Program-made: the position numbers and the translations under genes
Shown here: one piece after another, positions 1 through 64,000 of the stretch
How the letters are laid out: the number at the start of each line of letters is the position of its first letter
Position numbering within the stretch: the first letter of the stretch is position 1
Notes under the pieces: generated by a model
Told to the model about the DNA's origin: nothing
Databases searched by the model: none
The model's input: the letters and a program-made list of their open reading frames with translations, nothing else
IMG/VR virus record: IMGVR_UViG_3300017991_000064
Span: 1-64,000 of that record
From: a virus
Direction: 5' to 3' (one strand)
DNA length: 64,000 nucleotides

Positions 1-466
1 CATCCTCATCAGCATCGGGTTCGGGTTGTGGTTCCTTGTCTACCTTTTCCTTCTCTTTCTTCTTTTCAGGTTCCTTCTCTTTCTTCTTTTCAGGTTCCTT
101 CTCTTTCTTCTTTTCAGGTTCCTTCTCCTGTGACTTCGTGGCCTTCTCAGATTCTGCCTTCTCGGCCTCAAGTTGATCCACCTTCTGAACCATTGTGGAT
201 GCTATGGAGTAGATAATTTCTTCAACCTCTTCGTACTCATACCCTTGACTCGTAGCCCAGGTATGAACAGTTTCATCAGAAGGTTTGGGATTCTTCCGTA
301 GAAAGGATAGAACCTTTTGTTTCATGATCCCACCGAGATCCTCCTCGGATTGTTCCTTCAATGAACGTTTTTTCCTACGTTCCTGCTTCTGTTCCAGCAC
401 CCTCGTCTTCCTTTCGGCCTGACGGTTCTTTCTTCTGGTGTTGGATTTCTTCTTTGTTTTCGACAT
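1..466 (-). CDS. Lys/Glu-rich protein of the head cluster, 3' end outside window
   Basis: The frame is open on the minus strand from an ATG at 466, with AGGAGG five bases upstream, to the window edge. About 155 codons are visible and the C-terminus is missing. The first 35 residues are strongly basic, a short ordered stretch rich in Glu and Tyr lies near residues 55-85, and residues 116-139 are exact octapeptide repeats (EKEPEKKK), followed by an acidic Pro-rich run. It is the last visible gene of the leftward portal cluster, where T4-type phages keep core and scaffold genes. A scaffold or core role is inferred from position and charge only; no family is recognised. Confidence 0.75.
   Translation of the reverse strand, partial: MSKTKKKSNTRRKNRQAERKTRVLEQKQERRKKRSLKEQSEEDLGGIMKQKVLSFLRKNPKPSDETVHTWATSQGYEYEEVEEIIYSIASTMVQKVDQLEAEKAESEKATKSQEKEPEKKKEKEPEKKKEKEPEKKKEKEKVDKEPQPEPDADED
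49..120. repeat. Three perfect 24-bp tandem repeats inside a gene
   Basis: The 24-bp unit beginning CCTTCTCTTTC occurs three times without mismatch. It is in frame and encodes EKEPEKKK on the minus strand. A fourth copy begins at 121 but decays after about eight bases. The perfect identity suggests recent slippage expansion in a charged linker. Confidence 0.95.
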
Positions 467-530
467 CTTTTCCTCCTGATGAAGTTGTGGGAACAAAATA
501 TTTAATATAATCGAAAATCATTCTTTGGAA

Positions 531-1661
531 TTAGGTATCAAAATCAGCAAATGCATCAGGACTCTTTACAAAACCGTCCTTCAGCATAAGCCAGCAAAAG
601 TAACCTGCCTCTGAACCACCTTCTGGCGGATCAGTAACACTCGGGTAACAGGCTTCGATTGCATCTGGTAACGCTGACCAAAGATCCCAGGCGTCATTTC
701 TACAGAATTCGAAGTAGTCATCCAGGATCTTCATCTTAGGCACAAATTCACGGGCAGCCTCAACGTCCTCTTCATCGTAGTCTTCCTCATTGTATTGTTC
801 CAACAAGATCTCACCGATGGTCTTCAAAGCATCCTGCAGAGAAGCTTTTTGTTTAGGGGGTTTGAAGGCTCCTGCCTCATCATACTCAACATCTGTGACC
901 GGTTTCTTAGGATCAGGATCAGTTTGGAGCAAGAAAGTTAGTTCATCAGCGATATCATTATACTGACATGAGCCCAGTGCACCTATCTCATCATCGGGAT
1001 CATACTTCTCTCTCACTGGTCTTCGTTTCCTTTCCTTCATGAGGCCCATATTCTCTACTGATACTGGAAACCCGGCCTTTGATGCTGCCTCAATAGCGTC
1101 TATAATCTGTGCTCTCTGCTCATCACCCTTCACCGATACATCCATCACGAATGGATCATCATATCCACCGTAGCTTGATACAGTAAAGAGACTTGGAGAA
1201 TCTGATAGGTTCATTCCTCCGAACTGTTTCGCTAACCATACCATAAAACCCTTCATGAATGGAGCATCAAAGGCTACATAGAACTGAATATCCGTTAGAT
1301 CCAGATCCTCTACGGGTGTTTCAGCGATATCAGCATGATTTCCGTCAAGGAATGAAAAACTCCTTGCTACGTCCAACTTTTTGGCTGCTTCAATGACATC
1401 GTCAGCAGATCCCCATGGATCCATTTCCAACCAGGTATCTATATCATCAGCGGATGCAACACTTGAACTTATGTTCTCAGGCGGAACACCTAAATTTAAT
1501 ACTTTGTTCAGCGTGGTTAGATAAGCTTTCATAGCTTTCTCATCTGTACCAAATGATACGCCGATAGTATTGGGATCATCCATAGCCTCATTAACCTGAC
1601 TCTGTTTCCTTTTCTTCATGAACCCCGTGTTCTCTACAGATTCTCTTAAAAGATCAGACAT
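531..1661 (-). CDS. Head-cluster protein with duplicated N-terminal tag
   Basis: A 376-residue acidic protein. Residues 1-25 (beginning MSDLLRESVENTGFMKKRK) are nearly identical to the start of the next gene upstream (1672-2226). A second, diverged copy of the same tag (SVENMGLMKERKRR) sits at residues 201-214, and the spacing after it also matches (both continue to an IG pair), so the protein looks like a fusion of two tagged units. The tag contains L-R-E, which fits the L/I-X-E consensus cut by T4 prohead protease. By analogy with the capsid-targeting sequences of T4 internal head proteins, it may direct the protein into the prohead. The rest matches no family I recognise. Confidence 0.8.
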   Translation of the reverse strand: MSDLLRESVENTGFMKKRKQSQVNEAMDDPNTIGVSFGTDEKAMKAYLTTLNKVLNLGVPPENISSSVASADDIDTWLEMDPWGSADDVIEAAKKLDVARSFSFLDGNHADIAETPVEDLDLTDIQFYVAFDAPFMKGFMVWLAKQFGGMNLSDSPSLFTVSSYGGYDDPFVMDVSVKGDEQRAQIIDAIEAASKAGFPVSVENMGLMKERKRRPVREKYDPDDEIGALGSCQYNDIADELTFLLQTDPDPKKPVTDVEYDEAGAFKPPKQKASLQDALKTIGEILLEQYNEEDYDEEDVEAAREFVPKMKILDDYFEFCRNDAWDLWSALPDAIEACYPSVTDPPEGGSEAGYFCWLMLKDGFVKSPDAFADFDT

Positions 1662-1671
1662 TGTTATACTC

Positions 1672-2226
1672 TTAGATTCCCAGCGTTTTGCTATTTGTAT
1701 TCTTATCTACGAACTTACTCCAAGCATCCCAGTAGGCCTCTTCGGTCTTAGCATTTCCCATTTTCTGTAGGTCGGCCTTAGCTGATTGTACTGATGATGT
1801 CACTTCATATGGTAACCATTCTCCATCAATTCTTTCATCACCCTCTTGCATTACGTACACTATAGCTATTGAAAAAGTCTTTCCATCTCCCTCAACCTCT
1901 AAAAGAACCCCACTGGTAGAAAGCTCGTCATCATATTCATCAGATACACTGAAACGCTTAGAAAAAATCTTCTCCCAGCTCTTAATCTCTAGGCCAGCTT
2001 CAGCAAAAGGAGATTCCTCACCATTTATGAATTTCAGATCTTCTTCTTCTCCCCAATCATTATCAGACCCCCATGAGCTGTCAGAATAGAAAGCATCCAT
2101 GAAAGTTTCCACTTCAGGGGGGAAGGGTCGTTTTAGATTCTTGTACTCACCCTCGTTAACCTGACTCTGTTTCCGTTCCCTCATAAATCTTGTGTTCTCT
2201 ACAGATTCCCTTAAAAGATCAGACAT
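1672..2226 (-). CDS. Tagged head-cluster protein
   Basis: A 184-residue acidic protein starting at an ATG preceded by AAGGAGG. Its first 25 residues (MSDLLRESVENTRFMRERK and on to VNE) match the tag of the following gene at 531-1661 with only a few changes, while the remainder is unrelated to it. Variable bodies behind one conserved N-terminus are what is expected of proteins packaged through a targeting peptide, such as T4 internal proteins. The body, with several Trp and acidic residues, is not a recognised domain. It lies ten bases upstream of the next gene in the same leftward operon. Confidence 0.8.
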   Translation of the reverse strand: MSDLLRESVENTRFMRERKQSQVNEGEYKNLKRPFPPEVETFMDAFYSDSSWGSDNDWGEEEDLKFINGEESPFAEAGLEIKSWEKIFSKRFSVSDEYDDELSTSGVLLEVEGDGKTFSIAIVYVMQEGDERIDGEWLPYEVTSSVQSAKADLQKMGNAKTEEAYWDAWSKFVDKNTNSKTLGI

Positions 2227-2244
2227 TGTTATCCTCCTTATTGT

Positions 2245-2451
2245 TTATAAGATCCCATCCAGTATAGCTGGACGAATCTTTTCCTTGTTCTCAATCTGTT
2301 CATCTGTTAGCGATTCCTGATCATCCTCCATTTCAGTGGATTCAAATTCACCTTGGACCTCATATGAGCAACCTATTCTCTTCAATGCATTATCAACCAC
2401 TTCAACGAAGTTCTTTTCTTCACCATCTATTAAAATAGTGGGATCAGGCAT
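2245..2451 (-). CDS. Small acidic hypothetical protein
   Basis: A 68-residue acidic protein with a single Cys. Its start overlaps the end of the preceding gene by 8 bases, so translation is probably coupled. It lacks the tag of its neighbours and may be an accessory to the tagged protein at 2444-2941. No family is recognised. Confidence 0.6.
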   Translation of the reverse strand: MPDPTILIDGEEKNFVEVVDNALKRIGCSYEVQGEFESTEMEDDQESLTDEQIENKEKIRPAILDGIL

Positions 2452-2941
2452 TAAAATCCTCTGGGGACAACGATACTAGTATACGTACAAAGTAGTATCC
2501 CTTCCTACCCCTCCTAACGGGTTTCATACTTTTGGAATAGCTAGGTCTAGTCATACTCCCAGCTTGCACTTTAATTTGTTTGCCTTTAGATCCAGATCTG
2601 TGTTGCTCAGCCTCCCCAAAATCTAAGATAATGGTATAATATCCATCCTCTTCCTCAACCCGGGTATCAACTATTTCAGAACCAAACTCATCAGTAAGAT
2701 CAGCAACTATCTCATCTACCACGTATTGAGCATCTTTAATACTCCTATACTTTTGATTAGCAAATGAAGGACCACCGGCAAAGAGATTCTCACCCTCACT
2801 CCGAAGCTTATACTTAGGTGCAATCTCGGTCTCAATGAAATCCTTAACATCCAACATTAAAACTGACCCGCCACGGATATTATCTTCTGCTTCATTGATT
2901 GCTCCAGTGTTGCTCAGACATTCTTTCAGTAGATTACTCAT
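2444..2941 (-). CDS. Tagged head-cluster protein
   Basis: A 165-residue protein beginning MSNLLKECLSNTGAINE, a diverged form of the N-terminal tag on the two genes at 531 and 1672 (MS-x-LL-R/K-E and an NT pair), again with a possible L-K-E prohead protease site. The body is mixed alpha/beta with a basic loop (residues ~120-150) and is unlike the other two. It overlaps both neighbours by a few bases, consistent with one transcript. An internal head or core role is inferred from the tag and from proximity to the portal. Confidence 0.75.
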   Translation of the reverse strand: MSNLLKECLSNTGAINEAEDNIRGGSVLMLDVKDFIETEIAPKYKLRSEGENLFAGGPSFANQKYRSIKDAQYVVDEIVADLTDEFGSEIVDTRVEEEDGYYTIILDFGEAEQHRSGSKGKQIKVQAGSMTRPSYSKSMKPVRRGRKGYYFVRILVSLSPEDFNA

Positions 2942-3369
2942 CTCACCAACCTCTTCAAGTTATTTATATATGCCTTCAATGCATCACAGGCTTTAATTGC
3001 TTGGTTTAGATGGGACTCAGCATCCTGGTTCTTATCGAAGCTGATATCACCATATGCATTCTGGAGTTCATTGGTCATCTTCGTTACAGTTAGTTCAATG
3101 GCATCCTGGGTCTTCTTCACATTAGATCGTGATTCACCGAGATTCTTCTTTCTGGCTGTTCTCTCTATCATCTTCAGTTTCTGGAGGTTCATTTCCATCT
3201 CAGAGATAGATCTAGCAAGCTTATGAATATTGAGACCCCGTAGATTCCTACTGACTCTTTCTATTTTAATCAGCTCCTCTTTAATGGAGTTCCTTGCCTC
3301 CCTCACCTTCTGGTTCATAGTAAAGGAATCAGTATACTTCATTGTTCGAACTGCGTTGAGACCTGACAT
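2938..3369 (-). CDS. Helical coiled-coil protein next to portal
   Basis: A 143-residue, almost wholly helical protein with heptad-like Leu/Ile spacing and many Lys, Arg and Glu residues. The start at 3369 has AAGGAG about 12 bases upstream. It lies directly downstream of the portal gene with a 19-base gap. T4 places its small prohead core genes (67, 68) in this position, so a core or assembly role is plausible. No sequence family was recognised. Confidence 0.7.
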   Translation of the reverse strand: MSGLNAVRTMKYTDSFTMNQKVREARNSIKEELIKIERVSRNLRGLNIHKLARSISEMEMNLQKLKMIERTARKKNLGESRSNVKKTQDAIELTVTKMTNELQNAYGDISFDKNQDAESHLNQAIKACDALKAYINNLKRLVR

Positions 3370-3388
3370 TGTTTTACTCCTCTCCTTA

Positions 3389-5185
3389 TTATATTATTTG
3401 AGATTTCTTTGCATCGCGTTGTTCACGAAGTTGGCGTAATCTACCACCGTGAGAGGCAGCCTTTGCTTTCTGGTGATCATCTGCAGTTACTTCAGTAACA
3501 ACCCCCATCGCTATATATTTATCAATGAGACCCAGCTCACTCTTCTTCAAAACAAATTTCGTCTCACCTATGTATTGATCCCTACGATTCCAATGAAAGA
3601 TAACTTCCTCGATGGCAGTATCAATCTGCTTCTCCCTTTCCCTACGTTCATGTAGTTTAGATTTAGGTTTCCTAGATTCAACAGGTTCACTTCCACCCTC
3701 AGCTTCTGCCTCAGCCTTCTCCTGTTCCAATTCAGTCCTCGTCTTCTCTATGGATTTCAACAGTTCATCAAAACCTGGAATCTTAAGGAACATAGCATTG
3801 ATGACCTTAATGAGATCAACCTTCTTTACCTCAGCAGTTTCTTCATCTACCAATCCCAACTCTGTAAGGAGTCCTAATGTTGATGATGCTGCTTCTAGAG
3901 AACTAATAAGTGCAGACTTCCTTTCCTCATCCTCAGCGGTAGATATGGTAGCCATCTGGATATCAAAATCATTTCTGAGATGACCTTTACCAATAGCATA
4001 AAGATGGAGAACAAATAGATCACGTAGGAATTTGCGATTGCAGGATTGAACTCTTTTGACAGCCTTAGCAAATCTGATCTCTAACCTAGTAAGTGATGAT
4101 TCTCCAATACCACCAGGTAGAGTTTCTTCAAGACCTAGGAAAGCCTTCGGTGTACGAAGTGCTCCGTATAGTTTACTTCTGAAGTATTCAATGTCAACGA
4201 TTTCACGAACATCTGCTTCACCACCAAGGGTGGTTACATTGAGGTTTCCCTTCTCTTCAAAGATGGGAACAAATACCCTTCTGATCATATCGAATTGTTT
4301 CGACTGCTGATCAAAGGTTTTAGGATCATTAAGATTTATGAAGTCATCTGTAGCAAAAGCTTCTTTCATCTCTGCTACTAAATCTTTAGCGTCCGTAGGA
4401 GTTAAACCTGTACAGTTAACACCGATGACCTCTTTCATTGGTGATCGTGTAATACGTGCAATCACCATTATGATCTCGAGGAGATTCAATACTTTGTATA
4501 TCTTCCTAGCATTATCAAGAACAGATACACCATAGTCAGCCTTTACCTTGTACTTCTTTCCCCTCCAATCAAACTGCACAAAGTTCCAGTAATCTTTCTT
4601 CTTAGGTTTTGAGAATGGAAGTTTGTAGTGATAGAAGTCTCTGGCAGCATAGAACTGACCATCGTAGTGATAACCCAGAACATAGTTACCTATGGATGCT
4701 TTCGAAACATCGCCTGGATGAATTTGAGTATCGATGAATTCGATTCCTCTATTGTCATCTCCGTAAAAGATCTCAACGAACATATCCCCGTAGAGACAAC
4801 CATTATAACAAACATCTGGGAGAACTTCATATAAATTGAGGCGTCTACAGAATTGTTCAAACTCTCCACAGAGAAATTCGTTATCTGACACGATCCAAAA
4901 GGATTTGCCAGTTTCATAACTAATCTGTGTTGCTTCCTCTGCATATAACTCTAACGCTGAGGAGATAATAGAATCTTCCAACATCCTATCATACTCTTTG
5001 TAGAGGTGTTCACGTCCATACTCAATTCCAAGGTAGGACTGAACCTGTTGCATGATATTGTCAAATTTTGGAATGGACGGTGGTGGACCCTGTGGATGTT
5101 GATCCTCTTTCTTAGGAGCTCTATCCACGAACAACTTCTCTTTTAGGCCTCGGAAGAAGCCTGAAAAACCTCTACCTCTACTCAT
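3389..5185 (-). CDS. Portal vertex protein, T4 gp20-like
   Basis: A 598-residue dodecameric portal through which DNA enters the prohead and to which the tail attaches. The T4-type pattern is clear: an N-terminal basic segment, an IIS-SALELYAEEA region near residue 70, NGCLYGDMFVEIFYG near 140, and the conserved FRSKLYGALRTPKAFLGL block near residue 330 followed by LPGG. The C-terminus is a long charged helix. An ATG lies at 5200, but GAGGTG sits eight bases before the ATG at 5185 (MSRGRGF), so 5185 is the better start. The terminase is far away on the other strand at 48296. The transcript probably begins near 5595 and carries a structured leader. Confidence 0.92.
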   Translation of the reverse strand: MSRGRGFSGFFRGLKEKLFVDRAPKKEDQHPQGPPPSIPKFDNIMQQVQSYLGIEYGREHLYKEYDRMLEDSIISSALELYAEEATQISYETGKSFWIVSDNEFLCGEFEQFCRRLNLYEVLPDVCYNGCLYGDMFVEIFYGDDNRGIEFIDTQIHPGDVSKASIGNYVLGYHYDGQFYAARDFYHYKLPFSKPKKKDYWNFVQFDWRGKKYKVKADYGVSVLDNARKIYKVLNLLEIIMVIARITRSPMKEVIGVNCTGLTPTDAKDLVAEMKEAFATDDFINLNDPKTFDQQSKQFDMIRRVFVPIFEEKGNLNVTTLGGEADVREIVDIEYFRSKLYGALRTPKAFLGLEETLPGGIGESSLTRLEIRFAKAVKRVQSCNRKFLRDLFVLHLYAIGKGHLRNDFDIQMATISTAEDEERKSALISSLEAASSTLGLLTELGLVDEETAEVKKVDLIKVINAMFLKIPGFDELLKSIEKTRTELEQEKAEAEAEGGSEPVESRKPKSKLHERREREKQIDTAIEEVIFHWNRRDQYIGETKFVLKKSELGLIDKYIAMGVVTEVTADDHQKAKAASHGGRLRQLREQRDAKKSQII

Positions 5186-5266
5186 TATTTTACACCTCAA
5201 TTAATGTTCGGAAAATGTTTAATGGGGATTTAATGTGGGCGAATGCCCAATGAATGTAATGAAAGG
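5186..5266 (-). promoter_or_regulatory. Portal 5' leader between structured RNA and start codon
   Basis: No gene is visible. The stretch holds a small hairpin (GGGC GAAT GCCC near 5238-5249) and the GAGGTG ribosome site of the portal. It joins the structured RNA at 5267-5511 to the portal start. Confidence 0.5.
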
Positions 5267-5511
5267 ACCTTGTTAGTATGGAGATGTGCATAGATTTGAC
5301 CGGGGAGGTCGTCATAATTAAGGAGGTTTATGACTTATCCGGGTACTCTGGGGAATACCAGCGGGTTGGCTATTGAAGCTAAAACCTGAGGGTTAATAGC
5401 GAATGGTTGACAATGCCATGCTCAGGAGCCACCTTGAGGAATCAACCTTCAGGGAAACCGTAGCTACAACAACAGCTTATGATCTTATGCACACCTCAAT
5501 ACTAACAAGGT
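5267..5511 (-). ncRNA. Candidate structured RNA in portal leader with anti-Shine-Dalgarno loop
   Basis: A gene-free 245-base element closed by a 26-position terminal stem (5267-5292 with 5486-5511). Read on the minus strand 25 positions pair, because A84/C94 becomes a U-G wobble; on the plus strand only 24 pair. Inside are successive hairpins: 5298-5310 (GACC/GGTC), 5311-5334 (GTCATAA/TTATGAC), 5342-5359 (GGTA/TACC), 5369-5400 (GCTATT/AATAGC with inner AACC/GGTT) and 5405-5447 (GGTTGA/TCAACC with inner CTCAGG/CCTTGAG). The 5311-5334 loop on the minus strand contains ACCTCCTTA, identical to the 3' tail of 16S rRNA. It lies between a good promoter and the portal gene. It resembles no RNA family I can name, and no protein-coding explanation fits. 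Confidence 0.7.
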
Positions 5512-5594
5512 GATAGACACAGGTATAACAGAACTTCGAATGAAGAATCTGCTTATTCTGTGTTTTACTGAAATCCAATGAATCTATGGTATTA

Positions 5595-5631
5595 TCATAT
5601 ATATTATACCATATATAAAGAATGACTTAAA
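5595..5631 (-). promoter_or_regulatory. Extended -10 promoter for structured RNA and portal
   Basis: On the minus strand a TATAAT (5603-5608) is preceded by TGG, an extended -10, and by TTTAAG (5626-5631) at 17-base spacing. Transcription would start near 5596 and run into the structured RNA and the portal. The -10 lies in an AT-rich inverted repeat (GGTAT...ATACC). Confidence 0.6.
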
Positions 5632-5720
5632 CAGTTTGAAAATTACCAGGGACCGAATGGAACTATCCTATGAACACCTCCATATAAGAAATTTTTCACC
5701 AGGTACCAACTGAATTAAAA

Positions 5721-6110
5721 CTAGGTAGCTTCCGTATCATCATCAGAATGAAATTGTATCAATGAACCAAACGTATTGATAGCCTGGTCTGGTGACATCG
5801 CTCTATCATCAATGTAGATATCAGCGTATGGTTTTCTACCTTCATCTCCAGCAAACAGATCCTTGATATGTTGTGTGTTCTCATTCACTGCATCAAAAGT
5901 GAGACCCTGATTCTTACACCACATTACTGCATCAACAAGAGACTGCCCTTCTCTACATGTAAATAGAATGAGTTGGGTTCCTCTCCGCTTCAACACCTTC
6001 AGTTGACTGATTAACGGTCTATTCGGTTCTCCAATGTTTGGCCATTCATTACTACATAGTGTTCCGTCGAAATCCACTCCCAGAATAAGTGCTCTCTCTT
6101 TAATATCCAT
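5721..6110 (-). CDS. HAD-superfamily phosphatase
   Basis: A 129-residue HAD-type hydrolase. Motif I is DFDGT (residues 13-17) with both catalytic aspartates, motif II is the T in LFTCREG, and the C-terminal motif IV is the DD pair in YIDDRAMSPD. No large cap domain is present, so the substrate is likely small or a polynucleotide end. Phage HAD proteins of this size include nucleotidases and kinase-phosphatase fragments; the exact substrate cannot be read from the sequence. It is four bases upstream of the promoter region's leftward flank and follows the DUF1737-like gene closely. Confidence 0.8.
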   Translation of the reverse strand: MDIKERALILGVDFDGTLCSNEWPNIGEPNRPLISQLKVLKRRGTQLILFTCREGQSLVDAVMWCKNQGLTFDAVNENTQHIKDLFAGDEGRKPYADIYIDDRAMSPDQAINTFGSLIQFHSDDDTEAT

Positions 6111-6115
6111 TCTTC

Positions 6116-6529
6116 CTATGACTCCTCTCTTTCCTTCTTTCTTTTCTTATAGATTCTCATCATTGTTGTTCCAGCTTTGTCCAGGGCCTTCTGCAATGTC
6201 TTTTCAAAACCGGGTTGATCATCATACTTGAAATCCTTATCATGATGCAATTCTATTGAGAAGGTTATAGTTTCTATCGTTCGATCAGGACCTGTTGCGG
6301 TCTCTACTGAGAACTCCGGATTACCAAATGATTCACCAGAGTATTTATACATTGCCTGCGTATACCAACCAGAACCAGAAAGAGATACACCACCCTGGGG
6401 TACATATCCTTTTTCGATACCAAAGTTCACAACCTTCTCAACATCTGTAAACTTTCTAGCTGAAATGATCACGTATGGTTTAATGAAGATACCACCCAAT
6501 TCTTTACAGTAATTCGTATCACCCACCAT
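6116..6529 (-). CDS. DUF1737-like protein
   Basis: A 137-residue protein. Residues 18-60 fit the DUF1737 pattern: a strand (YVIISARKF), a helix (VEKVVNFGIEKGYVPQGG) and a strand ending in WYTQAMYK. This small fold is common in phage and bacterial proteins of unknown role. The remainder has a beta-rich part and a basic C-terminal helix (KKRKKEREES). The start at 6529 follows GGAGGAAATGG. No function can be assigned. Confidence 0.6.
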   Translation of the reverse strand: MVGDTNYCKELGGIFIKPYVIISARKFTDVEKVVNFGIEKGYVPQGGVSLSGSGWYTQAMYKYSGESFGNPEFSVETATGPDRTIETITFSIELHHDKDFKYDDQPGFEKTLQKALDKAGTTMMRIYKKRKKEREES

Positions 6530-6535
6530 TTCCTC

Positions 6536-6778
6536 CTATGCTATTAGGTCATCTGCTGATTCATATTCGATTATATTTGAAAAGACAAATTTGTACCCAG
6601 TTCTGAAGCCCGACCTAAACAAGTGTTTTCCTTTGATCACATAATCAAAATGTTTACACGGAGGGCCATAACGACCCACTAGTTTATCAAACTTACCAAA
6701 GACGGCCACCATCTTCAGATGGCAGAATGGACAGGTACATTTATTATGAACTCTGTACAGATTTATTCTTCTGCTCAT
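6536..6778 (-). CDS. Zinc-ribbon protein, paralogue of 14310-14516
   Basis: About 80 residues. LYRVHNKCTCPFC followed by CKHFDYVIKGK gives a C-x-C-x2-C plus C-x-H zinc site. The gene at 14310-14516 shares the arrangement (LLRVNKQCTCPLC ... CKHLHGIIK) and is a paralogue. The ATG at 6778 has AAGGA at eight bases, better placed than the ATG at 6784. The gene overlaps its upstream neighbour by about 35 bases. Role unknown; possibly nucleic-acid or protein binding. Confidence 0.65.
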   Translation of the reverse strand: MSRRINLYRVHNKCTCPFCHLKMVAVFGKFDKLVGRYGPPCKHFDYVIKGKHLFRSGFRTGYKFVFSNIIEYESADDLIA

Positions 6779-6992
6779 TTGCATAATCCTTAACAGCTTT
6801 CAGTGACTCCTTCCAGTCTTTCACCGTTCTCGACCAACCAGGACAACCGATCTTTTCCTGGGCTATCATTGATCTTACATTATTAGATGATTTATACAGA
6901 TTCTGGAGTAGGAGTCGTTGTTGTGTGTAAGCCTCTTGTAATTGTTTCACGGAATCGAAGTATTCACCAATATCAATAAATCCCTTGTTCAT
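6744..6992 (-). CDS. Small helical hypothetical protein
   Basis: About 82 residues, predicted helical, with many Gln and Lys residues near both ends. The frame is open to 7019, but the ATG at 6992 just after the stop of the MazG-like gene is the likelier start, with GGAG in the preceding gene's end. No family recognised. Confidence 0.55.
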   Translation of the reverse strand: MNKGFIDIGEYFDSVKQLQEAYTQQRLLLQNLYKSSNNVRSMIAQEKIGCPGWSRTVKDWKESLKAVKDYANEQKNKSVQSS

Positions 6993-6996
6993 ACTA

Positions 6997-7962
6997 CTAA
7001 TCATCTCCTCTCTGATCACCGTGTAGTGTACCCTTCTTCCTTCTGGATATTAGTTGGTCATAATTCGCTCTTGCTACCTCTGCTATCGAGAAATCAAAGT
7101 GATCACAGAATACAGCCATCTTATGTAGAAGACCAAGACATGCCCACCCTGTAAACTCCCTATCATCATATTCCTCCCAGAGCCTATGAAGCAATGTATG
7201 TATTTCTTTCAATAGCCCAGTAAAATCTAGGTTACTTGATATCTTCCAGGTTCTGGTAAGCTTCAGTTGTTCTTCATATCTCTCAAAGGTAGTACTGAGG
7301 TATACTGTATTTTCCTCACCATCAGGAGTAGAGTGATACTGGGAGAATTGCCATAATTTTAATCCTTGATTCCAGAGGATTTCATTTATGTACCATAGCA
7401 TACCACCCATCTCTGTGATCATCTTATTCTTTCGTTCTTCTGTTAGAGTATTGTTGTCGTCCCTGTATATCTTCTTATACTGATTGAGTAACTCACCGAA
7501 CTCACCAACCAACCCAATCATCGGGTATTCTCTGAAAACTATTGGGTAGTCAGCGAGGTCTCTCATTGTGTTACTGTACTCTTCAATCGTTAATGGTTCT
7601 CTTGTTTTCTCCTCAGGTGGTAGGAATAAACCCATACATGGATCAAATCCGCTTTCGGCCGTTGTTGATTCCTTACCAAACTGTGCTACTCCGAAGCAAC
7701 ATTGTGATTTGTCCAGTTTCTTGTAATAGTTATTATGTGCTTCCTGCCACAGCATTGCCTTCTTACAATCTGTCATGATCTTATCACGACAATGGTCACA
7801 GATATCATCATGCAAACATTTGGATCCCTTGATGAGATCACCAGTTTTAGCATCCCTGAGTTCCACAAGTACCATCACCCCGTTGTTATCAGAACCTACA
7901 GATTTCGCGATCTCATCCCCACATAGATCACAGATTCTATCACCCTTCTTATCAATGCTCAT
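6997..7962 (-). CDS. Zinc-ribbon plus MazG-like NTP pyrophosphohydrolase
   Basis: A 321-residue two-part protein. Residues ~10-62 carry CDLC and CDHC pairs, a zinc ribbon. Residues ~130-320 look like a MazG-type all-alpha NTP pyrophosphatase: GLVGEFGELLNQYKK (the ExxE helix), then EMGGMLWYINEIL, and a C-terminal ANYDQLISRRKKG...GDQRGD tail. MazG enzymes hydrolyse NTPs or (p)ppGpp with an ExxE-ExxD metal site. Here the second motif reads E-M-G-G, so the last Asp is missing and activity may be altered. The tRNA-Gln gene lies just upstream. A better-preserved all-alpha pyrophosphatase is encoded at 32638. Confidence 0.7.
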   Translation of the reverse strand: MSIDKKGDRICDLCGDEIAKSVGSDNNGVMVLVELRDAKTGDLIKGSKCLHDDICDHCRDKIMTDCKKAMLWQEAHNNYYKKLDKSQCCFGVAQFGKESTTAESGFDPCMGLFLPPEEKTREPLTIEEYSNTMRDLADYPIVFREYPMIGLVGEFGELLNQYKKIYRDDNNTLTEERKNKMITEMGGMLWYINEILWNQGLKLWQFSQYHSTPDGEENTVYLSTTFERYEEQLKLTRTWKISSNLDFTGLLKEIHTLLHRLWEEYDDREFTGWACLGLLHKMAVFCDHFDFSIAEVARANYDQLISRRKKGTLHGDQRGDD

Positions 7963-7982
7963 TGTGTCCTCCTAGTATAATA

Positions 7983-8057
7983 TGGCAGGGGTGGCAGGAG
8001 TCGAACCTACGATGCAGGAGTCAAAGTCCTGTGCCTTAACCACTTGGCGACACCCCC
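7983..8057 (-). tRNA. tRNA-Gln (anticodon UUG)
   Basis: Minus-strand cloverleaf with acceptor GGGGGTG/CACCCCT (one G-U), a D-arm GCC...GGC, anticodon stem CAGGA/TCCTG with loop CTTTGAC (anticodon TTG), and T-arm GTAGG/CCTGC with loop TTCGACT. The 3' CCA is encoded (7983-7985). It would read CAA and, by wobble, CAG. It sits between the MazG-like gene and two tiny membrane-protein genes. Confidence 0.95.
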
Positions 8058-8062
8058 ATGTG

Positions 8063-8155
8063 TCAGTGTTGTATTAGTAAAAAGAGAATTAGAATCACCA
8101 CTCCTAATGGAATGAACCCTATCTCCATATACAACCAGACCTTATTCCGTTTCAT
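8063..8155 (-). CDS. 30-residue single-span membrane protein
   Basis: The ATG at 8155 follows AGGAGGAAACA, an excellent ribosome site, and overlaps the stop of the upstream gene as ATGA. The peptide is MKRNKVWLYMEIG followed by a strongly hydrophobic helix (VVILILFLLI) and a QH end: one membrane span with a basic N-terminus. A longer in-frame reading from 8296 exists but ignores this site and covers the real upstream gene. Function unknown. Confidence 0.6.
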   Translation of the reverse strand: MKRNKVWLYMEIGFIPLGVVILILFLLIQH

Positions 8156-8286
8156 TGTTTCCTCCTGAAGAACCAGTATGATACCAAAATTATACATGTA
8201 GCTATGATTCCACTTAGGAATCCTTGTACGAATACTTGTCCTACCGCCTTCAAATGATTCTCCCAGGTTACGTATGCTACTCCCAT
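8152..8286 (-). CDS. 44-residue single-span membrane protein
   Basis: The ATG at 8286 overlaps the stop of the previous gene (TAATG). The encoded 44 residues end in a hydrophobic helix (GIIATCIILVSYWFF) and a basic RRKQ tail. It is coupled by ATGA to a second tiny membrane protein at 8063-8155. The pair could be membrane-active, but nothing shows which process they serve. Confidence 0.55.
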   Translation of the reverse strand: MGVAYVTWENHLKAVGQVFVQGFLSGIIATCIILVSYWFFRRKQ

Positions 8287-8477
8287 TAGTCACCATCCTT
8301 TATTCTTTCATAGTACCTAGTCCAGTCACAAAATTTACCATAGGCAGTTTTAGCTAACGAACCATAGGACACTAGGTCGGGTCTTTCAATGGCATACCGG
8401 GAAACTGAAGCTTTTCTAATCTCAACCATAGCATCCAGTATGGTCTTATAAACTTCTAGTCTTTCACCGTCAGTCAT
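8286..8477 (-). CDS. Small hypothetical protein
   Basis: 63 residues from the ATG at 8477, which overlaps the stop of the upstream gene (ATGACTGA) and follows GGGGGAG. Helical, mixed charge, Tyr-rich C-terminus. An alternative start at 8489 has no ribosome site. No family recognised. Confidence 0.6.
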   Translation of the reverse strand: MTDGERLEVYKTILDAMVEIRKASVSRYAIERPDLVSYGSLAKTAYGKFCDWTRYYERIKDGD

Positions 8478-8694
8478 TAACTCCCCCATCCTTCATCGCT
8501 CTTGCCTTTGTAACCTTTTCCAGGAATCTCTTTCTTGCCCAGATAACAGGATCAGATCCTATTGGAAGAATTCCAAACTCTGTTTTTCTATCTGGAAAGA
8601 TAGGACAGTTGACCGGTAGTAGATCCTTATGCTTTGCACACATCCCACAGAACCATTCGCAAGTTGTACAGATGTAGTAATGTTCCAGTTCCAT
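8470..8694 (-). CDS. Cys-rich small protein
   Basis: 74 residues from MELEHYY. The N-terminal half has six cysteines and two histidines (CTTCEWFCGMCAKH, then VNCP), a likely zinc or iron-sulfur site; the C-terminus is basic. AGGAGG overlaps the upstream stop, and the ATGs at 8697 and 8694 are both possible. One of many small cysteine-pair proteins in this block. Confidence 0.6.
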   Translation of the reverse strand: MELEHYYICTTCEWFCGMCAKHKDLLPVNCPIFPDRKTEFGILPIGSDPVIWARKRFLEKVTKARAMKDGGVND

Positions 8695-8696
8695 CA

Positions 8697-9080
8697 TCAC
8701 CTCCTATTTCTTTTTCGTGCTTTCTTTGCTGCCTTCCTCTTTGCTTTCTTCTTCTTATCCCCACACCTACCCTTTCCAACTATACCCCTTTCGTTAGGCT
8801 GGTCGTTCATGCTATATCCCAATCCACCCATGAACTCTGACATCTTCCCTAGTGCCTGTTCCTCTCTCAGGTTCCTATGTTGACCCATACCTGCCAATGC
8901 AGACATTAGAGCCAGTGCCTGTTTCCTATTTGTTTTTGATGCTGGATCCCCCTTAGGTGGTGGTTCTGGAACCTGATCTGAATCCTTAGAAATGTAATGT
9001 GGACAATGTACATTACATGTATGCATCTCTGGATTACACCACTCGAATGGGCCTTTACATGTTCTTTCTCCCCAGCTCAT
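8697..9080 (-). CDS. Cys-rich N-terminus, polybasic C-terminus protein
   Basis: 127 residues. Residues 8-30 contain four or more Cys and two His (CKGPFEWC, HTCNVHCPHY). A Pro-rich hinge and a helical middle follow, ending in a polybasic tail (KKKKAKRKAAKKARKRNRR). The protein at 9483-9818 ends in a very similar basic tail, so the tail may be a shared nucleic-acid-binding or targeting signal. The start at 9080 has AGGAGG. No family recognised. Confidence 0.65.
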   Translation of the reverse strand: MSWGERTCKGPFEWCNPEMHTCNVHCPHYISKDSDQVPEPPPKGDPASKTNRKQALALMSALAGMGQHRNLREEQALGKMSEFMGGLGYSMNDQPNERGIVGKGRCGDKKKKAKRKAAKKARKRNRR

Positions 9081-9179
9081 TTATGCCTCCTCCTAATTGA
9101 TCGTTGAGTTTTATTGTTAAGGTTTCCTACTAGTCAAGTCTAGAAATTAAATGTACCCAGCAAAGAGTCATTCAGGCAC

Positions 9180-9347
9180 CTATGATTTAATCTTCTTTTT
9201 GTTTTTAGGTGATCTATGAATATCGGGATTCTGGGCAGGAGAGAAGCAATCGAGATATTCACAATGTCCACATAGCTTACCGCTGTTACTGCAGTAGTTA
9301 CAGGGATTCTTTCCATATTCCCTAAGTTTCTTTGCTACTGGATGCAT
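9180..9347 (-). CDS. Small zinc-ribbon protein
   Basis: 55 residues from an ATG at 9347 with AAGGAG about 8 bases upstream. NPCNYCSNSGKLCGHCEYLDC has two C-x2-C pairs, a compact zinc ribbon, followed by a basic C-terminus. The start lies inside the 3' end of the gene at 9322-9486 (26-base overlap). Function unknown. Confidence 0.6.
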   Translation of the reverse strand: MHPVAKKLREYGKNPCNYCSNSGKLCGHCEYLDCFSPAQNPDIHRSPKNKKKIKS

Positions 9348-9486
9348 TATCTATTCTCCTTCTTTTATGACACTCTTGACATTCAACCTCACCTGTATAC
9401 TTTGTTTCATAGGTGCAGATGAAGAATCCACCACATTCACATTTGATCCTTTGCAATTCATAAAAAGCAATTTCTTGTTCTGTCAC
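9322..9486 (-). CDS. Small zinc-ribbon protein, GTG start
   Basis: 54 residues from a GTG at 9486 that overlaps the stop of the upstream gene; AGGAGG lies about eight bases before it. Cysteines 16, 18, 36 and 39 (KCEC ... CQEC) form a zinc ribbon. It is too short to be found by a 60-codon search. Function unknown. Confidence 0.55.
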   Translation of the reverse strand: MTEQEIAFYELQRIKCECGGFFICTYETKYTGEVECQECHKRRRIDNASSSKET

Positions 9487-9818
9487 CTAGCCCTCCTCCT
9501 GGCCAATCGTACTGCCTTCCTCTTTGCTTTCTTCCTCTTATTTATGTTAGGTGATGGTTTATTTGCCTTCTCTCTATCCTTCGCTACGAATCCATTTTCT
9601 CTGCGTAGGAATTCATTCTCTTCTTTCTTCTTCAACCTGGCTATCTCTTCTGCCTTCTTCCTATCTTCAATACATTGCTTACACTTATAGATACGAGCTA
9701 CCCCTTGTCTTGTATCATATTTAAGTACCTGCTTACCACTTCCACTACTGTATCTAATACAAACTGGAATACAACATGCTGCTATCTCAAGATGGGGACA
9801 ATTTGTATCATAGTACAT
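9483..9818 (-). CDS. Zinc-binding protein with polybasic tail
   Basis: 111 residues from the ATG at 9818 (MYYDTNCPH), preceded by GAGG and overlapping the upstream gene by 11 bases. The N-terminal part has CPH, CC, C and a KCKQC pair. A charged coiled segment follows, and the end is KRKKAKRKAVRLARRRAR, which resembles the tail of 8697-9080. The frame is open to 9905 but the longer reading covers the neighbour. No known family. Confidence 0.6.
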   Translation of the reverse strand: MYYDTNCPHLEIAACCIPVCIRYSSGSGKQVLKYDTRQGVARIYKCKQCIEDRKKAEEIARLKKKEENEFLRRENGFVAKDREKANKPSPNINKRKKAKRKAVRLARRRAR

Positions 9819-10089
9819 TATTACCTCTTCTTTTGTATAAGAGTTTCTTAACATGCTTTCTGAGTATCTTTCTTGCCTCCTCTTTAGCATCCTCATAGGT
9901 CTCATATCGTTTGTCAGTTACAGAATATGTAAACCCGGGTAGGGCACAATTCATTTTAATGTGAGGTCCTTTATAACCCTTTGGTGCGGCTGCATCCCAG
10001 TAGAGTATGAACAAACAATCACCACCAACGAAACCTCTGGTTGATGAAGATGTAGTTTTCCACTCAATCTCTTTGATTCGATATCCCAT
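9808..10089 (-). CDS. Phage hypothetical protein, same fold type as 16003-16233
   Basis: 93 residues with the pattern of a small widespread phage family: an N-terminal IxW strand, a central 'LFILYW' strand, an LPG turn, and a C-terminal helix starting 'EDAKEEARKIL'. The protein at 16003-16233 has the same order (ITLFDIEW, LP, DKAKMKANELL). Role unknown. Confidence 0.65.
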   Translation of the reverse strand: MGYRIKEIEWKTTSSSTRGFVGGDCLFILYWDAAAPKGYKGPHIKMNCALPGFTYSVTDKRYETYEDAKEEARKILRKHVKKLLYKRRGNNVL

Positions 10090-10106
10090 TCAATCCTCCT
10101 CTGATC

Positions 10107-10772
10107 TCATTCGTCAGCTAACTCTAGAAGTTTATCCTGGACCCAATTTTCTACTTTAGACATCATTAACTTATATGCTCTCTCGTGTTCTGTGGAGTGA
10201 TATACAGTAGCAGCAGGGACATAGTCACGAAGCTTTTTATAATGGTGTATCACTAATCTTACTATATCTTCACTATAGAAAAGTTCAATACCATCCATAC
10301 GTAAAGCTACCCAGGGGAAATGGTATTTTTTACCATAAGCCCGAACTTTTGCACAGGCTTCTCGTAGGGGTAGTTCAGAGTATGATTGCTGATAGACATA
10401 TGCATGTATTAATGGTAACAATGGGAGGTATGCCTCAAATGCTTTCCCCTGGTCCTCCATGTACCATTGCATACAATCAAAAGCGAAACGTCGAAGTTGC
10501 CACTTATCCAAGAATAATCCAGGAATGGTAACTAGGGCCATATACAGTGTACCATACATGAAATCAAACCGTTGCAGATTCGGGTGGGTCAACACACCAA
10601 GCATAGTAGGTTCACAATAGTTAGACAAGTCTTTAAGGCAGGTATCGCGCATTTCCGGCGTAAAATGAAGATAATCAGTCCCGGCCGGAAGACCACATTG
10701 TACTTCAGACAAAGGTACTTTTTTTTGAAAATGTTTTTGCCCAAACCCTTTTTGATCAATGTTACTTTCCAT
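10107..10772 (-). CDS. Hypothetical protein
   Basis: A 221-residue, mainly helical protein rich in aromatic residues, with His-containing segments (IHAYVYQQ, VIHHYKKL, VYHSTEHERAY). The start at 10772 follows GGAGGATTGA. It is one of the larger genes of this block. It does not resemble a family I know, and no catalytic motif is evident. Confidence 0.65.
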   Translation of the reverse strand: MESNIDQKGFGQKHFQKKVPLSEVQCGLPAGTDYLHFTPEMRDTCLKDLSNYCEPTMLGVLTHPNLQRFDFMYGTLYMALVTIPGLFLDKWQLRRFAFDCMQWYMEDQGKAFEAYLPLLPLIHAYVYQQSYSELPLREACAKVRAYGKKYHFPWVALRMDGIELFYSEDIVRLVIHHYKKLRDYVPAATVYHSTEHERAYKLMMSKVENWVQDKLLELADE

Positions 10773-10970
10773 TCAATCCTCCAGAAGATGTGTTCCCTTT
10801 CTGAACTCATATCTTGATTTATTGATCCTGTCCATCAATGCTCTGATGTTCGCCTCATGTTCCAGCTCATTCCTACCTCTTGCCGTTAACATAGCACCCA
10901 TGAGGAATGGGATAGCATCATCCAACTGAATCATAACCCTCTTCAGAAATTGTTCATTGATTGTTACCAT
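10773..10970 (-). CDS. Small helical hypothetical protein
   Basis: 65 residues, helical, with alternating acidic and basic residues. The ATG at 10970 has AAGGGG upstream and lies inside the end of the preceding gene (17-base overlap). It stops next to the following start. No family recognised. Confidence 0.6.
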   Translation of the reverse strand: MVTINEQFLKRVMIQLDDAIPFLMGAMLTARGRNELEHEANIRALMDRINKSRYEFRKGTHLLED

Positions 10971-11382
10971 GAGATGACCCCTTAATCAATTTTTCGAGAG
11001 CTTCATCTGCGGCTCTATTCTTTATCACATTGTCGTAGTTATACTTGCTTACAAATTCGGTTGCCTGCTCAATTGTCCAGTTATGTTCTGCTGCAAACCT
11101 ACAGAGTTTGCAAGGGATATACGCAGATGTATTGATTTCTTGTATCGCCTCAGGGCTAAGTTCCAATTCAGTATAATTAGGATCACCCTTCCAATCTATT
11201 GGTTCCTTTTCTTCCAATTTACTGGATGTGGGATGTTGATATTCTTTTAGTCGTTCTTGTCGGAACCTATCACAAACAGATAATCCATCCTCAAGAATGA
11301 AATGTGATGTCCTCGTAATGATACCCTTGAAATCACTGAAACACCTTATCCAACCGCGTGAAAGCTTGGTTTCCTTCTGCAT
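10954..11382 (-). CDS. Hypothetical protein with Cys pair
   Basis: 142 residues from MQKETKLSRG at 11382, preceded by GGGGTGAGG; the open frame to 11415 overlaps the upstream gene and is less likely. A CKLC pair and a helical C-terminal segment (AAEHNWTIEQATEFVSKY) are the only notable parts. Function unknown. Confidence 0.6.
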   Translation of the reverse strand: MQKETKLSRGWIRCFSDFKGIITRTSHFILEDGLSVCDRFRQERLKEYQHPTSSKLEEKEPIDWKGDPNYTELELSPEAIQEINTSAYIPCKLCRFAAEHNWTIEQATEFVSKYNYDNVIKNRAADEALEKLIKGSSHGNNQ

Positions 11383-11387
11383 GTTCC

Positions 11388-11561
11388 TCACCCCCTTCCA
11401 AATCCTACACCGCAACCATGATCGTCTCCATCAAAATCTTTTGTCAATGGTTCTTTTAGTTCTTGAGATAGTTTATCCAGCTTCTTCGAGATCTCATTTA
11501 GGTCTGAAAGAATCGCCTGAAGCTTTTTAACTGTTTTCTCTCGTGGTGTTTCAAAAGGCAT
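11388..11561 (-). CDS. Small coiled-coil protein
   Basis: 57 residues from the ATG at 11561 (TAGGAGG seven bases upstream). Residues 8-40 form a heptad-patterned helix (LQAILSDLNEISKKLDKLSQ), and the end is Gly- and His-rich. No family recognised. Confidence 0.55.
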   Translation of the reverse strand: MPFETPREKTVKKLQAILSDLNEISKKLDKLSQELKEPLTKDFDGDDHGCGVGFGRG

Positions 11562-11571
11562 AGTTAACCTC

Positions 11572-11949
11572 CTACCATAGGAATCGCACATTTGGTAATC
11601 CTGAGAAGCGGGACTTTAATCTCTTACATATTAGCTTCTCCCAGATTCCATATTTATTAGCCAAACCTGAACCCAGCTTCGATATTAAAAAGGTTTTATC
11701 TGGATTCAATTCGATGAACCTGTTTAAGTTCCATAGTTCTGCCAAGAGAACTGGGAGATACTCCTCAACAGTGTAGAATGAGCTATCCTCATTGTTGGGT
11801 AACTTCTTTGTTATGAAACCGTAGGTGTTGGGATGGTCTCTCAATGCTGCAGCACCGCCATGACCTTGCCGTAGTCTATTATCACCGAAGACAAAGATGT
11901 GGTCTGGATGTTCTCTTAGGTAGTCAGATGTAATTTCATTCTCCCCCAT
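11572..11949 (-). CDS. DUF7831-like protein
   Basis: 125 residues matching the phage and bacterial family with the signature 'FGDN-x-R-x-G-x-GGAA-x-xR-x-x-PN-x-x-G-x-x-TKK', seen here as FVFGDNRLRQGHGGAA and HPNTYGFITKK. A later glycine-rich loop reads SKLGSGLANKYGIW. The glycine-rich loops suggest binding of a nucleotide-like ligand, possibly macrodomain-like; that is inference. The biochemical role of the family is not known to me. Confidence 0.65.
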   Translation of the reverse strand: MGENEITSDYLREHPDHIFVFGDNRLRQGHGGAAALRDHPNTYGFITKKLPNNEDSSFYTVEEYLPVLLAELWNLNRFIELNPDKTFLISKLGSGLANKYGIWEKLICKRLKSRFSGLPNVRFLW

Positions 11950-11958
11950 GATACCCGC

Positions 11959-12450
11959 CTACCTAGGATTTGGTTTCGATGGTTTCCTGGAACCTTTTGG
12001 TCGTGCAGGTTTTATGAATCCATTCTTGCACCTGGTAATTCTATTGCTATCAGATACCTTTCTTGCCAACCAGTCCCTCCTCTTTTTCTTTAACTCCTGG
12101 AGCCCTGTCTCCTCTTTCTCCCCTTCATCCTTCAGTGACTTCTGGTATACCAGTTGTCGTCTGAGAAGGATGGCTACAGCAATCAACTTCTCAACTTCCT
12201 TGATATTCATAGCCGTGGGCTCTGGAGCACTTCCGATGTTGTCGGTGAGATCTGACATTACGTCCATCAGGTCCTCAACATCATTGCTGTTATAGAGTTG
12301 GTCACCTGGAATGAACCAACTGTCATCTGAGGCGGTGAATGTGATACCTCCCATCTCGTCATTGAAGAAATCCTTCATGACACTATGTAAGTTATCCAAC
12401 ATCCATTCGACATCTGTTTTGTAATCGTAGTTCTGTTTTTCATTACTCAT
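11959..12450 (-). CDS. Hypothetical protein with basic C-terminus
   Basis: 163 residues from MSNEKQNYDY at 12450, which overlaps the upstream stop as ATGAGTAA and follows GAGGAGG. The N-terminal half is acidic and probably folded (DDSWFIPGDQLY). The C-terminal half is a charged helix ending in a Lys/Arg/Pro-rich tail. No family recognised. Confidence 0.6.
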   Translation of the reverse strand: MSNEKQNYDYKTDVEWMLDNLHSVMKDFFNDEMGGITFTASDDSWFIPGDQLYNSNDVEDLMDVMSDLTDNIGSAPEPTAMNIKEVEKLIAVAILLRRQLVYQKSLKDEGEKEETGLQELKKKRRDWLARKVSDSNRITRCKNGFIKPARPKGSRKPSKPNPR

Positions 12451-12685
12451 CATCATCCTCCTCGTCATCATCGTCTATCTCTTCAGATGCTCCTACTGTG
12501 AAGGTAGCTTCCAGTCGTTCGAGACAAGATGCACATAGGTGGTGCTCTAGATCCTTCATTTCAGAAGGCTGAAAGAACCTGAACATTTTCTCACCGCCAT
12601 CACCAATGATCTTCTGCAAAGCCCAGATTACACCACCCTCACTGGTGTTCGAACAAAGATCACATTTGTAAACTATTTCCTTCAT
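12443..12685 (-). CDS. Zinc-ribbon protein with acidic tail
   Basis: 80 residues. CDLC near the N-terminus and CASC near residue 54 make a split zinc ribbon, with a His pair (LEHHLC). The last 14 residues are almost all Asp and Glu. The same CDLC-to-C-x2-C layout occurs at 16449-16778 and in the N-terminus of the MazG-like protein. Confidence 0.65.
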   Translation of the reverse strand: MKEIVYKCDLCSNTSEGGVIWALQKIIGDGGEKMFRFFQPSEMKDLEHHLCASCLERLEATFTVGASEEIDDDDEEDDDE

Positions 12686-12694
12686 GGTACCTCC

Positions 12695-13096
12695 TCAGTC
12701 CCAGAGTATGGGAAGTATGTTAGAGAGATCCTCTAGTATGAGAATTGAATCCTCTCCAGAATCCCAGGCATCAGAGAAGACAACCTTGGTACAGCTAGTG
12801 AGGGTCATGTTCTTAACACTGGTCTCACCCCTGGGTACCTTGATTGGGATGTGTCTGTGAGTCTGTATCTCAAGGTACTGGATTTTGTGAAGGTTGATGA
12901 AGCATCTCCTGACCCAGAATTCTGATTTTCCTTCTCTTCCACCTATCTGTACCTCCTCAATCCTGTTCACCGCTACCATCAGCGGCATACTAACAGTTGG
13001 GAACTCTGACCTTACCTGCGGTGCTGAGGTGATTGCTGATCCCCCCTTTGGTGGTGTCCGTTTCGGTTTAGGTACTTTTGGTTTTGGTCGTGGCAT
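12695..13096 (-). CDS. Hypothetical protein with Pro/Lys-rich start
   Basis: 133 residues. A disordered Pro/Lys-rich N-terminus (PRPKPKVPKPKRTPPKGG) precedes a beta-rich domain of about 100 residues (EEVQIGG, IQYLEIQTHRHIPIK). The start follows GGAGGAGGAAAA. No family recognised. Confidence 0.6.
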   Translation of the reverse strand: MPRPKPKVPKPKRTPPKGGSAITSAPQVRSEFPTVSMPLMVAVNRIEEVQIGGREGKSEFWVRRCFINLHKIQYLEIQTHRHIPIKVPRGETSVKNMTLTSCTKVVFSDAWDSGEDSILILEDLSNILPILWD

Positions 13097-13219
13097 TTTT
13101 CCTCCTCCTACTTGGTTTCTTCGTTTCTCTGTTTCCTACGTGGCATTGTCAACCTCCAATATGTTATTTAATATAGAAAGAGAAATGGGTAGCATAAACT
13201 GACTATGGAAAACGAGATA

Positions 13220-13903
13220 TTATATTCTGTTGAGGAAACTCTTCACCGACACAAAACCAGCAGGATTAATATAACGCTTGACCAGAGATTCCTCAATGGC
13301 ATGCATCTCATAACGCTCTAACTGTTGTACCAGAAAGGCAGATACCACAAGAGAGAACTTCAATTGGTCACGCTGGGATTTCAGTTTATTGAGTCTCTGA
13401 TTAAAGGTTCTGGTTACAATATCATCCTCTTGCTGCTCATCATTTCCGTCATTGGTTTTCACACTACTCTTTATAATCGATGTTACCTTTATTTTCTTCT
13501 CTAACTTCTGGATCTGTTCGTTAGACTTCTTATCAGCCTCAACGCAGGCCTTCTTAATATCCCAAAGAATATTATCATCAGCAGAGATACCCTGTTTCAT
13601 GTAATCATCAATGCACTCTTGTATCATCATCTCGAGTATATTGATTGCGTGGTCTACAATGCTCTTTCCACCACCCTTGTTCATTGTCTCATCATACACC
13701 AACCTAGTTTCTGGATGGATGAGAGTATGGTATGCCTCAACTACAGCGACCTGTTGTTCGTGACTACCCCCTTCCACATCAGGGTGTGTTTCTTTCGATC
13801 GTTTCTTATATGCTTTCTTGATCTCTTCCTCTGTAGCATCCTTCTCTACTCCCAGGACATCATAGAGTGTTTGAGCTTCGAAACTCGGTTTCTGTGGTCC
13901 CAT
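13220..13903 (-). CDS. J-domain (DnaJ-like) protein
   Basis: 227 residues. Residues 12-75 are a J-domain: LYDVLGVEKDATEEEIKKAY, the invariant HPD, and AYHTLIHPETRLVYD. J-domains stimulate the ATPase of host DnaK and recruit it to clients. The rest is helical with an acidic stretch and shows no Gly/Phe or zinc region, so it is a specialised J-protein, not a full DnaJ. The start has AAGGAG. Recruiting host DnaK to phage replication or assembly is a reasonable inference. Confidence 0.85.
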   Translation of the reverse strand: MGPQKPSFEAQTLYDVLGVEKDATEEEIKKAYKKRSKETHPDVEGGSHEQQVAVVEAYHTLIHPETRLVYDETMNKGGGKSIVDHAINILEMMIQECIDDYMKQGISADDNILWDIKKACVEADKKSNEQIQKLEKKIKVTSIIKSSVKTNDGNDEQQEDDIVTRTFNQRLNKLKSQRDQLKFSLVVSAFLVQQLERYEMHAIEESLVKRYINPAGFVSVKSFLNRI

Positions 13904-14125
13904 TCATTCACTCCTTATCTTGGAATCTACTGGAAGAATACCCAATCTTTCCTCGTATTTCCGACATGTTTTTTCAAGAACATGTACGTACATATTAAAG
14001 TCTGCTCTGGCCTGTACACCGAATGGTTCCCACTGGTCACAGAAAGGGAGCTCCCCACTATGGCCCTCTCTTCCACCTGGGCATAGACCCGTTTTGAATG
14101 AATTACAATTTTCACAGTTTCTCAT
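13904..14125 (-). CDS. Small four-Cys protein
   Basis: 73 residues starting NCENCNSF, then LCPGG and LPFCDQWEP: a C-x2-C-x8-C-x14-C arrangement. The C-terminal part of 22473-22886 shows a similar arrangement (CAEC, ICTEG, PACEKF). The C-terminal half is helical. The gene abuts the J-domain gene, whose ATG directly follows. Function unknown. Confidence 0.65.
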   Translation of the reverse strand: MRNCENCNSFKTGLCPGGREGHSGELPFCDQWEPFGVQARADFNMYVHVLEKTCRKYEERLGILPVDSKIRSE

Positions 14126-14319
14126 TCCTTACCCTCCTTCAATTTCTGTTCACTGAGAAAAGTGAAACCTAACCCAATGAGAAGTACGAAACGTTTATTT
14201 CCCTTCTCTGATAACATCTCTATACAGGGAATACCAGTAAAGGTTGTTACACTACATCTGTCAATCTTCGAACCTTCCAGTAGATGTAGGTTATCCTTCT
14301 TGATCTCAATTACTTCCAT
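14122..14319 (-). CDS. Small hypothetical protein
   Basis: 65 residues, mixed beta/helix with a hydrophobic stretch (FVLLIGLGFTFL). GGAGG precedes the ATG at 14319, and the ends overlap both neighbours by a few bases. No family recognised. Confidence 0.6.
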   Translation of the reverse strand: MEVIEIKKDNLHLLEGSKIDRCSVTTFTGIPCIEMLSEKGNKRFVLLIGLGFTFLSEQKLKEGKE

Positions 14320-14516
14320 ACCTCAGCCTCCCTCTTAAAATGAAACTCATTTAGGTACCTGTACTTTGCATTCTTGTCTCCAATGAATGATGGTGGAATT
14401 ACCATATCACGAACCTTTATAATTCCATGCAAATGCTTACACCCAATCTTCTGATTACATAGCTTTCCGCAGAGTGGGCAGGTACATTGTTTGTTCACCC
14501 TGAGTAGCCTTATCAT
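14310..14516 (-). CDS. Zinc-ribbon protein, paralogue of 6536-6778
   Basis: 68 residues. LLRVNKQCTCPLCGKLC followed by GCKHLHGIIK matches the layout of the gene at 6536-6778, including the position of the C-x-H pair. The C-terminal half is basic and aromatic. Likely a small zinc-binding protein of unknown role. Confidence 0.65.
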   Translation of the reverse strand: MIRLLRVNKQCTCPLCGKLCNQKIGCKHLHGIIKVRDMVIPPSFIGDKNAKYRYLNEFHFKREAEVWK

Positions 14517-14825
14517 TCATGCCCCCCTGCTAATTTCCACGGATGCCCATTGCCTGATGCTGTTATGGTGAGCGGGGAAAGTAAGGGTATTCTCAAACTG
14601 ACAACCATAAATACTCACCTTTGCACAGAGGTACCCAGCAATGAAATTGCTGATGCACGCTTGTACGTCAGTCTGGCAAAGTGACGATTCAGGTTCAGCA
14701 CGGAATGCCAGTGATGCACTAACGGCTGTGTAGCGTGTGGTAAGCTCCAGCAGCTCGACTTTGTGCCTTGCTTTCACTACCTGTTGTAAGCTCTTAAACA
14801 ATGCCTCATAAAATTCTCTATCCAT
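14517..14825 (-). CDS. Hypothetical protein
   Basis: 102 residues, starting after GGAGGTAAACA. Helical N-terminus; several Cys and His residues are spread through the second half without a clear motif. The local DNA looks somewhat more GC-rich than its neighbours, which could indicate separate acquisition. No family recognised. Confidence 0.6.
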   Translation of the reverse strand: MDREFYEALFKSLQQVVKARHKVELLELTTRYTAVSASLAFRAEPESSLCQTDVQACISNFIAGYLCAKVSIYGCQFENTLTFPAHHNSIRQWASVEISRGA

Positions 14826-14835
14826 TGTTTACCTC

Positions 14836-15117
14836 CTAGGTTGTTTCCTGGAAAAGCTGTTTGGTTGGTTTCCACGGTTTCTGAAATGCAGTATATTCCA
14901 ATCCAGTAATTCTCCTAGCCTCTGGATCGGTCCATTTCACATCTGAGAATATTTTCTTACTACATCCGAGATAGATGATCTGATCCTCAAACTCCTGATG
15001 CTCTTTCCTGAGAACCCATGTTTCCCTAGTGATACTCTTTACTGGCTTTCTGGGGTAAAGGTATAAACCACCATCTGGCTCTCTGGCTACATATAGGGAT
15101 CGAAGTGCTGACATCAT
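14836..15117 (-). CDS. Common phage hypothetical protein
   Basis: 93 residues with the layout of a family often seen in phages: 'LYVAREPDGGLYLYPRKP' at the start and 'IFSDVKWTDPEARRI' near the end. These are predicted beta-rich proteins of unknown function. The start has GAGG directly upstream. Confidence 0.6.
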   Translation of the reverse strand: MMSALRSLYVAREPDGGLYLYPRKPVKSITRETWVLRKEHQEFEDQIIYLGCSKKIFSDVKWTDPEARRITGLEYTAFQKPWKPTKQLFQETT

Positions 15118-15122
15118 TCCTC

Positions 15123-15425
15123 CTATTCGAATATCTCGTCCTTTACCTTCTGATACAATGCAGGATCACAGAAGGAGAACATCTCATGCCATAGTGCAGC
15201 AAAGCAATCTGTTAACCAGATATCCTTTCCATTGAGTTTCTCTCCTTTCGCTAAAGCCTTGATCGGCTCCTGATAGTTATCATCGATCTGAGAGTATCGT
15301 ACCTCATAACGATATTTCAGAGCACCCCTGACCAATGATACCAGAACACCCAGTGTCAGATGAGCTACAGGTTCAAAGAGTTTCCTCTTTAGGTCCGCTT
15401 CGATCATTCTTTCATCAACTCCCAT
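15123..15425 (-). CDS. Hypothetical protein
   Basis: 100 residues, helical, with one clear hydrophobic helix (LTLGVLVSLVRGALKY) and a Trp/Cys-containing C-terminal part. GGAGG precedes the start region. No family recognised. Confidence 0.6.
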   Translation of the reverse strand: MGVDERMIEADLKRKLFEPVAHLTLGVLVSLVRGALKYRYEVRYSQIDDNYQEPIKALAKGEKLNGKDIWLTDCFAALWHEMFSFCDPALYQKVKDEIFE

Positions 15426-15437
15426 TTCCTACCTCCT

Positions 15438-15707
15438 TTATTTTCTTCTTTCAAACTTACCTGGAATCTGTTCCATTCTATCCAGTACCTCCTTATCCTC
15501 CCTGAACATAGCTTTGATAAAGGCCATCTCTATCTCAGCTACCAAACTTTCATTCTCTGGTTTCAGTGGATCAAAGGTTGGGAACATAACCTTAATGGCC
15601 CCGGTTAAGTAACCCTGAAACTCTTTGTTCCCGGTGGCAGAAAGGTGAAGTGCACTGTATAGTGATTCCAACCTTTCCCTGTCAATGGTTTGGTTTACCT
15701 TGGGCAT
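15438..15707 (-). CDS. Small helical hypothetical protein
   Basis: 89 residues, helical and acidic, first gene after the promoter at 15741-15769. The ATG at 15707 follows GGGGAGG. No family recognised. Confidence 0.65.
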   Translation of the reverse strand: MPKVNQTIDRERLESLYSALHLSATGNKEFQGYLTGAIKVMFPTFDPLKPENESLVAEIEMAFIKAMFREDKEVLDRMEQIPGKFERRK

Positions 15708-16002
15708 AGCAGTACCTCCCCGATTTGGTTTTATAGGTATATTATAATATAAAAGGGGGTTAAAGTAAACGGACCTGTTTAAGGTGGTTATTTGGCCGTA
15801 TAGGAGATTTGTTTTATCCCACCTAAGGGTTACCCTAGCTGTTGGGTTAAAAGTTCCATAGCAGCTAAATTTGAGCTCCTAGCGGGTGGGATATGACTAG
15901 GCTATATGTATATGATAGAGTATAGGGGAATACAGAATGGTATATACACAAAAGAAGGGGTGATAATGTACCACCCCTAAGCATTACCCTCTGTGTTTGA
16001 AT
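15708..16002. other. Gene-free promoter region
   Basis: About 295 bases with no credible gene on either strand. It holds the leftward promoter at 15741-15769, and several inverted-repeat fragments (for example ATCCCACC near 15817 and GGGTGGGAT near 15884). A terminator for the gene at 16003 is possible but I see no stem followed by a clear T-run. Confidence 0.5.
15741..15769 (-). promoter_or_regulatory. Sigma70-like promoter for 15707 operon
   Basis: On the minus strand TTTACT (15764-15769) and a perfect TATAAT (15741-15746) are separated by exactly 17 bases. The -10 lies 34 bases before the ATG at 15707. It would drive the leftward run of small genes. Confidence 0.7.
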
Positions 16003-16233
16003 CTATGCTGTTACTTTTGTAAGGAAGAACATGAGAAGTTCATTGGCCTTCATCTTAGCCTTATCTGGGTCACTGAAGCGGACATGTGGCTTCATCTTAA
16101 TTGGTAGATGTGATCGTAGAAGATACCCACCACCGGTTGATGACCATTCTATATCGAACAGTGTTATACTAGCAATCTTGCCTGTGAAGGTACCATACTT
16201 TCCCTCTGACCAGGTAATCTCTTTATGAGTCAT
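16003..16233 (-). CDS. Phage hypothetical protein, same fold type as 9808-10089
   Basis: 76 residues with an N-terminal strand region, ITLFDIEW, an LP turn and a C-terminal helix (DKAKMKANELLMFFL). The layout matches the protein at 9808-10089 and a widespread family of small phage proteins with no known role. Confidence 0.65.
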   Translation of the reverse strand: MTHKEITWSEGKYGTFTGKIASITLFDIEWSSTGGGYLLRSHLPIKMKPHVRFSDPDKAKMKANELLMFFLTKVTA

Positions 16234-16242
16234 TGATCCTCC

Positions 16243-16449
16243 CTATGCTGTTGGCCAGTTGTTAGCAATGAACCTGAGTTTCTCCTTTCTGTATCCGGGA
16301 TCGTTAAGACAGAAGAGGAGACGCCTCCGATCATTGGGAAATCCCTTGAGTCTGGTTTCCATCATATCAATCAGTACCTGGAGTGTGGCTGTTGTGATTG
16401 GATTGTGGATTTCATGTTGTCCTGCTATGAGTCTTTTTCTGGTGGTCAT
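16243..16449 (-). CDS. Small hypothetical protein
   Basis: 68 residues, basic N-terminus (MTTRKRL) and mostly helical. The start overlaps the stop of the upstream gene by one base. No family recognised. Confidence 0.6.
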   Translation of the reverse strand: MTTRKRLIAGQHEIHNPITTATLQVLIDMMETRLKGFPNDRRRLLFCLNDPGYRKEKLRFIANNWPTA

Positions 16450-16778
16450 TAGTTACCTCCCTCTTCCTGGTCCTCCTCATTGAAAGCCTTAGCCCAGGTC
16501 TTCTTGATTGCTGCGTTGAGCCTCTTCCTCAGCTCTGGCGTCAGTGTCAGATCGTCGATAATGGATTGAGCTAAGGTCAGCCGGCAGTGGATACAGATGT
16601 GGAGATGACCTTCACTGTTGATCTCATCTTCAACATCTGCGAGCATGATGTTCGGTGAACCGTTAGCCTCCGCCTCTGGTTTGATCAGTTCATCGATAGT
16701 TCCGTAGTGATGATTGCTGAGAGGAGTTTGAAACTCCCTTTGACAGAGATCACAAACATAGACTTCCTTCTTACTCAT
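16449..16778 (-). CDS. Zinc-ribbon protein with helical C-terminus
   Basis: 109 residues. VYVCDLCQREF near the N-terminus and ICIHC near residue 62 give two C-x2-C pairs separated by an acidic linker, as in 12443-12685. A helical tail with a Trp and an acidic end follows. Likely zinc-binding; partner unknown. Confidence 0.65.
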   Translation of the reverse strand: MSKKEVYVCDLCQREFQTPLSNHHYGTIDELIKPEAEANGSPNIMLADVEDEINSEGHLHICIHCRLTLAQSIIDDLTLTPELRKRLNAAIKKTWAKAFNEEDQEEGGN

Positions 16779-16788
16779 TGGTTACCTC

Positions 16789-16986
16789 CTATCCTTCCTC
16801 TACATTAACGATTGATGATGGTGCCCCTGAGACAAAAGCATAATAACTATGTTCTGCTGAGGTAGCAATATCCTTGGCCATCTGTTTGGCTTTCTTCTTA
16901 CTGCTAGCTTTGATATTGACGAATACGGTTACCTTCATCTCTACCCGGTAATCCTTGAGTTCCTCTGTCTTAGTTAGACTTCCCAT
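16789..16986 (-). CDS. Small hypothetical protein
   Basis: 65 residues with a beta strand (VTVFVNIKASS), a basic helix (KKAKQMAKDIA) and another strand: a small alpha/beta layout common in phage accessory proteins. Function unknown. Confidence 0.6.
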   Translation of the reverse strand: MGSLTKTEELKDYRVEMKVTVFVNIKASSKKKAKQMAKDIATSAEHSYYAFVSGAPSSIVNVEEG

Positions 16987-16989
16987 TGG

Positions 16990-18339
16990 TTACCTCCCAA
17001 TTGATTTAATGAAATGCCTCTTCAGGGTTCTCTTGTTTATCTTACAGGCTTTGGCAGTATCCTTTATTGTCTTGAACCAGGTTGTCCCCATGAGCTCCAG
17101 TCCAGCGTTGATACGTTCGGTGGTATCCATTCCTTCAATGTTATCAATCAGGTTGGAGAGACGAATGGATTCATTGATGTTGCTGGTGGTAATGAACTCT
17201 GTGGGAATGATGTCAAAATCTTCTGTTGGATTATACCTTCTGGTTCGTTCCCCCTCTTGCTTCAAATACTTAAAGATGTATTTCTTGAAGCTGATGAATA
17301 GGTAATCTTCGCTGTTGAGAAGTTCAGCGAATACCTTAGGGTTCTTTCTGGCGAGAACCTTTAAGGTGATGAACTCATGGATGATCTCTTCATTGACATA
17401 CCTGAGATGGACTCTGCTGTAGGTGTAGAGTTTCTGGTAGAGTGAGTTGAGTAATGCTTCGTTGGTACGGTTGCGTTCTTCAATGGTCATGTTCTTGTTC
17501 ACCTTTGCCTTGGTTAAAGATGAAAAGGACGAGGACCCTTTCGGGCCCCCGTTCCTGTTGGTGGTTTTCTTTGAGTTGGTCATGCTGCCTTTGCTTTCTT
17601 TTCCTTTTTCTGTTTTGCCTTCTGTTCCGGTTCGCCGAAGTGACCTCCTGTTCTTTTTCTTGTTCTTCTTGGTTTCCTTCTTCTGCTTCTCTGCGTTTCT
17701 CTTTTGCCTCTTCTTCGTGGTCTCCTTCTTGCCCTTTCCTTCCTTGGCCTTGATCTTCCTGAGAAGCCTTCTGAGCCTCTTCTTCAGGTACTTGACTGAG
17801 TCATCCTTTTCCTTTGACAGGAGGTAGAGGTGCTTGAACTGATCTGCTGTGACTCCCTGTTCGAGTACCTTCTCCTTCAGTGCCTTGAGTTCTGCCTTGT
17901 TGGAAAACTTGGTTACCTTCGTACTCTTCTTTGCTGCCTTGGCTTCTTCCTTCTTGCGGTTTTTGTTTTTGGCCATGTTGTCCTCCGATTCAATTTGGTT
18001 TTTGGGTTCTGAGTCTTTCATCTGCTCTTTGAGTAATGCCTTCCGTTCTGCCCTTCTCTTTCTTCGTACCTCCTTCTTTGTTTGGTTTATTTTATCAGTT
18101 TCCTTATCTGTTTGTAAACGTTTGTCCTGATCCTTGCACCATTGCTTGTAGCGTTTTGATTTGTATCCCTTTGCTATTTTCTCTTTCAGGTATGGTGGTG
18201 TAGATTCACCTTCGAGATAGTAGTCAATGTATTCCTGTACCTCCTTTTGGGTCATCCCTAATACTTCTCCGAGTTTTCTGAGATGTGCCTCCAGTGCTGG
18301 TGTGATATTCCTACCGTGTGTTGCTGCTGGTCCTACCAT
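16990..18339 (-). CDS. Lys-rich protein with possible sigma-like C-terminal region
   Basis: 449 residues in three parts: a helical N-terminal region (~1-80), a long Lys/Arg/Glu-rich disordered middle (~80-275), and a folded C-terminal region (~280-449). The last part begins with YSRVHLRYVNEEIIHEFITL and FKKYIFKYLKQEGERTRRY, recalling sigma70 region 2. It ends in a helix-turn-helix-like TIKDTAKACKINKRTLKRH. A diverged sigma factor or transcription regulator is possible but unproven. A better sigma factor is at 44531. The gene is near the upstream end of the leftward block, so early expression is plausible. Confidence 0.55.
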   Translation of the reverse strand: MVGPAATHGRNITPALEAHLRKLGEVLGMTQKEVQEYIDYYLEGESTPPYLKEKIAKGYKSKRYKQWCKDQDKRLQTDKETDKINQTKKEVRRKRRAERKALLKEQMKDSEPKNQIESEDNMAKNKNRKKEEAKAAKKSTKVTKFSNKAELKALKEKVLEQGVTADQFKHLYLLSKEKDDSVKYLKKRLRRLLRKIKAKEGKGKKETTKKRQKRNAEKQKKETKKNKKKNRRSLRRTGTEGKTEKGKESKGSMTNSKKTTNRNGGPKGSSSFSSLTKAKVNKNMTIEERNRTNEALLNSLYQKLYTYSRVHLRYVNEEIIHEFITLKVLARKNPKVFAELLNSEDYLFISFKKYIFKYLKQEGERTRRYNPTEDFDIIPTEFITTSNINESIRLSNLIDNIEGMDTTERINAGLELMGTTWFKTIKDTAKACKINKRTLKRHFIKSIGR

Positions 18340-18342
18340 TAG

Positions 18343-18483
18343 TTAACTCCAAGCCTTTCCCAGTGCTGCCAGTAATTCGTAGAAGTCATCGAAGTTGTAT
18401 TCGTCGTCGTCTCCGGTGATGGTAATGCTGTTGTCATCGAAGACTTGTATCTTGCCACCGTCTCCGTGGTATTCCATTTTCAT
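18343..18483 (-). CDS. Small acidic hypothetical protein
   Basis: 46 residues from the ATG at 18483, which overlaps the upstream stop (ATGA) and has AGGAGG eight bases before it. The longer frame to 18558 lacks a ribosome site. Beta-rich first half, helical end. Confidence 0.6.
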   Translation of the reverse strand: MKMEYHGDGGKIQVFDDNSITITGDDDEYNFDDFYELLAALGKAWS

Positions 18484-18878
18484 TGTGTCACCTCCTGGTA
18501 GTCGTGAGCTCTGATACATTGGTAAACTTCTTCTGGTGTCGTGTGGTTGGTGGGACATGTATCAAAGTGATCCTGAATCATGTCTGGAGAGATGTCTAGC
18601 GGTGCTCTCTTCATGGTCTCCTCGTAGAGAATTATTCTCTTCTCCTCTTCATTGATGAGATCAATACCTTCTGGTGAGTAGATGTGAATGATATGCCTCT
18701 TGCCTGATGGTTCTGATTGGGAGAAGTCTTCGGTATGGTTCTTCCAGTGTCTGACTTCTACTGTCTTTCCTTCGTCGATGGCTTTAGTAATGGTATTGAA
18801 TAGTGCTTCCATGTTGGTCGTGTAATGACCTTGATCTGATCCCTTATAGTTGTATCTATATTCTTTGAGTGTTTTCAT
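18480..18878 (-). CDS. Hypothetical protein
   Basis: 132 residues from MKTLKEYRY at 18878, preceded by AGGTAGGGGG; the in-frame ATG at 18911 overlaps the upstream gene. Alpha/beta protein with a hydrophobic strand (RHIIHIY). Family not recognised. Confidence 0.6.
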   Translation of the reverse strand: MKTLKEYRYNYKGSDQGHYTTNMEALFNTITKAIDEGKTVEVRHWKNHTEDFSQSEPSGKRHIIHIYSPEGIDLINEEEKRIILYEETMKRAPLDISPDMIQDHFDTCPTNHTTPEEVYQCIRAHDYQEVTQ

Positions 18879-18888
18879 TAGTTGCCCC

Positions 18889-19092
18889 CTACCTGATCTC
18901 GAATGATTCAAGTCTTTCGAGTTCTTCTATATACCTGATCTTCTTCTCCTCTGTGAGTACATTACTGGGATCGAGATAGTAGCCCTTATTGAGAATATCT
19001 TGTATCTGGTGTATTCTCTGCTGTCTCTTATATGAATACTGAGTGGATCTTTTAGAGACTTTTGATTGTTTCTTTTGCTTTTTCTTATTCAT
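18889..19092 (-). CDS. Basic small protein, first gene of leftward block
   Basis: 67 residues with a very basic N-terminus (NKKKQKKQSKVSKR) and a helical acidic C-terminus. The ATG at 19092 follows AGGAGGTACCC. It is the first gene left of the divergent control region, with a candidate promoter at 19129-19155. Probably early; role unknown. Confidence 0.65.
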   Translation of the reverse strand: MNKKKQKKQSKVSKRSTQYSYKRQQRIHQIQDILNKGYYLDPSNVLTEEKKIRYIEELERLESFEIR

Positions 19093-19128
19093 TGATGGGT
19101 ACCTCCTTTTGGTTTTTGGTTGGTTTCA

Positions 19129-19155
19129 ATTATATAGTAGGAATAACCATGCCAA
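19129..19155 (-). promoter_or_regulatory. Candidate leftward promoter overlapping TTGGCATG site
   Basis: On the minus strand TTGGCA (19150-19155) precedes TATAAT (19129-19134) by 15 bases, shorter than ideal. The -35 is part of the repeated TTGGCATG motif, so a protein bound there could control this promoter. Confidence 0.4.
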
Positions 19156-19206
19156 GATCGGTTCGGTAGTGAGGTAGGTACCAGTTTCATGATGTTCCCC
19201 CTGCTG

Positions 19207-19235
19207 TTGACAGCGTAATCGTGGTTTTCTAATAT
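19207..19235 (+). promoter_or_regulatory. Candidate rightward sigma70-like promoter
   Basis: TTGACA (19207-19212) and TAATAT (19230-19235) are spaced by 17 bases. A second TTGACAGC lies near 19348 without a good -10. Both are far upstream of the gene at 20060, so a long leader would result. Confidence 0.4.
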
Positions 19236-19903
19236 TATATCATACTTTGGCATGGAAGTAAATTAAAAGCTTTCATCATGCCAAATGGGTAGTTATTACA
19301 GATCGACCAGTTACCAAACAGCACCAACTCACCAGTATCATTGCGGTTGACAGCATATCCCACTGTGTAAAACGTAGACAGTTTCGGGAGTCATTTGGGT
19401 AACTATTCCCTAGCGAGGATAAGGCTGTGGCTGACACTGTTTTCAAAATATCTCTTTCGTATAGATAAAACCATATAAAGTTGGCATGCGTTTTCAATCT
19501 CGTAGCATGCTCCTTCCAATCCTTGATGAATTTCCATGCCAGGTATTGATGGAAAGCTAAATTATTATTACCCGAGAAATATCGACCAGAATACCTTAGG
19601 ATAACATGGCCCTTTTCTTGGAAGCTTATTAGACCCTTATGGTTAGATGGTTAGGTAGTATATATAATTGTATGAATAGTATGTATGGAAAACCTATTGT
19701 ACCTTTGTTGCCTACCTACCCAGAGTGAGATATCAATATGTCCGAGGGATAGTAGGTTCCTGCCTGGATGATGTTTGTTGGAAACATTATTTCGTGTGAT
19801 CCCATGATTCATGGAAAATATTATAATGACTACAGGGAATAGTTTTCACCGAGATGGTATTTCCTGGTTTGGTTTATCGATGGTTTTGAAATGTTAATGA
19901 CCT

Positions 19904-19926
19904 TTAATGTATCTCTGATACATTAA
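19904..19926. promoter_or_regulatory. 10-bp perfect palindrome, probable operator
   Basis: TTAATGTATC is followed by TCT and then its exact complement GATACATTAA. There is no T-run after it in either direction, so an operator is more likely than a terminator. It is 134 bases upstream of the first rightward gene. Confidence 0.6.
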
Positions 19927-20059
19927 CCCTAAATGTTATAAAACCTACGATTTGATTTTGTGGTTCCCTATGATGGTTTTTGATCTGGTGTTTTAGGTTC
20001 TTGATTATACATGATCGTTTTTAATTTTAACCTACAAAAAACGAAGGGGAGGCAATGCT

Positions 20060-20821
20060 ATGGAAAACAAGGATAGGACCCAGAATGATGTTAGGAAGGA
20101 TATGTTCAGAAAAGAAACGGTATCATGCTATCATCGCACCTGGGAATTGAATGAATCTGAAACCAGTATAACATTTCGTTGTGCAGAAAAATGGAGTAGT
20201 TTAGAATTCCCCCTCATCCATGTACTCGATCGTCTGGCCATTAAGGGGATAGAGATAACGAATGTTGAGGAACGGGATATAGCAATGCACGTATACGCAT
20301 GTAATTTATTTAATTGCTTTGGCTGTGACCATCGCTGTTCCGCGGAAACCTGTGATGCAGAACTGGAAATCAAAGGTACAGAAACGGGGAGACTCCTAAC
20401 AGAATCACCCTTGGGGGATGGGATGAATGAAATCAATAAGGAACTAATTGATATTGACAGGAGGTTGGTTGAGATTGATAAAAAATTAATTGAGAAGGGT
20501 AGAAGGATGTTGAATACATCGGCAAAGGAATCGTTGGAATGGTTAACCTCAAAGGATAAAATTAGAATGACAGAATTAGGTGGTGAGGCCTTTGTTCCCG
20601 ATATTCCACCGGGTCTAAAAAACTTTGATTACGCAGAACTGGAACGTAGGATGTTGGCCCATGGAATGGGTAATGGTGGGGAGCAGATCACCATCTGTGG
20701 TGCCAAAATGAATATCGTACAAAACAATTACCTACCTGACGACACCATCATCATTCTCGGCAATGAACAAACTATTATTAGAATACGGCAGCTATTCAAA
20801 CAGGAAAAGGGGGATGAATGA
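20060..20821 (+). CDS. Hypothetical protein, first gene of rightward block
   Basis: 253 residues from an ATG with GGGGAGG nine bases upstream. A mid-region cluster of cysteines and a histidine (NCFGCDHRCSAETC, residues ~79-92) may bind metal. It is followed by a heptad-like helix of repeated I-D-x-x-L units (INKELIDIDRRLVEIDKKLI), then a C-terminal alpha/beta part. Position suggests early expression. No family recognised. Confidence 0.7.
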   Translation: MENKDRTQNDVRKDMFRKETVSCYHRTWELNESETSITFRCAEKWSSLEFPLIHVLDRLAIKGIEITNVEERDIAMHVYACNLFNCFGCDHRCSAETCDAELEIKGTETGRLLTESPLGDGMNEINKELIDIDRRLVEIDKKLIEKGRRMLNTSAKESLEWLTSKDKIRMTELGGEAFVPDIPPGLKNFDYAELERRMLAHGMGNGGEQITICGAKMNIVQNNYLPDDTIIILGNEQTIIRIRQLFKQEKGDE

Positions 20822-20950
20822 ATGATGGATACCATTGCTCTCCAGGATGCAATGATCCTAATAAAATTTTATGAACAGGAGGAACAGAATGGGCGAGGAA
20901 AAGAAAGCTACACTATTTCGGGACAACCTGACAATCACCACGCTGAGTAA
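20822..20950 (+). CDS. Possible small ORF overlapping next gene
   Basis: 42 codons from an ATG directly after the stop of the previous gene, with AAGGGGG five bases upstream. It overlaps the better-supported gene starting at 20889 by 62 bases and codes for no recognisable motif. It may be non-coding. Confidence 0.25.
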   Translation: MMDTIALQDAMILIKFYEQEEQNGRGKESYTISGQPDNHHAE

Positions 20951-21338
20951 TTTCAGGGCTGGAGGACATCTTCTTCTTGGATTCTGGCAGAGTCACAGAG
21001 GTTTCTTCATGTCATTCAAAGGTGGGGCACCTGAGGATGATGTAGTTAATCCCACGAGCATTTATGTAGTAGGAGTCAATACCAGTCCTACAGGTGGACC
21101 AGAGATGCCACCTGAAGAGGTACTCACAGACCTGGTAGATAACTTCGAAATCATTAATGCTCTGAACATTGGTTCCACAGAATTCGAAAATCTATGGGTA
21201 CAGATAGATGAGGCAGTTGCCAAGCAGGAACATATGGCCGGGGTGGAACAAAACCTTCGAGATGAGCTCTGGTCACTTCGTACACCAGAGAATTATGAAG
21301 TGACCATGCTTAAAACAACTAAGGAGGAAGAGGAATGA
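20889..21338 (+). CDS. Hypothetical protein
   Basis: 149 residues from MGEEKKATL; AGGAGG lies six bases before this ATG, whereas the in-frame ATG at 20871 has no site. N-terminal half beta-rich, C-terminal half acidic and helical. It overlaps the HU-like gene by four bases. No family recognised. Confidence 0.65.
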   Translation: MGEEKKATLFRDNLTITTLSNFRAGGHLLLGFWQSHRGFFMSFKGGAPEDDVVNPTSIYVVGVNTSPTGGPEMPPEEVLTDLVDNFEIINALNIGSTEFENLWVQIDEAVAKQEHMAGVEQNLRDELWSLRTPENYEVTMLKTTKEEEE

Positions 21339-21667
21339 CGCAGGCACAGATGATCAGAATGATGATCAACAATGATCTCAGAGCTGGTAGGATTCTTTTG
21401 ACTGATGGATTTGAGAAGGAGTACAAGCACAGAAAGGAGGTGGTTGACAGATTCTTCAAGGGTATTATGAAATGTCTTCGGATGGGTGAAAAGGTTGTGA
21501 TACCAGGATTCGGTACCTTCGAGATTAAAACATTGGGGGAACAGAAGTACTTCGATCTCAACTCTGCCAAACCCAGAATGAGAACAATAGGCCGGAGGAA
21601 ACATCCTAGGTTCCGTCCCTCTGATGTTCTCGTTAAAAGAATTCGGACAAAGGGAAAGAGGAGGTAA
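21335..21667 (+). CDS. HU/IHF-family DNA-binding protein
   Basis: 110 residues. The HU pattern is clear: a helix (VVDRFFKGIMKCLRMGEKV), the IPGFGTFEIK turn, then a beta-arm region with AKPRMRTIGRRKHPRFRPS, and the final LVKRI helix. HU proteins bend and wrap DNA. The N-terminus carries an extra ~20 residues compared with usual HU (about 90). It is coupled to its upstream neighbour by ATGA. A role in compacting phage DNA or shaping replication complexes is inferred. Confidence 0.85.
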   Translation: MTQAQMIRMMINNDLRAGRILLTDGFEKEYKHRKEVVDRFFKGIMKCLRMGEKVVIPGFGTFEIKTLGEQKYFDLNSAKPRMRTIGRRKHPRFRPSDVLVKRIRTKGKRR

Positions 21668-21670
21668 TCA

Positions 21671-22198
21671 ATGCCGAACAATCAGATTGAACAAACTATG
21701 ATGCCAAAAAAGAAACAGAGGACGAAATCAAAAGGTCGCCGCTCATATGATATTATTGACAAGGAACAGATGGTCAGGGTCTTTCATTATCATGTAGAAT
21801 TCACAACACCCCAGCACCTACGCTCTCTGGGTGACATGAAATTCTTCGGTATAGTTCAGGTCAAGAGGTCTCTAGGTAAAGAAGCTGCTGGTCTGTTTAT
21901 CAGTTTCATTACCCAGGAAAAATCCTACGTCATAGGATACGTAGCTCACCACAAAAACTTCATCGAGATGGATCCGGATGAAATCATCCATGTCCTGTAT
22001 CACAACCCACGTGCTGCACATGAGCTTGGCCTCACTAATGAGGAAGTTGATGCCATCTGCATAGAGTTAGAAAAGCAGGAGAGAGCACATGACACAGCAA
22101 CTTTTGGAATGAAACAACTTAAGGATCGATTGGAGTTACTCCATCGTAATCCCAATGATAATGATGATGACGAGGAAGAAGAGGAGGATGAAGATTGA
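21671..22198 (+). CDS. Hypothetical protein with acidic tail
   Basis: 175 residues: a basic N-terminus (PKKKQRTKSKGRR), an alpha/beta core (FFGIVQVKRSLG, GLFISFITQ), and a tail of consecutive Asp and Glu. The start at 21671 follows GAGG. No family recognised. Confidence 0.65.
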   Translation: MPNNQIEQTMMPKKKQRTKSKGRRSYDIIDKEQMVRVFHYHVEFTTPQHLRSLGDMKFFGIVQVKRSLGKEAAGLFISFITQEKSYVIGYVAHHKNFIEMDPDEIIHVLYHNPRAAHELGLTNEEVDAICIELEKQERAHDTATFGMKQLKDRLELLHRNPNDNDDDEEEEEDED

Positions 22199-22476
22199 AT
22201 CGCCCAAGGAAGAAACCATCCGAACTATCTAGAAAAGCTAATAAGTGGGAGTGGGGTCATCGAGTAGAGAATCCAAATTACAGATATGATGTCTGCGATA
22301 AAAACCCAGAAGGTGATCCACAGGATGAAACGAAATGTGTTGTGGAACTCTATGACAGGAGGATAAAGAGATTCAGACAGTGTCAGCATCTTCGAGGTAA
22401 AGGACCTAAGGGATTGTACTGTAGAATACATGCTAAAAGAATTGCTGAAAGAAAGGTTAAGGTGACACTGGGATGA
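22195..22476 (+). CDS. Small Cys/His protein, TTG start
   Basis: 93 residues from a TTG overlapping the upstream stop (TTGA), with AGGAGG seven bases before it. Basic, with C-x13-C and then C-x-H ... C-x3-H (QCQHLRG, YCRIHAK), a possible zinc site. Function unknown. Confidence 0.6.
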   Translation: MNRPRKKPSELSRKANKWEWGHRVENPNYRYDVCDKNPEGDPQDETKCVVELYDRRIKRFRQCQHLRGKGPKGLYCRIHAKRIAERKVKVTLG

Positions 22477-22886
22477 GTAAACTGAGTAAGAATATTGCTG
22501 CAACCAAGAAGCAATCAAAGGGATTACAACAATCGATGGCAGATTACTTCCAGGCACTGAACAAGGTACGAGACAAGCTGGATTCTACATTTGATGAGTA
22601 TCTTAAACAAAGGAGGCAGATTCAAGAGAAACTAACAGTAGCCCGAGAAGCACATGACTGGAAACTCTATGGAGCACTGAGAAAACAACTAAAGGAGGTG
22701 AAGAAGGCATCATTCAGTGTTCTCTATGGAAAGAATCTTGACTACAAGAATCACATCTGTGCAGAGTGTAAGCACCATGCAGAATCTCAAACTGGGATCT
22801 GTACTGAGGGTGACGGAGATCCTGTCAGTAGGTTAGCAGAGGAACCTGCTTGTGAAAAATTCGACCTAAAGAAAGAAGAGGAGTAA
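22473..22886 (+). CDS. Coiled-coil protein with C-terminal four-Cys domain
   Basis: 137 residues. Residues ~10-85 are a charged coiled coil. The C-terminal part (HICAECKHH ... ICTEGDG ... PACEKF) is a four-Cys unit like that of 13904-14125. It overlaps the upstream gene by ATGA. Possibly a zinc-tethered adaptor; no family known. Confidence 0.65.
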   Translation: MSKLSKNIAATKKQSKGLQQSMADYFQALNKVRDKLDSTFDEYLKQRRQIQEKLTVAREAHDWKLYGALRKQLKEVKKASFSVLYGKNLDYKNHICAECKHHAESQTGICTEGDGDPVSRLAEEPACEKFDLKKEEE

Positions 22887-22890
22887 AACT

Positions 22891-23133
22891 ATGTCAGCAA
22901 AAGACTGGAGAGATCAGAACTATACTATCACGAAACTTGATGGAACACAGGCCCACATCGATGAGTACATAAAAGAAAAGAGTAGATCCAGGTTTACACC
23001 CAAGCGCAGCAAAAAGAACTATATGTCAAGGATGGAATGGTTCTTCTTCATGAACAACAAGTTCAGCAAACATGTGATGAAACGATTCACAGTAATTGAC
23101 GGAGGCCAATCAAAGTGTCTCAAAGGAATTTAA
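22891..23133 (+). CDS. Small basic protein
   Basis: 80 residues, basic and aromatic (SRMEWFFFMNNKFSK). The start follows AGGAGTAAAACT. Its end overlaps the next gene by 19 bases. No family recognised. Confidence 0.6.
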   Translation: MSAKDWRDQNYTITKLDGTQAHIDEYIKEKSRSRFTPKRSKKNYMSRMEWFFFMNNKFSKHVMKRFTVIDGGQSKCLKGI

Positions 23134-23642
23134 CTGTTCTCACCTTGGTCATCATCTTCTGCTTCTGTCTAGCATTGATAGCTAACACTGAAAAAGAAGA
23201 TGATGATCATTGGATATTCACCTATGGAAGTTGTAACATCTGCGGTAACTGCTTCGAGCTCTACAGAGTAAATGACCTTACAGGAACTAGACAATTCATC
23301 GATCTCGATGCCTACGTTTTCTTCAGGGTCACTGGAGTTATGATGTGCTCAGAATGTAGACAAAGGCTAGGTGATAAACGCTTGAAGGATATCCAAAAAC
23401 TACTAATGGTCCTACACCCACGAACAGATGAAGTGATGATAGATGATCATTGTTGTATCTGTAAGAGACCACTACTCCTACACACCTTTGATTCACTAGC
23501 GATTAGAGATGCTGTAGAGATAGGGGGCTACATCTTCTGTAGAGATTGTGGACAGAAGATACAGAAATGGTTAGAGGATTACATTGATATACAATCACAA
23601 CGATACCAGGAGGAGATAAGAAATGCTACGAACACAAAGTGA
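23115..23642 (+). CDS. Membrane-anchored double zinc-ribbon protein
   Basis: 175 residues from a GTG with GGAGG about nine bases upstream. Residues ~6-23 are a hydrophobic anchor or signal (VLTLVIIFCFCLALIA). Two four-Cys units follow (CNICGNC with CSEC, and CCIC with CRDC), each resembling a zinc ribbon. Because it has a membrane segment and metal sites, it may act at the host envelope; no family is recognised. Confidence 0.6.
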   Translation: MSQRNLTVLTLVIIFCFCLALIANTEKEDDDHWIFTYGSCNICGNCFELYRVNDLTGTRQFIDLDAYVFFRVTGVMMCSECRQRLGDKRLKDIQKLLMVLHPRTDEVMIDDHCCICKRPLLLHTFDSLAIRDAVEIGGYIFCRDCGQKIQKWLEDYIDIQSQRYQEEIRNATNTK

Positions 23643-23967
23643 AGGTGGTGAAATTAGAATTGTTGGTGAAATCAGTACTGTCCCGGTTATTATGGACATC
23701 ACAGATGTAGCACCCGAACAACATATCACAGTAGCTCAAAAAGCAGATGGAACCATCTTCCTCTTAAAGGATGTTGGAGCCCACTGGTTATGGGTCTCTC
23801 TGAAGAGTTCTGATATTGGTGAAGAAGAGATAGACTCAGCTCTTAGCTATGAAGATGCTATCTACAACATGAGAACCTACCTAGATGATGGTGCTTCTGA
23901 ACAAGAAGTGTACATCTTTGAAACCCAGTATGAGATGCTCCAACACTTCCTTAGGAGGAGTTTGTGA
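23623..23967 (+). CDS. Hypothetical protein
   Basis: 114 residues from an ATG with AGGAGG eight bases upstream, inside the end of the preceding gene. Beta-rich first half, acidic helix in the middle (GEEEIDSALSYEDAIY). No family recognised. Confidence 0.65.
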   Translation: MLRTQSEGGEIRIVGEISTVPVIMDITDVAPEQHITVAQKADGTIFLLKDVGAHWLWVSLKSSDIGEEEIDSALSYEDAIYNMRTYLDDGASEQEVYIFETQYEMLQHFLRRSL

Positions 23968-24251
23968 TGGCCCTAGAAGCAACACAGAACTTACTCAATG
24001 CACTAACTTACATCGCTCTCGTTGTAGTAGGAATCTACATCCTTTACCAGATTAAACGATATTGTCAACTAAGACAAGGTTGGAGTATGAAGGATGATAT
24101 CATTGTGTATCGAGGCGAGAAGATAGATGAAGATGATATCTATCCAGGTGAACCCCCTGATGATAAGAAAAAATATTATGAGAAAGTATACATTACCATC
24201 AAAGGAACACCCTATTTCTTCTGGAGGAAAAAGCATGAACCCATTAAATGA
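23967..24251 (+). CDS. Single-span membrane protein
   Basis: 94 residues; the ATG at 23967 overlaps the previous stop (TGATG). Residues ~14-30 (YIALVVVGIYILYQI) form a transmembrane helix, followed by a charged cytoplasmic-type domain. Function unknown. Confidence 0.6.
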   Translation: MALEATQNLLNALTYIALVVVGIYILYQIKRYCQLRQGWSMKDDIIVYRGEKIDEDDIYPGEPPDDKKKYYEKVYITIKGTPYFFWRKKHEPIK

Positions 24252-24861
24252 TGACAAAGCAAAGAAATTCGTAGCGCAGGCTATGTTTCGTTCTGCACGT
24301 ATAGAGGTCCTTACCACTCTCATAGAGTATAACAGAATATCAATGGAGGTGTTCAATGAGAGAGCTAAGGATTTTCTTCCGCGAACATATCGAGATACAC
24401 TAGACATGATGGTAGATCACGATCTTATCACAGCTAGGGTATCCCCGAAGAGGAATCAAACATTTGTCTATCTCACGTCTGCTGGTACGAGTGAAGCAGA
24501 ACGTCTGGTACAATCTATGGAAACAAGTAAGGTGGTTGTATCAGAAATTCGACCAAGGGGTAGGTCTCTCCGTTCACTTGTTCAGGTTTATATTAATAGC
24601 ACTAAGGGAAAGTACTATCCTGGTTATTGGTTTACTAAACGTGGTGAGGAAGGAAAGAAAGTTATGATCACCAGATTAGTTCCGGAACCTGCGAAAGCGA
24701 GAAGATTCATTAATGATGACGCCTCAATAGTCATGTTTCGATTTGAGGATGATGATCAGGAGTATCCTCTCTCGCTAGGTGCTTTCATGTATTGGTATGA
24801 ATATGACGAAAATCAAAATGCCAATCCTGAAATCGATGAAAAGGAGACAAGCGAAACCTGA
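24235..24861 (+). CDS. Winged-helix DNA-binding protein
   Basis: 208 residues from MNPLNDDKAKK at 24235 (GGAGG nine bases upstream); the open frame to 24127 covers the neighbour. Residues ~10-85 read as a winged helix: RIEVLTTLIEY, RTYRDTLDMMVDHDLI (recognition helix) and a wing (RVSPKRNQTFVYLTSAG), similar to MarR/PadR-like proteins. The C-terminal ~120 residues are beta-rich and unknown. Palindromic operator-like sites lie 300-370 bases downstream; regulation of those sites by this protein is a guess. Confidence 0.65.
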   Translation: MNPLNDDKAKKFVAQAMFRSARIEVLTTLIEYNRISMEVFNERAKDFLPRTYRDTLDMMVDHDLITARVSPKRNQTFVYLTSAGTSEAERLVQSMETSKVVVSEIRPRGRSLRSLVQVYINSTKGKYYPGYWFTKRGEEGKKVMITRLVPEPAKARRFINDDASIVMFRFEDDDQEYPLSLGAFMYWYEYDENQNANPEIDEKETSET

Positions 24862-24869
24862 TTTTCTTA

Positions 24870-25165
24870 AATCTGTTCACCAGCGATGTAAGTCCGAACC
24901 CCTGGGAATTTGTTCCAAAGTGAACCCGGCACCCCGCGAGGAAAGAGTTTTGGGGCTATTGATTTCAGGTTGACCTATACCCAAGCGAGTCTACAAGATT
25001 AAGGTTTTGGAAGTTTGGACCTACAAATTAAAAATAAACCAAAATCTCATCACTCGCTATGTTGGCCGACCACCGGGTGAGGTGGATCAAAATGAACACC
25101 AAAACCCAACTAGAGAGCTGGAGGTAACTATTGATTTTCTTTGCGCATACGAGCCCACGCGGAAC
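24870..25165 (+). ncRNA. Second candidate structured RNA
   Basis: A gene-free stretch with ordered complementary segments: GTTCAC/GTGAAC (24875-24880 with 24920-24925) enclosing GGAA/TTCC; CCCC/GGGG (24932-24935 with 24952-24955); AGCGAGT/ACTCGCT (24984-24990 with 25052-25058) enclosing GGTTTTGG/CCAAAATC (25003-25010 with 25039-25046, one G-U valid on the plus strand); GTTGG/CCAAC (25061-25065 with 25106-25110) enclosing CCACC/GGTGG; and ATAC-GCCC/GGGC-GTAT at its end. The nested order and the wobble suggest a plus-strand RNA. It matches no family I know and is not similar to the element at 5267. Confidence 0.5.
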
Positions 25166-25171
25166 GGGCGT

Positions 25172-25234
25172 ATATGATACTAAAGTATCATATTAAACTA
25201 TACATAGTTTCATTATCATTCCACTATGCATAGT
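25172..25234. promoter_or_regulatory. Three palindromes, two of them repeats of ACTATRCATAGT
   Basis: A 10-bp inverted repeat (ATATGATACT, AA, AGTATCATAT; 25172-25193) is followed by ACTATACATAGT (25197-25208) and ACTATGCATAGT (25223-25234), which differ at one base and start 26 bases apart. This is the layout of a dimeric repressor or activator binding area. It lies upstream of the operon beginning at 25314. The first palindrome could also act as a hairpin in RNA. Confidence 0.65.
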
Positions 25235-25313
25235 TCTCTTCTAAATTTAGTTTTCAATCTTTTCCGCTCTACTTTACATTGATTGAGAAATGAAGGGAAG
25301 GTGATGTTAAATT
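25235..25313 (+). other. Leader of the 25314 gene
   Basis: About 80 AT-rich bases with no gene; ends with AAGGGAAGGTG, the ribosome site of 25314. No clear -10/-35 pair was found. Confidence 0.4.
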
Positions 25314-25526
25314 ATGACAGATCAAGAAAGAGTTCAATTGTTATTGCTCAACATCCAGTATAACCAGGTTAATCTCTGGACAATAGATCAGATGTTAAGA
25401 AAAAGGAGTACACATTCAAGGAGTGTAAAACGTATAATGTTAAATAGCTATGATGCATTAACAACACTAATTGTTAGTTTCTCAATTGCTCTCAGAACCT
25501 ATATTAAATTATTAGAAAGGAGTTAA
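25314..25526 (+). CDS. Small helical hypothetical protein
   Basis: 70 residues, Gln/Asn-rich start, then helical with a hydrophobic stretch (ALTTLIVSFSIAL). Start has AAGGTG upstream. No family recognised. Confidence 0.6.
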   Translation: MTDQERVQLLLLNIQYNQVNLWTIDQMLRKRSTHSRSVKRIMLNSYDALTTLIVSFSIALRTYIKLLERS

Positions 25527-25531
25527 AGGGT

Positions 25532-25720
25532 ATGTTAGTCAGGTGCTTTGATGGTATCTCCAGAAACTTTGTAAAGTTAGCTGGAAAGGTATACTGTAAT
25601 AGATGTGGAGCAAATGTTAGCTATAACAAGAAGGTAGAGTTTAATATGAGACACTCAGGCCAACTACTTGTACTGAAGAAACACATCTGCAAGGATCAAC
25701 TTAGCTTCCCTTTCCAGTAA
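25532..25720 (+). CDS. Small zinc-ribbon protein
   Basis: 62 residues; YCNRCG and a later HICK provide three Cys and a His. Five bases separate it from the preceding gene, and AGGAG precedes the ATG. Function unknown. Confidence 0.6.
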   Translation: MLVRCFDGISRNFVKLAGKVYCNRCGANVSYNKKVEFNMRHSGQLLVLKKHICKDQLSFPFQ

Positions 25721-25803
25721 CCTATCCATCGTTCGAATGTCATTCTTATTTTTCTTTTAATACAAAATCCAACCTAACATGTATCGATGTTGGTAGGGAA
25801 TGA

Positions 25804-25816
25804 AAGCCTTTTAATT
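25804..25816 (+). promoter_or_regulatory. AAGCCTTTTAATT motif upstream of 25843
   Basis: The same string occurs at 37715-37727 and, one base shorter, at 41613-41624; a close variant is near 53850. All are in gaps just before plus-strand genes. It may be part of a phage promoter. Confidence 0.35.
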
Positions 25817-25842
25817 ACTGAATAAACAGATTGGAGGATTGA

Positions 25843-26616
25843 ATGGCAAAGAAGAAGCGAAAGAAAACCAAACGCTCTAAGAAACACCCACTTCTACTTC
25901 AAGCACAGCAGGATCCTCAGGGACATCTGAACCAAACCAACACAGTCTATATTACAGATTGCTTCGGCTGGTTCTACAAGGAAGGCCACAGACAATGTAA
26001 GAAATGTCCAGATGCTGCTGAATGTGAATACCAGAAGAGGATGAACAAGTTAGCTATTAAGAAAGCAAAGGAAGCAGAAGCCAAAAGGAGGTCACTTCAC
26101 CCCAGTGAAATAGATATTCGGACTAATGTACAGGTCTCAAAACGAAAGGCCTCGAAAGAACAGAACCTCAGAATCATCAAAGAGTTAGACTACGAGTATC
26201 TTAAGGTAGGAGAAAGATATCTCATTATTCTAACTGCAGGCCATTATATAGAACACTCCAGAGATCTTCGTGTCCACCTCGGTATCTCATATCCAACTAT
26301 CAATACATCACCCATCAGTTACTGGAGAAGATGTAACTTCGGTTACTTCAAAATAAAACAATACAGACCCGATCCACACAATGATTCAGTAACAACCAGA
26401 ACTATCATCTACTCTCTCAGGCCCAGACTCAAGTTTGAAGAACAAGTAAAGACAGACAAGGAAGATTATAAAGAAAGGGTTCAGAGAGCAAAGACTCGAA
26501 AGCTCAGGGGGAAGGCTACAGATCCAGATGCTAAAAGAGAAAAGAGAAGGCAGAGAAGATTAGAACGAAAAAGACAGAGAGAAATGGAACAAGGAAAAGC
26601 CGGTGATGAAGAATAA
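25843..26616 (+). CDS. Basic protein with Cys cluster
   Basis: 257 residues. Polybasic N-terminus (KKKRKKTKRSKK), a Cys cluster (CKKCPDAAEC, residues ~52-61), an alpha/beta middle and a basic C-terminal helix. GGAGG precedes the ATG. The charge suggests nucleic-acid binding; no family recognised. Confidence 0.65.
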   Translation: MAKKKRKKTKRSKKHPLLLQAQQDPQGHLNQTNTVYITDCFGWFYKEGHRQCKKCPDAAECEYQKRMNKLAIKKAKEAEAKRRSLHPSEIDIRTNVQVSKRKASKEQNLRIIKELDYEYLKVGERYLIILTAGHYIEHSRDLRVHLGISYPTINTSPISYWRRCNFGYFKIKQYRPDPHNDSVTTRTIIYSLRPRLKFEEQVKTDKEDYKERVQRAKTRKLRGKATDPDAKREKRRQRRLERKRQREMEQGKAGDEE

Positions 26617-26746
26617 AAATTTGTCCATAGAGATCCATTGGAAAATCGATCCTGTGGGAATCCACTTGGGAGATCACGAAATAAAATCTAGGTATCAAAT
26701 TTTCATTCTGGCACCCCCAATTATTTTAACAAAAAGGAATTAAATT
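26617..26746 (+). other. Intergenic stretch with possible hairpin
   Basis: 130 bases without a gene. GATCCTGTGG and a partly complementary CCACTTGGGAGATC form an imperfect hairpin near 26648-26676. No T-run follows. Confidence 0.35.
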
Positions 26747-27073
26747 ATGGCTTGGAGGGAAAGAAAGGTTCGTCTTCTTGAAAAACCTAAGATACGACTC
26801 ACCATCAAACTAATCGATAAGAAACACAGGATATACGGTTTGTACTACCATATCAATAAGTACAAGCAGTTATTCTGCGTATCTTCTGGAAAAGAAGGGA
26901 AAGAGTGGCAAGAGAAGCTACGACGAATCTTACTTAAAGACCCTGAGTGGAAGAAAGCTATCCTTTATGATATTAAGCAATCAGCACTGAGTAGAAAAGA
27001 AAATATACGCAGGAATGTTAAGAAGTGGGGTATTAAGTACGAGATCTATAAGGTAAAAAAGAAAAGGAGTTAA
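26747..27073 (+). CDS. Small basic hypothetical protein
   Basis: 108 residues, Lys/Arg-rich with a beta-strand start (IRLTIKLIDKKHRIYGLYYH) and a helical end. AAGGAATT precedes the ATG. No family recognised. Confidence 0.6.
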   Translation: MAWRERKVRLLEKPKIRLTIKLIDKKHRIYGLYYHINKYKQLFCVSSGKEGKEWQEKLRRILLKDPEWKKAILYDIKQSALSRKENIRRNVKKWGIKYEIYKVKKKRS

Positions 27074-27075
27074 CA

Positions 27076-27234
27076 ATGACAGAACAGTATCAGATTCGGA
27101 AAGGTGAGAAACTTCAGTGGTCCCTGTGGGTGAGAACCAAACATGGGTGGACTGTATTAGAAGAGAATGATAGTCACGAGATTCTTCAGAAGAAGTTGAG
27201 GTCTATCAAAGAGCGTAAGAATATCAAGGGCTGA
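27076..27234 (+). CDS. Small hypothetical protein
   Basis: 52 residues from an ATG with AAGGAG eight bases upstream, filling the gap before the exonuclease gene. Pattern WSLWVRTKHGWTVLEEN then a helix, as in small phage proteins of unknown role. The gene at 28557 has a similar short layout. Confidence 0.6.
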   Translation: MTEQYQIRKGEKLQWSLWVRTKHGWTVLEENDSHEILQKKLRSIKERKNIKG

Positions 27235-27236
27235 TC

Positions 27237-28193
27237 ATGTCCGGCATCCCAATCAAAATCAAAGGCTTCGATACAGAGTGGGTCCCAGCAAAGGGTACTG
27301 AAGTGTGGTTGATTGATTGTTCCTTCTACTTCTACCGTAGCTTCTATAAGATGCCTGAGCTACAATTCAATGGTATAGGTACCGGTCATATCTATGGACT
27401 CGGTCAACTACTCATGCATCTTTACAAGAGGTATCAAAAGAATGATAAGGTTGTTGGAATAATTCTCTTTGATACTAAAGCAACTAGACGACTAGAGCTA
27501 TTCCCCAAGTACAAGAAAGGTAAGAAGAGAGTACAACGAAAGAAGGATAGGCCTACTCCAAAGTTCTGGTTGAATCAGGAACTGTATGAACAGATGATCT
27601 CTGTCGTTCCAGGATGTTACTGGGCAAAGGAAGAGGGGTTAGAAGCAGATGACCTCATTGCCTATTTGATAAAATCACTTGTAGAATACCGCGAGGTCAA
27701 GAGAGTGAATATCATAACCAACGATTATGATATCATATACCTAGCTAATCTTGATCAACGGCTGAAGTTCTATGAAAAGATTGGTGGAGAGTTTGATCCC
27801 CAACATAGAGTATATAAGAAACACAAGTTGGATGACCTCAGTTTAATTCCCTGGTTCAAAATGCTGTATGGAGATGAGTCAGATAACATTCCGCAGTTAT
27901 TCGATAAAAGAACCACAAAGAAAATCATCGCTGTGTGGAAAGAAAAGGGTAGGATGAAGAAGTGCCACCCTGATTTACACAAAGAAGAAGTTCTAGCACA
28001 ACTCAAACTAAACAAACAACTCATTTCTCACATGGATCCTAATGAAAACTTCTGCTTACAATCTTCCAAGGTGGAACACCTTTCATTAGTCAGAGATTTG
28101 CAGAAGCTCGGATTATTAAAGTTTATGTCCTTTATATTACATAATCACCTCATTGAAGTATCCCCACAAGACATGAGGAGAAAGTTCAAATGA
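27237..28193 (+). CDS. 5'-3' exonuclease / flap endonuclease (FEN, T4 RNase H-like)
   Basis: 318 residues. Metal-binding motifs of the FEN family are in order: WLIDCSFYFYRSF (~26), LFDTKATRRLELFPKYKKGK (~82-101), EGLEADDLIAYLI (~138), ITNDYDIIYLA (~159) and the helix-hairpin-helix lead YGDESDNIPQL (~216). The enzyme removes RNA primers and flaps during lagging-strand synthesis. It opens the replication operon and is followed within a few bases by further genes. Usual length for phage enzymes is about 300 residues, so it looks complete. Confidence 0.9.
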   Translation: MSGIPIKIKGFDTEWVPAKGTEVWLIDCSFYFYRSFYKMPELQFNGIGTGHIYGLGQLLMHLYKRYQKNDKVVGIILFDTKATRRLELFPKYKKGKKRVQRKKDRPTPKFWLNQELYEQMISVVPGCYWAKEEGLEADDLIAYLIKSLVEYREVKRVNIITNDYDIIYLANLDQRLKFYEKIGGEFDPQHRVYKKHKLDDLSLIPWFKMLYGDESDNIPQLFDKRTTKKIIAVWKEKGRMKKCHPDLHKEEVLAQLKLNKQLISHMDPNENFCLQSSKVEHLSLVRDLQKLGLLKFMSFILHNHLIEVSPQDMRRKFK

Positions 28194-28657
28194 CACAGAA
28201 ACCAATCTTGCAGAAAGTGAAGATTCCCAGAGAAAAATCAATGTTAGAGTACCTAACAACACACCAGGAGTCTTTGGTAACATTAGATGAATATGAGCTA
28301 TCCTTAGTTTCTCCAAGTGTTATCATACTCTGCGATCAACTTATTTATCTCAATATTGTGAAAGCAAATGCTAAGGAAGGATGGATTGAGATTATGAGTT
28401 TAGTAACTGATAGCAATGGAGAACCTAAACGAACCAGGGTCAACAGGATTGAGGGTACGGTAGTTATCTTCTACCTGTTTGAGGGTACGCTTATTACAAA
28501 GGATGCCCTGGAAATGATAAAGGATGAAAAAGGAAAGATAACATTAAAGGAGGACAATGATGTGCCCAGTAGTCGAAAAGGTAAACATGAAGCAGAGGAA
28601 CAAGGGATACCGGCCAAAGAAAGAGTACCCACAAGGGACGGACAAACAGTCCACTGA
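28190..28657 (+). CDS. Hypothetical protein
   Basis: 155 residues; ATGA overlap with the exonuclease. Beta-rich core (VIILCDQLIYLNIVK) and a charged tail. The last 100 bases overlap the next gene in another frame, so the tail may be unimportant. No family recognised. Confidence 0.6.
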   Translation: MTQKPILQKVKIPREKSMLEYLTTHQESLVTLDEYELSLVSPSVIILCDQLIYLNIVKANAKEGWIEIMSLVTDSNGEPKRTRVNRIEGTVVIFYLFEGTLITKDALEMIKDEKGKITLKEDNDVPSSRKGKHEAEEQGIPAKERVPTRDGQTVH

Positions 28658-28862
28658 ACAACAGAGGCCGTTTCATTTCTCTGTGTTCATTCTCCTGCAG
28701 AATGGTAAGTATCTTACTACCATGAAAACCAGAGAGGCAGCTGAAGCTTACATTGCTGAGGAGTATCCTAACTACGAGTACAATGAGAAACTCAAGTTGT
28801 GGGTTAACCAGAAGAGCAAGCGGTATAAGATTAATATCATAGAGGAGAAGTTTGATGGCTGA
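28557..28862 (+). CDS. Small hypothetical protein, long overlap
   Basis: 101 residues; AAGGAGG lies 4-7 bases before paired ATGs at 28557 and 28560, so the 100-base overlap with the previous gene seems real. Pattern FSVFILLQNGKYLTTMKTREAAEAYI, a strand-strand-helix unit. Role unknown. Confidence 0.6.
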   Translation: MMCPVVEKVNMKQRNKGYRPKKEYPQGTDKQSTEQQRPFHFSVFILLQNGKYLTTMKTREAAEAYIAEEYPNYEYNEKLKLWVNQKSKRYKINIIEEKFDG

Positions 28863-29334
28863 TGATACCAAAACAGGAAAGTACCGTGGGAGAAAGAAGG
28901 ATGTGGCCAAGTTGGCTAAATACTCGGTAGATGACTACGAGTTCAAGTTTCGTGGTGAGATCATTGATTTCAACATCTTCATCAACATGGATATCACTGA
29001 CATACACAATAAAGAATTGATCATTCAGCAAATGAATTACTACGGATCAATGGTTAAGATGCTCCTTCCTATTTACAACCAGAAGATTGCCAGAGTTGAG
29101 GTAAAGAAAGGTAAATGGTGGGCTGAGGCGTATCATAAGGTACGTTTAAGGATGGAGAAGAAAGGGATTGATGTTACAGAGAAGATGTTATCTAATGCTT
29201 TAATTGCAGATGTAGACTATCAAACCCTTCTGGAGAAGCTACATAAACTCAAGTATAAATACAATTTGCTGGAAGCATTGAATAACATTGTGTTCATGAG
29301 AGAGAAGCTTCTCAACATGCACTACAGGGTTTAA
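28855..29334 (+). CDS. Helical protein preceding RecA
   Basis: 159 residues; start overlaps the upstream stop (ATGGCTGA). Basic N-terminus, then long helices with many Lys/Tyr (IIQQMNYYGSMVKMLLPIYN). Position directly before RecA suggests a recombination accessory, but no motif supports that. No family recognised. Confidence 0.6.
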   Translation: MADDTKTGKYRGRKKDVAKLAKYSVDDYEFKFRGEIIDFNIFINMDITDIHNKELIIQQMNYYGSMVKMLLPIYNQKIARVEVKKGKWWAEAYHKVRLRMEKKGIDVTEKMLSNALIADVDYQTLLEKLHKLKYKYNLLEALNNIVFMREKLLNMHYRV

Positions 29335-29346
29335 GGAGTTACATTA

Positions 29347-30309
29347 ATGAAATCGATTAAATCGTCCTTTGAGAAGTACCAAGAGAGTCCCAGGCTTCAT
29401 TCCTCATCACTCTACATGACTGCCAAACTTAATAGCGGACCACCTAAGGGCCGAGTAATAGAGATATTCGGGCAGGAAGCATCTGGAAAAACTTATGTAG
29501 CACTGGACCTGGGTGTTCAGGGTCTACGAGAGTATAAGAAAGCAATACTTCGCTTTTATGATTGTGAGTTTGCTTTTACTCATGATTTCATCAAACCCCA
29601 TATCAACAAACCCTATATGGATCGATTCTTTCTTCATCAGAATAATGTAGCTGAACAAGTGCTCCCTGAGATTGAGAAAAATATGAAGAAGGATATAGAG
29701 AAGGGTTTCATTCCCATCGTTATTGTTGACAGCATAGCAGCACTAGCTACCGATGCAGAGATGGGTATGGAGGAATATGAAAGGAAAGCAAACTTTGATT
29801 TCCAAAAGTTCATGGGGTTGTTCCTAAAGAAGAATATCGGTACGAATATCAGACACGGTTGGTTAATTCTTATTAACCAGGTTCGTACCGAGATTTCCAT
29901 GAATAAGTTCGTCAAAGAACACCCGGATGGAATTGTTACCCCAGGTGGTAAAGCAATTAGATTCTATGCTTCACTTAGACTCTACCTGAAAGCAATGAGT
30001 AAATCAAAAATGAAAAAAGAATTTGGCAAGAAGGTAGATTCATATCATGGTATCAGAGTTAAGATTGAGAAGACCAAGTTCGGAAGGAAAACTACCTTCT
30101 ACATGAAAGTGAATGAGGACCTTCTTCTAGATGCTCATCATGGACTGGATGAACTATTGACAGAGGCTGGGGTTATCATCTCTAGACAGAAGGGTCTTTA
30201 CTCTCTACGAAATAAACCGGATAAGAAGTATCGTTGGAATCAACTGTGTCAGATGCTTTTAACTGATAAGAACAAACCAAAGGTTCTAAAAGCTCTAGGT
30301 CTTCAATGA
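29347..30309 (+). CDS. RecA/UvsX-family recombinase
   Basis: 320 residues. The Walker A motif is EIFGQEASGKTYVAL (~39-53), Walker B is IPIVIVDSIAALATDAEMG (~121), and a later LILINQVRTEISMNKF plus PGGKAIRFYASLRL match RecA loop and L2-adjacent segments. It catalyses strand exchange and recombination-dependent replication. AAGGAG is nine bases upstream of the start. Length is typical, and neighbours (exonuclease, SSB) fit a recombination module. No intron or intein interrupts it. Confidence 0.92.
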   Translation: MKSIKSSFEKYQESPRLHSSSLYMTAKLNSGPPKGRVIEIFGQEASGKTYVALDLGVQGLREYKKAILRFYDCEFAFTHDFIKPHINKPYMDRFFLHQNNVAEQVLPEIEKNMKKDIEKGFIPIVIVDSIAALATDAEMGMEEYERKANFDFQKFMGLFLKKNIGTNIRHGWLILINQVRTEISMNKFVKEHPDGIVTPGGKAIRFYASLRLYLKAMSKSKMKKEFGKKVDSYHGIRVKIEKTKFGRKTTFYMKVNEDLLLDAHHGLDELLTEAGVIISRQKGLYSLRNKPDKKYRWNQLCQMLLTDKNKPKVLKALGLQ

Positions 30310-30359
30310 TCTAGACTTATTTGTGTTACTTTCATTACTACATTAAACAGGAGGATTGA

Positions 30360-31373
30360 ATGTCAAAGAGCAAGAAGAAGAAGGGAAAGAAGAAGGGAAA
30401 CTCCGCTTATGAAAGAGCAATGGGAGCTTACCAGAAACTCAGAGAGCAGGGTAAGGGAAGATATAAAGAGGTACTGAAGAGTCTTCCTGTTGGGTCTACT
30501 TATCTGAAGATCGGAGACTGGAATGAAGCATCCTGCGGTTTCTACGAGTACCTTCCTTTCCATCAAGTAAAACAAGGTTCCAAAGAGTTTCCTCAGCTCT
30601 GTCAGAGTTTTTTCGAAGAAGAATGTGTTCAGTGTGAAGAGGGTAATACTAATACCAGAACAAAGTATGCTGTGATTGCCCTAGTGAAAAACAAGAAGCT
30701 GGGTTTGAATTTCGATAAACCTAGGCTTGTCCTCCTGACTCAGAAAGCTATGGTTCAGCTTAACACTCTTTTCTTCGGTGGAGATGAGGAAGATGATGAC
30801 GATGATCTTGACAAGCTCTACGACTTTGATGAGTACATCAATACTGAACGCAAGAGCAAGATCATTAAGATCACTAGAGTTGGAGAGAAGAAAAACGATA
30901 CTACCTATACGGTAAAACCGATTGACGACAAGATGCAGACCTTTGACAAGGAAGCCATCGAACTCCTCCAGGAATGGATCAATAACAGTGATGAAAAGCT
31001 CGAAGCTCTGTATAGAGTAACTGATGACGATACAGAGGATGATGACGATGAAGATGAGGGAAAGAAGAAAAAGTCGAAGAAGAAACCAAAGAAGGGAAAG
31101 AAGAAAGTAAAAGATGAAGAGGACGACGACGATGAGGACCTCGATGATCTTGTTGATGATGAGGGTGATGATGACGACGACCCGGATGAAGAAGAAGATC
31201 TAGACGAGGATGATGATGACGACGAGGATGAAGAGGAGGAAAAGCCTAAAAGCAAGAGGAAGAAGTCAAAGAAATCCAAGGACAAGAAGAAGTCAAAAAA
31301 GAAGAAACGCAACAAGGTAGATGAGGATGACGACGATGATGAAGACGATGATGACATCGATTTGGAGGATTAA
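30360..31373 (+). CDS. Single-stranded DNA-binding protein, gp32-like
   Basis: 337 residues. N-terminal basic segment, then an OB-fold-like core: SLPVGSTYLKIGDWNEASCG and YLPFHQV, with a Cys pair (CVQC) and His/Cys candidates for a zinc knuckle like gp32. The last ~110 residues are alternating Asp/Glu and Lys runs, a long version of the acidic tail that SSBs use to recruit partners. The gene lies just after RecA. Identification rests on layout and context more than on a diagnostic motif. Confidence 0.6.
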   Translation: MSKSKKKKGKKKGNSAYERAMGAYQKLREQGKGRYKEVLKSLPVGSTYLKIGDWNEASCGFYEYLPFHQVKQGSKEFPQLCQSFFEEECVQCEEGNTNTRTKYAVIALVKNKKLGLNFDKPRLVLLTQKAMVQLNTLFFGGDEEDDDDDLDKLYDFDEYINTERKSKIIKITRVGEKKNDTTYTVKPIDDKMQTFDKEAIELLQEWINNSDEKLEALYRVTDDDTEDDDDEDEGKKKKSKKKPKKGKKKVKDEEDDDDEDLDDLVDDEGDDDDDPDEEEDLDEDDDDDEDEEEEKPKSKRKKSKKSKDKKKSKKKKRNKVDEDDDDDEDDDDIDLED

Positions 31374-31375
31374 GC

Positions 31376-32107
31376 ATGAGGTTGTTTGATAATACTAATG
31401 AACTCATTAGCGAAATCCTTCGAGACTTCCATGAGATTGCAACAACCAACGACCAGGTAATAACTAAAAGTTTCCAGAACCAGGTGGGGTCTTTTGAAAC
31501 CAAGGAACTCTTCAACTACTTCTACTCCTTGTTAAGTTTTGAGGATATCAAAGAAATCTTTCTCTTTGATGCTAGAAACCTAGCATACTGTGAGCAGGAG
31601 TTCAAAGACAGGTTATGTGAATGCCTCAACCCGGGAGAGTCATACAAACTTCGTCCAGATGTCTGGAAACCATTCCTTAATGCTGATGGTCTCAATGGCA
31701 GATTCGATTATACCTACTCTGAAAGAATCGGTGGTACCAGAGTGGGTCATATCATCAGAACATTGAGCAATGATTCTGGAAGTAGACAAGCATTCCTTCC
31801 CATCTTCTGGCAAACAGATATGATCTTTACTGGTGGTGCTCAAAGGATCCCATGTTCTCTGGGTTATCAGTTTAACATCAGGCAAGGTAAACTCCATCTC
31901 ACGTACCTGCAGAGAAGTTGTGACTTTGTGACCCACTGGGCGAATGATGTTTACATGGCCTGGAAGATGTTAGAGTTCGTAGCTGAACAACTCCAGGTTC
32001 CCGTGGGTTACTTCCATCACATGATCATATCTTTCCATATCTACAAAACGGACGTGGAAAGATTCCAAGAAGCATACTACACACTCATTGGTCAACAACA
32101 GAGCTGA
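31376..32107 (+). CDS. ThyA-fold dCMP hydroxymethylase-like enzyme
   Basis: 243 residues. From Cys160 to Tyr223 the sequence aligns without a gap to E. coli thymidylate synthase: PC (nucleophile Cys160), then exactly 19 residues on YLQRSCD (Arg180, Ser181, Asp183), and FHIY (His221, Tyr223). The position of TS Asn177, which selects dUMP, is Asp191 here (WANDV). T4 dCMP hydroxymethylase has Asp at this place, so dCMP is the likely substrate and 5-hydroxymethyl-dCMP the likely product. The PCH histidine is Ser. A separate ThyX (51091) supplies dTMP. Neighbouring pyrophosphatase, kinase and polymerase fit a modified-cytosine pathway. Confidence 0.7.
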   Translation: MRLFDNTNELISEILRDFHEIATTNDQVITKSFQNQVGSFETKELFNYFYSLLSFEDIKEIFLFDARNLAYCEQEFKDRLCECLNPGESYKLRPDVWKPFLNADGLNGRFDYTYSERIGGTRVGHIIRTLSNDSGSRQAFLPIFWQTDMIFTGGAQRIPCSLGYQFNIRQGKLHLTYLQRSCDFVTHWANDVYMAWKMLEFVAEQLQVPVGYFHHMIISFHIYKTDVERFQEAYYTLIGQQQS

Positions 32108-32156
32108 TACAATATGAGTAAAACTAAAGACAACACAAGGGGAGGCAAATAATAAG

Positions 32157-32531
32157 ATGGGAAAGAGCAAAAAGATCAATACCAGATCCACTCCCAGTAC
32201 TTATGTAGTAAGTGCTAAGCTCATGCCAATTGATGGCCAGTATGCTAAAACTAAGCTAACAGGCATGGAGTTTATGGATCGAATCAAAGAGTTACTCGAC
32301 AATGATATAGAGGTCGAGTTCTTTATAGGACATGAGAACACACTTCAGTTCCTATCAGAACAGTTAGGAATAGATGATGAGGTCATACAAAAGAAAGGCC
32401 GAAAGGTACGACTAAGGAGTGGAGATACAATGTTTGTCATCACTCTGAATAAGCACCACGAGTCTAAGGATGATCCCATTGAGAAGTATGATTACTCAGT
32501 GATCACATTCACAGCACCAAAGAACAAATAA
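32157..32531 (+). CDS. DUF1874/STIV B116-like protein, possible AcrIII-1 ring nuclease
   Basis: 124 residues. It matches the layout of the viral B116/DUF1874 family: TYVVSAKLMPIDGQYAKTKL strand region, helix, then FIGHENTLQFLSEQLG, R-x-V-x-L, SGD, FVITLNK. The AcrIII-1 member of SIRV1 degrades cyclic tetra-adenylate using His47 in an IGH-x-x-T motif and Glu88. Here His59 occupies the same motif, and Glu102 is at or next to the Glu88 position. If active it would shut off type III CRISPR signalling. GGAGG lies about 12 bases before the ATG. Other family members have no known activity. Confidence 0.55.
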   Translation: MGKSKKINTRSTPSTYVVSAKLMPIDGQYAKTKLTGMEFMDRIKELLDNDIEVEFFIGHENTLQFLSEQLGIDDEVIQKKGRKVRLRSGDTMFVITLNKHHESKDDPIEKYDYSVITFTAPKNK

Positions 32532-32637
32532 CCCAAGCATTCGGCATCCTGGGGGATGATTCAACTTGGCTCTAGCGGGATCATCTCTCATGGGTGTTGT
32601 TTGCCTAATAAGGAGGTGTATTATTGATTACAGAGAT

Positions 32638-33321
32638 ATGACCAAGGTGGTTGATAAGGAACTTAGAGATGGACTCAAACTAACCTTTGACTTTCTTTTT
32701 CAACGATCGGTAGCAATGCTAGAGGACTACAAACAAATTGAGAAGTGGCCAAGGACCTTGGAGAAGATGTCAATATCATCCAACCATAAACAAAAGATTG
32801 TGAAAGAATGCATCTATCGAGTCTTCGAAGAATTATGTGAAGCTACCGCAGAAGAAGAAAACAGTGGTAAATTTACTGAAGAGCTAGCTGATGCCTCATT
32901 GTTCTTCATGGAGATGTTAGTTATTCTTGGTTTTAATACCACTGAGAGTCTGGTAGAGTTAGTCGCTAAGCGATCTGAATTTTACCTGCATGAATCTGAT
33001 CCTGACGATGAAGAGATAACTCCAGAGAATTTTGTAGAGTCTATGCGTTACTACTATCATATGGCAGTAGACCCAACCTGTGAGTTTTCTTCTAGTGCTT
33101 TTGAAATGCTAAGTCTCCTCGGTAGGTTTGGAAATGCATTGAAGAACAGACCCTGGAGACAAACAAAAGTACTAACGGATGAAAGCAAAGCATTGACTCT
33201 ATTAGCAGATTCTATTCTAACCTTCTTTGGTTTCATAAGGTTGTTCGGGGGAGTAGATATTCTGAAGTTCATCTACATGAAACAGAAGGTTAACGAGTTC
33301 AGAATCAGATCAAACTATTAA
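32638..33321 (+). CDS. All-alpha NTP pyrophosphatase (MazG/dUTPase-like)
   Basis: 227 residues if the ATG at 32638 is used; AGGAGG at 32611-32616 is better placed for an ATT at 32623, so the exact start is uncertain. YRVFEELCEATAEEEN and FTEELADASLFFMEML give an intact ExxE...ExxD metal site. T4 dCTPase (gp56) belongs to this superfamily. Next to a dCMP hydroxymethylase-like gene, hydrolysis of dCTP/dUTP to the monophosphate is a natural inference. The second half looks like a degenerate repeat of the fold. Confidence 0.65.
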   Translation: MTKVVDKELRDGLKLTFDFLFQRSVAMLEDYKQIEKWPRTLEKMSISSNHKQKIVKECIYRVFEELCEATAEEENSGKFTEELADASLFFMEMLVILGFNTTESLVELVAKRSEFYLHESDPDDEEITPENFVESMRYYYHMAVDPTCEFSSSAFEMLSLLGRFGNALKNRPWRQTKVLTDESKALTLLADSILTFFGFIRLFGGVDILKFIYMKQKVNEFRIRSNY

Positions 33322-33331
33322 ATTAAACTGT

Positions 33332-33419
33332 GCAGAGATGGTGGAACTGGAATACGCAGCAGACTTAGGATCTGCCTCCCACATTGGGAATGGGGGTTCG
33401 ACTCCCCCTCTCTGCACCA
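33332..33419 (+). tRNA. tRNA-Leu (anticodon UAG)
   Basis: Cloverleaf with acceptor GCAGAGA/TCTCTGC, anticodon stem GCAGA/TCTGC with loop CTTAGGA (anticodon TAG), a long class II variable arm (CTCCCACATTGGGAA), T-arm GGGGG/CCCCC with loop TTCGACT, and encoded CCA (33417-33419). Reads CUA/CUN leucine codons. Confidence 0.95.
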
Positions 33420-33442
33420 TTTATTAGAAGGAGATTAAAGTT

Positions 33443-34150
33443 ATGTTTCTTATTTGGAGCGGACCAAGTGGATCAGGAAAAACACACAAGATCCAACAGA
33501 TTGAGGGGTGCAGAGTTGAAAAGTTTGATACCAGAGGTTGCTTAAAAACTAGATTCAACATCATATCTCTTTCTCAGTATCAGAAGATGATCATTTCAGA
33601 TACAGAAAATTTTCTGAAGATCCAGGAAGAAATCATGGAAGAAAGGTATCGAATTTTCAAACGATACATGGGGGAAACATACGAACATGAGCGAAACCGT
33701 GTTGTATTCGATCGTGGCCTGTTTGATAATCTGGTATACCTCCACGACTACAACATTCGTATCCAATCCAAGCTCAGTCTGATTGAACATACCAACAGTA
33801 GACTTCAAATCCTTCACATAATGAACAATCTACTTGCTAGAGCTTATAACCTCATCATCAAGCTTAATTCAGTATCTTATCACTTCATTTGCAAACCACA
33901 TCCTGACAATTTCAAAGACGGAGATTCCTTCAGAGATATTTCTTTTGAGGACTCTCTAAGACTCTTTAATCTGTACATCTATATGGCAGACACACATGGT
34001 ATTTCATATCAGATTCTGGAACGTGGTAATGAGGACCTTGAGATCCTACCTGAACCAACTAATGAGTTCATGAAGATTCATGATGCACTACGTGACGAGA
34101 TAGATATGAGAAAAGATATAGAAAGAAAAAGAAGGTTTAACATCGAATAA
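33443..34150 (+). CDS. P-loop nucleotide kinase
   Basis: 235 residues. Walker A is WSGPSGSGKTHK (residues 5-16); VVFDRGLFDNLVYL (~88-101) matches the DRG-type motif of the AAA_28/NadR-like and deoxynucleoside kinase families. The C-terminus is charged and helical. AAGGAG precedes the ATG. Lying between the pyrophosphatase and the polymerase, it could phosphorylate hydroxymethyl-dCMP as T4 gp1 does, but the motifs alone do not give the substrate. Confidence 0.7.
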   Translation: MFLIWSGPSGSGKTHKIQQIEGCRVEKFDTRGCLKTRFNIISLSQYQKMIISDTENFLKIQEEIMEERYRIFKRYMGETYEHERNRVVFDRGLFDNLVYLHDYNIRIQSKLSLIEHTNSRLQILHIMNNLLARAYNLIIKLNSVSYHFICKPHPDNFKDGDSFRDISFEDSLRLFNLYIYMADTHGISYQILERGNEDLEILPEPTNEFMKIHDALRDEIDMRKDIERKRRFNIE

Positions 34151-34152
34151 AC

Positions 34153-36933
34153 ATGATTAAATACAAATTCAAAAAATCCATCTGCAAGCAGTGCTTAATG
34201 TATCCTGCTAACTTCAATCCTATTCGTGGTATAGGAAATCCTAAAGCAGACATCATGTTCATTGCTGAAACTCCCTCGAACGATGCGAAAGCTGTGAATG
34301 AAATCTTTTCGGGTCGTTCTTCACAATTCTTATTTGAGATCCTCTCAGAACTCTTCTCTATCCCTGTGGAGGATATCAAATCAAAACATTCTCCCTTCTA
34401 CTTCACAAACATCGTCAAATGTTATATTCCCAACAAATATGATGTTGAGGACAAAAAACTAAAAGACATTGCTGTCTCTTGTAGCGATTACGCTAAACAA
34501 GAGATAGAAGAAGTTGATCCTAAGATAGTTGTTCTACTAGGAAGAGCTGCTCTTAATGGTATCCTAGGTGGGGCTACAAAGGTAGAATCAAAAAGGGGTA
34601 GGATTCATACACAAGAGATCAACGAGAAAGAGTATAAGTTTGTACCTGTTTTTCACCAAAGCTACGTATTCAGAAACCCAAATGTACTTCAGATGTTTAT
34701 CAAAGATCTCGAGTTAATGAAGAGGTATGTAGATGGTGATCTGGAAAAAGAGGAATTAGATTACACCATGGTAGATAATAAGAAATCGTTTAACAAGATG
34801 ATAACCTTTCTTGAAAGAAAACAACCAGATCAATCATCCTGGGATGTAGAAACTAGTTCATTTGATTTTGCATCTGGGAAAGCTGTAATGCTCTTGGGTA
34901 TGTCATTCTACAATAGCGAACTGGATGAAGAGTATAATTTCATGCTTGACATAAAACGTTTTAAGTTTCGAAAAGGGTTAACAGCAGATAGAATCATACC
35001 AGTACTGTTAGATAGCATGGGTGGATACTGTAAGTATCTAATAGGTCAAAATTTTAAGTATGATATGAAACACCTCTTCAATTATGGTTTCCCCAAACGT
35101 GGACTCAAAAGCAAAATTTTAGATACTATGATAATGTCATATGTCCTGAATGAAGAAAGATTCGGAAGGTATGGTAAGCATTCATTAGAGAACCTATTGG
35201 GTTTCTACTTTCCAGAGGCGTTAGAATACAAGGTTTCCAAAGGTGAGGAAGCTAAAGAAGATCGAAAGAAACGAAATAAAGAACTCAGCAAGGAAGAGAA
35301 GAAACAAAAACAAAAGGAATCTAAGGTTGATGTGGATAAGGGAAACCCCTTTGATGACCCTGATTACTGTATGAACGATGCTATCTACACTGGACGGATA
35401 GCTAGGATCTTCCTTAAGGAGTTCGAAGAAAAGAAGAACAAGAAGCTACGAAGATTATACTTCAAACTATACGAACCGGCGTTGAAATTAATGACTCGGG
35501 TAGAGTATCGTGGAGCGAAGATAAATGTAAACTATCTCTTAGAATTAGATGAAAAGATGAGTGCAGAAAGAGATGACTACGAAAAGAAACTCCGAGGTTA
35601 CCTTTATCGTATTTTTGATGATAAGAAGTATGCTAAAGGAATTAACTTCAATTCGTCTCCACAGAAAAAGGTCCTCTGCTTTGAGAAGCTGAAGCTACCA
35701 ATAGTTCATTATACGAAGAGTAAGAAAAAAGGTGGAGGAAAGAAAAAGAAAAGTCCTAGTACAGGAAAGGATGCATTTGAAAAATGGGGTATCCTTCTGA
35801 ACAAGGGAGAGCTATTTCAGTGTTGTGATAGAAAGTATACGAAGGACCAAAGGAAGTATACAGCAAAGTTCATCAAGCTCTATAACAAATATAGTAGAGT
35901 TAAACATCTCCACAAGAACTTCGTCATTGGCATTCAGGTTCTTCTCGACAAGAATAATAGAATACATGGAACCTTCAAGCTCGTTGGAACAGTAACTGGG
36001 AGATTGAGTTCTGCTAGGCCAAATCTACAGAATATTCCCAGGACCACAACCAATAGCGAAATAAAGAAGTTATTCATTCCCAGTCATAAAAAATGGTACA
36101 TTGTTGAGGTGGACTACTCTCAAGCTGAATTAAGGGTCCTTGCCCACTTCTCTCAATCCAAAACTTTGATCGAAGCTTTCACACAGGGATTCGACATCCA
36201 TCTATTCGTAGCTTCAGAGATGTATGGTGTTCCATTTAAGGAAGCTGAAAAGATCTACTATAATAAAGACCTGGAAGGAACTGATTTACATATCAAATGG
36301 AAGAAGTGGAGAAAGAGAGCTAAAACGATAGTTTTCGGTATTGTCTATGGAGTTGGTCCAGATACACTAGCTGAGAACCTATCTGATCCTGATGTTGGAG
36401 AAATTGTTTCCAGAGAGGAAGCTATTGAGTTCATTGAGATGTTCTACAGAAAATTCCCTGAGATCAGAGATTACATTGAGCGTTGTATTAAATTTGTACG
36501 ACGACATAAGTACATCGATAATGTTCTTGGGAGACGAAGACACCTACCAAACATTAATAGTGAAGCTAAGAACCTAGCTGCCGAATCTGAAAGAAAAGCT
36601 GTTAATTCTCCGATACAGGCTACCGCCAGTGACTTTGCTTTGTTCTCAGCGGTCCTGATCGATAAGTATATTCATCGGTATAAACTAAGAGCCCATGAGT
36701 TTACTACCGTCCATGACTCTATCCTGTATGATGTACACCTTGATGACATCCTTAAGCTACATAAGATTGTAGATCATGTAATGCCTAATCCGCCACTTAA
36801 GAAATACTTTAAGTCAGAATTTACAGTTCCGCTAGACTATGGTATTGAGGTGGGCCCAGTCTGGGGAGAGATGTACGGTGATCTGAAGAAGTTTGTAGCT
36901 AAGGAAAAACAGAAATATAAAGAGATAGCATAG
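34153..36933 (+). CDS. DNA polymerase I family fused to family 4-like uracil-DNA glycosylase
   Basis: 926 residues. Residues 1-~195 resemble a 4Fe-4S uracil-DNA glycosylase: CKQC at 11-14, IMFIAETPS, FTNIVKC, a fourth Cys (VSC), VVLLGRAAL and VFHQSYVFR. A 3'-5' exonuclease follows (WDVETSS, GQNFKYDMKHL, YCMNDA). Then come family A polymerase motifs A (VEVDYSQAELRVLAHF), B (RAKTIVFGIVYGVG) and C (TTVHDSILYD). It replicates the phage DNA; the glycosylase part may read or remove uracil ahead of synthesis. I recall UDG-like N-termini on SPO1-type polymerases but could not check. No intron or intein is seen. Confidence 0.9.
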   Translation: MIKYKFKKSICKQCLMYPANFNPIRGIGNPKADIMFIAETPSNDAKAVNEIFSGRSSQFLFEILSELFSIPVEDIKSKHSPFYFTNIVKCYIPNKYDVEDKKLKDIAVSCSDYAKQEIEEVDPKIVVLLGRAALNGILGGATKVESKRGRIHTQEINEKEYKFVPVFHQSYVFRNPNVLQMFIKDLELMKRYVDGDLEKEELDYTMVDNKKSFNKMITFLERKQPDQSSWDVETSSFDFASGKAVMLLGMSFYNSELDEEYNFMLDIKRFKFRKGLTADRIIPVLLDSMGGYCKYLIGQNFKYDMKHLFNYGFPKRGLKSKILDTMIMSYVLNEERFGRYGKHSLENLLGFYFPEALEYKVSKGEEAKEDRKKRNKELSKEEKKQKQKESKVDVDKGNPFDDPDYCMNDAIYTGRIARIFLKEFEEKKNKKLRRLYFKLYEPALKLMTRVEYRGAKINVNYLLELDEKMSAERDDYEKKLRGYLYRIFDDKKYAKGINFNSSPQKKVLCFEKLKLPIVHYTKSKKKGGGKKKKSPSTGKDAFEKWGILLNKGELFQCCDRKYTKDQRKYTAKFIKLYNKYSRVKHLHKNFVIGIQVLLDKNNRIHGTFKLVGTVTGRLSSARPNLQNIPRTTTNSEIKKLFIPSHKKWYIVEVDYSQAELRVLAHFSQSKTLIEAFTQGFDIHLFVASEMYGVPFKEAEKIYYNKDLEGTDLHIKWKKWRKRAKTIVFGIVYGVGPDTLAENLSDPDVGEIVSREEAIEFIEMFYRKFPEIRDYIERCIKFVRRHKYIDNVLGRRRHLPNINSEAKNLAAESERKAVNSPIQATASDFALFSAVLIDKYIHRYKLRAHEFTTVHDSILYDVHLDDILKLHKIVDHVMPNPPLKKYFKSEFTVPLDYGIEVGPVWGEMYGDLKKFVAKEKQKYKEIA

Positions 36934-36942
36934 GAGGAACTC

Positions 36943-37704
36943 ATGCCTAAAACTAAAACTAAGGAAAAGAAAAAATCTACGAAGCGGAAGAAGAAGAAGG
37001 ATGAGGTAACTGAAGAACCAAAGAAGACTAAGAAGAAACGAGTTAGAAAGAAACCTACGAAGAAAGAAAAAGCCAAGAGGGCCAGAAGGTATAGAGAGCG
37101 GCGGCATACTCAGAAGGTTCAGGAAGAGATGACTCGTGAGTTAGAAAAGGGATCCATTGAATTAGAAGGAAAAATGGAATTCATTGAGAAAACCTTTGGA
37201 GTCAAAGATATAAAATTGGTGGCGTATCAATTCTATCAAACATTCTGCACATTAGCAGATGAAGAGGAACCTGAGGAAATATCTGAGATGGATGATGTAG
37301 CCACCAAGGGGAAGAAGAAAACAGTACAACTCTTCTCCCTCATCATGGCTCAGTTATTCAAATCTAAAACTACCGAGTTACTCCAGAGGGTAGAAAAAAC
37401 CATTAACCTTCAGGTTATTGATAACCTTGATGACCTTACTAAACTTCGCTATCATCGTAGCCTAACCAAAACCCGTTTGAAAGAAATCGAGCTTATTCTA
37501 GAGACTCTTATCAAAGTCATGAATCTACTGGATAGACGTACCCAAATGAAACAGGGGCAACTCCCTGGGGATCCCAGATTGTTAGGATACGATGGTAATC
37601 CAACCATAGTACCATTCAGGAAATCCAAGATAATACAAGCACTTATGGAGCCTGGTGTTAGTGATGCTAAACTAAAGAAAATTGAAAAAATCCTCGAGTG
37701 TTAA
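36943..37704 (+). CDS. Hypothetical protein with polybasic N-terminus
   Basis: 253 residues. The first 70 are almost all Lys/Arg/Glu; the rest is helical (FSLIMAQLFKSKTTELLQRVEK, RLKEIELILETLIKVMNLL... segments). AGGAGG is five bases before the ATG, nine bases after the polymerase. A DNA-bound accessory of the replisome is possible. No family recognised. Confidence 0.65.
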   Translation: MPKTKTKEKKKSTKRKKKKDEVTEEPKKTKKKRVRKKPTKKEKAKRARRYRERRHTQKVQEEMTRELEKGSIELEGKMEFIEKTFGVKDIKLVAYQFYQTFCTLADEEEPEEISEMDDVATKGKKKTVQLFSLIMAQLFKSKTTELLQRVEKTINLQVIDNLDDLTKLRYHRSLTKTRLKEIELILETLIKVMNLLDRRTQMKQGQLPGDPRLLGYDGNPTIVPFRKSKIIQALMEPGVSDAKLKKIEKILEC

Positions 37705-37714
37705 CCGTATGAGC

Positions 37715-37849
37715 AAGCCTTTTAATTTATGAAACCACCACATAAGAAGGCTATAGAAGGCATATAATAATAAATTGAAAGGAGGCATTAGTTTAATTAA
37801 ATAGGTTCATATATGAACCAAAACAAACTACCTTAACAGGAGGCAAAGA
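37715..37849 (+). promoter_or_regulatory. Leader and probable promoter of the 37850 gene
   Basis: Gene-free. It contains AAGCCTTTTAATT (37715-37727), whose AAGCCTT is complementary to AAGGCT near 37747; a perfect TATAAT (37763-37768) with no good -35; a GGAGG at 37781 not followed by a frame; and a 16-base perfect palindrome GGTTCATATATGAACC (37803-37818). The palindrome is a likely operator or transcript-end hairpin. An isolated control region for one gene. Confidence 0.55.
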
Positions 37850-38536
37850 ATGGCTAAGAAGAAAGAGAAGAAGGAAACCGCAAAGAAGGCCAAGGGCAAG
37901 AAGGAGAACGCCAAGAAGATCAAAGGAAAGGACAAGAAGAAGAAGGACAAGAAGAAGTTCGAGAAGACCAGACTCAAGGATATCCATATCGAGGGTCTGA
38001 CAAAACGTGAAATCCGCCGTTCCTACAAGATCGTTGAAGCTGTTCTCCTGAAGCACATCCTCGAAGAGACAGAGTGCCCAGCACCCCTCGGCACCATGAA
38101 ACTCAAGGTGGGCAAACATCGCACCACGGGGGAACCGGTTCTCAGGATCAAATACAAATGGACCAAGAGTATCCGGAAGAGGGAATACTCCGAAGAAGAC
38201 CTCGAGAAACTGATCGAACAGCTCGGACTCGGAGAGATCCCAGAAGACATGGAAGAGGGAGATGAACCCAAGAGCAAGAAGAAGTCAAAGAAGAGCAAGA
38301 AATCCAAAAAGAAGGCCAAGGAAGAAGAGGACGAAGACGAAGATGATGATGACCTCGATATAGATGAAGAGGAGGACGAAGAGGAAGAGGAGGAGGAGAA
38401 ACCTAAGAAAAGCAAGAAGAAGAAGTCAAAGAAATCCAAAAAGTCAAAGAAGAAAGCCAAGGAAGAAGAGGACGAAGAGGAAGAAGAAGAGGGAGATGAT
38501 GATGATGACCTCGACCTCGACGACGATGACCTCTAA
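37850..38536 (+). CDS. Abundant HU-like DNA-binding protein with charged repeats
   Basis: 228 residues. A Lys-rich N-terminus (~40 residues) precedes a core (~45-120) with a helix (REIRRSYKIVEAVLLKHIL) and beta-arm pattern (PLGTMKLKVGKHRTTGEPV) reminiscent of HU; the identification is tentative. The C-terminal half has two near-identical KKSKK...AKEEEDE units with long Asp/Glu runs. Codon choice is unlike its neighbours: AAG, GAC, CTC and other C/G endings dominate, typical of high expression. It has its own leader, AGGAGG site and terminator, so it is probably monocistronic. A nucleoid or histone-like role is inferred. Confidence 0.6.
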   Translation: MAKKKEKKETAKKAKGKKENAKKIKGKDKKKKDKKKFEKTRLKDIHIEGLTKREIRRSYKIVEAVLLKHILEETECPAPLGTMKLKVGKHRTTGEPVLRIKYKWTKSIRKREYSEEDLEKLIEQLGLGEIPEDMEEGDEPKSKKKSKKSKKSKKKAKEEEDEDEDDDDLDIDEEEDEEEEEEEKPKKSKKKKSKKSKKSKKKAKEEEDEEEEEEGDDDDDLDLDDDDL

Positions 38537-38563
38537 TCCATAATACTACACCAAGTACGAACA

Positions 38564-38597
38564 AGGAGGGGGCTCATTCAGTAGTCCCCTCTTTTTT
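38564..38597 (+). terminator. Rho-independent terminator after 37850 gene
   Basis: GAGGGG (38566-38571) pairs with CCCCTC (38586-38591), followed directly by six T residues. It ends the transcript of the abundant charged protein and separates it from the primase operon. Confidence 0.9.
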
Positions 38598-38625
38598 ATG
38601 TAACCTACATTGGAGTTAATTAAAT

Positions 38626-39501
38626 ATGACCACACCCACCGCCTACACTGGAGACCTAGAGAAAGAGCTTCGTCGAAATAAGATCCTTCGCAAGAAGAAC
38701 CAGAATTATTATCTTAACTGCTCATTCTGTAGAGAACGGAATAAGAAACTACGAGTAAAGAAGATGCTACCATCAAACAGGTACATGTTTCATTGCTTCA
38801 AGTGTGATACCTCAGGAATCTTAGACTATCCTACACTCCAGGCACTTATAAGGTGGAATACTAAAACTTGGGATGCAAAGAAAAAGACTACCGACACAAA
38901 AGAAACCAAACCTTTCTACTCTGGGACCACAGAGAAATCATTTTTTCATCCACTGTTGATTGCATACTTAAAGAAAGATCGAAAGTTTACTAATCAAGAG
39001 ATTACCAGAATGGTTAATGCCTTTGGAATCTACTGGTGTGATGATGCAATCTACTTCACAAGCTTCTTCCGTGAGAAACCCATCTTCCTATTCAAAAAGA
39101 TACTGGGAAAGAAGGGATACCTCAATCAAACAGGATCCAAATTCCCCTTTAACTTCAATGCTGTATTCAACAACAGAGTCAACTATGTTATCCTTGTAGA
39201 AGGTGTTTTCGATGCTATTAGACTATGTGTTAATGGTTTCAATGCGATGGCTATGTTAGGAAAGAGTTTAGGAACACGGGGTCTATTAACATTTGAACGA
39301 TACATCTCTGATAAGCGTATCATCATTATGCTAGACGGAGATATCACAGATAATGAGGATAAGAAGTTGAAGGTGAAATTACAAAATCTATTACCCCGTA
39401 ATGAGATAAAACGTATTAGATTACCAGGGGGAGATCCAGATGAGTACTTCCAAGAAGAAAAACGAGTTCAGAAACTTCAAGGTATTATTAACTGTAAGTG
39501 A
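38626..39501 (+). CDS. DnaG-type primase
   Basis: 291 residues. An N-terminal zinc finger (CSFC at ~27-30 and CFKC at ~51-54, CHC2-like) is followed by a TOPRIM domain: VILVEGVFDAIRL (~193-205, catalytic Glu) and IIIMLDGDITD (~235, DxD). It makes RNA primers. It is short relative to bacterial DnaG and lacks the C-terminal helicase-binding domain, as in T4 gp61-like enzymes. GGAG precedes the start. A DnaB-like helicase is encoded downstream. Confidence 0.88.
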   Translation: MTTPTAYTGDLEKELRRNKILRKKNQNYYLNCSFCRERNKKLRVKKMLPSNRYMFHCFKCDTSGILDYPTLQALIRWNTKTWDAKKKTTDTKETKPFYSGTTEKSFFHPLLIAYLKKDRKFTNQEITRMVNAFGIYWCDDAIYFTSFFREKPIFLFKKILGKKGYLNQTGSKFPFNFNAVFNNRVNYVILVEGVFDAIRLCVNGFNAMAMLGKSLGTRGLLTFERYISDKRIIIMLDGDITDNEDKKLKVKLQNLLPRNEIKRIRLPGGDPDEYFQEEKRVQKLQGIINCK

Positions 39502-40159
39502 ACTCCGTAGGTTCATTAAGAGACTCACCGGAGAGAGTGAACATACTGACCAAGAGATCTATGAAGCTATCATTACTTTCAAATCCAAAAGCCATAACCT
39601 GAAAGCTGGAAATATCAGTGGACACCTTATAGCTCAATTTTTTATAAAGTTATATGGGCACCTGTACGCTCTAAATAAGAATAGTAGTAGACGCGTAGTT
39701 AAATTTCTAAGGGAGCTCCAGTTGGATTTCCCAGATGTAGAAACCGAAGTTCTTCTAACAGCCTTTATTAAATTCATCAAGAGCAGATATAAAGGAAAAA
39801 CAAAACGACTCCCACAGGTTATCTCAAGTGTAAACAAAACTGCTTTCGTAGAGTACTATAAGTATAGTCGAAAATATTCGAAAGCTATAGACTATCTCCA
39901 GACACAAGATGTTATCGTAGACCATGACTCCCAAGGAGTAGAACTAGTAAAGAAGATTATCCAACTCTCAAAAGAATTTGGAATACCCAAGGCTGATAAA
40001 TTGTTTCTCAATATTGTCTCAGAGTTTATTACAAATGAGTATCAAGGTAAAGCATACTACTTCACAAGATACTGTTCTGTAGCTAACTTTATGCAATATG
40101 TTGAAGAAGAGAATAAGAAACGATACTACAGCATATTAAAACAGGCTCAGGGGGATTAA
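39440..40159 (+). CDS. Hypothetical replication-operon protein
   Basis: 239 residues, helical, basic. Start overlaps the primase end by 62 bases, with GGGGGAG eight bases upstream. Segment YHKYSRKYSKAIDYL-type repeats of aromatic and basic residues occur near ~135-150. Its place between primase and helicases makes a helicase loader conceivable, but it carries no recognised motif. Confidence 0.6.
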   Translation: MSTSKKKNEFRNFKVLLTVSELRRFIKRLTGESEHTDQEIYEAIITFKSKSHNLKAGNISGHLIAQFFIKLYGHLYALNKNSSRRVVKFLRELQLDFPDVETEVLLTAFIKFIKSRYKGKTKRLPQVISSVNKTAFVEYYKYSRKYSKAIDYLQTQDVIVDHDSQGVELVKKIIQLSKEFGIPKADKLFLNIVSEFITNEYQGKAYYFTRYCSVANFMQYVEEENKKRYYSILKQAQGD

Positions 40160-41598
40160 TGATTATACACTATAGACCTCGTGAAGAAAGGTCAGCCATT
40201 GAGATTGAATCTCTAGATGACATGAAATGGTACACTATTATTGAAAATCTTTTAACCATAGAAACACCAAAGAATCGATTATACTTCATTAATCAAAGAG
40301 CACGTGAAAAGGCTGCAAAGCGAAAACAAAAGTATGAAGACTGGGATGGCAAGAGATCCTTGCTCAAGAATGCTACCTTTCCCTCAGGTTTATTCTATCT
40401 CATCGTTAGAACACTAGACAAAGCAGGAGCAGAATTTGAAACTAATGTTGTACTACCTAAACACTGTCAGTACAAACTAAGGTTGAACAAAGAGTTCTGT
40501 AAAACATTAAGGCCTGCACAAAAGAAATCTGTTAATAAGATTCTAGCTCTTCATGAAAAATGGGGTTGGACTCGAAAGGTTCTAAACATACCCATAGGGA
40601 TTGGCAAGAGTTACATCCTAGCTAATTTCACAAAGATCTTTCCAGGAACCACATCGATTCTAGTAGTAGAGAGTAGATCCCTGTATGAACAGTATTTAGA
40701 GTACCCTGAGATAGTAGAATTAAACACAACTGGAGTTGTTCATGGAAAAGTTAATCTAACGATGGTAGACTTCTACAGAAAGAATTTCGAAGAGATTACT
40801 ACCATTGATATACACTTCTTACTGCTAGATGAAGTCCACCTAGAAGAAATCAAAGGTTCAGTAATGAAGTGGCCTGTGAAATATCTAATCTGCGGAATCA
40901 TAGGGTCAACAGCTACCCTACCTGATGATCGAGGAGAATTGTTACAGGTCATGTCTTATATTTCATCTAGTGTTTTCAAATTACGATACACAGATGCCTA
41001 CGAAAACCCCCCAAGGGTTCTAATCATAGAAAATAAGAAGGTTCACCCCGATTACATGCCTAGGATGAAATACGCTAAATTGTATACCCTCTGGGCTAAG
41101 GATCCTCATCGAAACAAAGGTTTACTCAGGTTGATTAGAATGTATCCAGAAAAGAAATTTGTGGTGATCTTTGAGAAAGTAACTAATCACCTTCTGCCTG
41201 TAGCAAAGTACCTTTCGAAGAAAGGCGTCTCTCTTAATATCATCTATGGCAAAGTGAAACCCAAAGAAAGAATGAAACGACAGCAAGACCTTAGAGATGA
41301 TAAGGTACAGGTCTCCTTAGTTTCCGGTGTTCTCAAGGCCGGTATAGATATTGATCAGGCAGATGTCCTGGTATTCTTCGCCCCATACTGTTCTAAAATT
41401 CCAGTAATACAATTCTCTGGGCGCATTATAAGGGGGGACGATGAATCAATCTCTAAGAAGCTTATCGTGGATTTTTATGACAGCAAGTATAAGCATTTCA
41501 GGACCCATGGAATAAAACGAAAAAGAATTTACCAGCAACAAGGTTGGAAAATTGAGAAGATGAATTTGGAGGATATGAACCAATTAAGACTATGGTAG
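40159..41598 (+). CDS. SF2 DNA helicase, UvsW-like
   Basis: 479 residues. N-terminal ~110 residues are an accessory domain. Helicase motifs: LRPAQKKSVNKIL (Q/I lead), Walker A IPIGIGKSYIL (~147), DEVH box LLLDEVHLEE (~222), GSTATLP (motif III, ~248), and QFSGRIIRG (motif VI, ~417). UvsW-type helicases unwind branched DNA and R-loops and control the switch to recombination-dependent replication. TAATG overlap with the previous gene. Confidence 0.88.
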   Translation: MIIHYRPREERSAIEIESLDDMKWYTIIENLLTIETPKNRLYFINQRAREKAAKRKQKYEDWDGKRSLLKNATFPSGLFYLIVRTLDKAGAEFETNVVLPKHCQYKLRLNKEFCKTLRPAQKKSVNKILALHEKWGWTRKVLNIPIGIGKSYILANFTKIFPGTTSILVVESRSLYEQYLEYPEIVELNTTGVVHGKVNLTMVDFYRKNFEEITTIDIHFLLLDEVHLEEIKGSVMKWPVKYLICGIIGSTATLPDDRGELLQVMSYISSSVFKLRYTDAYENPPRVLIIENKKVHPDYMPRMKYAKLYTLWAKDPHRNKGLLRLIRMYPEKKFVVIFEKVTNHLLPVAKYLSKKGVSLNIIYGKVKPKERMKRQQDLRDDKVQVSLVSGVLKAGIDIDQADVLVFFAPYCSKIPVIQFSGRIIRGDDESISKKLIVDFYDSKYKHFRTHGIKRKRIYQQQGWKIEKMNLEDMNQLRLW

Positions 41599-41612
41599 AA
41601 TATAGTGATATT

Positions 41613-41624
41613 AAGCCTTTTAAT
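41613..41624 (+). promoter_or_regulatory. AAGCCTTTTAAT motif upstream of 41662
   Basis: Third copy of the string seen at 25804 and 37715, here 49 bases before the ATG at 41662. Confidence 0.35.
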
Positions 41625-41661
41625 AATAAATCCATTAAATCGAACCTAGAGAGGGTGAAAC

Positions 41662-42201
41662 ATGAAAGTATACTTGTATAGAATCCTAAACCTACCACGA
41701 AAGAAGTTTAATGAGTTTATCTACTCTATCAAACTCAGAAAGATAGGGCTGATAATTGCTAACTCAGATTCCTATCCTTACTTCTACTCAACTGTCGGTA
41801 GAAATGAGATTCTAAAACAAAAAGAGAAATGGGGGTTTTACTTTAAGCTCAAACGGATGAGGAAGGTAGATATCTCTCATGCCCAGATTTGGTTTAGGTC
41901 AATGCATCTTATTAGTGCAGGAGTAGAGTCAAATATATTACCTAAGGTAGTAATGAAAGCACTAGAAATACCCCTAAAGAGCCACGTTCTAATTACATTA
42001 AATGATCAAGCAGAATATGTAGGAGCTTTAATGCAAGTAGCTAGCAATAGTCTTACATTAGAACTGATAGGAGAAGAGGGTATTCATCTTGTTATACCCT
42101 ACAGAAGAATCATAGAACTATCAGTAGCACCAAAACAATTTGCTAAGAAGCTTGAAGAAACCCAAGCTAGACTTAGATACCTCAACGAAAATAAGGAGTA
42201 A
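41662..42201 (+). CDS. Hypothetical protein with Sm-like C-terminal region
   Basis: 179 residues. Residues ~105-155 (SHVLITLNDQAEYVGALMQV, then LTLEL and VIPYRRIIEL) follow the strand pattern of an Sm/Hfq fold, though the family signatures are weak. The N-terminus is basic and aromatic. GAGGGTG precedes the ATG. RNA binding is a guess from the fold pattern. Confidence 0.55.
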   Translation: MKVYLYRILNLPRKKFNEFIYSIKLRKIGLIIANSDSYPYFYSTVGRNEILKQKEKWGFYFKLKRMRKVDISHAQIWFRSMHLISAGVESNILPKVVMKALEIPLKSHVLITLNDQAEYVGALMQVASNSLTLELIGEEGIHLVIPYRRIIELSVAPKQFAKKLEETQARLRYLNENKE

Positions 42202-42210
42202 TAGAACTCA

Positions 42211-43506
42211 ATGGAAGAAGTTAAACTTATCGTTGTGCTATTTTTGCTGATGCGAAGAAAGATTAAGGTCAGTCAGTACATCAGCAAGATTAGATTACTA
42301 CCAACCGAAATTCTCACAACAGAGTTCATAGAAAGTCTTCGAAAGAGTAATGCTAGGAAATTTCATGATCTCAAAACAAAATTCCTGGAGTACTATTCAA
42401 CCTGGGAATGGTACGATGATGAACTAGAAGTGAACTATGTAATAGTTAAAATGCGGAAGATGTACAAGAAGTACAGAAAACATTCCGATGATTACTTGCT
42501 TACCTTCGTAAAAGAAAAGTTCCAATCTTTAATTATCAACCATACTAACCAACAATTGCTAGAAGGTCATGATCTGGATAGACGATTCCAAATCCTTGAG
42601 CAGGGACATTCTTTAATCAAAGAATTTCGTGATGAGAAAAGAGCTAGGCAATCTCTAGACCTCAGTGATATGGAGCAGGTTAAAGCCTATGAAAAAGAAC
42701 TTAAGAGTAGGAAAGAAGAGATAGACTTCCGCATCAAAACTAAGTGGCCTACTCTGGATCAATACTTCTCTAATGGAACAGATCTTGGCTTAGCTTGTAG
42801 AAGGATCGTACTGTTATTCGGTATTGCTAAACGTTTCAAAACAACACTCATGTACAATGCTGCCCTAAGAGCTTATCACCAAGGATACAATGTTAGATTC
42901 TATACCCTGGAGATGTCTCTCGAAGATATCTTTGAGAAGAGCAAACTCATTGTTAATCCCATCGCGTTAGCCAAGGTAAAGAAAGATAAGGGAAGAAACA
43001 ACTTCTTCAAGGTCGAATACTATCCATCATACACCTTTGGTTTATCTAATCTTAACCAGGATCTTCAGAATGATAAGGATAAAGGGAATCCCACACATTG
43101 GGTTGGTATAGATTACATTGAGGTTATGTTTCATCGATTATTCACTACCCTTCGAAATTCGAGTGATAAGAGATTTGGAATTAATCAGCTCTACTACGGG
43201 CTCAGAGACTCAGTTAACTATTACAACTACATGCTCTGGACTATTTCACAGGCTAACAGAGGAGCAGTTAAGAAGAAAGGGAAGGCTGCAGAAAGTGGAG
43301 ATATCGCAGAAGATTGGTCTAAGGTGGCTGCTATCGATTACCTTCTCTCAACAAACCAAACACCTGACCAGAGAAAAGCCAGGATCATTATGTTAAAACT
43401 TCTAGAGTCTAGGTGGACAGATTGGGATAAACTCAAAACAGATGAGCTTTTCCTAAAGTATAAATCACCAACCCTTCTCTTCAAAGAGATTGTATCAAAA
43501 TTATAG
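42211..43506 (+). CDS. DnaB-family replicative helicase
   Basis: 431 residues. N-terminal helical part (~1-175), then an SF4 core: VLLFGIAKRFKTTLMYNAAL (Walker A ~203-215), FYTLEMSLEDIFEK (motif H1a), WVGIDYIEVM (Walker B), ISQANRG and EDWSKVAAIDY (H3/H4). The usual GKT is FKT here: the glycine before the lysine is replaced by Phe, an unusual P-loop. It unwinds the fork and should pair with the primase. AAGGAG precedes the ATG. Confidence 0.85.
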   Translation: MEEVKLIVVLFLLMRRKIKVSQYISKIRLLPTEILTTEFIESLRKSNARKFHDLKTKFLEYYSTWEWYDDELEVNYVIVKMRKMYKKYRKHSDDYLLTFVKEKFQSLIINHTNQQLLEGHDLDRRFQILEQGHSLIKEFRDEKRARQSLDLSDMEQVKAYEKELKSRKEEIDFRIKTKWPTLDQYFSNGTDLGLACRRIVLLFGIAKRFKTTLMYNAALRAYHQGYNVRFYTLEMSLEDIFEKSKLIVNPIALAKVKKDKGRNNFFKVEYYPSYTFGLSNLNQDLQNDKDKGNPTHWVGIDYIEVMFHRLFTTLRNSSDKRFGINQLYYGLRDSVNYYNYMLWTISQANRGAVKKKGKAAESGDIAEDWSKVAAIDYLLSTNQTPDQRKARIIMLKLLESRWTDWDKLKTDELFLKYKSPTLLFKEIVSKL

Positions 43507-43518
43507 GAGTTAATTTCT

Positions 43519-44538
43519 ATGGACTCGGTAAAAAATCAAGGAGTATTCATTGTAGGAGACATGCATGTTGAGATTACTCAATATGCTTTCAGGGGTAGAA
43601 TCGTAGAAATGATGCAGAAGATTAAAGAACATGAGTGTAAGAGTGTGATATGTCTGGGAGATTTCTTCAACTCCTGGCTACTTAATAACGATTCGCTCCA
43701 GATGTTCAGCTACTATATAAAGATGATGAGTAGGGTAGTTGACCATATCTCATTCATTCAGGGTAACCACGAACTACCTAAAACAAAAGAATTCACACCG
43801 ATCTTTGAAGTAATGCATACCTTGTTCCCCCAAATGAGCACTACTCTAACCTGGCATACTACACCTAGTTCTACATTCTCACACCCCAACCATAACCTTT
43901 ACATTATACCATTTTCTAAAGAATTAGACTACAACTTTCTAGAGAAGCAAGTAAAGGGTAGAATCGTTCTAGGGCATTTTGATATTAAACAAATTCGAAG
44001 AATTAGAAAGATGTCACCAAAGTATATTATCAGTGGACACTACCATACTCCCCAGAAGTTCAAGGGAGGAATGATTCTTGGTAGTTATGTTCCTATAGAA
44101 TTTGATCGGGACTACGAAGGAAAGAACTATTACGCTGTAATTAAACCGGATAACAAAATTAAGATCCGCTCATTTGAACATCAGATACAACAGAAGATTG
44201 TAGAGGTTAATGATAACGATGATGTAAAGGATCTCCTAAAAGAGCAGAAGAAACAAAAGAAGCGAGAAAAAAGAACACCCCGTGAGTTGGTTAAGGTGAT
44301 AGTTACTTCTAAGTCAGTTTCTCATGATGCTCTTAGTAGATTACTTTCTGAGAATGGATGCTCTAGAATTGAGTTTGATACCAGTGCTGAGATATTTCCA
44401 GAAGGTACCATACAAGAATTATACGAGAAATTTCTAGTCGACAAAGACCTCTTAATGAAAGTGAATCCAGGTCTTTATAGTGCTGTGATTTCTTCATTAG
44501 AACAATATGTAGATCCGGATGAGAATGATGATGACTGA
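43519..44538 (+). CDS. Mre11/SbcD-like nuclease subunit (T4 gp47-like)
   Basis: 339 residues. Calcineurin-type phosphoesterase motifs in order: GDMHVE (~13), CLGDFFNSW (~49), IQGNHELP (~82), VLGHFD (~151), SGHYHTP (~173). With the SbcC-like ATPase at 46570 it would form an end-resection nuclease complex used in recombination. AGGAG precedes the ATG. Acidic C-terminal tail (DENDDD). Confidence 0.9.
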   Translation: MDSVKNQGVFIVGDMHVEITQYAFRGRIVEMMQKIKEHECKSVICLGDFFNSWLLNNDSLQMFSYYIKMMSRVVDHISFIQGNHELPKTKEFTPIFEVMHTLFPQMSTTLTWHTTPSSTFSHPNHNLYIIPFSKELDYNFLEKQVKGRIVLGHFDIKQIRRIRKMSPKYIISGHYHTPQKFKGGMILGSYVPIEFDRDYEGKNYYAVIKPDNKIKIRSFEHQIQQKIVEVNDNDDVKDLLKEQKKQKKREKRTPRELVKVIVTSKSVSHDALSRLLSENGCSRIEFDTSAEIFPEGTIQELYEKFLVDKDLLMKVNPGLYSAVISSLEQYVDPDENDDD

Positions 44539-45262
44539 GAGAATCAAGGGAGATCCCTACGCTAAAAAGTATAAAGTACGATTATCTCCAAAACAGGTGG
44601 CAGATATTGCATCGCAGTATAAGGAGAGAAAGAATATCCACCATGTTTCAAAACTATTGATTGAGGCCTATCATTTCTTTCTGTTAAAATGGGCTCGATA
44701 TTATGCTAACAAATTTCAAGGAGATGCTGCTATGTCTATAGAAGATTTTATGCAGGAGGGAAGAATAGCTCTTATACTAGCCCTAGAGAAATTTAATCCC
44801 GAGAAGGGAGCTTTTACCACAATAGCCTACTACTATGTTCGGAGGAAAATGAAAAGATTCCTTCAACAGAATGGTCGTAAAGAACACTATAAACGAAGTA
44901 AAGTTTATCAGAAAACCATTATCCCCATGAAGTTTGATGAAATTGATTTTATTAACTTTCCCGCTAGCTACGAAGCAGACAGTTTTGAACAGATTGAAAC
45001 CAAAGTAGACCAGGAAAATTTGTTAAGAGTAGGATTCTCAATCCTAACCAAGAGTGAAAGATATCTAGTAGAAAAATACTTCTTTGAAAACAAATCTCTT
45101 AAAGAGTTAGCATATATTTATGGAGTAACCAAAGAGGCGATTAGGCAAAGAAAGATAGTTATCTTAAACAAACTAAGAGAAAGAATCCAGGAGGTGTATC
45201 CAGATGAACAAGGAATTGAGGGAAGGATTGCAACAGAGAAGAAGAAAAAACGTACTAACTGA
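44531..45262 (+). CDS. RNA polymerase sigma factor (sigma70 family)
   Basis: 243 residues from MTERIKGD; four clustered ATGs (44519-44531) make the exact start uncertain. Region 2 is visible (SIEDFMQEGRIALILALEKF, then FTTIAYYYVRRKMKRFL) and region 4 at the end (LTKSERYLVEKYFFENKSL, YGVTKEAIRQRKIVILNKL). No region 1 or 3. It redirects host polymerase to phage promoters, probably late ones. In T4 the late sigma gene 55 also lies in the recombination-gene neighbourhood. Confidence 0.88.
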   Translation: MTERIKGDPYAKKYKVRLSPKQVADIASQYKERKNIHHVSKLLIEAYHFFLLKWARYYANKFQGDAAMSIEDFMQEGRIALILALEKFNPEKGAFTTIAYYYVRRKMKRFLQQNGRKEHYKRSKVYQKTIIPMKFDEIDFINFPASYEADSFEQIETKVDQENLLRVGFSILTKSERYLVEKYFFENKSLKELAYIYGVTKEAIRQRKIVILNKLRERIQEVYPDEQGIEGRIATEKKKKRTN

Positions 45263-45923
45263 ACAACGAGTATCTCATCTTACACAGATGGAAGATATTC
45301 TTTCCCACAGAAAAGCAGTTCAGCACGTAGCAGACCATCTTATTCACTTCTACCTTAATAACAACGAGGTAGGTCTAGCTCTAGCTATAGGGAAGAGAGC
45401 AGCAGAGCATGATGCAAGTAAGTTCGAAAAGGATGAATACCTAGGAATGTGTTCTGACACCAGAACCATTGCTCAGATGGGTGATGATGACAAGGGAGTA
45501 AAGATCGATCCTTGGAAAGCAATGGGTCCAGAAAAACGAAAGGCCGTGAGACTCCACTATCAAAGAAATCGACATCATCCAGAACACTTTCCGGGTAACA
45601 GGTATGAAACAGACATGACCCAGTTGGATGTTATTGAAATGTGTATAGATTGGTATGCTAGATCTATTCAATTCAATAACAATCCTATCGAGTTTCTTGA
45701 AATAGTTAGGAACGATCGCTACAACTTCTCAGATGCCTTCTATGCCAAAGTGAAATCATGTCTGGAGTTAATAGAGGTTTTAATCTCAACCGGAATAGGG
45801 AAGGATCATCGAGCTGACTTTTGTGAAACAGAGGTGGGTGAAAAGATATTCAAGAAATTCGAGACTTTCAAACGAAGTTGTAAACTAAGAGAAAGGAGGC
45901 CAAGGCGTCATGTCCACAGATAA
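45204..45923 (+). CDS. DUF5662-like protein
   Basis: 239 residues; AGGAGG is eight bases before the ATG at 45204, inside the sigma gene (59-base overlap). Motifs HRKAVQHVADHLIHF, HDASKFEKDEY and HYQRNRHHPEHF match DUF5662, a phage family with HD-domain-like metal ligands. A hydrolase is possible; no substrate is known. Confidence 0.7.
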   Translation: MNKELREGLQQRRRKNVLTEQRVSHLTQMEDILSHRKAVQHVADHLIHFYLNNNEVGLALAIGKRAAEHDASKFEKDEYLGMCSDTRTIAQMGDDDKGVKIDPWKAMGPEKRKAVRLHYQRNRHHPEHFPGNRYETDMTQLDVIEMCIDWYARSIQFNNNPIEFLEIVRNDRYNFSDAFYAKVKSCLELIEVLISTGIGKDHRADFCETEVGEKIFKKFETFKRSCKLRERRPRRHVHR

Positions 45924-46557
45924 ACTTCAAAAGCAACTACTTGATAGGGCTATAAATGAAACCATTAATCAAGAAAAACTAGAGGGGAATAATCCATCCG
46001 CCTTGACCAAAGAAAAGCAAGAGGAAGCAATTACGAGACTAAAGGAAGCTCAGGAAGCATTAGCTCAGGATGAAAATTGGAGAGCTATGACAGAAGAAGA
46101 AAGCAACACCTGGGTAAATTGGTGTAATATCCTGGTGCCTAATAACATCAAAGAAAGCACACATTCCTTCTTTCTCAGGGGTATGAGTGAAGCCTTCGGT
46201 GAGCTGGCTCCCTCATTTAACATCTCAATCAACACCTTCCCCCAGAGGCTGTTAGAAGAATTTGGTTTGAAGAATATCAAAACAGCCAGAGATCTGAATA
46301 AGAATGCTGACCCTGGAGTTACCTACAAGAGTAAGATTATAAAGCTTGATCTAACCAGAACAGGTAACTCCAACCGTAAGACTACCTTTCAATCCAAGTG
46401 GAAAAATGCTCTTATTAGAGAGGTACTAAAACAAGATGCCCTTACAGAGATGGTAGTTCTTACGTGCATCTACGAGTATCGCCAGCAGTATCTAGGTTAT
46501 CTACCTAACTACATACGCTACATGGTGGAAGGGTACTTTCCCGAGGTAGCAAAGTAA
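45910..46557 (+). CDS. Hypothetical protein
   Basis: 215 residues; GGAGG about ten bases upstream of the ATG. Helical, acidic N-terminus; no motif found. It sits between DUF5662-like and SbcC-like genes. The end overlaps nothing. No family recognised. Confidence 0.65.
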   Translation: MSTDKLQKQLLDRAINETINQEKLEGNNPSALTKEKQEEAITRLKEAQEALAQDENWRAMTEEESNTWVNWCNILVPNNIKESTHSFFLRGMSEAFGELAPSFNISINTFPQRLLEEFGLKNIKTARDLNKNADPGVTYKSKIIKLDLTRTGNSNRKTTFQSKWKNALIREVLKQDALTEMVVLTCIYEYRQQYLGYLPNYIRYMVEGYFPEVAK

Positions 46558-46569
46558 AAGGTCATATAA

Positions 46570-48186
46570 ATGAAGCTATTGAGTTTGAAGATAAAGAATC
46601 TGAAATCAATTTCAACCCTCTCAATGAAATTGAAAGATGGTGTGACATTGATTGTAGGTGACAACAAGATAGGGAAGACATCAATTTTTCAGGCTATAAT
46701 GTTTGCAATCTATGGTGGTGTGAAGAAAAATCTCATTCGTCATGATCAAAAGCTCTGTGAATTAATGCTAGAGTTTGAACATGACCACCATCACTACAAG
46801 ATTCAACGAACATTCTACAACCGGAAAAAATCATCTGATGCTTCCTTATGGATCGATTCAATGGATGAGCCCTATTCATCCAGTACGAAAGTAATCAATG
46901 GTCTCGCTAAACAAAGATTCCACTTCTTCAAACTCTTTGGCTTTATCTACTATACTAAGGTTAACACCTGGTTAGTAGAACAGAAAATGAAAAAAGATCA
47001 ATTTCTTTTAGAACTCTTTGACCTGGACTGTATCAGTCAATTTGTTAAAGAGGGAGAATCCCACATACGGAAGTTCAGAAAAGATATTCCAGAGTGGTAC
47101 TTTGAATTTGATCCTGAAGAAAAACGAATTGAACTAGATGAGGCAAAAGAAAAGAGAGAAAAGTATACTGTGGCTCTAAACAAACTAGATCAGAAAATCA
47201 GTACACTAGATAAACTTCAGGCTAAGATTAAGTTCTATCGAAAACAAACTGAAGGGAAAGAAGTTGTAAAACCTGAAATGATCGAGGAGCTAGAAAATAA
47301 GTTGGAAGATGTCCAAAAAGAAATTGGCGCTATCAATCACCTAATGAAAGCCAAGAGTAAGATTCTGAATTTCACAAAATCCTATGACTCAGAGAACACC
47401 TGTCCACTTTGTCACTCAACAGTAAACCTAAAGAAGGTAGCAAAAGCAATTAAACAAGATCTGGCACAGTTAGAGGAGAAGGAGGAAGAATGGGAAAAGG
47501 TCAATGATCAAATTAATGAAGCTCTCAAGAAAATGATCACAAGGGATGACCTACCAGAAATTACGAAAACACAACTTAAAAAGAACCTTGATACCCTTCC
47601 TCTTCGTCAAAAAAGATCCAAGCTCCGCGAAAGAATGAGTCCCAACTCTGCCATAATTAGTTCTATAAAGGACGAGTTATATGCCCACAGAAAGATTCAA
47701 CGTCGGATAGAGGAGTCTAACATCAATGAGCTTGAAACCTCGGTGCAATCGCTATCAAGTACCATCAAGGTAATTAATGATACAATGAAAGCCAACCTCG
47801 TTAATATGATGAACGAATTCATGTTGGTAGCATATGAGGGTAATAGCTCTATACATCTTATTGATGGTCAACTCTATTTAGAAAACAGCAGAGGAGAGAA
47901 GATTGAGTTTGATGAGATGAGTGGAGCCAATAGCGAGATAGAAATTGTAATCTTTATCTTTGCTACATCACTGAACATTATTACAGGAAACAGAGTACTT
48001 ATAATGGATGAGCTCTTTAATACCCTAGATAAGAAAACTTTTCCTAGAGCGGTGAACCTCATCCAGTATGTTACCAAAAAGTACTTAACTCAACTCTTCA
48101 TTATCTCACATCGCAATGATTTTGAATATGACCATCTATTCACCAAATCAAAGAAAAGAGATAAGTGGGGATATATTTCTAACTAA
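46570..48186 (+). CDS. SbcC/Rad50-like ATPase subunit (T4 gp46-like)
   Basis: 538 residues. Walker A is IVGDNKIGKTSIFQA (~29-43). Two coiled-coil arms flank a zinc hook (CPLCHS, ~278-283). The C-terminal ATPase half has a signature-like MSGANSEIEI and Walker B with D-loop (VLIMDELFNTLDKK). Length matches phage gp46 proteins. It pairs with the Mre11-like protein at 43519; the sigma, DUF5662 and unknown genes lie between them. Confidence 0.9.
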   Translation: MKLLSLKIKNLKSISTLSMKLKDGVTLIVGDNKIGKTSIFQAIMFAIYGGVKKNLIRHDQKLCELMLEFEHDHHHYKIQRTFYNRKKSSDASLWIDSMDEPYSSSTKVINGLAKQRFHFFKLFGFIYYTKVNTWLVEQKMKKDQFLLELFDLDCISQFVKEGESHIRKFRKDIPEWYFEFDPEEKRIELDEAKEKREKYTVALNKLDQKISTLDKLQAKIKFYRKQTEGKEVVKPEMIEELENKLEDVQKEIGAINHLMKAKSKILNFTKSYDSENTCPLCHSTVNLKKVAKAIKQDLAQLEEKEEEWEKVNDQINEALKKMITRDDLPEITKTQLKKNLDTLPLRQKRSKLRERMSPNSAIISSIKDELYAHRKIQRRIEESNINELETSVQSLSSTIKVINDTMKANLVNMMNEFMLVAYEGNSSIHLIDGQLYLENSRGEKIEFDEMSGANSEIEIVIFIFATSLNIITGNRVLIMDELFNTLDKKTFPRAVNLIQYVTKKYLTQLFIISHRNDFEYDHLFTKSKKRDKWGYISN

Positions 48187-48295
48187 ATCATAGGTGCCAG
48201 GATGAAAATTTGGTACCGCTATTGAATTTGTTTACCATTATAGTAGAATCCCAAAAGGTTAAATCTCCACGAAAACTTTTATAAGGAATGATAAC
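48187..48295 (+). other. Leader of terminase gene
   Basis: 109 bases without a gene. CTTTTATAAGGAA just before the ATG at 48296 holds the ribosome site (AAGGAA) and may also include an AT-rich promoter element. Confidence 0.35.
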
Positions 48296-50185
48296 ATGTA
48301 TATAATCAAGAGTAAGAAGGGTTACCAAAGATTGGTCCCTAATGTAGAAATTGAAGAATACTTCTCGGAAGATTATTTCATAGGTAGAAGTACCAAACAA
48401 GGGAAACATATATTTCCTGTTTGGCGAAAAGCTTTGAAAACTATCTTCAGTAAAAAGCGTGGTAAAGACCTCATTGAGGTTATTGCTACTGGAGCTATTG
48501 GTTCGGGGAAGTCCACTCTAGCTATAATAGGATCATCTTTCATACTCTACAAACTTTTATTATTAGAAGATCCACATGATACCTTTGATATGATCAGAGG
48601 TCAACCTATCTTCTACCTATTCTTCAATGTAACAATGGATGCCAGTGAAGAAGGAAACATTCTGGCCCTAGGGAACCTTATACATGAAGCTCCTGTTTTT
48701 AGGGATCTAGGGGTTAGGTTTTCGAAGAATACGAAATACCCAAAACCCATCTTCCCTAAGAATATTCTACTAGCTCCCGGTTCTATGTTTGCTAAAGGTT
48801 TCGGGGCTGTTGGTAAGAATGTCATTAGCGGAATGATGGATGAGGTGAATGAATCTGATACAGACAAGAAACAAAGAAAGGCTCTCTTCACACAGAAGCG
48901 GGCATTGAAAATGTATAAAGCTATCATACGGAGAATGAAATCAAGATTTTTTGATGACCCTGATCAACCCTTCCTTAGGTACATTAAGCTCTTTCTCATT
49001 TCATCCAGACAAGAGAAAGACAATTTCCTTGAGGATTATATCGAGAAGGTAAAAGATAAGAAACATGTTATCGTTTTTGATTTCCCAGTTTGGGTAGCAA
49101 GATCCAAAAAGAAACTATGTGGGGATACATTCCATGTAGCAGTTTCTCCATTCATGGATCCCATGATAGTAAAGAAGAAGAAAGAAATTCCTGATGTTGA
49201 TGGAATCAAATCATATGAAATCCCTGTAGAGTATCTTCCAGCATTTGAACTAGATGCTCTATCCGCCCTTGCTGAGATAGCTGGTGTTAGTGTAAACAGG
49301 ATGAGGACCAGATTCTTTAGAAATAGAAAACTCCTCAAGGCTTCTTTCACAGAACGTCCTATCAATAGAGATATTCTAGAACTTTCTCTCTATGATGCAA
49401 TTCAGGTAGCATCATGTTTTAATATTAAGGAACTGATGAAACTCCGTGGACAAGCTATGACAGTACATATTGATGTTGGTTTGACTGGGGATAGATTGGG
49501 CATTGGTGCTGCTATGGTGGAATCATTCAAGCACCTAACTGTTTCTCCAGATGAGGAAGAGAAGTTAAGATTACTAAAAACAACTCTAGATCAAGAAAGC
49601 GATAGTCCTGTGGATGAGAAGAAACCAAATGAAGTACATGTACCTATAGTTCTAGTTCCCTTTGCTCTAGGTATTCAAGCTAAAGATGAGATTCCCCTAT
49701 TTAAGATTCGTGACTTTCTCTTCTTCCTCCGTGATGATATTGGAATACACTTCATCGAGGTAACTACTGATGGTTATCAATCTCGTGACCTACGACAGTT
49801 GTTAACAGTAGCTAATATTCCAAACAGAGAGTTATCCGTGGATAGAACGATGTCACATCATACAATCTACAGGACATGGGTCTATATGGGATTAGTAAAG
49901 AAAGTGAAGAATAGAATGCTATGGAAGGAGGAAAAAGAGTTACTAGAGTTGATGACAGATGCAAAGATTGATCATCCCGATGGAGGCAGTAAGGACCTTT
50001 CTGATGGAGTAACTGGAGCTGTAGCAAATCTTTTAATACAGAAACAGAGTAGAATGAACATGAGTCCACAGGCTAGGAAGGATCTCTACAGAATGATGCT
50101 AAACCAAGGAAGGTCAAAGACCACAGGATTGATGGATATGATGAGGCCCAAAAGGGGTGGTAACCCATTAAACTATAAAAAATAA
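48296..50185 (+). CDS. Terminase large subunit
   Basis: 629 residues. ATPase: ATGAIGSGKSTLAI (Walker A, ~63-76), VISGMMDEVNESD (Walker B, ~180). Nuclease: VHIDVGLTGDRLGIG (~386), EVTTDGYQSRDL (~486) and DGGSKDLSDGVTGAVANLL (~563) carry the RNase H-like aspartates. It drives DNA into the prohead through the portal and cuts concatemers. The portal gene is about 43 kb away on the opposite strand, an unusual separation. No small terminase subunit was recognised nearby. Confidence 0.9.
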   Translation: MYIIKSKKGYQRLVPNVEIEEYFSEDYFIGRSTKQGKHIFPVWRKALKTIFSKKRGKDLIEVIATGAIGSGKSTLAIIGSSFILYKLLLLEDPHDTFDMIRGQPIFYLFFNVTMDASEEGNILALGNLIHEAPVFRDLGVRFSKNTKYPKPIFPKNILLAPGSMFAKGFGAVGKNVISGMMDEVNESDTDKKQRKALFTQKRALKMYKAIIRRMKSRFFDDPDQPFLRYIKLFLISSRQEKDNFLEDYIEKVKDKKHVIVFDFPVWVARSKKKLCGDTFHVAVSPFMDPMIVKKKKEIPDVDGIKSYEIPVEYLPAFELDALSALAEIAGVSVNRMRTRFFRNRKLLKASFTERPINRDILELSLYDAIQVASCFNIKELMKLRGQAMTVHIDVGLTGDRLGIGAAMVESFKHLTVSPDEEEKLRLLKTTLDQESDSPVDEKKPNEVHVPIVLVPFALGIQAKDEIPLFKIRDFLFFLRDDIGIHFIEVTTDGYQSRDLRQLLTVANIPNRELSVDRTMSHHTIYRTWVYMGLVKKVKNRMLWKEEKELLELMTDAKIDHPDGGSKDLSDGVTGAVANLLIQKQSRMNMSPQARKDLYRMMLNQGRSKTTGLMDMMRPKRGGNPLNYKK

Positions 50186-50198
50186 CAGGAGGAACACT

Positions 50199-50633
50199 AT
50201 GGATGACATGACTAAGGTAAAGGAACCCAAAGACATTAATGACACAGAGAACACAGATGATCTTCTCACAAAGGAAGACCTAGCTAAGGAATGTAATGAG
50301 GAACTCTGGGCACTGAAACTGGTGACTGGGGAAGAAGTTCTAGCCAAGGGGTACTGGAAGGTACCTAAGGAAGGGCTCAATTCAATCTTCATTATTACGG
50401 GATCAATGGTAAGGTTGATGGCTAACCCAGTCTTGGTCAGAGGAAACCTAGCTTTTCAAAAGACTTATGTACCGTGGGTACACGAAGCTCACACGCAGGA
50501 GATTAATTCCTGGTTCGTAATCTCTTCCAACAATCAAGTTTCTAAGAAGGCCACTGAACAGTTCTACAAAACTACAACCGGTCTCAGTATTCATGGTACC
50601 AATGAGATTCCATCCAATGGGGGTCACCAATGA
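50199..50633 (+). CDS. Small acidic protein with Sm-like core
   Basis: 144 residues. After an acidic 30-residue start, LWALKLVTGEEVLAKGYWK begins a strand pattern like phage Sm-like proteins ('LVTGEEVIAK'); later strands (SIFIITGSMVRLM, WFVISSNNQVS) agree. AGGAGG precedes the ATG. Function not known. Confidence 0.6.
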   Translation: MDDMTKVKEPKDINDTENTDDLLTKEDLAKECNEELWALKLVTGEEVLAKGYWKVPKEGLNSIFIITGSMVRLMANPVLVRGNLAFQKTYVPWVHEAHTQEINSWFVISSNNQVSKKATEQFYKTTTGLSIHGTNEIPSNGGHQ

Positions 50634-51088
50634 GAAAGTTTACTTACTTTTTGCTGCTCATTTTCTTTTTATTAGTTGGCCAGAGTTTCAGAGTAAAGGC
50701 TGAGGTTTTTGTAGTAACCAAAGTGAAGTACCCTGAGAAACCACATAGAACGTATTACCTCCGTTCAGTTACTAAGCCAATCCATAAACTCTCTATGGTT
50801 CAGAAGGATATTAAAGGCCTGTATCTGGAGATGAATGATCAGATTGAGGTAGTTTTAAGTTTTGAGAAACCTGGTGATACAGAAATCTTCGTATATCTGA
50901 GAGTTGAAACGATGGGGGAGAAGAGAACACCGGCTGGAGACCAGAGAACTGTTTACGGGTGTACATTTATCAATGGGGCAAGTTTTGGAGGCTCGGGTAA
51001 ATTTGATGGTGGATTCTTCAATAAAACATTAAAACTGGGTGATAGGTTCTACTTATCCCTACGCAAAGTTTCAGAGGAGGATAGCTGA
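50630..51088 (+). CDS. Secreted or envelope protein
   Basis: 152 residues; ATGA overlap with the upstream gene. Residues 1-25 are a signal peptide (MRKF, hydrophobic FLLLIFFLLVG, then VKAE as a likely cleavage region). The mature part is beta-rich. No lipobox Cys. It would act in the periplasm or outside; role unknown. Confidence 0.7.
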   Translation: MRKFTYFLLLIFFLLVGQSFRVKAEVFVVTKVKYPEKPHRTYYLRSVTKPIHKLSMVQKDIKGLYLEMNDQIEVVLSFEKPGDTEIFVYLRVETMGEKRTPAGDQRTVYGCTFINGASFGGSGKFDGGFFNKTLKLGDRFYLSLRKVSEEDS

Positions 51089-51090
51089 TC

Positions 51091-51768
51091 ATGTACGAAA
51101 ATATAGAAATGATTCCGCAAGATGTCAGGATCATCGAACAGCCCGTACTAAAGAATATCAGAAACTCGGAGTTTGTAGCTAGGTTATCACACCGCTCGGA
51201 AGAAAGAATCTCCGACGATTCTTACGTGGCTCTCATGGATAAAATGACACGTTTGAACCACCAGGCAGCCTTTGAGTTCATGGATATGACCGTAATGTTT
51301 ACTACGAACCGTGGAGTATCCCATGAACTTGTCCGACATCGCCTATGTTCCTTCCTGCAAGAGAGTACGAGATACATCAATTTCGACAAGAAGATGAAGG
51401 GTAAGATTCCTATTATCCGCGGGGATTACCCAATGTATATGTTAAAGATTCTGGATGACATAGCATATACATACAAGAAGATGGTTAACGAAGGTATCCC
51501 ACCACAGAAAGCAAGAGATATCCTACCAATGTCATTGGCTACCAGGATAGCTGTTAAAACCAATCTTAGAGAATGGGCATATTTATTCCACATGAGATTA
51601 TTCAACAAGAAAGCTCATCCTCAGTTTAGAGAGTTGATGTCAATGCTATTGAATAAGCTAGTAAACAAACCAGCCTGGTATCCGGTAGTAAACTGCCTAC
51701 TTCAGAATACCTATGGATACACAGAAGAACAAATCGAAGATGCAAGGGGGGTCTGTCTCAATGAGTAA
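51091..51768 (+). CDS. thyX: Flavin-dependent thymidylate synthase ThyX
   Basis: 225 residues. The ThyX signature RHR-x7-S is exact (RHRLCSFLQES, then TRYINF), and the N-terminal block MTRLNHQAAFEFMDMT is typical. It makes dTMP from dUMP with FAD and methylenetetrahydrofolate. Since the ThyA-fold protein at 31376 appears to be changed toward dCMP, ThyX is the probable source of dTMP. Overlaps the next gene by eight bases (ATGAGTAA). Confidence 0.93.
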   Translation: MYENIEMIPQDVRIIEQPVLKNIRNSEFVARLSHRSEERISDDSYVALMDKMTRLNHQAAFEFMDMTVMFTTNRGVSHELVRHRLCSFLQESTRYINFDKKMKGKIPIIRGDYPMYMLKILDDIAYTYKKMVNEGIPPQKARDILPMSLATRIAVKTNLREWAYLFHMRLFNKKAHPQFRELMSMLLNKLVNKPAWYPVVNCLLQNTYGYTEEQIEDARGVCLNE

Positions 51769-52597
51769 TGTCACATATGTATTCTATGAAAATGGTGTCA
51801 AGATGCTTGGGTCTACTAACAATGAATTTGATGTGGGATCAGATGCTATAAGAGATGAACTTCTCCAACGACTCCAATCAACAATCAGCCATGTTTCCGA
51901 GTTAGAATTCCAGGTGAAAGATCTTGAGGCCTCAAAGAACCAGGCCTACAAGGAAAGGAATTTAATGGTTCAATTCCTCACCTTCATCTACCCATCATAT
52001 CTTACTAAGCACCCCGAAGATGATCTTTCCTGGGAACAGGACTGGATGAACATTGTTGTGGTTGATGGTCCTGGTGGTCAAATGAGTTGGCACATCCATG
52101 ATTCTGAAATGCTTCTCTTCTCCCATCTGGGGTACAGAGAGAATGATTGGGATGGGCATACCACGGAGGATAAGTACAAAAGGTTAGAGCATTGTTGCCG
52201 AGTAGAGATTCAGAGACCACTAATTGAGAATCCACCGATCGTTAAGTCTCAGGGTGATCGTGATAAAGTAGAATTAGGTCTTTGTCTACAGATGATCGAT
52301 AAAGATAACATCTTTAAGGCCATCGTTCAAGAGATATTCAAACAGAAAGCTGCAGAGAGGGGCTATGTTCTCCCCGATCAGGACTCTGATATTTCTATGA
52401 TCAACGGCGAGCTAGAAGAGAAATTGGTTCTTATGGGATTCCAAACAAAGGTGGAAATGGCAGTTCATCGTATTCCCTACCCCTTTGATAAGAACAAGAA
52501 AACCAAGGTAGAGCATGTTGATGTGTCAGTCACTGAAGGAATTGATAAATTCATAGGTGCTATTAAAGGAGCTAAGGAGGAAAAGAAAGATGAATGA
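51761..52597 (+). CDS. Hypothetical protein
   Basis: 278 residues from MSNVTYVFYE at 51761, with AAGGGGGG upstream; the frame is open to 51713 inside thyX but has no site there. A coiled stretch (~28-65) precedes an alpha/beta region. No family recognised. Confidence 0.65.
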   Translation: MSNVTYVFYENGVKMLGSTNNEFDVGSDAIRDELLQRLQSTISHVSELEFQVKDLEASKNQAYKERNLMVQFLTFIYPSYLTKHPEDDLSWEQDWMNIVVVDGPGGQMSWHIHDSEMLLFSHLGYRENDWDGHTTEDKYKRLEHCCRVEIQRPLIENPPIVKSQGDRDKVELGLCLQMIDKDNIFKAIVQEIFKQKAAERGYVLPDQDSDISMINGELEEKLVLMGFQTKVEMAVHRIPYPFDKNKKTKVEHVDVSVTEGIDKFIGAIKGAKEEKKDE

Positions 52598-53597
52598 TAC
52601 CCAACTCATTCAATTGGCGGAGGAAACATTCGGTGGTGCACTTGATGTTATGAAACGAAAGAATGCTGACTACACAGCAGGTATGAAGGAGTATGATGCT
52701 CTTCTAAACTTTAAGTTGATTGCTTCATTGTTGAATATCTCTCCCTATAAGGTCTGGGGTGTTTATGCTATGAAGCATATGCTTGCGATCCTTAAGTTCA
52801 CCAATACTGGTAGGGTAGAAAGTGAAGGTTTATTTGGAAGGGTTGATGACCAGATGAACTATGCCATTCTCCTCAAGGCACTGGCTACAGATGAGAAGAA
52901 TGGTGTCAGAATGACCATTGATCTCGAAGAGTACTTCAGAATTCATATGGCAGAAAATGGGGTTCAGAACGATGACATCATTGACGATGATGAACCAGAG
53001 ATTGATCAAGAGTTTATCCAGACGAGATTAAATACAACTCTTGAAGCATTGAAGGAAAGTCTACAAAGGTCAGACTCCATTCCTGTTGATGTAAAGAAAA
53101 TGATCGAGAAAAAGATACAGAGTATGGAAGAGATGGTAACTACACCCTCCACGTCAGATGTGGAAGGAGTTAAGGTAGTTCCTCCACCTGAGGAGGATAC
53201 GCTAGTTATTGTACCCATCTCGGATACCCTAGAGGCATTGCTAAAAAGGTATCAAATGGACAAGGAGTCTGTGGAGAAGACCATTATTCCAAACATCATT
53301 TCGATGTTCGAAAGGTTTCAGCAGAAGTTTGGTGATGGCAGAAAATGTATGACTAGAGTAGAAACGTTTAAGAAACCCAATAACCTTGAGAAAAAGGTTA
53401 GATATTCTGCTTACGTGGTCTTGTACTTAAAACAGGATGAGCATCCTTCTGGAGTACAGATTGACAGAATGGGATTCGGGGTTTATGACAGTATTCAAGA
53501 TGTCACGGTCGCTGGAGAGATGGTGAGTATCGCATTAGAGCGGGTTCATAAAAAGTGTAAAATTGATATCGAAGTAGCCGAAGCTGTACAATTTTAA
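52590..53597 (+). CDS. DUF1599/Nmad1-like protein with extra C-terminal domain
   Basis: 335 residues from the ATG at 52590 (AGGAGG eight bases upstream). Residues ~5-90 have the DUF1599 layout (KRKNADYTAGMKEYDALLNF, then RVDDQMNYAILLKAL), a domain linked in comparative studies to nucleotide modification. The rest, with a Pro/Glu linker at ~195-215 and an alpha/beta C-terminus, is unknown. Fits the modified-nucleotide theme but is not proof. Confidence 0.6.
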   Translation: MNDTQLIQLAEETFGGALDVMKRKNADYTAGMKEYDALLNFKLIASLLNISPYKVWGVYAMKHMLAILKFTNTGRVESEGLFGRVDDQMNYAILLKALATDEKNGVRMTIDLEEYFRIHMAENGVQNDDIIDDDEPEIDQEFIQTRLNTTLEALKESLQRSDSIPVDVKKMIEKKIQSMEEMVTTPSTSDVEGVKVVPPPEEDTLVIVPISDTLEALLKRYQMDKESVEKTIIPNIISMFERFQQKFGDGRKCMTRVETFKKPNNLEKKVRYSAYVVLYLKQDEHPSGVQIDRMGFGVYDSIQDVTVAGEMVSIALERVHKKCKIDIEVAEAVQF

Positions 53598-53851
53598 TGA
53601 ACATGAGTAGAATACCAGAAGCTTTATCTAATGTAATGATGTGGCTATCTGCCTTGAAGGTTAGAGGTCGGATTTTCTTCCACTGGACAACAAAAGGTAA
53701 GGACCTTGAATTCACCCTACGCATTCCAGCCAATGAAGCCATAGCAGTCCCCGCAAAGGAACTTGCTAATCTGAACAAAGCACGGAGTGTTAGTGAGAAA
53801 TTAAGGATCCTTAGACGTATTGCTCTTCTAGTCGAGAATAGAAGAAAATAG
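53597..53851 (+). CDS. Small basic hypothetical protein
   Basis: 84 residues; TAATG overlap with the previous gene. Beta-strand region (GRIFFHWTTKGKDLEFTLRI) and a basic helical end. No family recognised. Confidence 0.6.
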   Translation: MNMSRIPEALSNVMMWLSALKVRGRIFFHWTTKGKDLEFTLRIPANEAIAVPAKELANLNKARSVSEKLRILRRIALLVENRRK

Positions 53852-53879
53852 CCTTTTTATAGTATATAAGGAGGTTCTC

Positions 53880-54248
53880 ATGAGAATGTGGATGGTAGAT
53901 CCAAAGATAATGTGTAGACAACATCTGTTGGGTGAGCATAGAGAGATGCATGCTCTACGAGGTATGATTATGAAAGGACTCAGTCTCGATGGCTATGTCC
54001 GTAATAATTGTCTTCAGTTTAGGGACATCAAGAAACGCCATGATCGAATTGTTGCTGAAATGATTCGTCGTGGTTATAATCACTATTCTCCACTCGAAGA
54101 AATTCCTGATATGGTCACGATAAAATATAGCTACTTCGTTCAGGAATCAAAGGTTGATGTTGAATCTTCACTACAGGATCTACTCCAACGTTGTGTACGA
54201 TGTTCTAAACGATTCAAAAAGTTAAGGAGGAATAATGGAGAACAATGA
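53880..54248 (+). CDS. Pyrimidine-dimer DNA glycosylase, T4 DenV-like
   Basis: 122 residues. RQHLLGEHREMHAL (residues 13-26) aligns with T4 endonuclease V DQHLMAEYRELPR, placing the catalytic Glu (T4 Glu23) at Glu22 and Arg at 21; later RHDRIVAEMIRRGYNHYSPL matches the family's RQIELIAECLKRGF region. T4 uses the amino group of residue 2 after Met removal; here residue 2 is Arg, unlike Thr in T4. It repairs UV dimers. Start has AAGGAGG. A TAGCCTTTTTAT string, a variant of the repeated motif, precedes it. Confidence 0.8.
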   Translation: MRMWMVDPKIMCRQHLLGEHREMHALRGMIMKGLSLDGYVRNNCLQFRDIKKRHDRIVAEMIRRGYNHYSPLEEIPDMVTIKYSYFVQESKVDVESSLQDLLQRCVRCSKRFKKLRRNNGEQ

Positions 54249-54549
54249 ACACCTACTGAACAGGAATTTTCACTTTCACAAAACAAAAGACAAGGAAGGG
54301 ATTCCGATCATCATGATTATGTCAGTTGAAAATATGGAGGGGACCTTCAAGGGAATAGATCCCCCACTAGAACGAAATGCAGAATCTGATAAGATCGGAA
54401 TCCCCAATCCCAAAACTGGAGAAACAGAGTGGATAGAATATTCTCCAGCACCAGACCTAGCACTGAAAGTCGTGGGGTATCTCACAGACAATGACATGAG
54501 AGCGCTAATGGAAGTAATCCCACGAGATATTCATCTCGAGTACATGTAG
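54235..54549 (+). CDS. Hypothetical protein
   Basis: 104 residues; AGGAGG before the ATG, 14-base overlap with the glycosylase gene. Beta-rich; no motif or family recognised. Confidence 0.6.
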   Translation: MENNEHLLNRNFHFHKTKDKEGIPIIMIMSVENMEGTFKGIDPPLERNAESDKIGIPNPKTGETEWIEYSPAPDLALKVVGYLTDNDMRALMEVIPRDIHLEYM

Positions 54550-54557
54550 GAGGAATC

Positions 54558-54923
54558 ATGAACTTTATCCGGGTAGGTTTTCATTTCATGGTGGACAATG
54601 CGATCCCTATCCTTTACATTCTTCTTGCTCTCCATATCTTTCTAACTACCCGAAGAGTCTTTTACTTAGAGGGTAAGATTCGAGAGGTGGAAATTAACCT
54701 GGAAGATGTTAAGAGACAATTGGATTACTACGTTGTCTCCACCGCTGATTTCGAGAAGTTCAAGAGTGAAGTATATCTGATTGTGGACAACTTCTCAAGG
54801 TACCAGGAAATAACACGTAGAAGTAACGGAAAGTTGAGTCACCGGGGGTTAATGAATTTTCTCAAGAGTCAGCTCGAGATAGAAAGCTTACAGGCCAAAT
54901 GTGAAGTTAGTGATGATGATTAG
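54558..54923 (+). CDS. Membrane-anchored coiled-coil protein
   Basis: 121 residues. Residues ~14-31 are a transmembrane helix (IPILYILLALHIFL), then a charged helix with heptads. AGGAGG precedes the ATG. Last gene of the rightward block; its stop overlaps the convergent gene by four bases. Near the lysis genes, a spanin-like or membrane role is conceivable but unsupported. Confidence 0.6.
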   Translation: MNFIRVGFHFMVDNAIPILYILLALHIFLTTRRVFYLEGKIREVEINLEDVKRQLDYYVVSTADFEKFKSEVYLIVDNFSRYQEITRRSNGKLSHRGLMNFLKSQLEIESLQAKCEVSDDD

Positions 54924-55360
54924 AATCTAAAGGTGAATGAAACACTCTTCTTTCCATATTCAGTTCCAAAGGGGCTTACGACATTCCCAAGTTGTAAGCC
55001 TTCTTTTTTGTGTAGTTTGGTTAGGATTCTGTTCTCAAGGTGTGATGTAATACGATCACTCATCTCCAAACTCATTTCACGTCTCAATGATCTCTTCAGA
55101 TATTTTCCAAAGGCACCTAATCCCCTTGTCTTCATTTCGTATCTATGGTTCGTAATATAATCACCCGTTGCACTACACCAATGCTTTAACCTTTTGTACA
55201 TTACAAGTTCGGTAGCAGTATAGTATTTAGTAGCTCCACTTTCATCTGCTCTCTTCATCGCTTTTGTCGCTACTCTTATGAATTGTGTAAATATCAGTAG
55301 TACAATTAGATTGAAGTAATTCACAAGTACATCATTTAATAGATCACCAATTAATTCCAT
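54920..55360 (-). CDS. Membrane protein, end of leftward lysis/tail block
   Basis: 146 residues. An N-terminal hydrophobic helix (YFNLIVLLIFTQFI) is followed by a basic helical domain. AAGGGGGG precedes the ATG at 55360. Convergent with 54558-54923. No family recognised. Confidence 0.6.
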   Translation of the reverse strand: MELIGDLLNDVLVNYFNLIVLLIFTQFIRVATKAMKRADESGATKYYTATELVMYKRLKHWCSATGDYITNHRYEMKTRGLGAFGKYLKRSLRREMSLEMSDRITSHLENRILTKLHKKEGLQLGNVVSPFGTEYGKKSVSFTFRF

Positions 55361-55442
55361 TCAAACCCCCCTTGCCAGAATGACAAAACAGTACCAAGAT
55401 TTCATTTGTTAGGTTTACCAGTGGAAATCCTTAACTTAAATC

Positions 55443-55628
55443 TCAACGACCCATATAGGGAAAAATTTGACCCTTTATTTTATCCCCTTTTCTCCTTCTC
55501 TTTAATTTCCTGGTGGTCATCCACATTGAGATCATTTGAATTACTACCATCGCTGAGACAAGAATGGTTCCACCCATAAGAATGTAAGCAATGGTTTTGA
55601 GACTCCATTCGAGTTCAATTATTGTCAT
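55443..55628 (-). CDS. Small membrane protein
   Basis: 61 residues from MTIIELEWS at 55628; GGAGGT overlaps two closely placed ATGs. One long hydrophobic helix (IAYILMGGTILVSAMVVIQMI) and a basic tail (RKLKRRRKGDK). Directly after the holin gene; a lysis accessory is possible. Confidence 0.6.
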   Translation of the reverse strand: MTIIELEWSLKTIAYILMGGTILVSAMVVIQMISMWMTTRKLKRRRKGDKIKGQIFPYMGR

Positions 55629-55648
55629 CATACCTCCTATCAACGGAA

Positions 55649-55676
55649 ATGGGATAGAGAATGAACTCTATCCCAT
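55649..55676. promoter_or_regulatory. 11-bp perfect hairpin between holin and next gene
   Basis: ATGGGATAGAG and its exact complement are separated by six bases. No T-run follows on either strand, so it may be an mRNA processing or stabilising hairpin, or a weak terminator. Confidence 0.6.
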
Positions 55677-55716
55677 AACCATGCTCCAAAATATCGTAAC
55701 GTATGTACGACCTGAA

Positions 55717-56190
55717 TCAGTTACCGATGTTGTTCACCTTGAACACATTCTGTTCCACTAGATGCTCAATGTATGCACCGGTATCACCCATGAACTTATC
55801 AAGGAGATCCATCTTTTCCTTACCAAGAATTCTCTTGGCCTCGCTGATAACATTCTGTTTGATGACCTTCTTCTCTGCATCGGTTACCTTAGCACCACCA
55901 TCGCTATCAGGTGCCTGGGCTTTCTTGTACTCCTTAACCAATGTTTGTTCTGCTGACATGACCAAAGTTTCGATTAGTTCAGCCAGGTCCAGCTTGGTTT
56001 CGTAGTACTGTATCTTCTCACCCTGTGCCTCTGCGGCAGCTTTCTTCGCTTCCATATCTTTCTCATAGGTATCAACGTATTTCTTCACCTTTGAGGAGAT
56101 CATGGGAAGAAGAACAATAATAGCTGTTTTGATCAACCAGTTCAGTACGAGACTAACGGCCTCTGATGATAGCCATTCCATTGTGTTCAC
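55717..56190 (-). CDS. Holin, phage LL-H superfamily-like
   Basis: 157 residues. N-terminal hydrophobic helix (VLNWLIKTAIIVLLPMI), then a charged amphipathic helix and a C-terminal segment (LIETLVMSAEQTLVKEY, then KQNVISEAKRILG) like the LL-H type holins. Forms membrane lesions to release the endolysin. GGAGGTG is ten bases before the ATG. The endolysin gene lies close upstream. Confidence 0.7.
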   Translation of the reverse strand: MNTMEWLSSEAVSLVLNWLIKTAIIVLLPMISSKVKKYVDTYEKDMEAKKAAAEAQGEKIQYYETKLDLAELIETLVMSAEQTLVKEYKKAQAPDSDGGAKVTDAEKKVIKQNVISEAKRILGKEKMDLLDKFMGDTGAYIEHLVEQNVFKVNNIGN

Positions 56191-56236
56191 CTCCGTTTAT
56201 GTATGTAATCTAATGGTTTACTTATGATTCCTTGTG

Positions 56237-56461
56237 TCACCTCCGTCCCATGTAATATTTGCATCTAATGCATCTTCCTTTCTGTTTATCCTTTAACCCT
56301 TTCCTAAAGTTCCATTTGCCACAATTGTTGCATTTCCGCATGGTAGCTCTTTTCTTAATGGCCCACTTCAAAGAACTAAATGGCGCTTTCACAATTCCTA
56401 CAACTAGATCCTTCGGACTAATGAAGATTCCATGCCCTCGTCTATTGTTAAGAAATTTCAT
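56237..56461 (-). CDS. Small zinc-ribbon protein between holin and endolysin
   Basis: 74 residues. CNNCGKW and RCIRCKYY form a four-Cys zinc ribbon in a basic protein. ATGA overlap with the endolysin gene. Role unknown. Confidence 0.65.
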   Translation of the reverse strand: MKFLNNRRGHGIFISPKDLVVGIVKAPFSSLKWAIKKRATMRKCNNCGKWNFRKGLKDKQKGRCIRCKYYMGRR

Positions 56462-57033
56462 TCCTTCCCCTCCTTTACGAACTTGGGAAGATAGATAAGA
56501 TTCAATTTGTTGATTCGATTACTAACTCCGTAGTAGATACTATAGGTCCATATCCTCTTCCGTACGAGAGCAATGTTGTATTTATCTCTCATGTCATTAA
56601 AGAAGGCTGCAAATCTTTCTACAACAACATTGCTGTAATGATCCTCTCCTCCCAAACAATCTTCTACCGCCTTAAGTGTAATGGGACCTATGAGTCCATC
56701 CATTCTTAGCTGAAGGTCATACTTAATGTTGAGACATTGTTGCATGAGACGAATGGATGTATGTGGTGATGCATTGTAGGCAAAGTCCATTACACAGATA
56801 TCTAACCCTGATGGTAACTCTGAGCATTTGGCCTTTTGCCATCGTGGCATGTATACCTCCTCGAATACTGTTGACATCCTCAAGGTTTTATTCTTAATCT
56901 GTTCAGCATACTGAGGATACGCTCGTGATGAAACGCCATACATTGTTGTGCCACCTGGATCATCAGGATCATTACTCCAGTATCCCTCAAATTCCATTAG
57001 AACCGGCCAAAATTTCTTTTCGTTCCCTCTCAT
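56458..57033 (-). CDS. GH108-type endolysin (N-acetylmuramidase)
   Basis: 191 residues. The GH108 signature E-G-x-x-x-N-x-P-x-DPGG-x-T-x-x-G is present (EGYWSNDPDDPGGTTMYG, residues ~16-33), with the catalytic Glu first; the peptidoglycan-binding part DGLIGPITLKAV follows near residue 113. It cleaves cell-wall glycan for lysis. No signal peptide, so it depends on the holin. GGAGGTG precedes the ATG. Confidence 0.88.
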   Translation of the reverse strand: MRGNEKKFWPVLMEFEGYWSNDPDDPGGTTMYGVSSRAYPQYAEQIKNKTLRMSTVFEEVYMPRWQKAKCSELPSGLDICVMDFAYNASPHTSIRLMQQCLNIKYDLQLRMDGLIGPITLKAVEDCLGGEDHYSNVVVERFAAFFNDMRDKYNIALVRKRIWTYSIYYGVSNRINKLNLIYLPKFVKEGKE

Positions 57034-57055
57034 TGTGTCACCTCCATTTTATGTT

Positions 57056-57511
57056 TCATTCTGGTGTAAACCATTCTTTTATGATTTTTGACCAGGTAAG
57101 TTGATTACTTTCATTAGGCATTCCCATCACTAGATTCGTATGGTGTGAAAATAATTGGAGATACATATTATAAAGTGTGGTGGAATACATAAGCACTAAT
57201 GATCTGGGATTTAGCATGATAAACTGATCTAGAATAAATAGATCTGCCTTAACCTCATCCTTACTAAAATTCATCTCATGGGTCATAGCTGTTGAGATAA
57301 TTAATAGGTTAGGGTGGGAATCGGTAGCTTCATATATTGTATCAAAACGTTCAATCTCAAACTGTAGATTACAATTGATGGAACATACTTTGAGAAGTTT
57401 TAGAAAGAATTTGTAGTCTACATAGTCATCATACAAATCATCATAACCAGATTCAATAAAAACAGCAGTTCTGATAGAACCATTGGATGTTTCATTCATA
57501 ATGTTTAACAT
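57056..57511 (-). CDS. Hypothetical protein
   Basis: 151 residues (a second ATG at 57499 is possible). Alternating hydrophobic strands and helices (NLLIISTAMT, LFILDQFIML, SLVLMYSTTLY) suggest a receiver- or Rossmann-like alpha/beta fold, but the acidic catalytic residues of receivers are not evident. No family recognised. Confidence 0.6.
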   Translation of the reverse strand: MLNIMNETSNGSIRTAVFIESGYDDLYDDYVDYKFFLKLLKVCSINCNLQFEIERFDTIYEATDSHPNLLIISTAMTHEMNFSKDEVKADLFILDQFIMLNPRSLVLMYSTTLYNMYLQLFSHHTNLVMGMPNESNQLTWSKIIKEWFTPE

Positions 57512-57575
57512 ATCACCCCCATGATAATGGTAATTTTTAATACCTACCGAATTTCTGGGGCGATAGGAATAGCGG

Positions 57576-58271
57576 TTATATTTTTATCTGCCGTTTCCTA
57601 CGCTTCTTCTTTTTTCTCTTCTTTCCAACCCCGATACCAGGTGGATCCTTGTGTACAGCATAGTAACCTAAGGCTATGGCATCTGCTGTATCATGAGGAA
57701 ATTCATCAGGGTCTATGTCATACTCTGATGAAAGGATGATCTTAACAACCTGCTTAACCATGATCTCTTTTCTGAGTTTCTTATCCCTTAACTGATACTT
57801 CTTTGATTTGGATGAAAACTCTTTGGGAATCATAGCTCCTATATGTCTACTCTTAGCTGATGGTCCTACCTTAATCAGTTTCACTCCTGGAAAGTAGAGG
57901 TGGAAGAGTGAGAAGTAGAGACCATTGAGTTCAGCTAGTTGTGAGAGAACTTTCCTACCTAAGGTATAAATGTAGTCATCAATATATACTCTTGTGATAT
58001 TAGCATAGTGCTTTTTGACTGTAGAGATCCATCGGCGAATCATTCTGATGATAATCTCAGGTGTCATTCTCGAGACTCCTAATTCAACCTCTTTATCGAT
58101 CTCTAGGTTCTCGAAATGAATTGTGTAATGATCATAGTATGGTTTACGATCTTTCTTCCGTTTCTTAAGATTCAGATAACCAAAGTCAACGATTTCCTTG
58201 GTGTCCCAATCGAATATCGCAAATCCCATGTTATTCAAACCAGTATCTACCGCTAATACTAGATTACTCAT
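57576..58271 (-). CDS. RuvC-like Holliday junction resolvase
   Basis: 231 residues. RNase H-like motifs: VLAVDTGLNNMGFAIFD (first Asp, ~8), RVYIDDYIYTLGRK (second acid, ~94) and FPHDTADAIALGYY (H-D and D, ~193). Ends in a basic tail (GKKRKKKKRRKRQIK). Resolves branched DNA before packaging. GGAGGCAAT precedes the ATG. Placed in the lysis/tail block, away from other recombination genes. Confidence 0.82.
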   Translation of the reverse strand: MSNLVLAVDTGLNNMGFAIFDWDTKEIVDFGYLNLKKRKKDRKPYYDHYTIHFENLEIDKEVELGVSRMTPEIIIRMIRRWISTVKKHYANITRVYIDDYIYTLGRKVLSQLAELNGLYFSLFHLYFPGVKLIKVGPSAKSRHIGAMIPKEFSSKSKKYQLRDKKLRKEIMVKQVVKIILSSEYDIDPDEFPHDTADAIALGYYAVHKDPPGIGVGKKRKKKKRRKRQIKI

Positions 58272-58309
58272 ATTGCCTCCGATGCTGTAATGTGGATGTA
58301 ATGATCATA

Positions 58310-58360
58310 ATAAAAAGAGAGGATACCTGCTCAAAACCAACGATTCATCACAGGTATCCA
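58310..58360 (-). terminator. Rho-independent terminator after receiver gene
   Basis: On the minus strand GGATACCTG (58351-58359) pairs perfectly with CAGGTATCC (58321-58329), followed by TCTCTTTTTATT. It would end transcripts coming from the tail fibre, coiled-coil and receiver genes before the resolvase operon. Confidence 0.85.
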
Positions 58361-58414
58361 CAATACGGTAGGTGACAAACGAACCAAACCATTGATCGGA
58401 GGCAAAACGACCAT

Positions 58415-58921
58415 TTAGATCTGTTCATCATCCGGTAGGAAAACATTTTCAATTGCTGAAATGGAGGCCTCGATTCGTGAAGCCATAGATTGGGCCTTGT
58501 CCATCATCTGTTCTCCGTTAGTGATTAGATCAAGAGCATTCATTATTCTTTTATGAACCTCACCCATATGAGCATTCTTAGGAATAATGGTAATACAATT
58601 TCTACCTCGTAGTTCCTCGAGTATGAAACTTTCTGAAACACAAGTGTAAATAACAACTGGGGTGGTTACTCCGGAGTCACGAAGTTCAATGAGAAAATCC
58701 AAGCCAGCTCTACTGTTACCATTGATTCGGATATCGAGCACCAGAAGATCATGTGTCTGAACTTTCATACACTCTCTTGCAGTGAGAACATCCATTGCCC
58801 AATCTACCTGGAGCTTTGCATAATCATCTGGTACTATTTCCTCCAGATATCTTGTCCAGATTCTTCTCATAATGTGTTCATCTTCCATGAATAGGATACG
58901 ATATTTTCCATCCTTTGTCAT
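58415..58921 (-). CDS. CheY-like response regulator receiver
   Basis: 168 residues. All receiver residues are present: acidic pocket Glu13/Asp14, phosphoacceptor Asp63 (LLVLDIRING), Thr93 (VVIYTCVSE) and Lys115 (IIPKNAH). No output domain follows, only a ~40-residue helical tail. It could take phosphate from a host histidine kinase or titrate a host pathway. AAGGGGTG precedes the ATG. Lies between the fibre-associated membrane protein and a terminator. Receivers are rare in phages. Confidence 0.85.
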   Translation of the reverse strand: MTKDGKYRILFMEDEHIMRRIWTRYLEEIVPDDYAKLQVDWAMDVLTARECMKVQTHDLLVLDIRINGNSRAGLDFLIELRDSGVTTPVVIYTCVSESFILEELRGRNCITIIPKNAHMGEVHKRIMNALDLITNGEQMMDKAQSMASRIEASISAIENVFLPDDEQI

Positions 58922-58932
58922 AGTTTCACCCC

Positions 58933-59373
58933 TTAAACTCCAATGAAATACTTAATTAGAAGTAGAGAGACAGCACCAAGGATACCCCAAAGATACTTGG
59001 AGAAGTGTTCCTTAAAACGATGCTTCTTATCTTCCTTAGTCTCTCTAGCTTCAGTATTCTTTTGTACCTTCTGAAACAGGTCGAACTCGTTAATCTTTTC
59101 CATTAATGCACATTGTCCGGTCATACAGGTATGCATCTGTTTCTTTTCAAGGTCTCTAAGAACCTGACGAACAGATTTCTCAAACATCTCAATGTTGTGC
59201 TTGATGTTGGTAAACTCTAGTTCGTCATCTTTACTCTGCAATTCCATCTGATGAATCTTATTTTTAAGAGCCTCAATCCCCTCAAGGAGTTTTTCTAGTC
59301 TTTCAGGTAACCCTGACATCTGACCCATGAATTGATTCATCTTATCTTGTATTGTAATAGGATCACCTGGCAT
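58933..59373 (-). CDS. Coiled-coil protein with C-terminal membrane anchor
   Basis: 146 residues: long helical coiled coil (~5-85), a Cys pair (CMTGQC), then a C-terminal transmembrane helix (YLWGILGAVSLLLIKYFIGV). AGGAT precedes the ATG. Tail-anchored layout. Together with the receiver gene eleven bases downstream it may form a functional pair; that is inference. Confidence 0.6.
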   Translation of the reverse strand: MPGDPITIQDKMNQFMGQMSGLPERLEKLLEGIEALKNKIHQMELQSKDDELEFTNIKHNIEMFEKSVRQVLRDLEKKQMHTCMTGQCALMEKINEFDLFQKVQKNTEARETKEDKKHRFKEHFSKYLWGILGAVSLLLIKYFIGV

Positions 59374-59415
59374 TCTAGCTATCCTCCTTTTCTTTCGTCT
59401 GTAGTTGTAAAGGGG

Positions 59416-59440
59416 GGGGCCAGCCCATTAGACCGGCCCC
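59416..59440 (-). terminator. GC-rich hairpin after tail fibre gene
   Basis: GGGGCC (59416-59421) pairs with GGCCCC (59435-59440), just beyond the fibre stop in the minus direction. The following minus-strand bases are CCC then TTTAC, a weak tail, so termination may be partial and allow read-through to the membrane-protein gene. Confidence 0.5.
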
Positions 59441-59455
59441 TGGTAATTCATTCCG

Positions 59456-62400
59456 TTACGGGTTACTTGCTTCTGTTGCCGTCCATGTTATTTCTCTTGA
59501 ACCACCAGTATTGTCAACAACATAGTAAATGAACCCATCTTTATCAGCTTCCTGAACCCCAAATGAGCCACCTATATACATCCATGACATACCACTGTAA
59601 TATGATTTGGGAGTAATGGTAACTATAACATCATCACTACCAAATGCAGTGCTAAAAGAAACTTCTGTTGTTGTGTATGTACCCATACTGGCATTTATCT
59701 CATCTGTTCCACTCTTGACAGTAGGAATCACAAGTTCAACATCATCAATCTTGTATACACCAGTAATGTTGATATTACCGTCCACATCAAGAACTTCAGC
59801 AGGTGCAAGATCATTGATACCAACCTTACCCCCCATGATTGCCATAGTGCTTGCTTGTGTAAGTGTCGGTGTTGTATTATAGTCTAAACTGAAACCAATT
59901 GAATACTGAGCATCTGAATCCGTAGTACCTACAATTATTCCGGCTCCTAATGCTATAGAATTTGCACTTCTAGCCGTGTTAGATGCTCCCAATGCTACAG
60001 AATTTGCACCAGAAGCAGTTGACCCGCTTCCAATTGAAAGTGAATAAGCACCAGTAGCATCAGCCTGATTGCCAACAGCAAATGAGTATATGCCAGATGC
60101 TTTTGTGTTATATCCCAACGCATTGGAAAGAAAGCCGATATTGGCATCATCCCAGTCTGTAGATGAACTACGACCTGCTCTAAAAGCTCCTTTTGACTTA
60201 TCAAAGAAAAATCTATAGTCATGGTCAGAATCACCATCATCGGCAAGTTGCGGTGAACCCCATACAAAATCATCAGTTGAATATGTTACTTCACTGGAGT
60301 TTGCCCTGACAACAGTACCGGCTTTTTCCCAGTATGAAGTTCCACCGCCACCGGCAGCAAGTTCAGCAAGGGTTTTATCCCCTGTAACTCCGTCTGATAG
60401 TACAAGATTTCCACTGCCATCTTGGAATAGGTCAAATGAGCCAGAACCACCATGAAATGCCGTTGCTTCAATAGTTCCTGAAACTTCCAGTGTTCCAGAT
60501 GGGGGGTTGATTGTATCTGACCTCAAGGCTGTTGCTTCAACAGTACCACCTACAGAAAGCTCATATGAGGGAGTCAGGTCTGCAATACCAACCTTACCTC
60601 TCATAATTGCTAAAGTATTGTCCTGAGAAAGAGTTGAAGATGAAGCAGCAAGATTGATAAGCATTGAGTTATCTGCACTACTATCAACAGTAGCATTACA
60701 ACCCAAAGCAACACCATTACCCCCGTTGGCATTATTACCATAACCAAGAGCAACACCGCCCCAACCTGCAACCTCACACTGATAACCGATAGCAGTTGCA
60801 TAATTGTTTGTAGCCTGTGACTGATACCCCATAGCTACAGCAGCATCAGCGGTAGCATCAGAAGCATATCCAGCGGCAAAAGCATAACTGTCACTGGCAG
60901 CACAATCATCACCGAAAGCAGCCGACCATGATCCTCTGTTAGCATCATCCCAATTCACAGAGTTACAGTACCCAGCCCGGAAAGCAGCTTTACTATCATC
61001 AAAGAAAAACCGCCTGTCTTTGGTTGCGTGTATCTGTCTGTTAAGTGTTGGAGAACCAAACACAAAGTCATTATTGTAGGTTGTATCTGATTCCCTGACC
61101 ACATCTGAATCTTCCTCAAAGACACCACCTGCTACTGCTTCACTTGTCCATTCTCCAGAAGCATCATCATAGGTTAAAACATCATTATCAGAAGGATTTG
61201 ATACATCTACATCAGATAGATCATCAAGTGTTACTGATGAAAGTATTGTATTAACCTCATCCGTTAAACCTACATACTGACCCTCAAGATAAACAGCTTT
61301 CAAAGTACCTTCGACTTCGACTGATCCGGCATTAAGATAAAGTTTTTGATTTGCTACACTATTATCAAAAATACCGTAAATCAATGAAGTATCACGAGCG
61401 TTTGATTCACTATCACGAGGATAAATGTCAATAAAGAGTTTATTACTCCCCGTTTCATAATACCCTGCATCATTACCAAGAAAGATATTATTTGATCCGG
61501 TAGTGTTAGTATAACCAGCACGATAACCTAATGCTGTATTAGCATTACCAGAGGTAATATTTGTCAAGCTATTATACCCGATTGCAGTATTTTTATTACT
61601 ATTACAATCAGCTAATGCTAATGAACCTATAGCTGTATTCTCATCTCCGGTGGTCACAGTATTTAATGAGTTATAACCTACTCCAACATTACTGAACCCC
61701 TCGGTGATTTCCGTTCCAGCATAAGCACCTATTCCGGTATTATTATAGCCACTGGTAACATCTTGTAGAGTATAGCTTCCGATACCTATATTGCTCTGAC
61801 CCGTTTGAGTAAAATTACCAGCCTGAACACCAAGAAATAATGAAGACCCAGAACCTGTGTAAGTATGAAGCAATCTTTCACCATTCTGGGATATAACTCC
61901 TACATATTGCCCTGATGTAGTAGGTAAACTTGCATATCCAGTAATTTCAAGAGAATCAACCTTAACATTGCCAACATTATTATTGACAATATCATCTCCA
62001 TCAGCATCCCAATATGTAGTACCTGCTACTGCTTCACTTGTCCATTCTCCAGTTCCAGAGTCATAAACAAGAGCCTCACCGTCCTCTGGGGAAGCAACAT
62101 TGACATCACCAAGATCATTCAAGTCAAGATCAATAGCAGCAATAGCGGTTTCGATTGTGGAATCCGCTTCCGCTTTGGTATAGGTTTCTGATTCAGTGTA
62201 ATAACGATTGTCCAACTGTCCATTGTCAAGTTCCGTCTGCGTGTAAACCTCTGTAGAGTTGTAACTGTAAGAATCTATTACACCTTCAATCTCGGCATCC
62301 GTTCTGATCTTGCCATCAATGACAGCCTGAGAGTAGGTATATGCTTCGATGGTACTGTCTGTTTGAGCTTTAGTATAAGCATCAACAGCAGGAATAACCT

Positions 62401-64000
62401 CTGATGTCCACTCACCAGTTCCGCCATCATAGGTCAATACATCATTGTCACTTGGAGCAGAAACATTAACATCAGACAGTCCTGCAAGATCTTTGTTCCA
62501 AACTTCAACCGTCCACTCTCCGGGTGTATGTGCATATCTTAAATAAGCATCGTCAAAACCGGGATAAGTGCTTGCATCAACATCTGATAGATTGTCGAGT
62601 GATTGGAGTATGTAATTACCAGTTGGGATATATACTCCTGTTGTTGAGTCCTTTTGATACCAACCTTCTGCCATTGGTACACCTTTTGTATCATCAGTGA
62701 ACAATACTTGACTATTATCAGTAGTAATAGTTTCATCCCATGATGCACCATTATATTCATAGATATTTCCAGCAGTCCAACCGTTACCTGCAACTAAACA
62801 AGCATAACGATCACCTGTGGATGGTGCAATAGGAAGAATACCAGCAGCAACCCAAGCATTGAGGACATCAGGATATATAATTTGCTGTTCATCTTTGGTG
62901 TATACCTCAGTAGAGTTGTAGCTGTAGGAATCAATGATAGTTTCAACTTCTGATGTATTTGTACCACTTGCTATAGCTTCACTTGTCCATTCACCGGAAG
63001 CAGTATCATAAGTAAGAACATCATTATCACTGGGGGCAGAAACATTAACATCAGAAAGATCACCTAATGCATAGTTCGCAAGTGCAGTATCAATCTCAGA
63101 TTTACTGTATGCATAGGTTTCAATGGTGCTGTCCGTTTCTGCTTTTGTATAGGTGGTTGTCGTATCTGCCTTATCATCCAGCAAATTATCAGTTTCTGTT
63201 TGCGTGTAGACCTCTGTAGAATTGTAGGAGTAGGCATCAATGATATTTTCTACAGTAGAATCTAAATCAGTAATGGTGTCAGCCTGATTTACAATACCGT
63301 CATCATTAGTATCATAAGTAGACTTCTCCATATCACCTGTACCAATAGCAGGTTTATTGGTGACATTATCCCAGTGAAGTTGTGCCTGTCCTGATGTCTG
63401 CATATTTGTCTGTGTGTAGTAATCAGCAGGGTCAATATAAGCCTCAATGGTTGAATCTGTTTCAGCCTTTGTATACACATCTGAGGCACTAGCAAAATCT
63501 GATACAGCGGAACCACTATCCTTGATATTGCCAGAGGCATCAAGAGATACAAGGTTGTCCTCTGTACCTGCTGAAACTATATCTGCTTTGTCATCCAACA
63601 GATTATCTGTTTCTGTTTCAGAATAAGCATAGGTTTCTATTGTAGAATCTGTTTCTGCTTTGGTATATACATCTGTTGCATTGGCCTTATCATCCAGTAA
63701 ATTGTCTGTTTCTGTTTGAGTATAGACATCAGCTTTAGGATAAGCATAGGCTTCAACTGTTGCATCTACCTCAACCTTAGTGTAAGTAGTAATTACATCA
63801 GCTTTATCATCCAACAGATTATTGGTTTCAGTCTGAGTATAATAATCTGAGGGATCAATGTAAGCCTCGATTGTAGCATCTACCTGAGTTCTAGTATACC
63901 CCTCTGCCGTATCCAAGAAGTTTTCATCTACTTCTGGAGCCAACTTGTCCAGTGTAACTGCTGTATCCTGAATAGAATCAGTTACAACTGTATCTTCTGG
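59456..64000 (-). CDS. Tail fibre with YadA-like head repeats, 5' end outside window
   Basis: About 1,515 codons are visible and the frame is open at the right edge; the TTG at 63943 is only an internal Leu. The first ~600 residues are repeats of YTKAETDSTIEAY/YTQTETDNLLDDKAD type, typical of trimeric fibre shafts. L-x-DLSDVNVSAPSDNDVLTYD units recur at least four times. YadA-like head repeats (SVALG, NTAIG, AIGYQS) lie in several blocks from about 61800 down to 59950. The C-terminal ~110 residues form a beta-rich tip ending WTATEASNP, likely the receptor-binding part. No S74 chaperone motif is obvious. Confidence 0.85.
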   Translation of the reverse strand, partial: PEDTVVTDSIQDTAVTLDKLAPEVDENFLDTAEGYTRTQVDATIEAYIDPSDYYTQTETNNLLDDKADVITTYTKVEVDATVEAYAYPKADVYTQTETDNLLDDKANATDVYTKAETDSTIETYAYSETETDNLLDDKADIVSAGTEDNLVSLDASGNIKDSGSAVSDFASASDVYTKAETDSTIEAYIDPADYYTQTNMQTSGQAQLHWDNVTNKPAIGTGDMEKSTYDTNDDGIVNQADTITDLDSTVENIIDAYSYNSTEVYTQTETDNLLDDKADTTTTYTKAETDSTIETYAYSKSEIDTALANYALGDLSDVNVSAPSDNDVLTYDTASGEWTSEAIASGTNTSEVETIIDSYSYNSTEVYTKDEQQIIYPDVLNAWVAAGILPIAPSTGDRYACLVAGNGWTAGNIYEYNGASWDETITTDNSQVLFTDDTKGVPMAEGWYQKDSTTGVYIPTGNYILQSLDNLSDVDASTYPGFDDAYLRYAHTPGEWTVEVWNKDLAGLSDVNVSAPSDNDVLTYDGGTGEWTSEVIPAVDAYTKAQTDSTIEAYTYSQAVIDGKIRTDAEIEGVIDSYSYNSTEVYTQTELDNGQLDNRYYTESETYTKAEADSTIETAIAAIDLDLNDLGDVNVASPEDGEALVYDSGTGEWTSEAVAGTTYWDADGDDIVNNNVGNVKVDSLEITGYASLPTTSGQYVGVISQNGERLLHTYTGSGSSLFLGVQAGNFTQTGQSNIGIGSYTLQDVTSGYNNTGIGAYAGTEITEGFSNVGVGYNSLNTVTTGDENTAIGSLALADCNSNKNTAIGYNSLTNITSGNANTALGYRAGYTNTTGSNNIFLGNDAGYYETGSNKLFIDIYPRDSESNARDTSLIYGIFDNSVANQKLYLNAGSVEVEGTLKAVYLEGQYVGLTDEVNTILSSVTLDDLSDVDVSNPSDNDVLTYDDASGEWTSEAVAGGVFEEDSDVVRESDTTYNNDFVFGSPTLNRQIHATKDRRFFFDDSKAAFRAGYCNSVNWDDANRGSWSAAFGDDCAASDSYAFAAGYASDATADAAVAMGYQSQATNNYATAIGYQCEVAGWGGVALGYGNNANGGNGVALGCNATVDSSADNSMLINLAASSSTLSQDNTLAIMRGKVGIADLTPSYELSVGGTVEATALRSDTINPPSGTLEVSGTIEATAFHGGSGSFDLFQDGSGNLVLSDGVTGDKTLAELAAGGGGTSYWEKAGTVVRANSSEVTYSTDDFVWGSPQLADDGDSDHDYRFFFDKSKGAFRAGRSSSTDWDDANIGFLSNALGYNTKASGIYSFAVGNQADATGAYSLSIGSGSTASGANSVALGASNTARSANSIALGAGIIVGTTDSDAQYSIGFSLDYNTTPTLTQASTMAIMGGKVGINDLAPAEVLDVDGNINITGVYKIDDVELVIPTVKSGTDEINASMGTYTTTEVSFSTAFGSDDVIVTITPKSYYSGMSWMYIGGSFGVQEADKDGFIYYVVDNTGGSREITWTATEASNP

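Follow-up and report, generated by a model that had tools for sequence, protein, structure and literature searches.

The staphylococcal RNAIII and Rsa small RNAs carry UCCC loops that pair with Shine-Dalgarno (SD) sequences (PMC3861533), and in phages P1 and P7, probable loop sequences of the c4 antisense RNA pair with the ant message around its ribosome site (PMC12197685). ROOL and GOLLD are often found near tRNA islands, and GOLLD is often longer than 800 nt (PMC12286853). We compared these RNAs, and cis-acting leaders with a sequestered ribosome site, with a 245-nt element on the minus strand of a tailed phage (virus record of 106,874 nt), at positions 5267–5511 of the 64,000-nt stretch of DNA that was analysed (the window). 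The element shares with RNAIII and Rsa a C-rich hairpin loop that is complementary to SD sequences and accessible by prediction, but has no sequence or Rfam relation to them and would lie inside a phage leader. With c4 it has in common a link to a ribosome site in a phage RNA, again without sequence relation in Rfam and DNA searches; its copy resembling a ribosome-binding site (RBS) is located in the terminal stem, and the gene under control would be that of the portal protein. Like ROOL and GOLLD, it is a predicted structured phage RNA with no assigned function in a gene-free stretch, whereas those RNAs are larger and often close to tRNAs, and the element has no Rfam match and lies 2.5 kb from the nearest tRNA. 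Pairing within the leader could cover or free the SD as in cis-acting leaders, with the difference that the element does not pair with the portal site in the equilibrium fold. By these analogies, the element appears most like the cis-acting leaders or, if it were cut out, like c4 and the small RNAs with C-rich loops.

The phage has genes for a tail sheath, a tail tube and a major capsid protein, and appears to be isolated and otherwise unknown, its best portal matches being about 30% identical. The portal gene (3389–5185, minus strand, ATG at 5185) matches the portal families phrog_213 (8.5e-36) and phrog_1497, and its product is T4/SP-15-like, with 29% identity to the portal of Bacillus phage SP-15. 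The family A DNA polymerase gene is found at 34153–36933, and the terminase gene (48296–50185, plus strand) lies 43 kb from the portal gene. The N-terminal part of the terminase large subunit is 39% identical to a stretch of Listeria phage LIS04 that is annotated as an intein-region protein. The genes around the element are all on the minus strand, and the element, gene-free as first described, with no gene of at least 60 aa found in it, lies in a gene-free gap of 520 nt that is unusual for this genome. Two shorter frames were judged to be no genes, namely a minus-strand reading frame of 41 aa at 5190–5315 that lacks an SD, and a plus-strand frame of 19 codons that follows AAGGAGG at a spacing of 3 nt.

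The element is bounded by the 26-nt terminal stem that the sequence-only reading had described. The 5′ arm (5486–5511, minus strand) and the 3′ arm (5267–5292) form Watson-Crick pairs at 24 of 26 positions with 193 nt between them, and no other inverted repeat with 17 or more matched bases within 600 nt was found in the scanned 106,874-nt record. One of the two mismatches becomes a G18-U228 pair on the minus strand, as had been noted, which is weak evidence taken alone. The 5′ arm includes ATTGAGGTGT, identical over its 10 nt to the portal RBS (5192–5201, minus strand); the 10-mer occurs elsewhere in the record only at 5491–5500, within this arm. A third, partial copy of the 5′ arm, TATGGAGGTGTTCATAGGAT, is located upstream of the candidate promoter at 5665–5684 on the minus strand (17/20 identical, 85%), and its pairing with the 3′ arm amounts to −19.1 kcal/mol. 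This copy is RBS-like and has no gene behind it. An inverted repeat without function, left in the spacer by chance or as a relic, possibly of duplicated ribosome-site segments, would account for three related RBS-like segments (5192–5201, 5491–5500 and 5665–5684) and would be in line with the lack of relatives that could show conservation. Nevertheless, pairing of 24/26 positions over 193 nt occurs just once in 107 kb, the 520-nt gap is unusual here, and this reading is considered rather unlikely.

The predicted fold of the whole element has an energy of −90.6 kcal/mol on the minus strand (z −8.0) and −91.4 kcal/mol on the plus strand (z −6.9), and on neither strand did any of the 200 shuffles reach it. 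In a coarse genome-wide folding scan, its GC-adjusted energy was the lowest among the approximately 5,200 windows of the record, the frame of the element having been picked post hoc. The interior without the terminal stem gives z-scores of only −2.4 (minus) and −1.7 (plus), so the bulk of the folding signal comes from the stem. The description as highly structured thus holds for the element as a whole, but the interior is weak alone and the structure is mainly one long stem. Similarly, several of the five proposed internal hairpins are predicted, but the fold consists of a long arm and three hairpins, not clearly five. On the minus strand these are a long imperfect arm at 5369–5473 with an ill-defined apical part (pair probabilities 0.2–0.8), a hairpin with a loop of 4 at 5339–5364 (pair probability 0.9), a 7-bp hairpin at 5311–5334 with the 10-nt loop ACCUCCUUAA, and a 4-bp hairpin, GACC-UCCCC-GGUC, at 5298–5310, taken from the pair probabilities. 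A pseudoknot between AGCTA (5377) and TAGCT (5461), which had been suggested, is unnecessary, because the two segments pair as an ordinary nested helix inside the long arm. One more leader hairpin (5518–5563, minus strand, pair probabilities 0.6–0.9) is predicted between the candidate promoter and the element as first delimited; the stretch that holds it, 5512–5597, has a z-score of −2.7.

The dominance of the arms over the weak interior also suits a DNA-level element, that is, a site for protein binding or recombination, or one like a miniature transposon, 245 bp long and ending in 26-bp inverted repeats, whose RNA fold would be incidental. The strands fold nearly alike (−90.6 versus −91.4 kcal/mol), and the partial arm copy at 5665–5684 is in agreement with such a site. 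However, target-site duplication is not visible at the ends, a second copy is absent from the record, none of the 28 loci that have the first 16–17 end bases carries a paired inverted copy, and the coding strand gives the better-defined fold, so that this explanation appears somewhat unlikely. Terminal inverted repeats as in a miniature inverted-repeat transposable element are present (26 nt, 24 matched); a miniature transposon is nevertheless not supported, as the exact-pattern searches made revealed no target-site duplication, no further copies and no same-ended parent. A retron was rejected, with no reverse transcriptase in the record (RVT_1 unmatched, positive controls matched).

Searches for homologues returned only the element itself. 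As had been anticipated, it is unlike any Rfam family, with no match in release 15 at the gathering threshold; the best match below the threshold was to a lncRNA model at an E-value of 0.43, that is, chance. A DNA similarity search of phages and plasmids yielded no homologue of the element even at an E-value of 10. A covariance model (R1), built from the single element sequence, was used to search 43 viral records, five phage genomes, the loci found by portal and pattern searches, six bacterial genomes as well as 299 Bacillota genomes; the element was the sole match across these sets. Two candidates were discarded, one (L147/L158/L159, E-value 0.044) consisting of a single 74-nt stretch against a model of 245 positions, and the other (L172) matching just in the 18 bases that had been searched for. 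The search for relatives of the phage itself used the portal and capsid proteins and a codon pattern, custom-made for the portal motif PKAFLG[LF]EE.LPG, which was found in IMG/VR in SP-15, L012 and L110 only and in none of the GTDB genomes. In SP-15, LIS04 and L012, the portal gene is preceded by the terminase gene, not by an RNA. The element is at present a single-sequence prediction.

Transcription of the element from the minus strand, as originally proposed, agrees with the better definition of the fold on that strand. The mean pair probability is 0.82 on the minus and 0.59 on the plus strand (0.79 versus 0.47 for the interior), and the ensemble diversity is 40 versus 59. The promoter that had been reported, TTTAAG-17-TGG-TATAAT, is present in the sequence on the minus strand at 5603–5631, with the extended −10 TGG and an expected start near 5597, and TATAAT with its TG extension occupies 5603–5611; as a class, though, generic promoters were found at chance level in a scan (16 versus 13.0 expected). 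The more specific arrangement GTTTA-spacer-TATAATA occurs twice in the window, where 0.13 is expected, both times on the minus strand and upstream of genes, the second site (15740–15770) preceding the gene at 15438–15707. The candidate promoter thus draws its support only from strand, position and this second site. The promoter-like sequence GTTTA-spacer-TATAATATA is common to the two intergenic regions, at 5602–5632 and 15740–15770 on the minus strand.

No terminator-like site was found between the element and the portal ATG at 5185, and the order and strand of candidate promoter, element and portal gene fit a cis-acting leader RNA. Since no terminator precedes the portal ATG, the element is most likely a structured leader module of a portal transcript that would start near 5597. 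Overall, the stem is real and unusual, and a portal leader RNA is the probable identity of the element. An independent noncoding RNA that has a different function, for instance a packaging RNA kept near the portal gene for that reason, would match the closed, multi-branched predicted shape and the adjoining packaging gene. Such an RNA would have no independent terminator here, and to our knowledge packaging RNA occurs only in small phi29-type phages, whereas this phage has about 107 kb, a tail-sheath gene, a T4-like portal and a terminase gene 43 kb off; we regard this alternative as very unlikely.

As a portal leader, the element suggests a mechanism of control. An anti-anti-site, an anti-site and a site follow one another in known leader switches, and the two arms of the element and the portal RBS have the same layout. 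Because the 5′ arm holds the copy of the portal RBS, the 3′ arm, which is able to pair with the RBS itself, may act as an anti-RBS. The portal message would then carry the element in its 5′ leader as a self-contained structured module, transcribed on the minus strand from the candidate host-type promoter near 5603–5631, with the 26-nt stem closing the domain. In the closed domain the 3′ arm would be retained and the portal ribosome site available; where the 5′ part is absent or the stem is opened, as by an internal start, a nuclease cut or a bound protein, the 3′ arm could cover the portal site. The module would thereby act in cis to restrict how much portal protein is made or when.

This proposal builds on computed features, namely the stem, the fold prediction, the position, the repeated 10-mer and the pairing energies, and we hold it tentatively, at somewhat less than an even chance. 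The 3′ arm pairs far more strongly with the 5′ arm (−37.1 kcal/mol) than with the portal leader (about −9.5 kcal/mol), and the switch would therefore need an active trigger. The presence of the core makes no difference to the predicted folding of the portal RBS, which together with the closed stem favoured at equilibrium likewise implies that regulation requires a trigger. The shared RBS-like 10-mer may be coincidence, because GAGG-type sites are common in this genome. Transcription, folding in the cell and the switching with its trigger are the parts of the cis model that we infer. The portal product is required in small, exact numbers. If real, the element would represent an RNA leader linked to a portal gene and would show that a phage can set the portal level by means of RNA.

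The hairpin at 5311–5334 had originally drawn attention for its loop, ACCTCCTTAA (5318–5327), which is present and predicted to be unpaired (0.98–1.0). Nine of its bases equal the 3′ end of 16S rRNA of the E. coli type, and an anti-SD role had been proposed on this basis. This role is not supported, as a 9-base match to the E. coli-type tail is found in 1.3% of the 245-nt strand windows of this genome (2.2% for the Bacillus-type tail), and a near-identical loop, ACCTCCTTA, occurs in another hairpin at position 82568, on the antisense strand of an unrelated gene. Nor does the suggested pairing with the portal ribosome site hold up, which is limited to 5 bp (−6.9 kcal/mol), whereas many other phage RBSs reach −12 to −14 kcal/mol. 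The loop is thus not tailored to the portal site; its apparent mimicry of 16S rRNA is fairly likely a coincidence.

Its accessibility bears, nonetheless, on a reading in which the domain is cut from the leader and acts in trans as a small RNA, the C-rich loop pairing with SDs of the host or the phage. The 26-nt stem could be an RNase III site, and the loop has a predicted pairing energy of −13.5 kcal/mol with a canonical SD and of −11 kcal/mol or better with the RBS regions of 43 of the 131 predicted phage genes, with a precedent in the UCCC loops of staphylococcal RNAIII (PMC3861533). This reading is unlikely, given the background of 16S-tail matches, the common occurrence of CCTCC hairpins, the fact that a general anti-SD would also affect the phage's own genes, and the lack of any sign of processing or independent termination. 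It is highly improbable that the domain, once cut from the portal message, captures SDs with a rigid 16S-tail loop and so redirects or damps late translation.

A second leader of the phage shows strong predicted structure. The leader of the RuvC-like resolvase gene (gene 57576–58271, leader 58262–58424, minus strand) folds with a z-score of −5.0, and TTGCCTCCGAT, just past the upstream gene, is predicted to pair with ATCGGAGGCAA, which carries the resolvase SD beside the ATG. As modelled, it would illustrate the hiding of an SD by long-range pairing more clearly than the portal element does, and the phage may, with this SD predicted to be hidden, use leader structures more than once. An unusually strong fold was also found where the tail sheath gene ends, in the stretch surrounding its 3′ end on the minus strand at 84925–85497 of the record (L005:925–1497). 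Two further minus-strand genes of the window stand out by their products, a phage-encoded protein with a response-regulator receiver domain (58415–58921; Pfam PF00072) and a very large protein that contains YadA head repeats (59456–63943) and is likely an adhesin or a tail fibre.

Follow-up and report, generated by a model that had tools for sequence, protein, structure and literature searches.

Viral AcrIII-1 proteins, such as gp29 (ORF114) of SIRV1 and Tsac_2833 of phage THSA-485A, are ring nucleases that degrade the CRISPR alarm signal cA4; they belong to the DUF1874 family (Pfam PF08960), together with the Crn2 part of the Marinitoga Csx1–Crn2 protein. The same fold is found in STIV B116 and in AFV3-109. 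The AFV3-109 dimer forms a cradle whose conserved contacts are made by the residues equivalent to H47, R66, R85 and E88; E86′ hydrogen-bonds the histidine, and the cavity is shut by the loop joining strand 4 to strand 5 (PMC1796864). The THSA-485A protein abolishes cA4 immunity in vivo (PMC7371418). A 2025 survey recorded AcrIII-1 in 36 of 28,114 phage genomes, and dropped matches that lacked highly conserved residues (PMC12409355).

Here we describe a protein of this family, P0001, encoded in a window of 64,000 nucleotides (positions 1 to 64,000 of IMG/VR virus record IMGVR_UViG_3300017991_000064, which comprises 106,874 bases). As judged from alignments, P0001 retains the catalytic histidine, whereas most of the residues common to every other relative examined are missing from it. 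It is most likely a divergent protein of anti-defence function, binding and perhaps cleaving a cyclic oligoadenylate.

Gene and family assignment

The gene occupies positions 32157..32531 (+), as an uninterrupted reading frame of 124 amino acids that opens with ATG. A strong ribosome-binding site, GGGGAGG (32139..32145, +), lies 11 nt 5′ of the start codon, the opposite strand of the interval is crowded with stop codons in frame, and the base composition is close to that of the adjoining genes. This is a genuine gene.

P0001 is almost certainly homologous to the DUF1874 proteins. It matches PF08960 with 27.8 bits (E = 2.9 × 10−6; curated cut-off of 26 bits), the match spanning only profile positions 23–84 of 101. 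It also matches phrog_5063 (E = 2.9 × 10−4), which can be equated with the DUF1874 family because ten DUF1874 proteins, that of phage THSA-485A included, match it. For a family-specific profile, motif patterns spanning the H47 and R66 regions were used to gather 94 non-identical relatives from genomes in IMG/VR and GTDB. With P0001 left out of the profile, P0001 scored 26.3 bits and ranked first among the 593 ORFs of the window, the next-best ORF reaching at most 3.6 bits and the best of 5,000 shuffled copies of P0001 reaching 10.1 bits. A comparison of P0001 with the relatives using hhalign gave a probability of 95.6%.

Sequence identity to the relatives is low in every case (12–28%). BLAST-type searches with the protein alone detected no relatives among phages, IMG/VR and GTDB genomes, and none was found in 398 genomes of one bacterial phylum, a search that was run without a positive control. 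Canonical DUF1874 members are matched by PADLOC models, but P0001 is not. NCBIfam gave no match for P0001 and is uninformative here, since a canonical member also has no true match. P0001 also has a weak match to phrog_2749 (E = 0.014); considered as an alternative family, phrog_2749 had no match in 15 other records of phages or viruses, and canonical members do not match it. The best profile match of P0001 is with DUF1874.

An AlphaFold2 model of P0001, computed with 77 relatives, has a pLDDT of 79.4; prediction from the single sequence gave a model too poor for use (pLDDT of 49.8). The model matches PDB entries 2j85 (Z-score of 11.8), 8y7f (Z-score of 11.6) and 6scf (Z-score of 10.7). Across B116, AFV3-109, SIRV1 AcrIII-1 and Csx1–Crn2 the Z-scores range from 8.6 to 11.8 (11.8 for STIV B116 and 10.2 for AFV3-109), whereas the next unrelated fold scores 3.7. 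The alignment behind the model is made of canonical relatives, and the fold match therefore supports the assignment without being independent proof of it. The DUF1874 assignment proposed in a preliminary description of this locus is thus upheld by the Pfam score above cut-off, with which the profile, the shuffled controls and the fold agree, and the predicted structure matches the fold of SIRV1 gp29, the comparison proposed in that description, and of Crn2.

P0001 resembles the AcrIII-1 proteins of SIRV1 and THSA-485A in fold family, length, the GHxxT motif, a histidine at the catalytic position and viral origin. It differs from them in a basic N-terminal extension of approximately 13 residues and in a three-residue insertion before strand 4. 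The lid between strands 4 and 5 comprises 15 residues, compared with 19–20 in most relatives. The THSA-485A protein, which is active in vivo (PMC7371418), also has a short lid, so lid length is not diagnostic. Among PDB entries, the best sequence match is with Marinitoga Csx1–Crn2 (8y6z, 8y7f and 8y7g; E = 0.002; fold Z-score of 11.6). In contrast to that protein, P0001 is encoded by a stand-alone phage gene outside any CRISPR locus, has no CARF/HEPN fusion, and has altered partner residues around the histidine.

Active-site residues

The sequence FIGHENT of P0001 contains the IGH-E-x-T motif noted in the preliminary description. Codons 58–63 (G-H-E-N-T-L; 32328..32345, +) include the putative catalytic residue His59 (codon 32331–32333), which aligns with H47 of SIRV1 ORF114, as had been proposed, and with H495 of Csx1–Crn2. 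In phmmer alignments, the IGHE of P0001 lies opposite IGHD of SIRV1 ORF114 (PDB entry 2x4i) and IGHE of 8y6z. The H495A substitution in Csx1–Crn2 abolishes cA4 cleavage, and the crystal structure of this variant (8y7g) has an alanine at the position aligned with His59. Residues G58, H59 and T62 are invariant in the 78-sequence alignment.

The residues that accompany this histidine in the family are highly conserved. R66 is present in 94 of 94 relatives, R85 in 93 of 93, E88 in 92 of 93 and N6 in 90 of 91; the conservation of H47 and R66 in this set is partly due to selection by the motif patterns, outside which R85 and E88 lie. A second set, of 11 relatives, was recovered by the Pfam model alone and thus not chosen by motif; in it N6, S43, T50, R66 and R85 occur in all 11 and H47 occurs in 10. 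The exception at H47, a PF08960 relative from a bacterial genome, has tyrosine in place of the catalytic histidine and aspartate in place of E88, and retains R66 and R85, a pattern opposite to that of P0001.

P0001 has Ser19 at N6 and Phe55 at S43, both near-invariant cradle positions, and, at further near-invariant positions, Phe56 at A44, Leu63 at A51, Lys80 at N65 and a non-glycine residue at G89. The position of the invariant R66 falls in codons 81–82 (Gly-Arg; 32397..32402, +), with Gly81 aligned and Arg82 one residue off. The position of the invariant R85-x-x-E88 falls in codons 99–103 (K-H-H-E-S; 32451..32465, +). Here R85 corresponds to His100, or to Lys99 with a one-residue gap, and E88 corresponds to Ser103 in the phmmer, 78-sequence and hhalign registers and to Glu102 in one MAFFT register. 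In the ungapped alignment with the SIRV1 protein, R85, E87 and E88 lie opposite His100, Glu102 and Ser103, respectively. The substitution of R85 by histidine given in the preliminary description is reproduced in this alignment, in which Glu102, previously placed at or beside the Glu88 position, lies beside it and not at it.

No register gives P0001 an equivalent of R66, R85 or N6, and E88 is recovered by just one alignment of the four. By these comparisons P0001 is an outlier among its relatives at near-invariant positions. AFV3-109, by contrast, keeps the conserved cradle residues (PMC1796864). Arg82, Lys99 and Glu102 of P0001 are each displaced by a single residue from the expected position, and may form a re-registered yet working site.

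Genomic neighbourhood

Genes of DNA metabolism adjoin the P0001 gene on both sides and on the same strand. On the 5′ side are a RecA/UvsX-like recombinase (29347..30309, +; PF00154, phrog_97) and a thymidylate synthase-like protein (31376..32107, +; PF00303 at 50.2 bits, phrog_160). The Pfam match of the latter covers its C-terminal half only, and its closest relatives (37–38%) are from unannotated human-gut phages. The product of the intervening gene (30360–31373), located where an SSB might be, has a very long acidic and lysine-rich C-terminal tail, with no PHROG match and no family. On the 3′ side is a nucleotide pyrophosphohydrolase-like protein (32566..33321, +; phrog_12184, E = 3 × 10−16), the true start of which is probably further downstream. 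It is followed by a tRNA-Leu, a P-loop AAA_28 kinase-like protein (33443..34150, +; PF13521, E = 6 × 10−10) and a uracil-DNA glycosylase (UDG) domain fused to a family A DNA polymerase (34153..36933, +; PF03167, PF00476). A primase, helicases, SbcC/D and a sigma factor are encoded 3′ of the fusion. The setting in a replication operon, as first described, is confirmed by the adjoining thymidylate synthase, pyrophosphohydrolase and UDG–polymerase genes.

The nearest matches of the UDG–polymerase protein, in which the UDG domain is N-terminal, include SPO1-like Bacillus and Lysinibacillus phages. The portal protein (3389–5200, −) is T4-like, and is nearest to those of Listeria LIS04 and Bacillus SP-15. 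These affinities suggest a Bacillota host.

The description of this placement as unusual was overstated. Other phage DUF1874 genes are located near RecE/Bet (phiFN37), Gam (phiBB) or unknown genes, and in a survey of approximately 100 viral DUF1874 loci a PolA gene lies within 5 kb at one locus and a helicase gene at four, all of archaeal viruses. Since genes of the family elsewhere lie near recombination and replication genes, the location of the P0001 gene fits early expression, and alone is neither remarkable nor evidence of a metabolic role.

Possible functions

It is plausible, at slightly less than an even chance, that P0001 is a counter-defence protein working like AcrIII-1, ring cleavage included. 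From the established fold family, the GHExT motif with its histidine at the catalytic position and the location of the gene, P0001 would be a small homodimer of B116/DUF1874 fold, probably expressed alongside the genes with which a large tailed phage replicates its DNA. The cradle of the dimer would bind a cyclic oligoadenylate, probably cA4, made by the Cas10 of a host type III CRISPR system, and His59 would serve as the general acid that helps to break it, lowering the alarm signal. This reading is favoured by the PF08960, phrog_5063, 94-relative profile, hhalign and fold matches, by the location of His59 at the H495 position, and by the charged residues Arg82, Lys99 and Glu102, one residue from R66, R85 and E88. 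It is weakened by the alteration of R66, R85, E88, N6 and S43, which are near-invariant in the relatives, and by the lack of a homologue near enough to show selection on the motif. Because R66, R85 and E88 are altered, cleavage could be slow, could depend on the displaced Arg82, Lys99 and Glu102, or could be directed at another ring. Of the original designation as an AcrIII-1-type ring nuclease, the family and the catalytic histidine stand; the function is not established, given the changes at R66, R85, E88-G89, N6 and S43, and the differences at R85 and at N6 and S43 lower the case for this enzyme class.

The replacement of R66, R85, E88, N6 and S43 in a protein that retains the fold and the motif would also agree with P0001 binding cA4, or another ring (other cyclic oligoadenylate sizes or CBASS signals), with little or no cleavage, and sequestering it. 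Poor cleavage would follow from the loss of the arginine and glutamate partners of the histidine, and phages are known to use sequestration (discussed in PMC12409355). The retained GHExT motif fits an enzyme better, however, and losing N6, S43 and R66 may also cost ligand contacts; we regard a sequestering role as possible, although doubtful. A more speculative reading, to which we assign a low probability, is that large tailed phages possess a B116-fold branch of their own, represented by P0001, in which the general-acid histidine is kept and the remaining active site is rebuilt to handle an immune signal other than cA4 (a ring of different size or one of CBASS type), as early counter-defence from the replication operon. 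That P0001 has been recruited to DNA or nucleotide metabolism, binding nucleic acid or a nucleotide and working with the thymidylate synthase, NTP-pyrophosphohydrolase, kinase and polymerase, is unlikely. Its gene lies between those genes on the same strand with short spacing, residues 79–87 form a basic stretch (KKGRKVRLR), and AFV3-109, which shares the fold, was shown to bind dsDNA in solution (PMC1796864). The DNA binding of AFV3-109 was, however, published before the ring-nuclease activity of the family was known, and the neighbourhood is shared with no relative: the approximately 100 viral DUF1874 loci are rarely near such genes, and in five phage stretches that encode a relative of the thymidylate synthase or of the polymerase, that place holds no DUF1874 gene.

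Most invariant residues are gone from P0001, as they would be in a decaying AcrIII-1 remnant that has lost its function. The intact reading frame, the strong ribosome-binding site, the core fold positions and catalytic histidine, and a composition like that of the neighbouring genes make decay very improbable. Least probable, to a degree that we consider negligible, is that the resemblance to DUF1874 arose by chance: the 12–28% identity and the BLAST-type searches without a significant match would allow it, but the Pfam score above the curated cut-off, the shuffle control and the fold match oppose it.

If P0001 does still cleave a cyclic oligoadenylate, or bind one, then residues that have been treated as defining can be lost from the AcrIII-1 active site, and phage ring nucleases would consequently be undercounted. 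A protein like P0001 could have fallen to the conserved-residue filter of the 2025 survey (PMC12409355). If it does neither, P0001 would be an example of the viral B116 fold put to another use.

Other B116-like and DUF1874 proteins

Erwinia jumbo-phage proteins (Kwan, phiEaH2) were among the BFVD fold matches, and no profile relation was found for them. For phage Kwan, the fold search lists proteins of 133 and 136 amino acids as B116-like, without sequence similarity. The Kwan ORFs L158:6516–6914 and L158:11261–11668, equated with the listed accessions from length only, have no GHxxT motif.

The PADLOC 'Csx16' model PDLC01147 matches canonical DUF1874 phage proteins (L004:5001–5324, E = 1 × 10−19; L007:2905–3213, E = 1 × 10−10), and PADLOC Csx16 calls may therefore include Crn2 and AcrIII-1 proteins. 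One viral record of 104 kb carries two DUF1874 genes (L133 and L134) that encode identical proteins, located approximately 39 kb apart on opposite strands.
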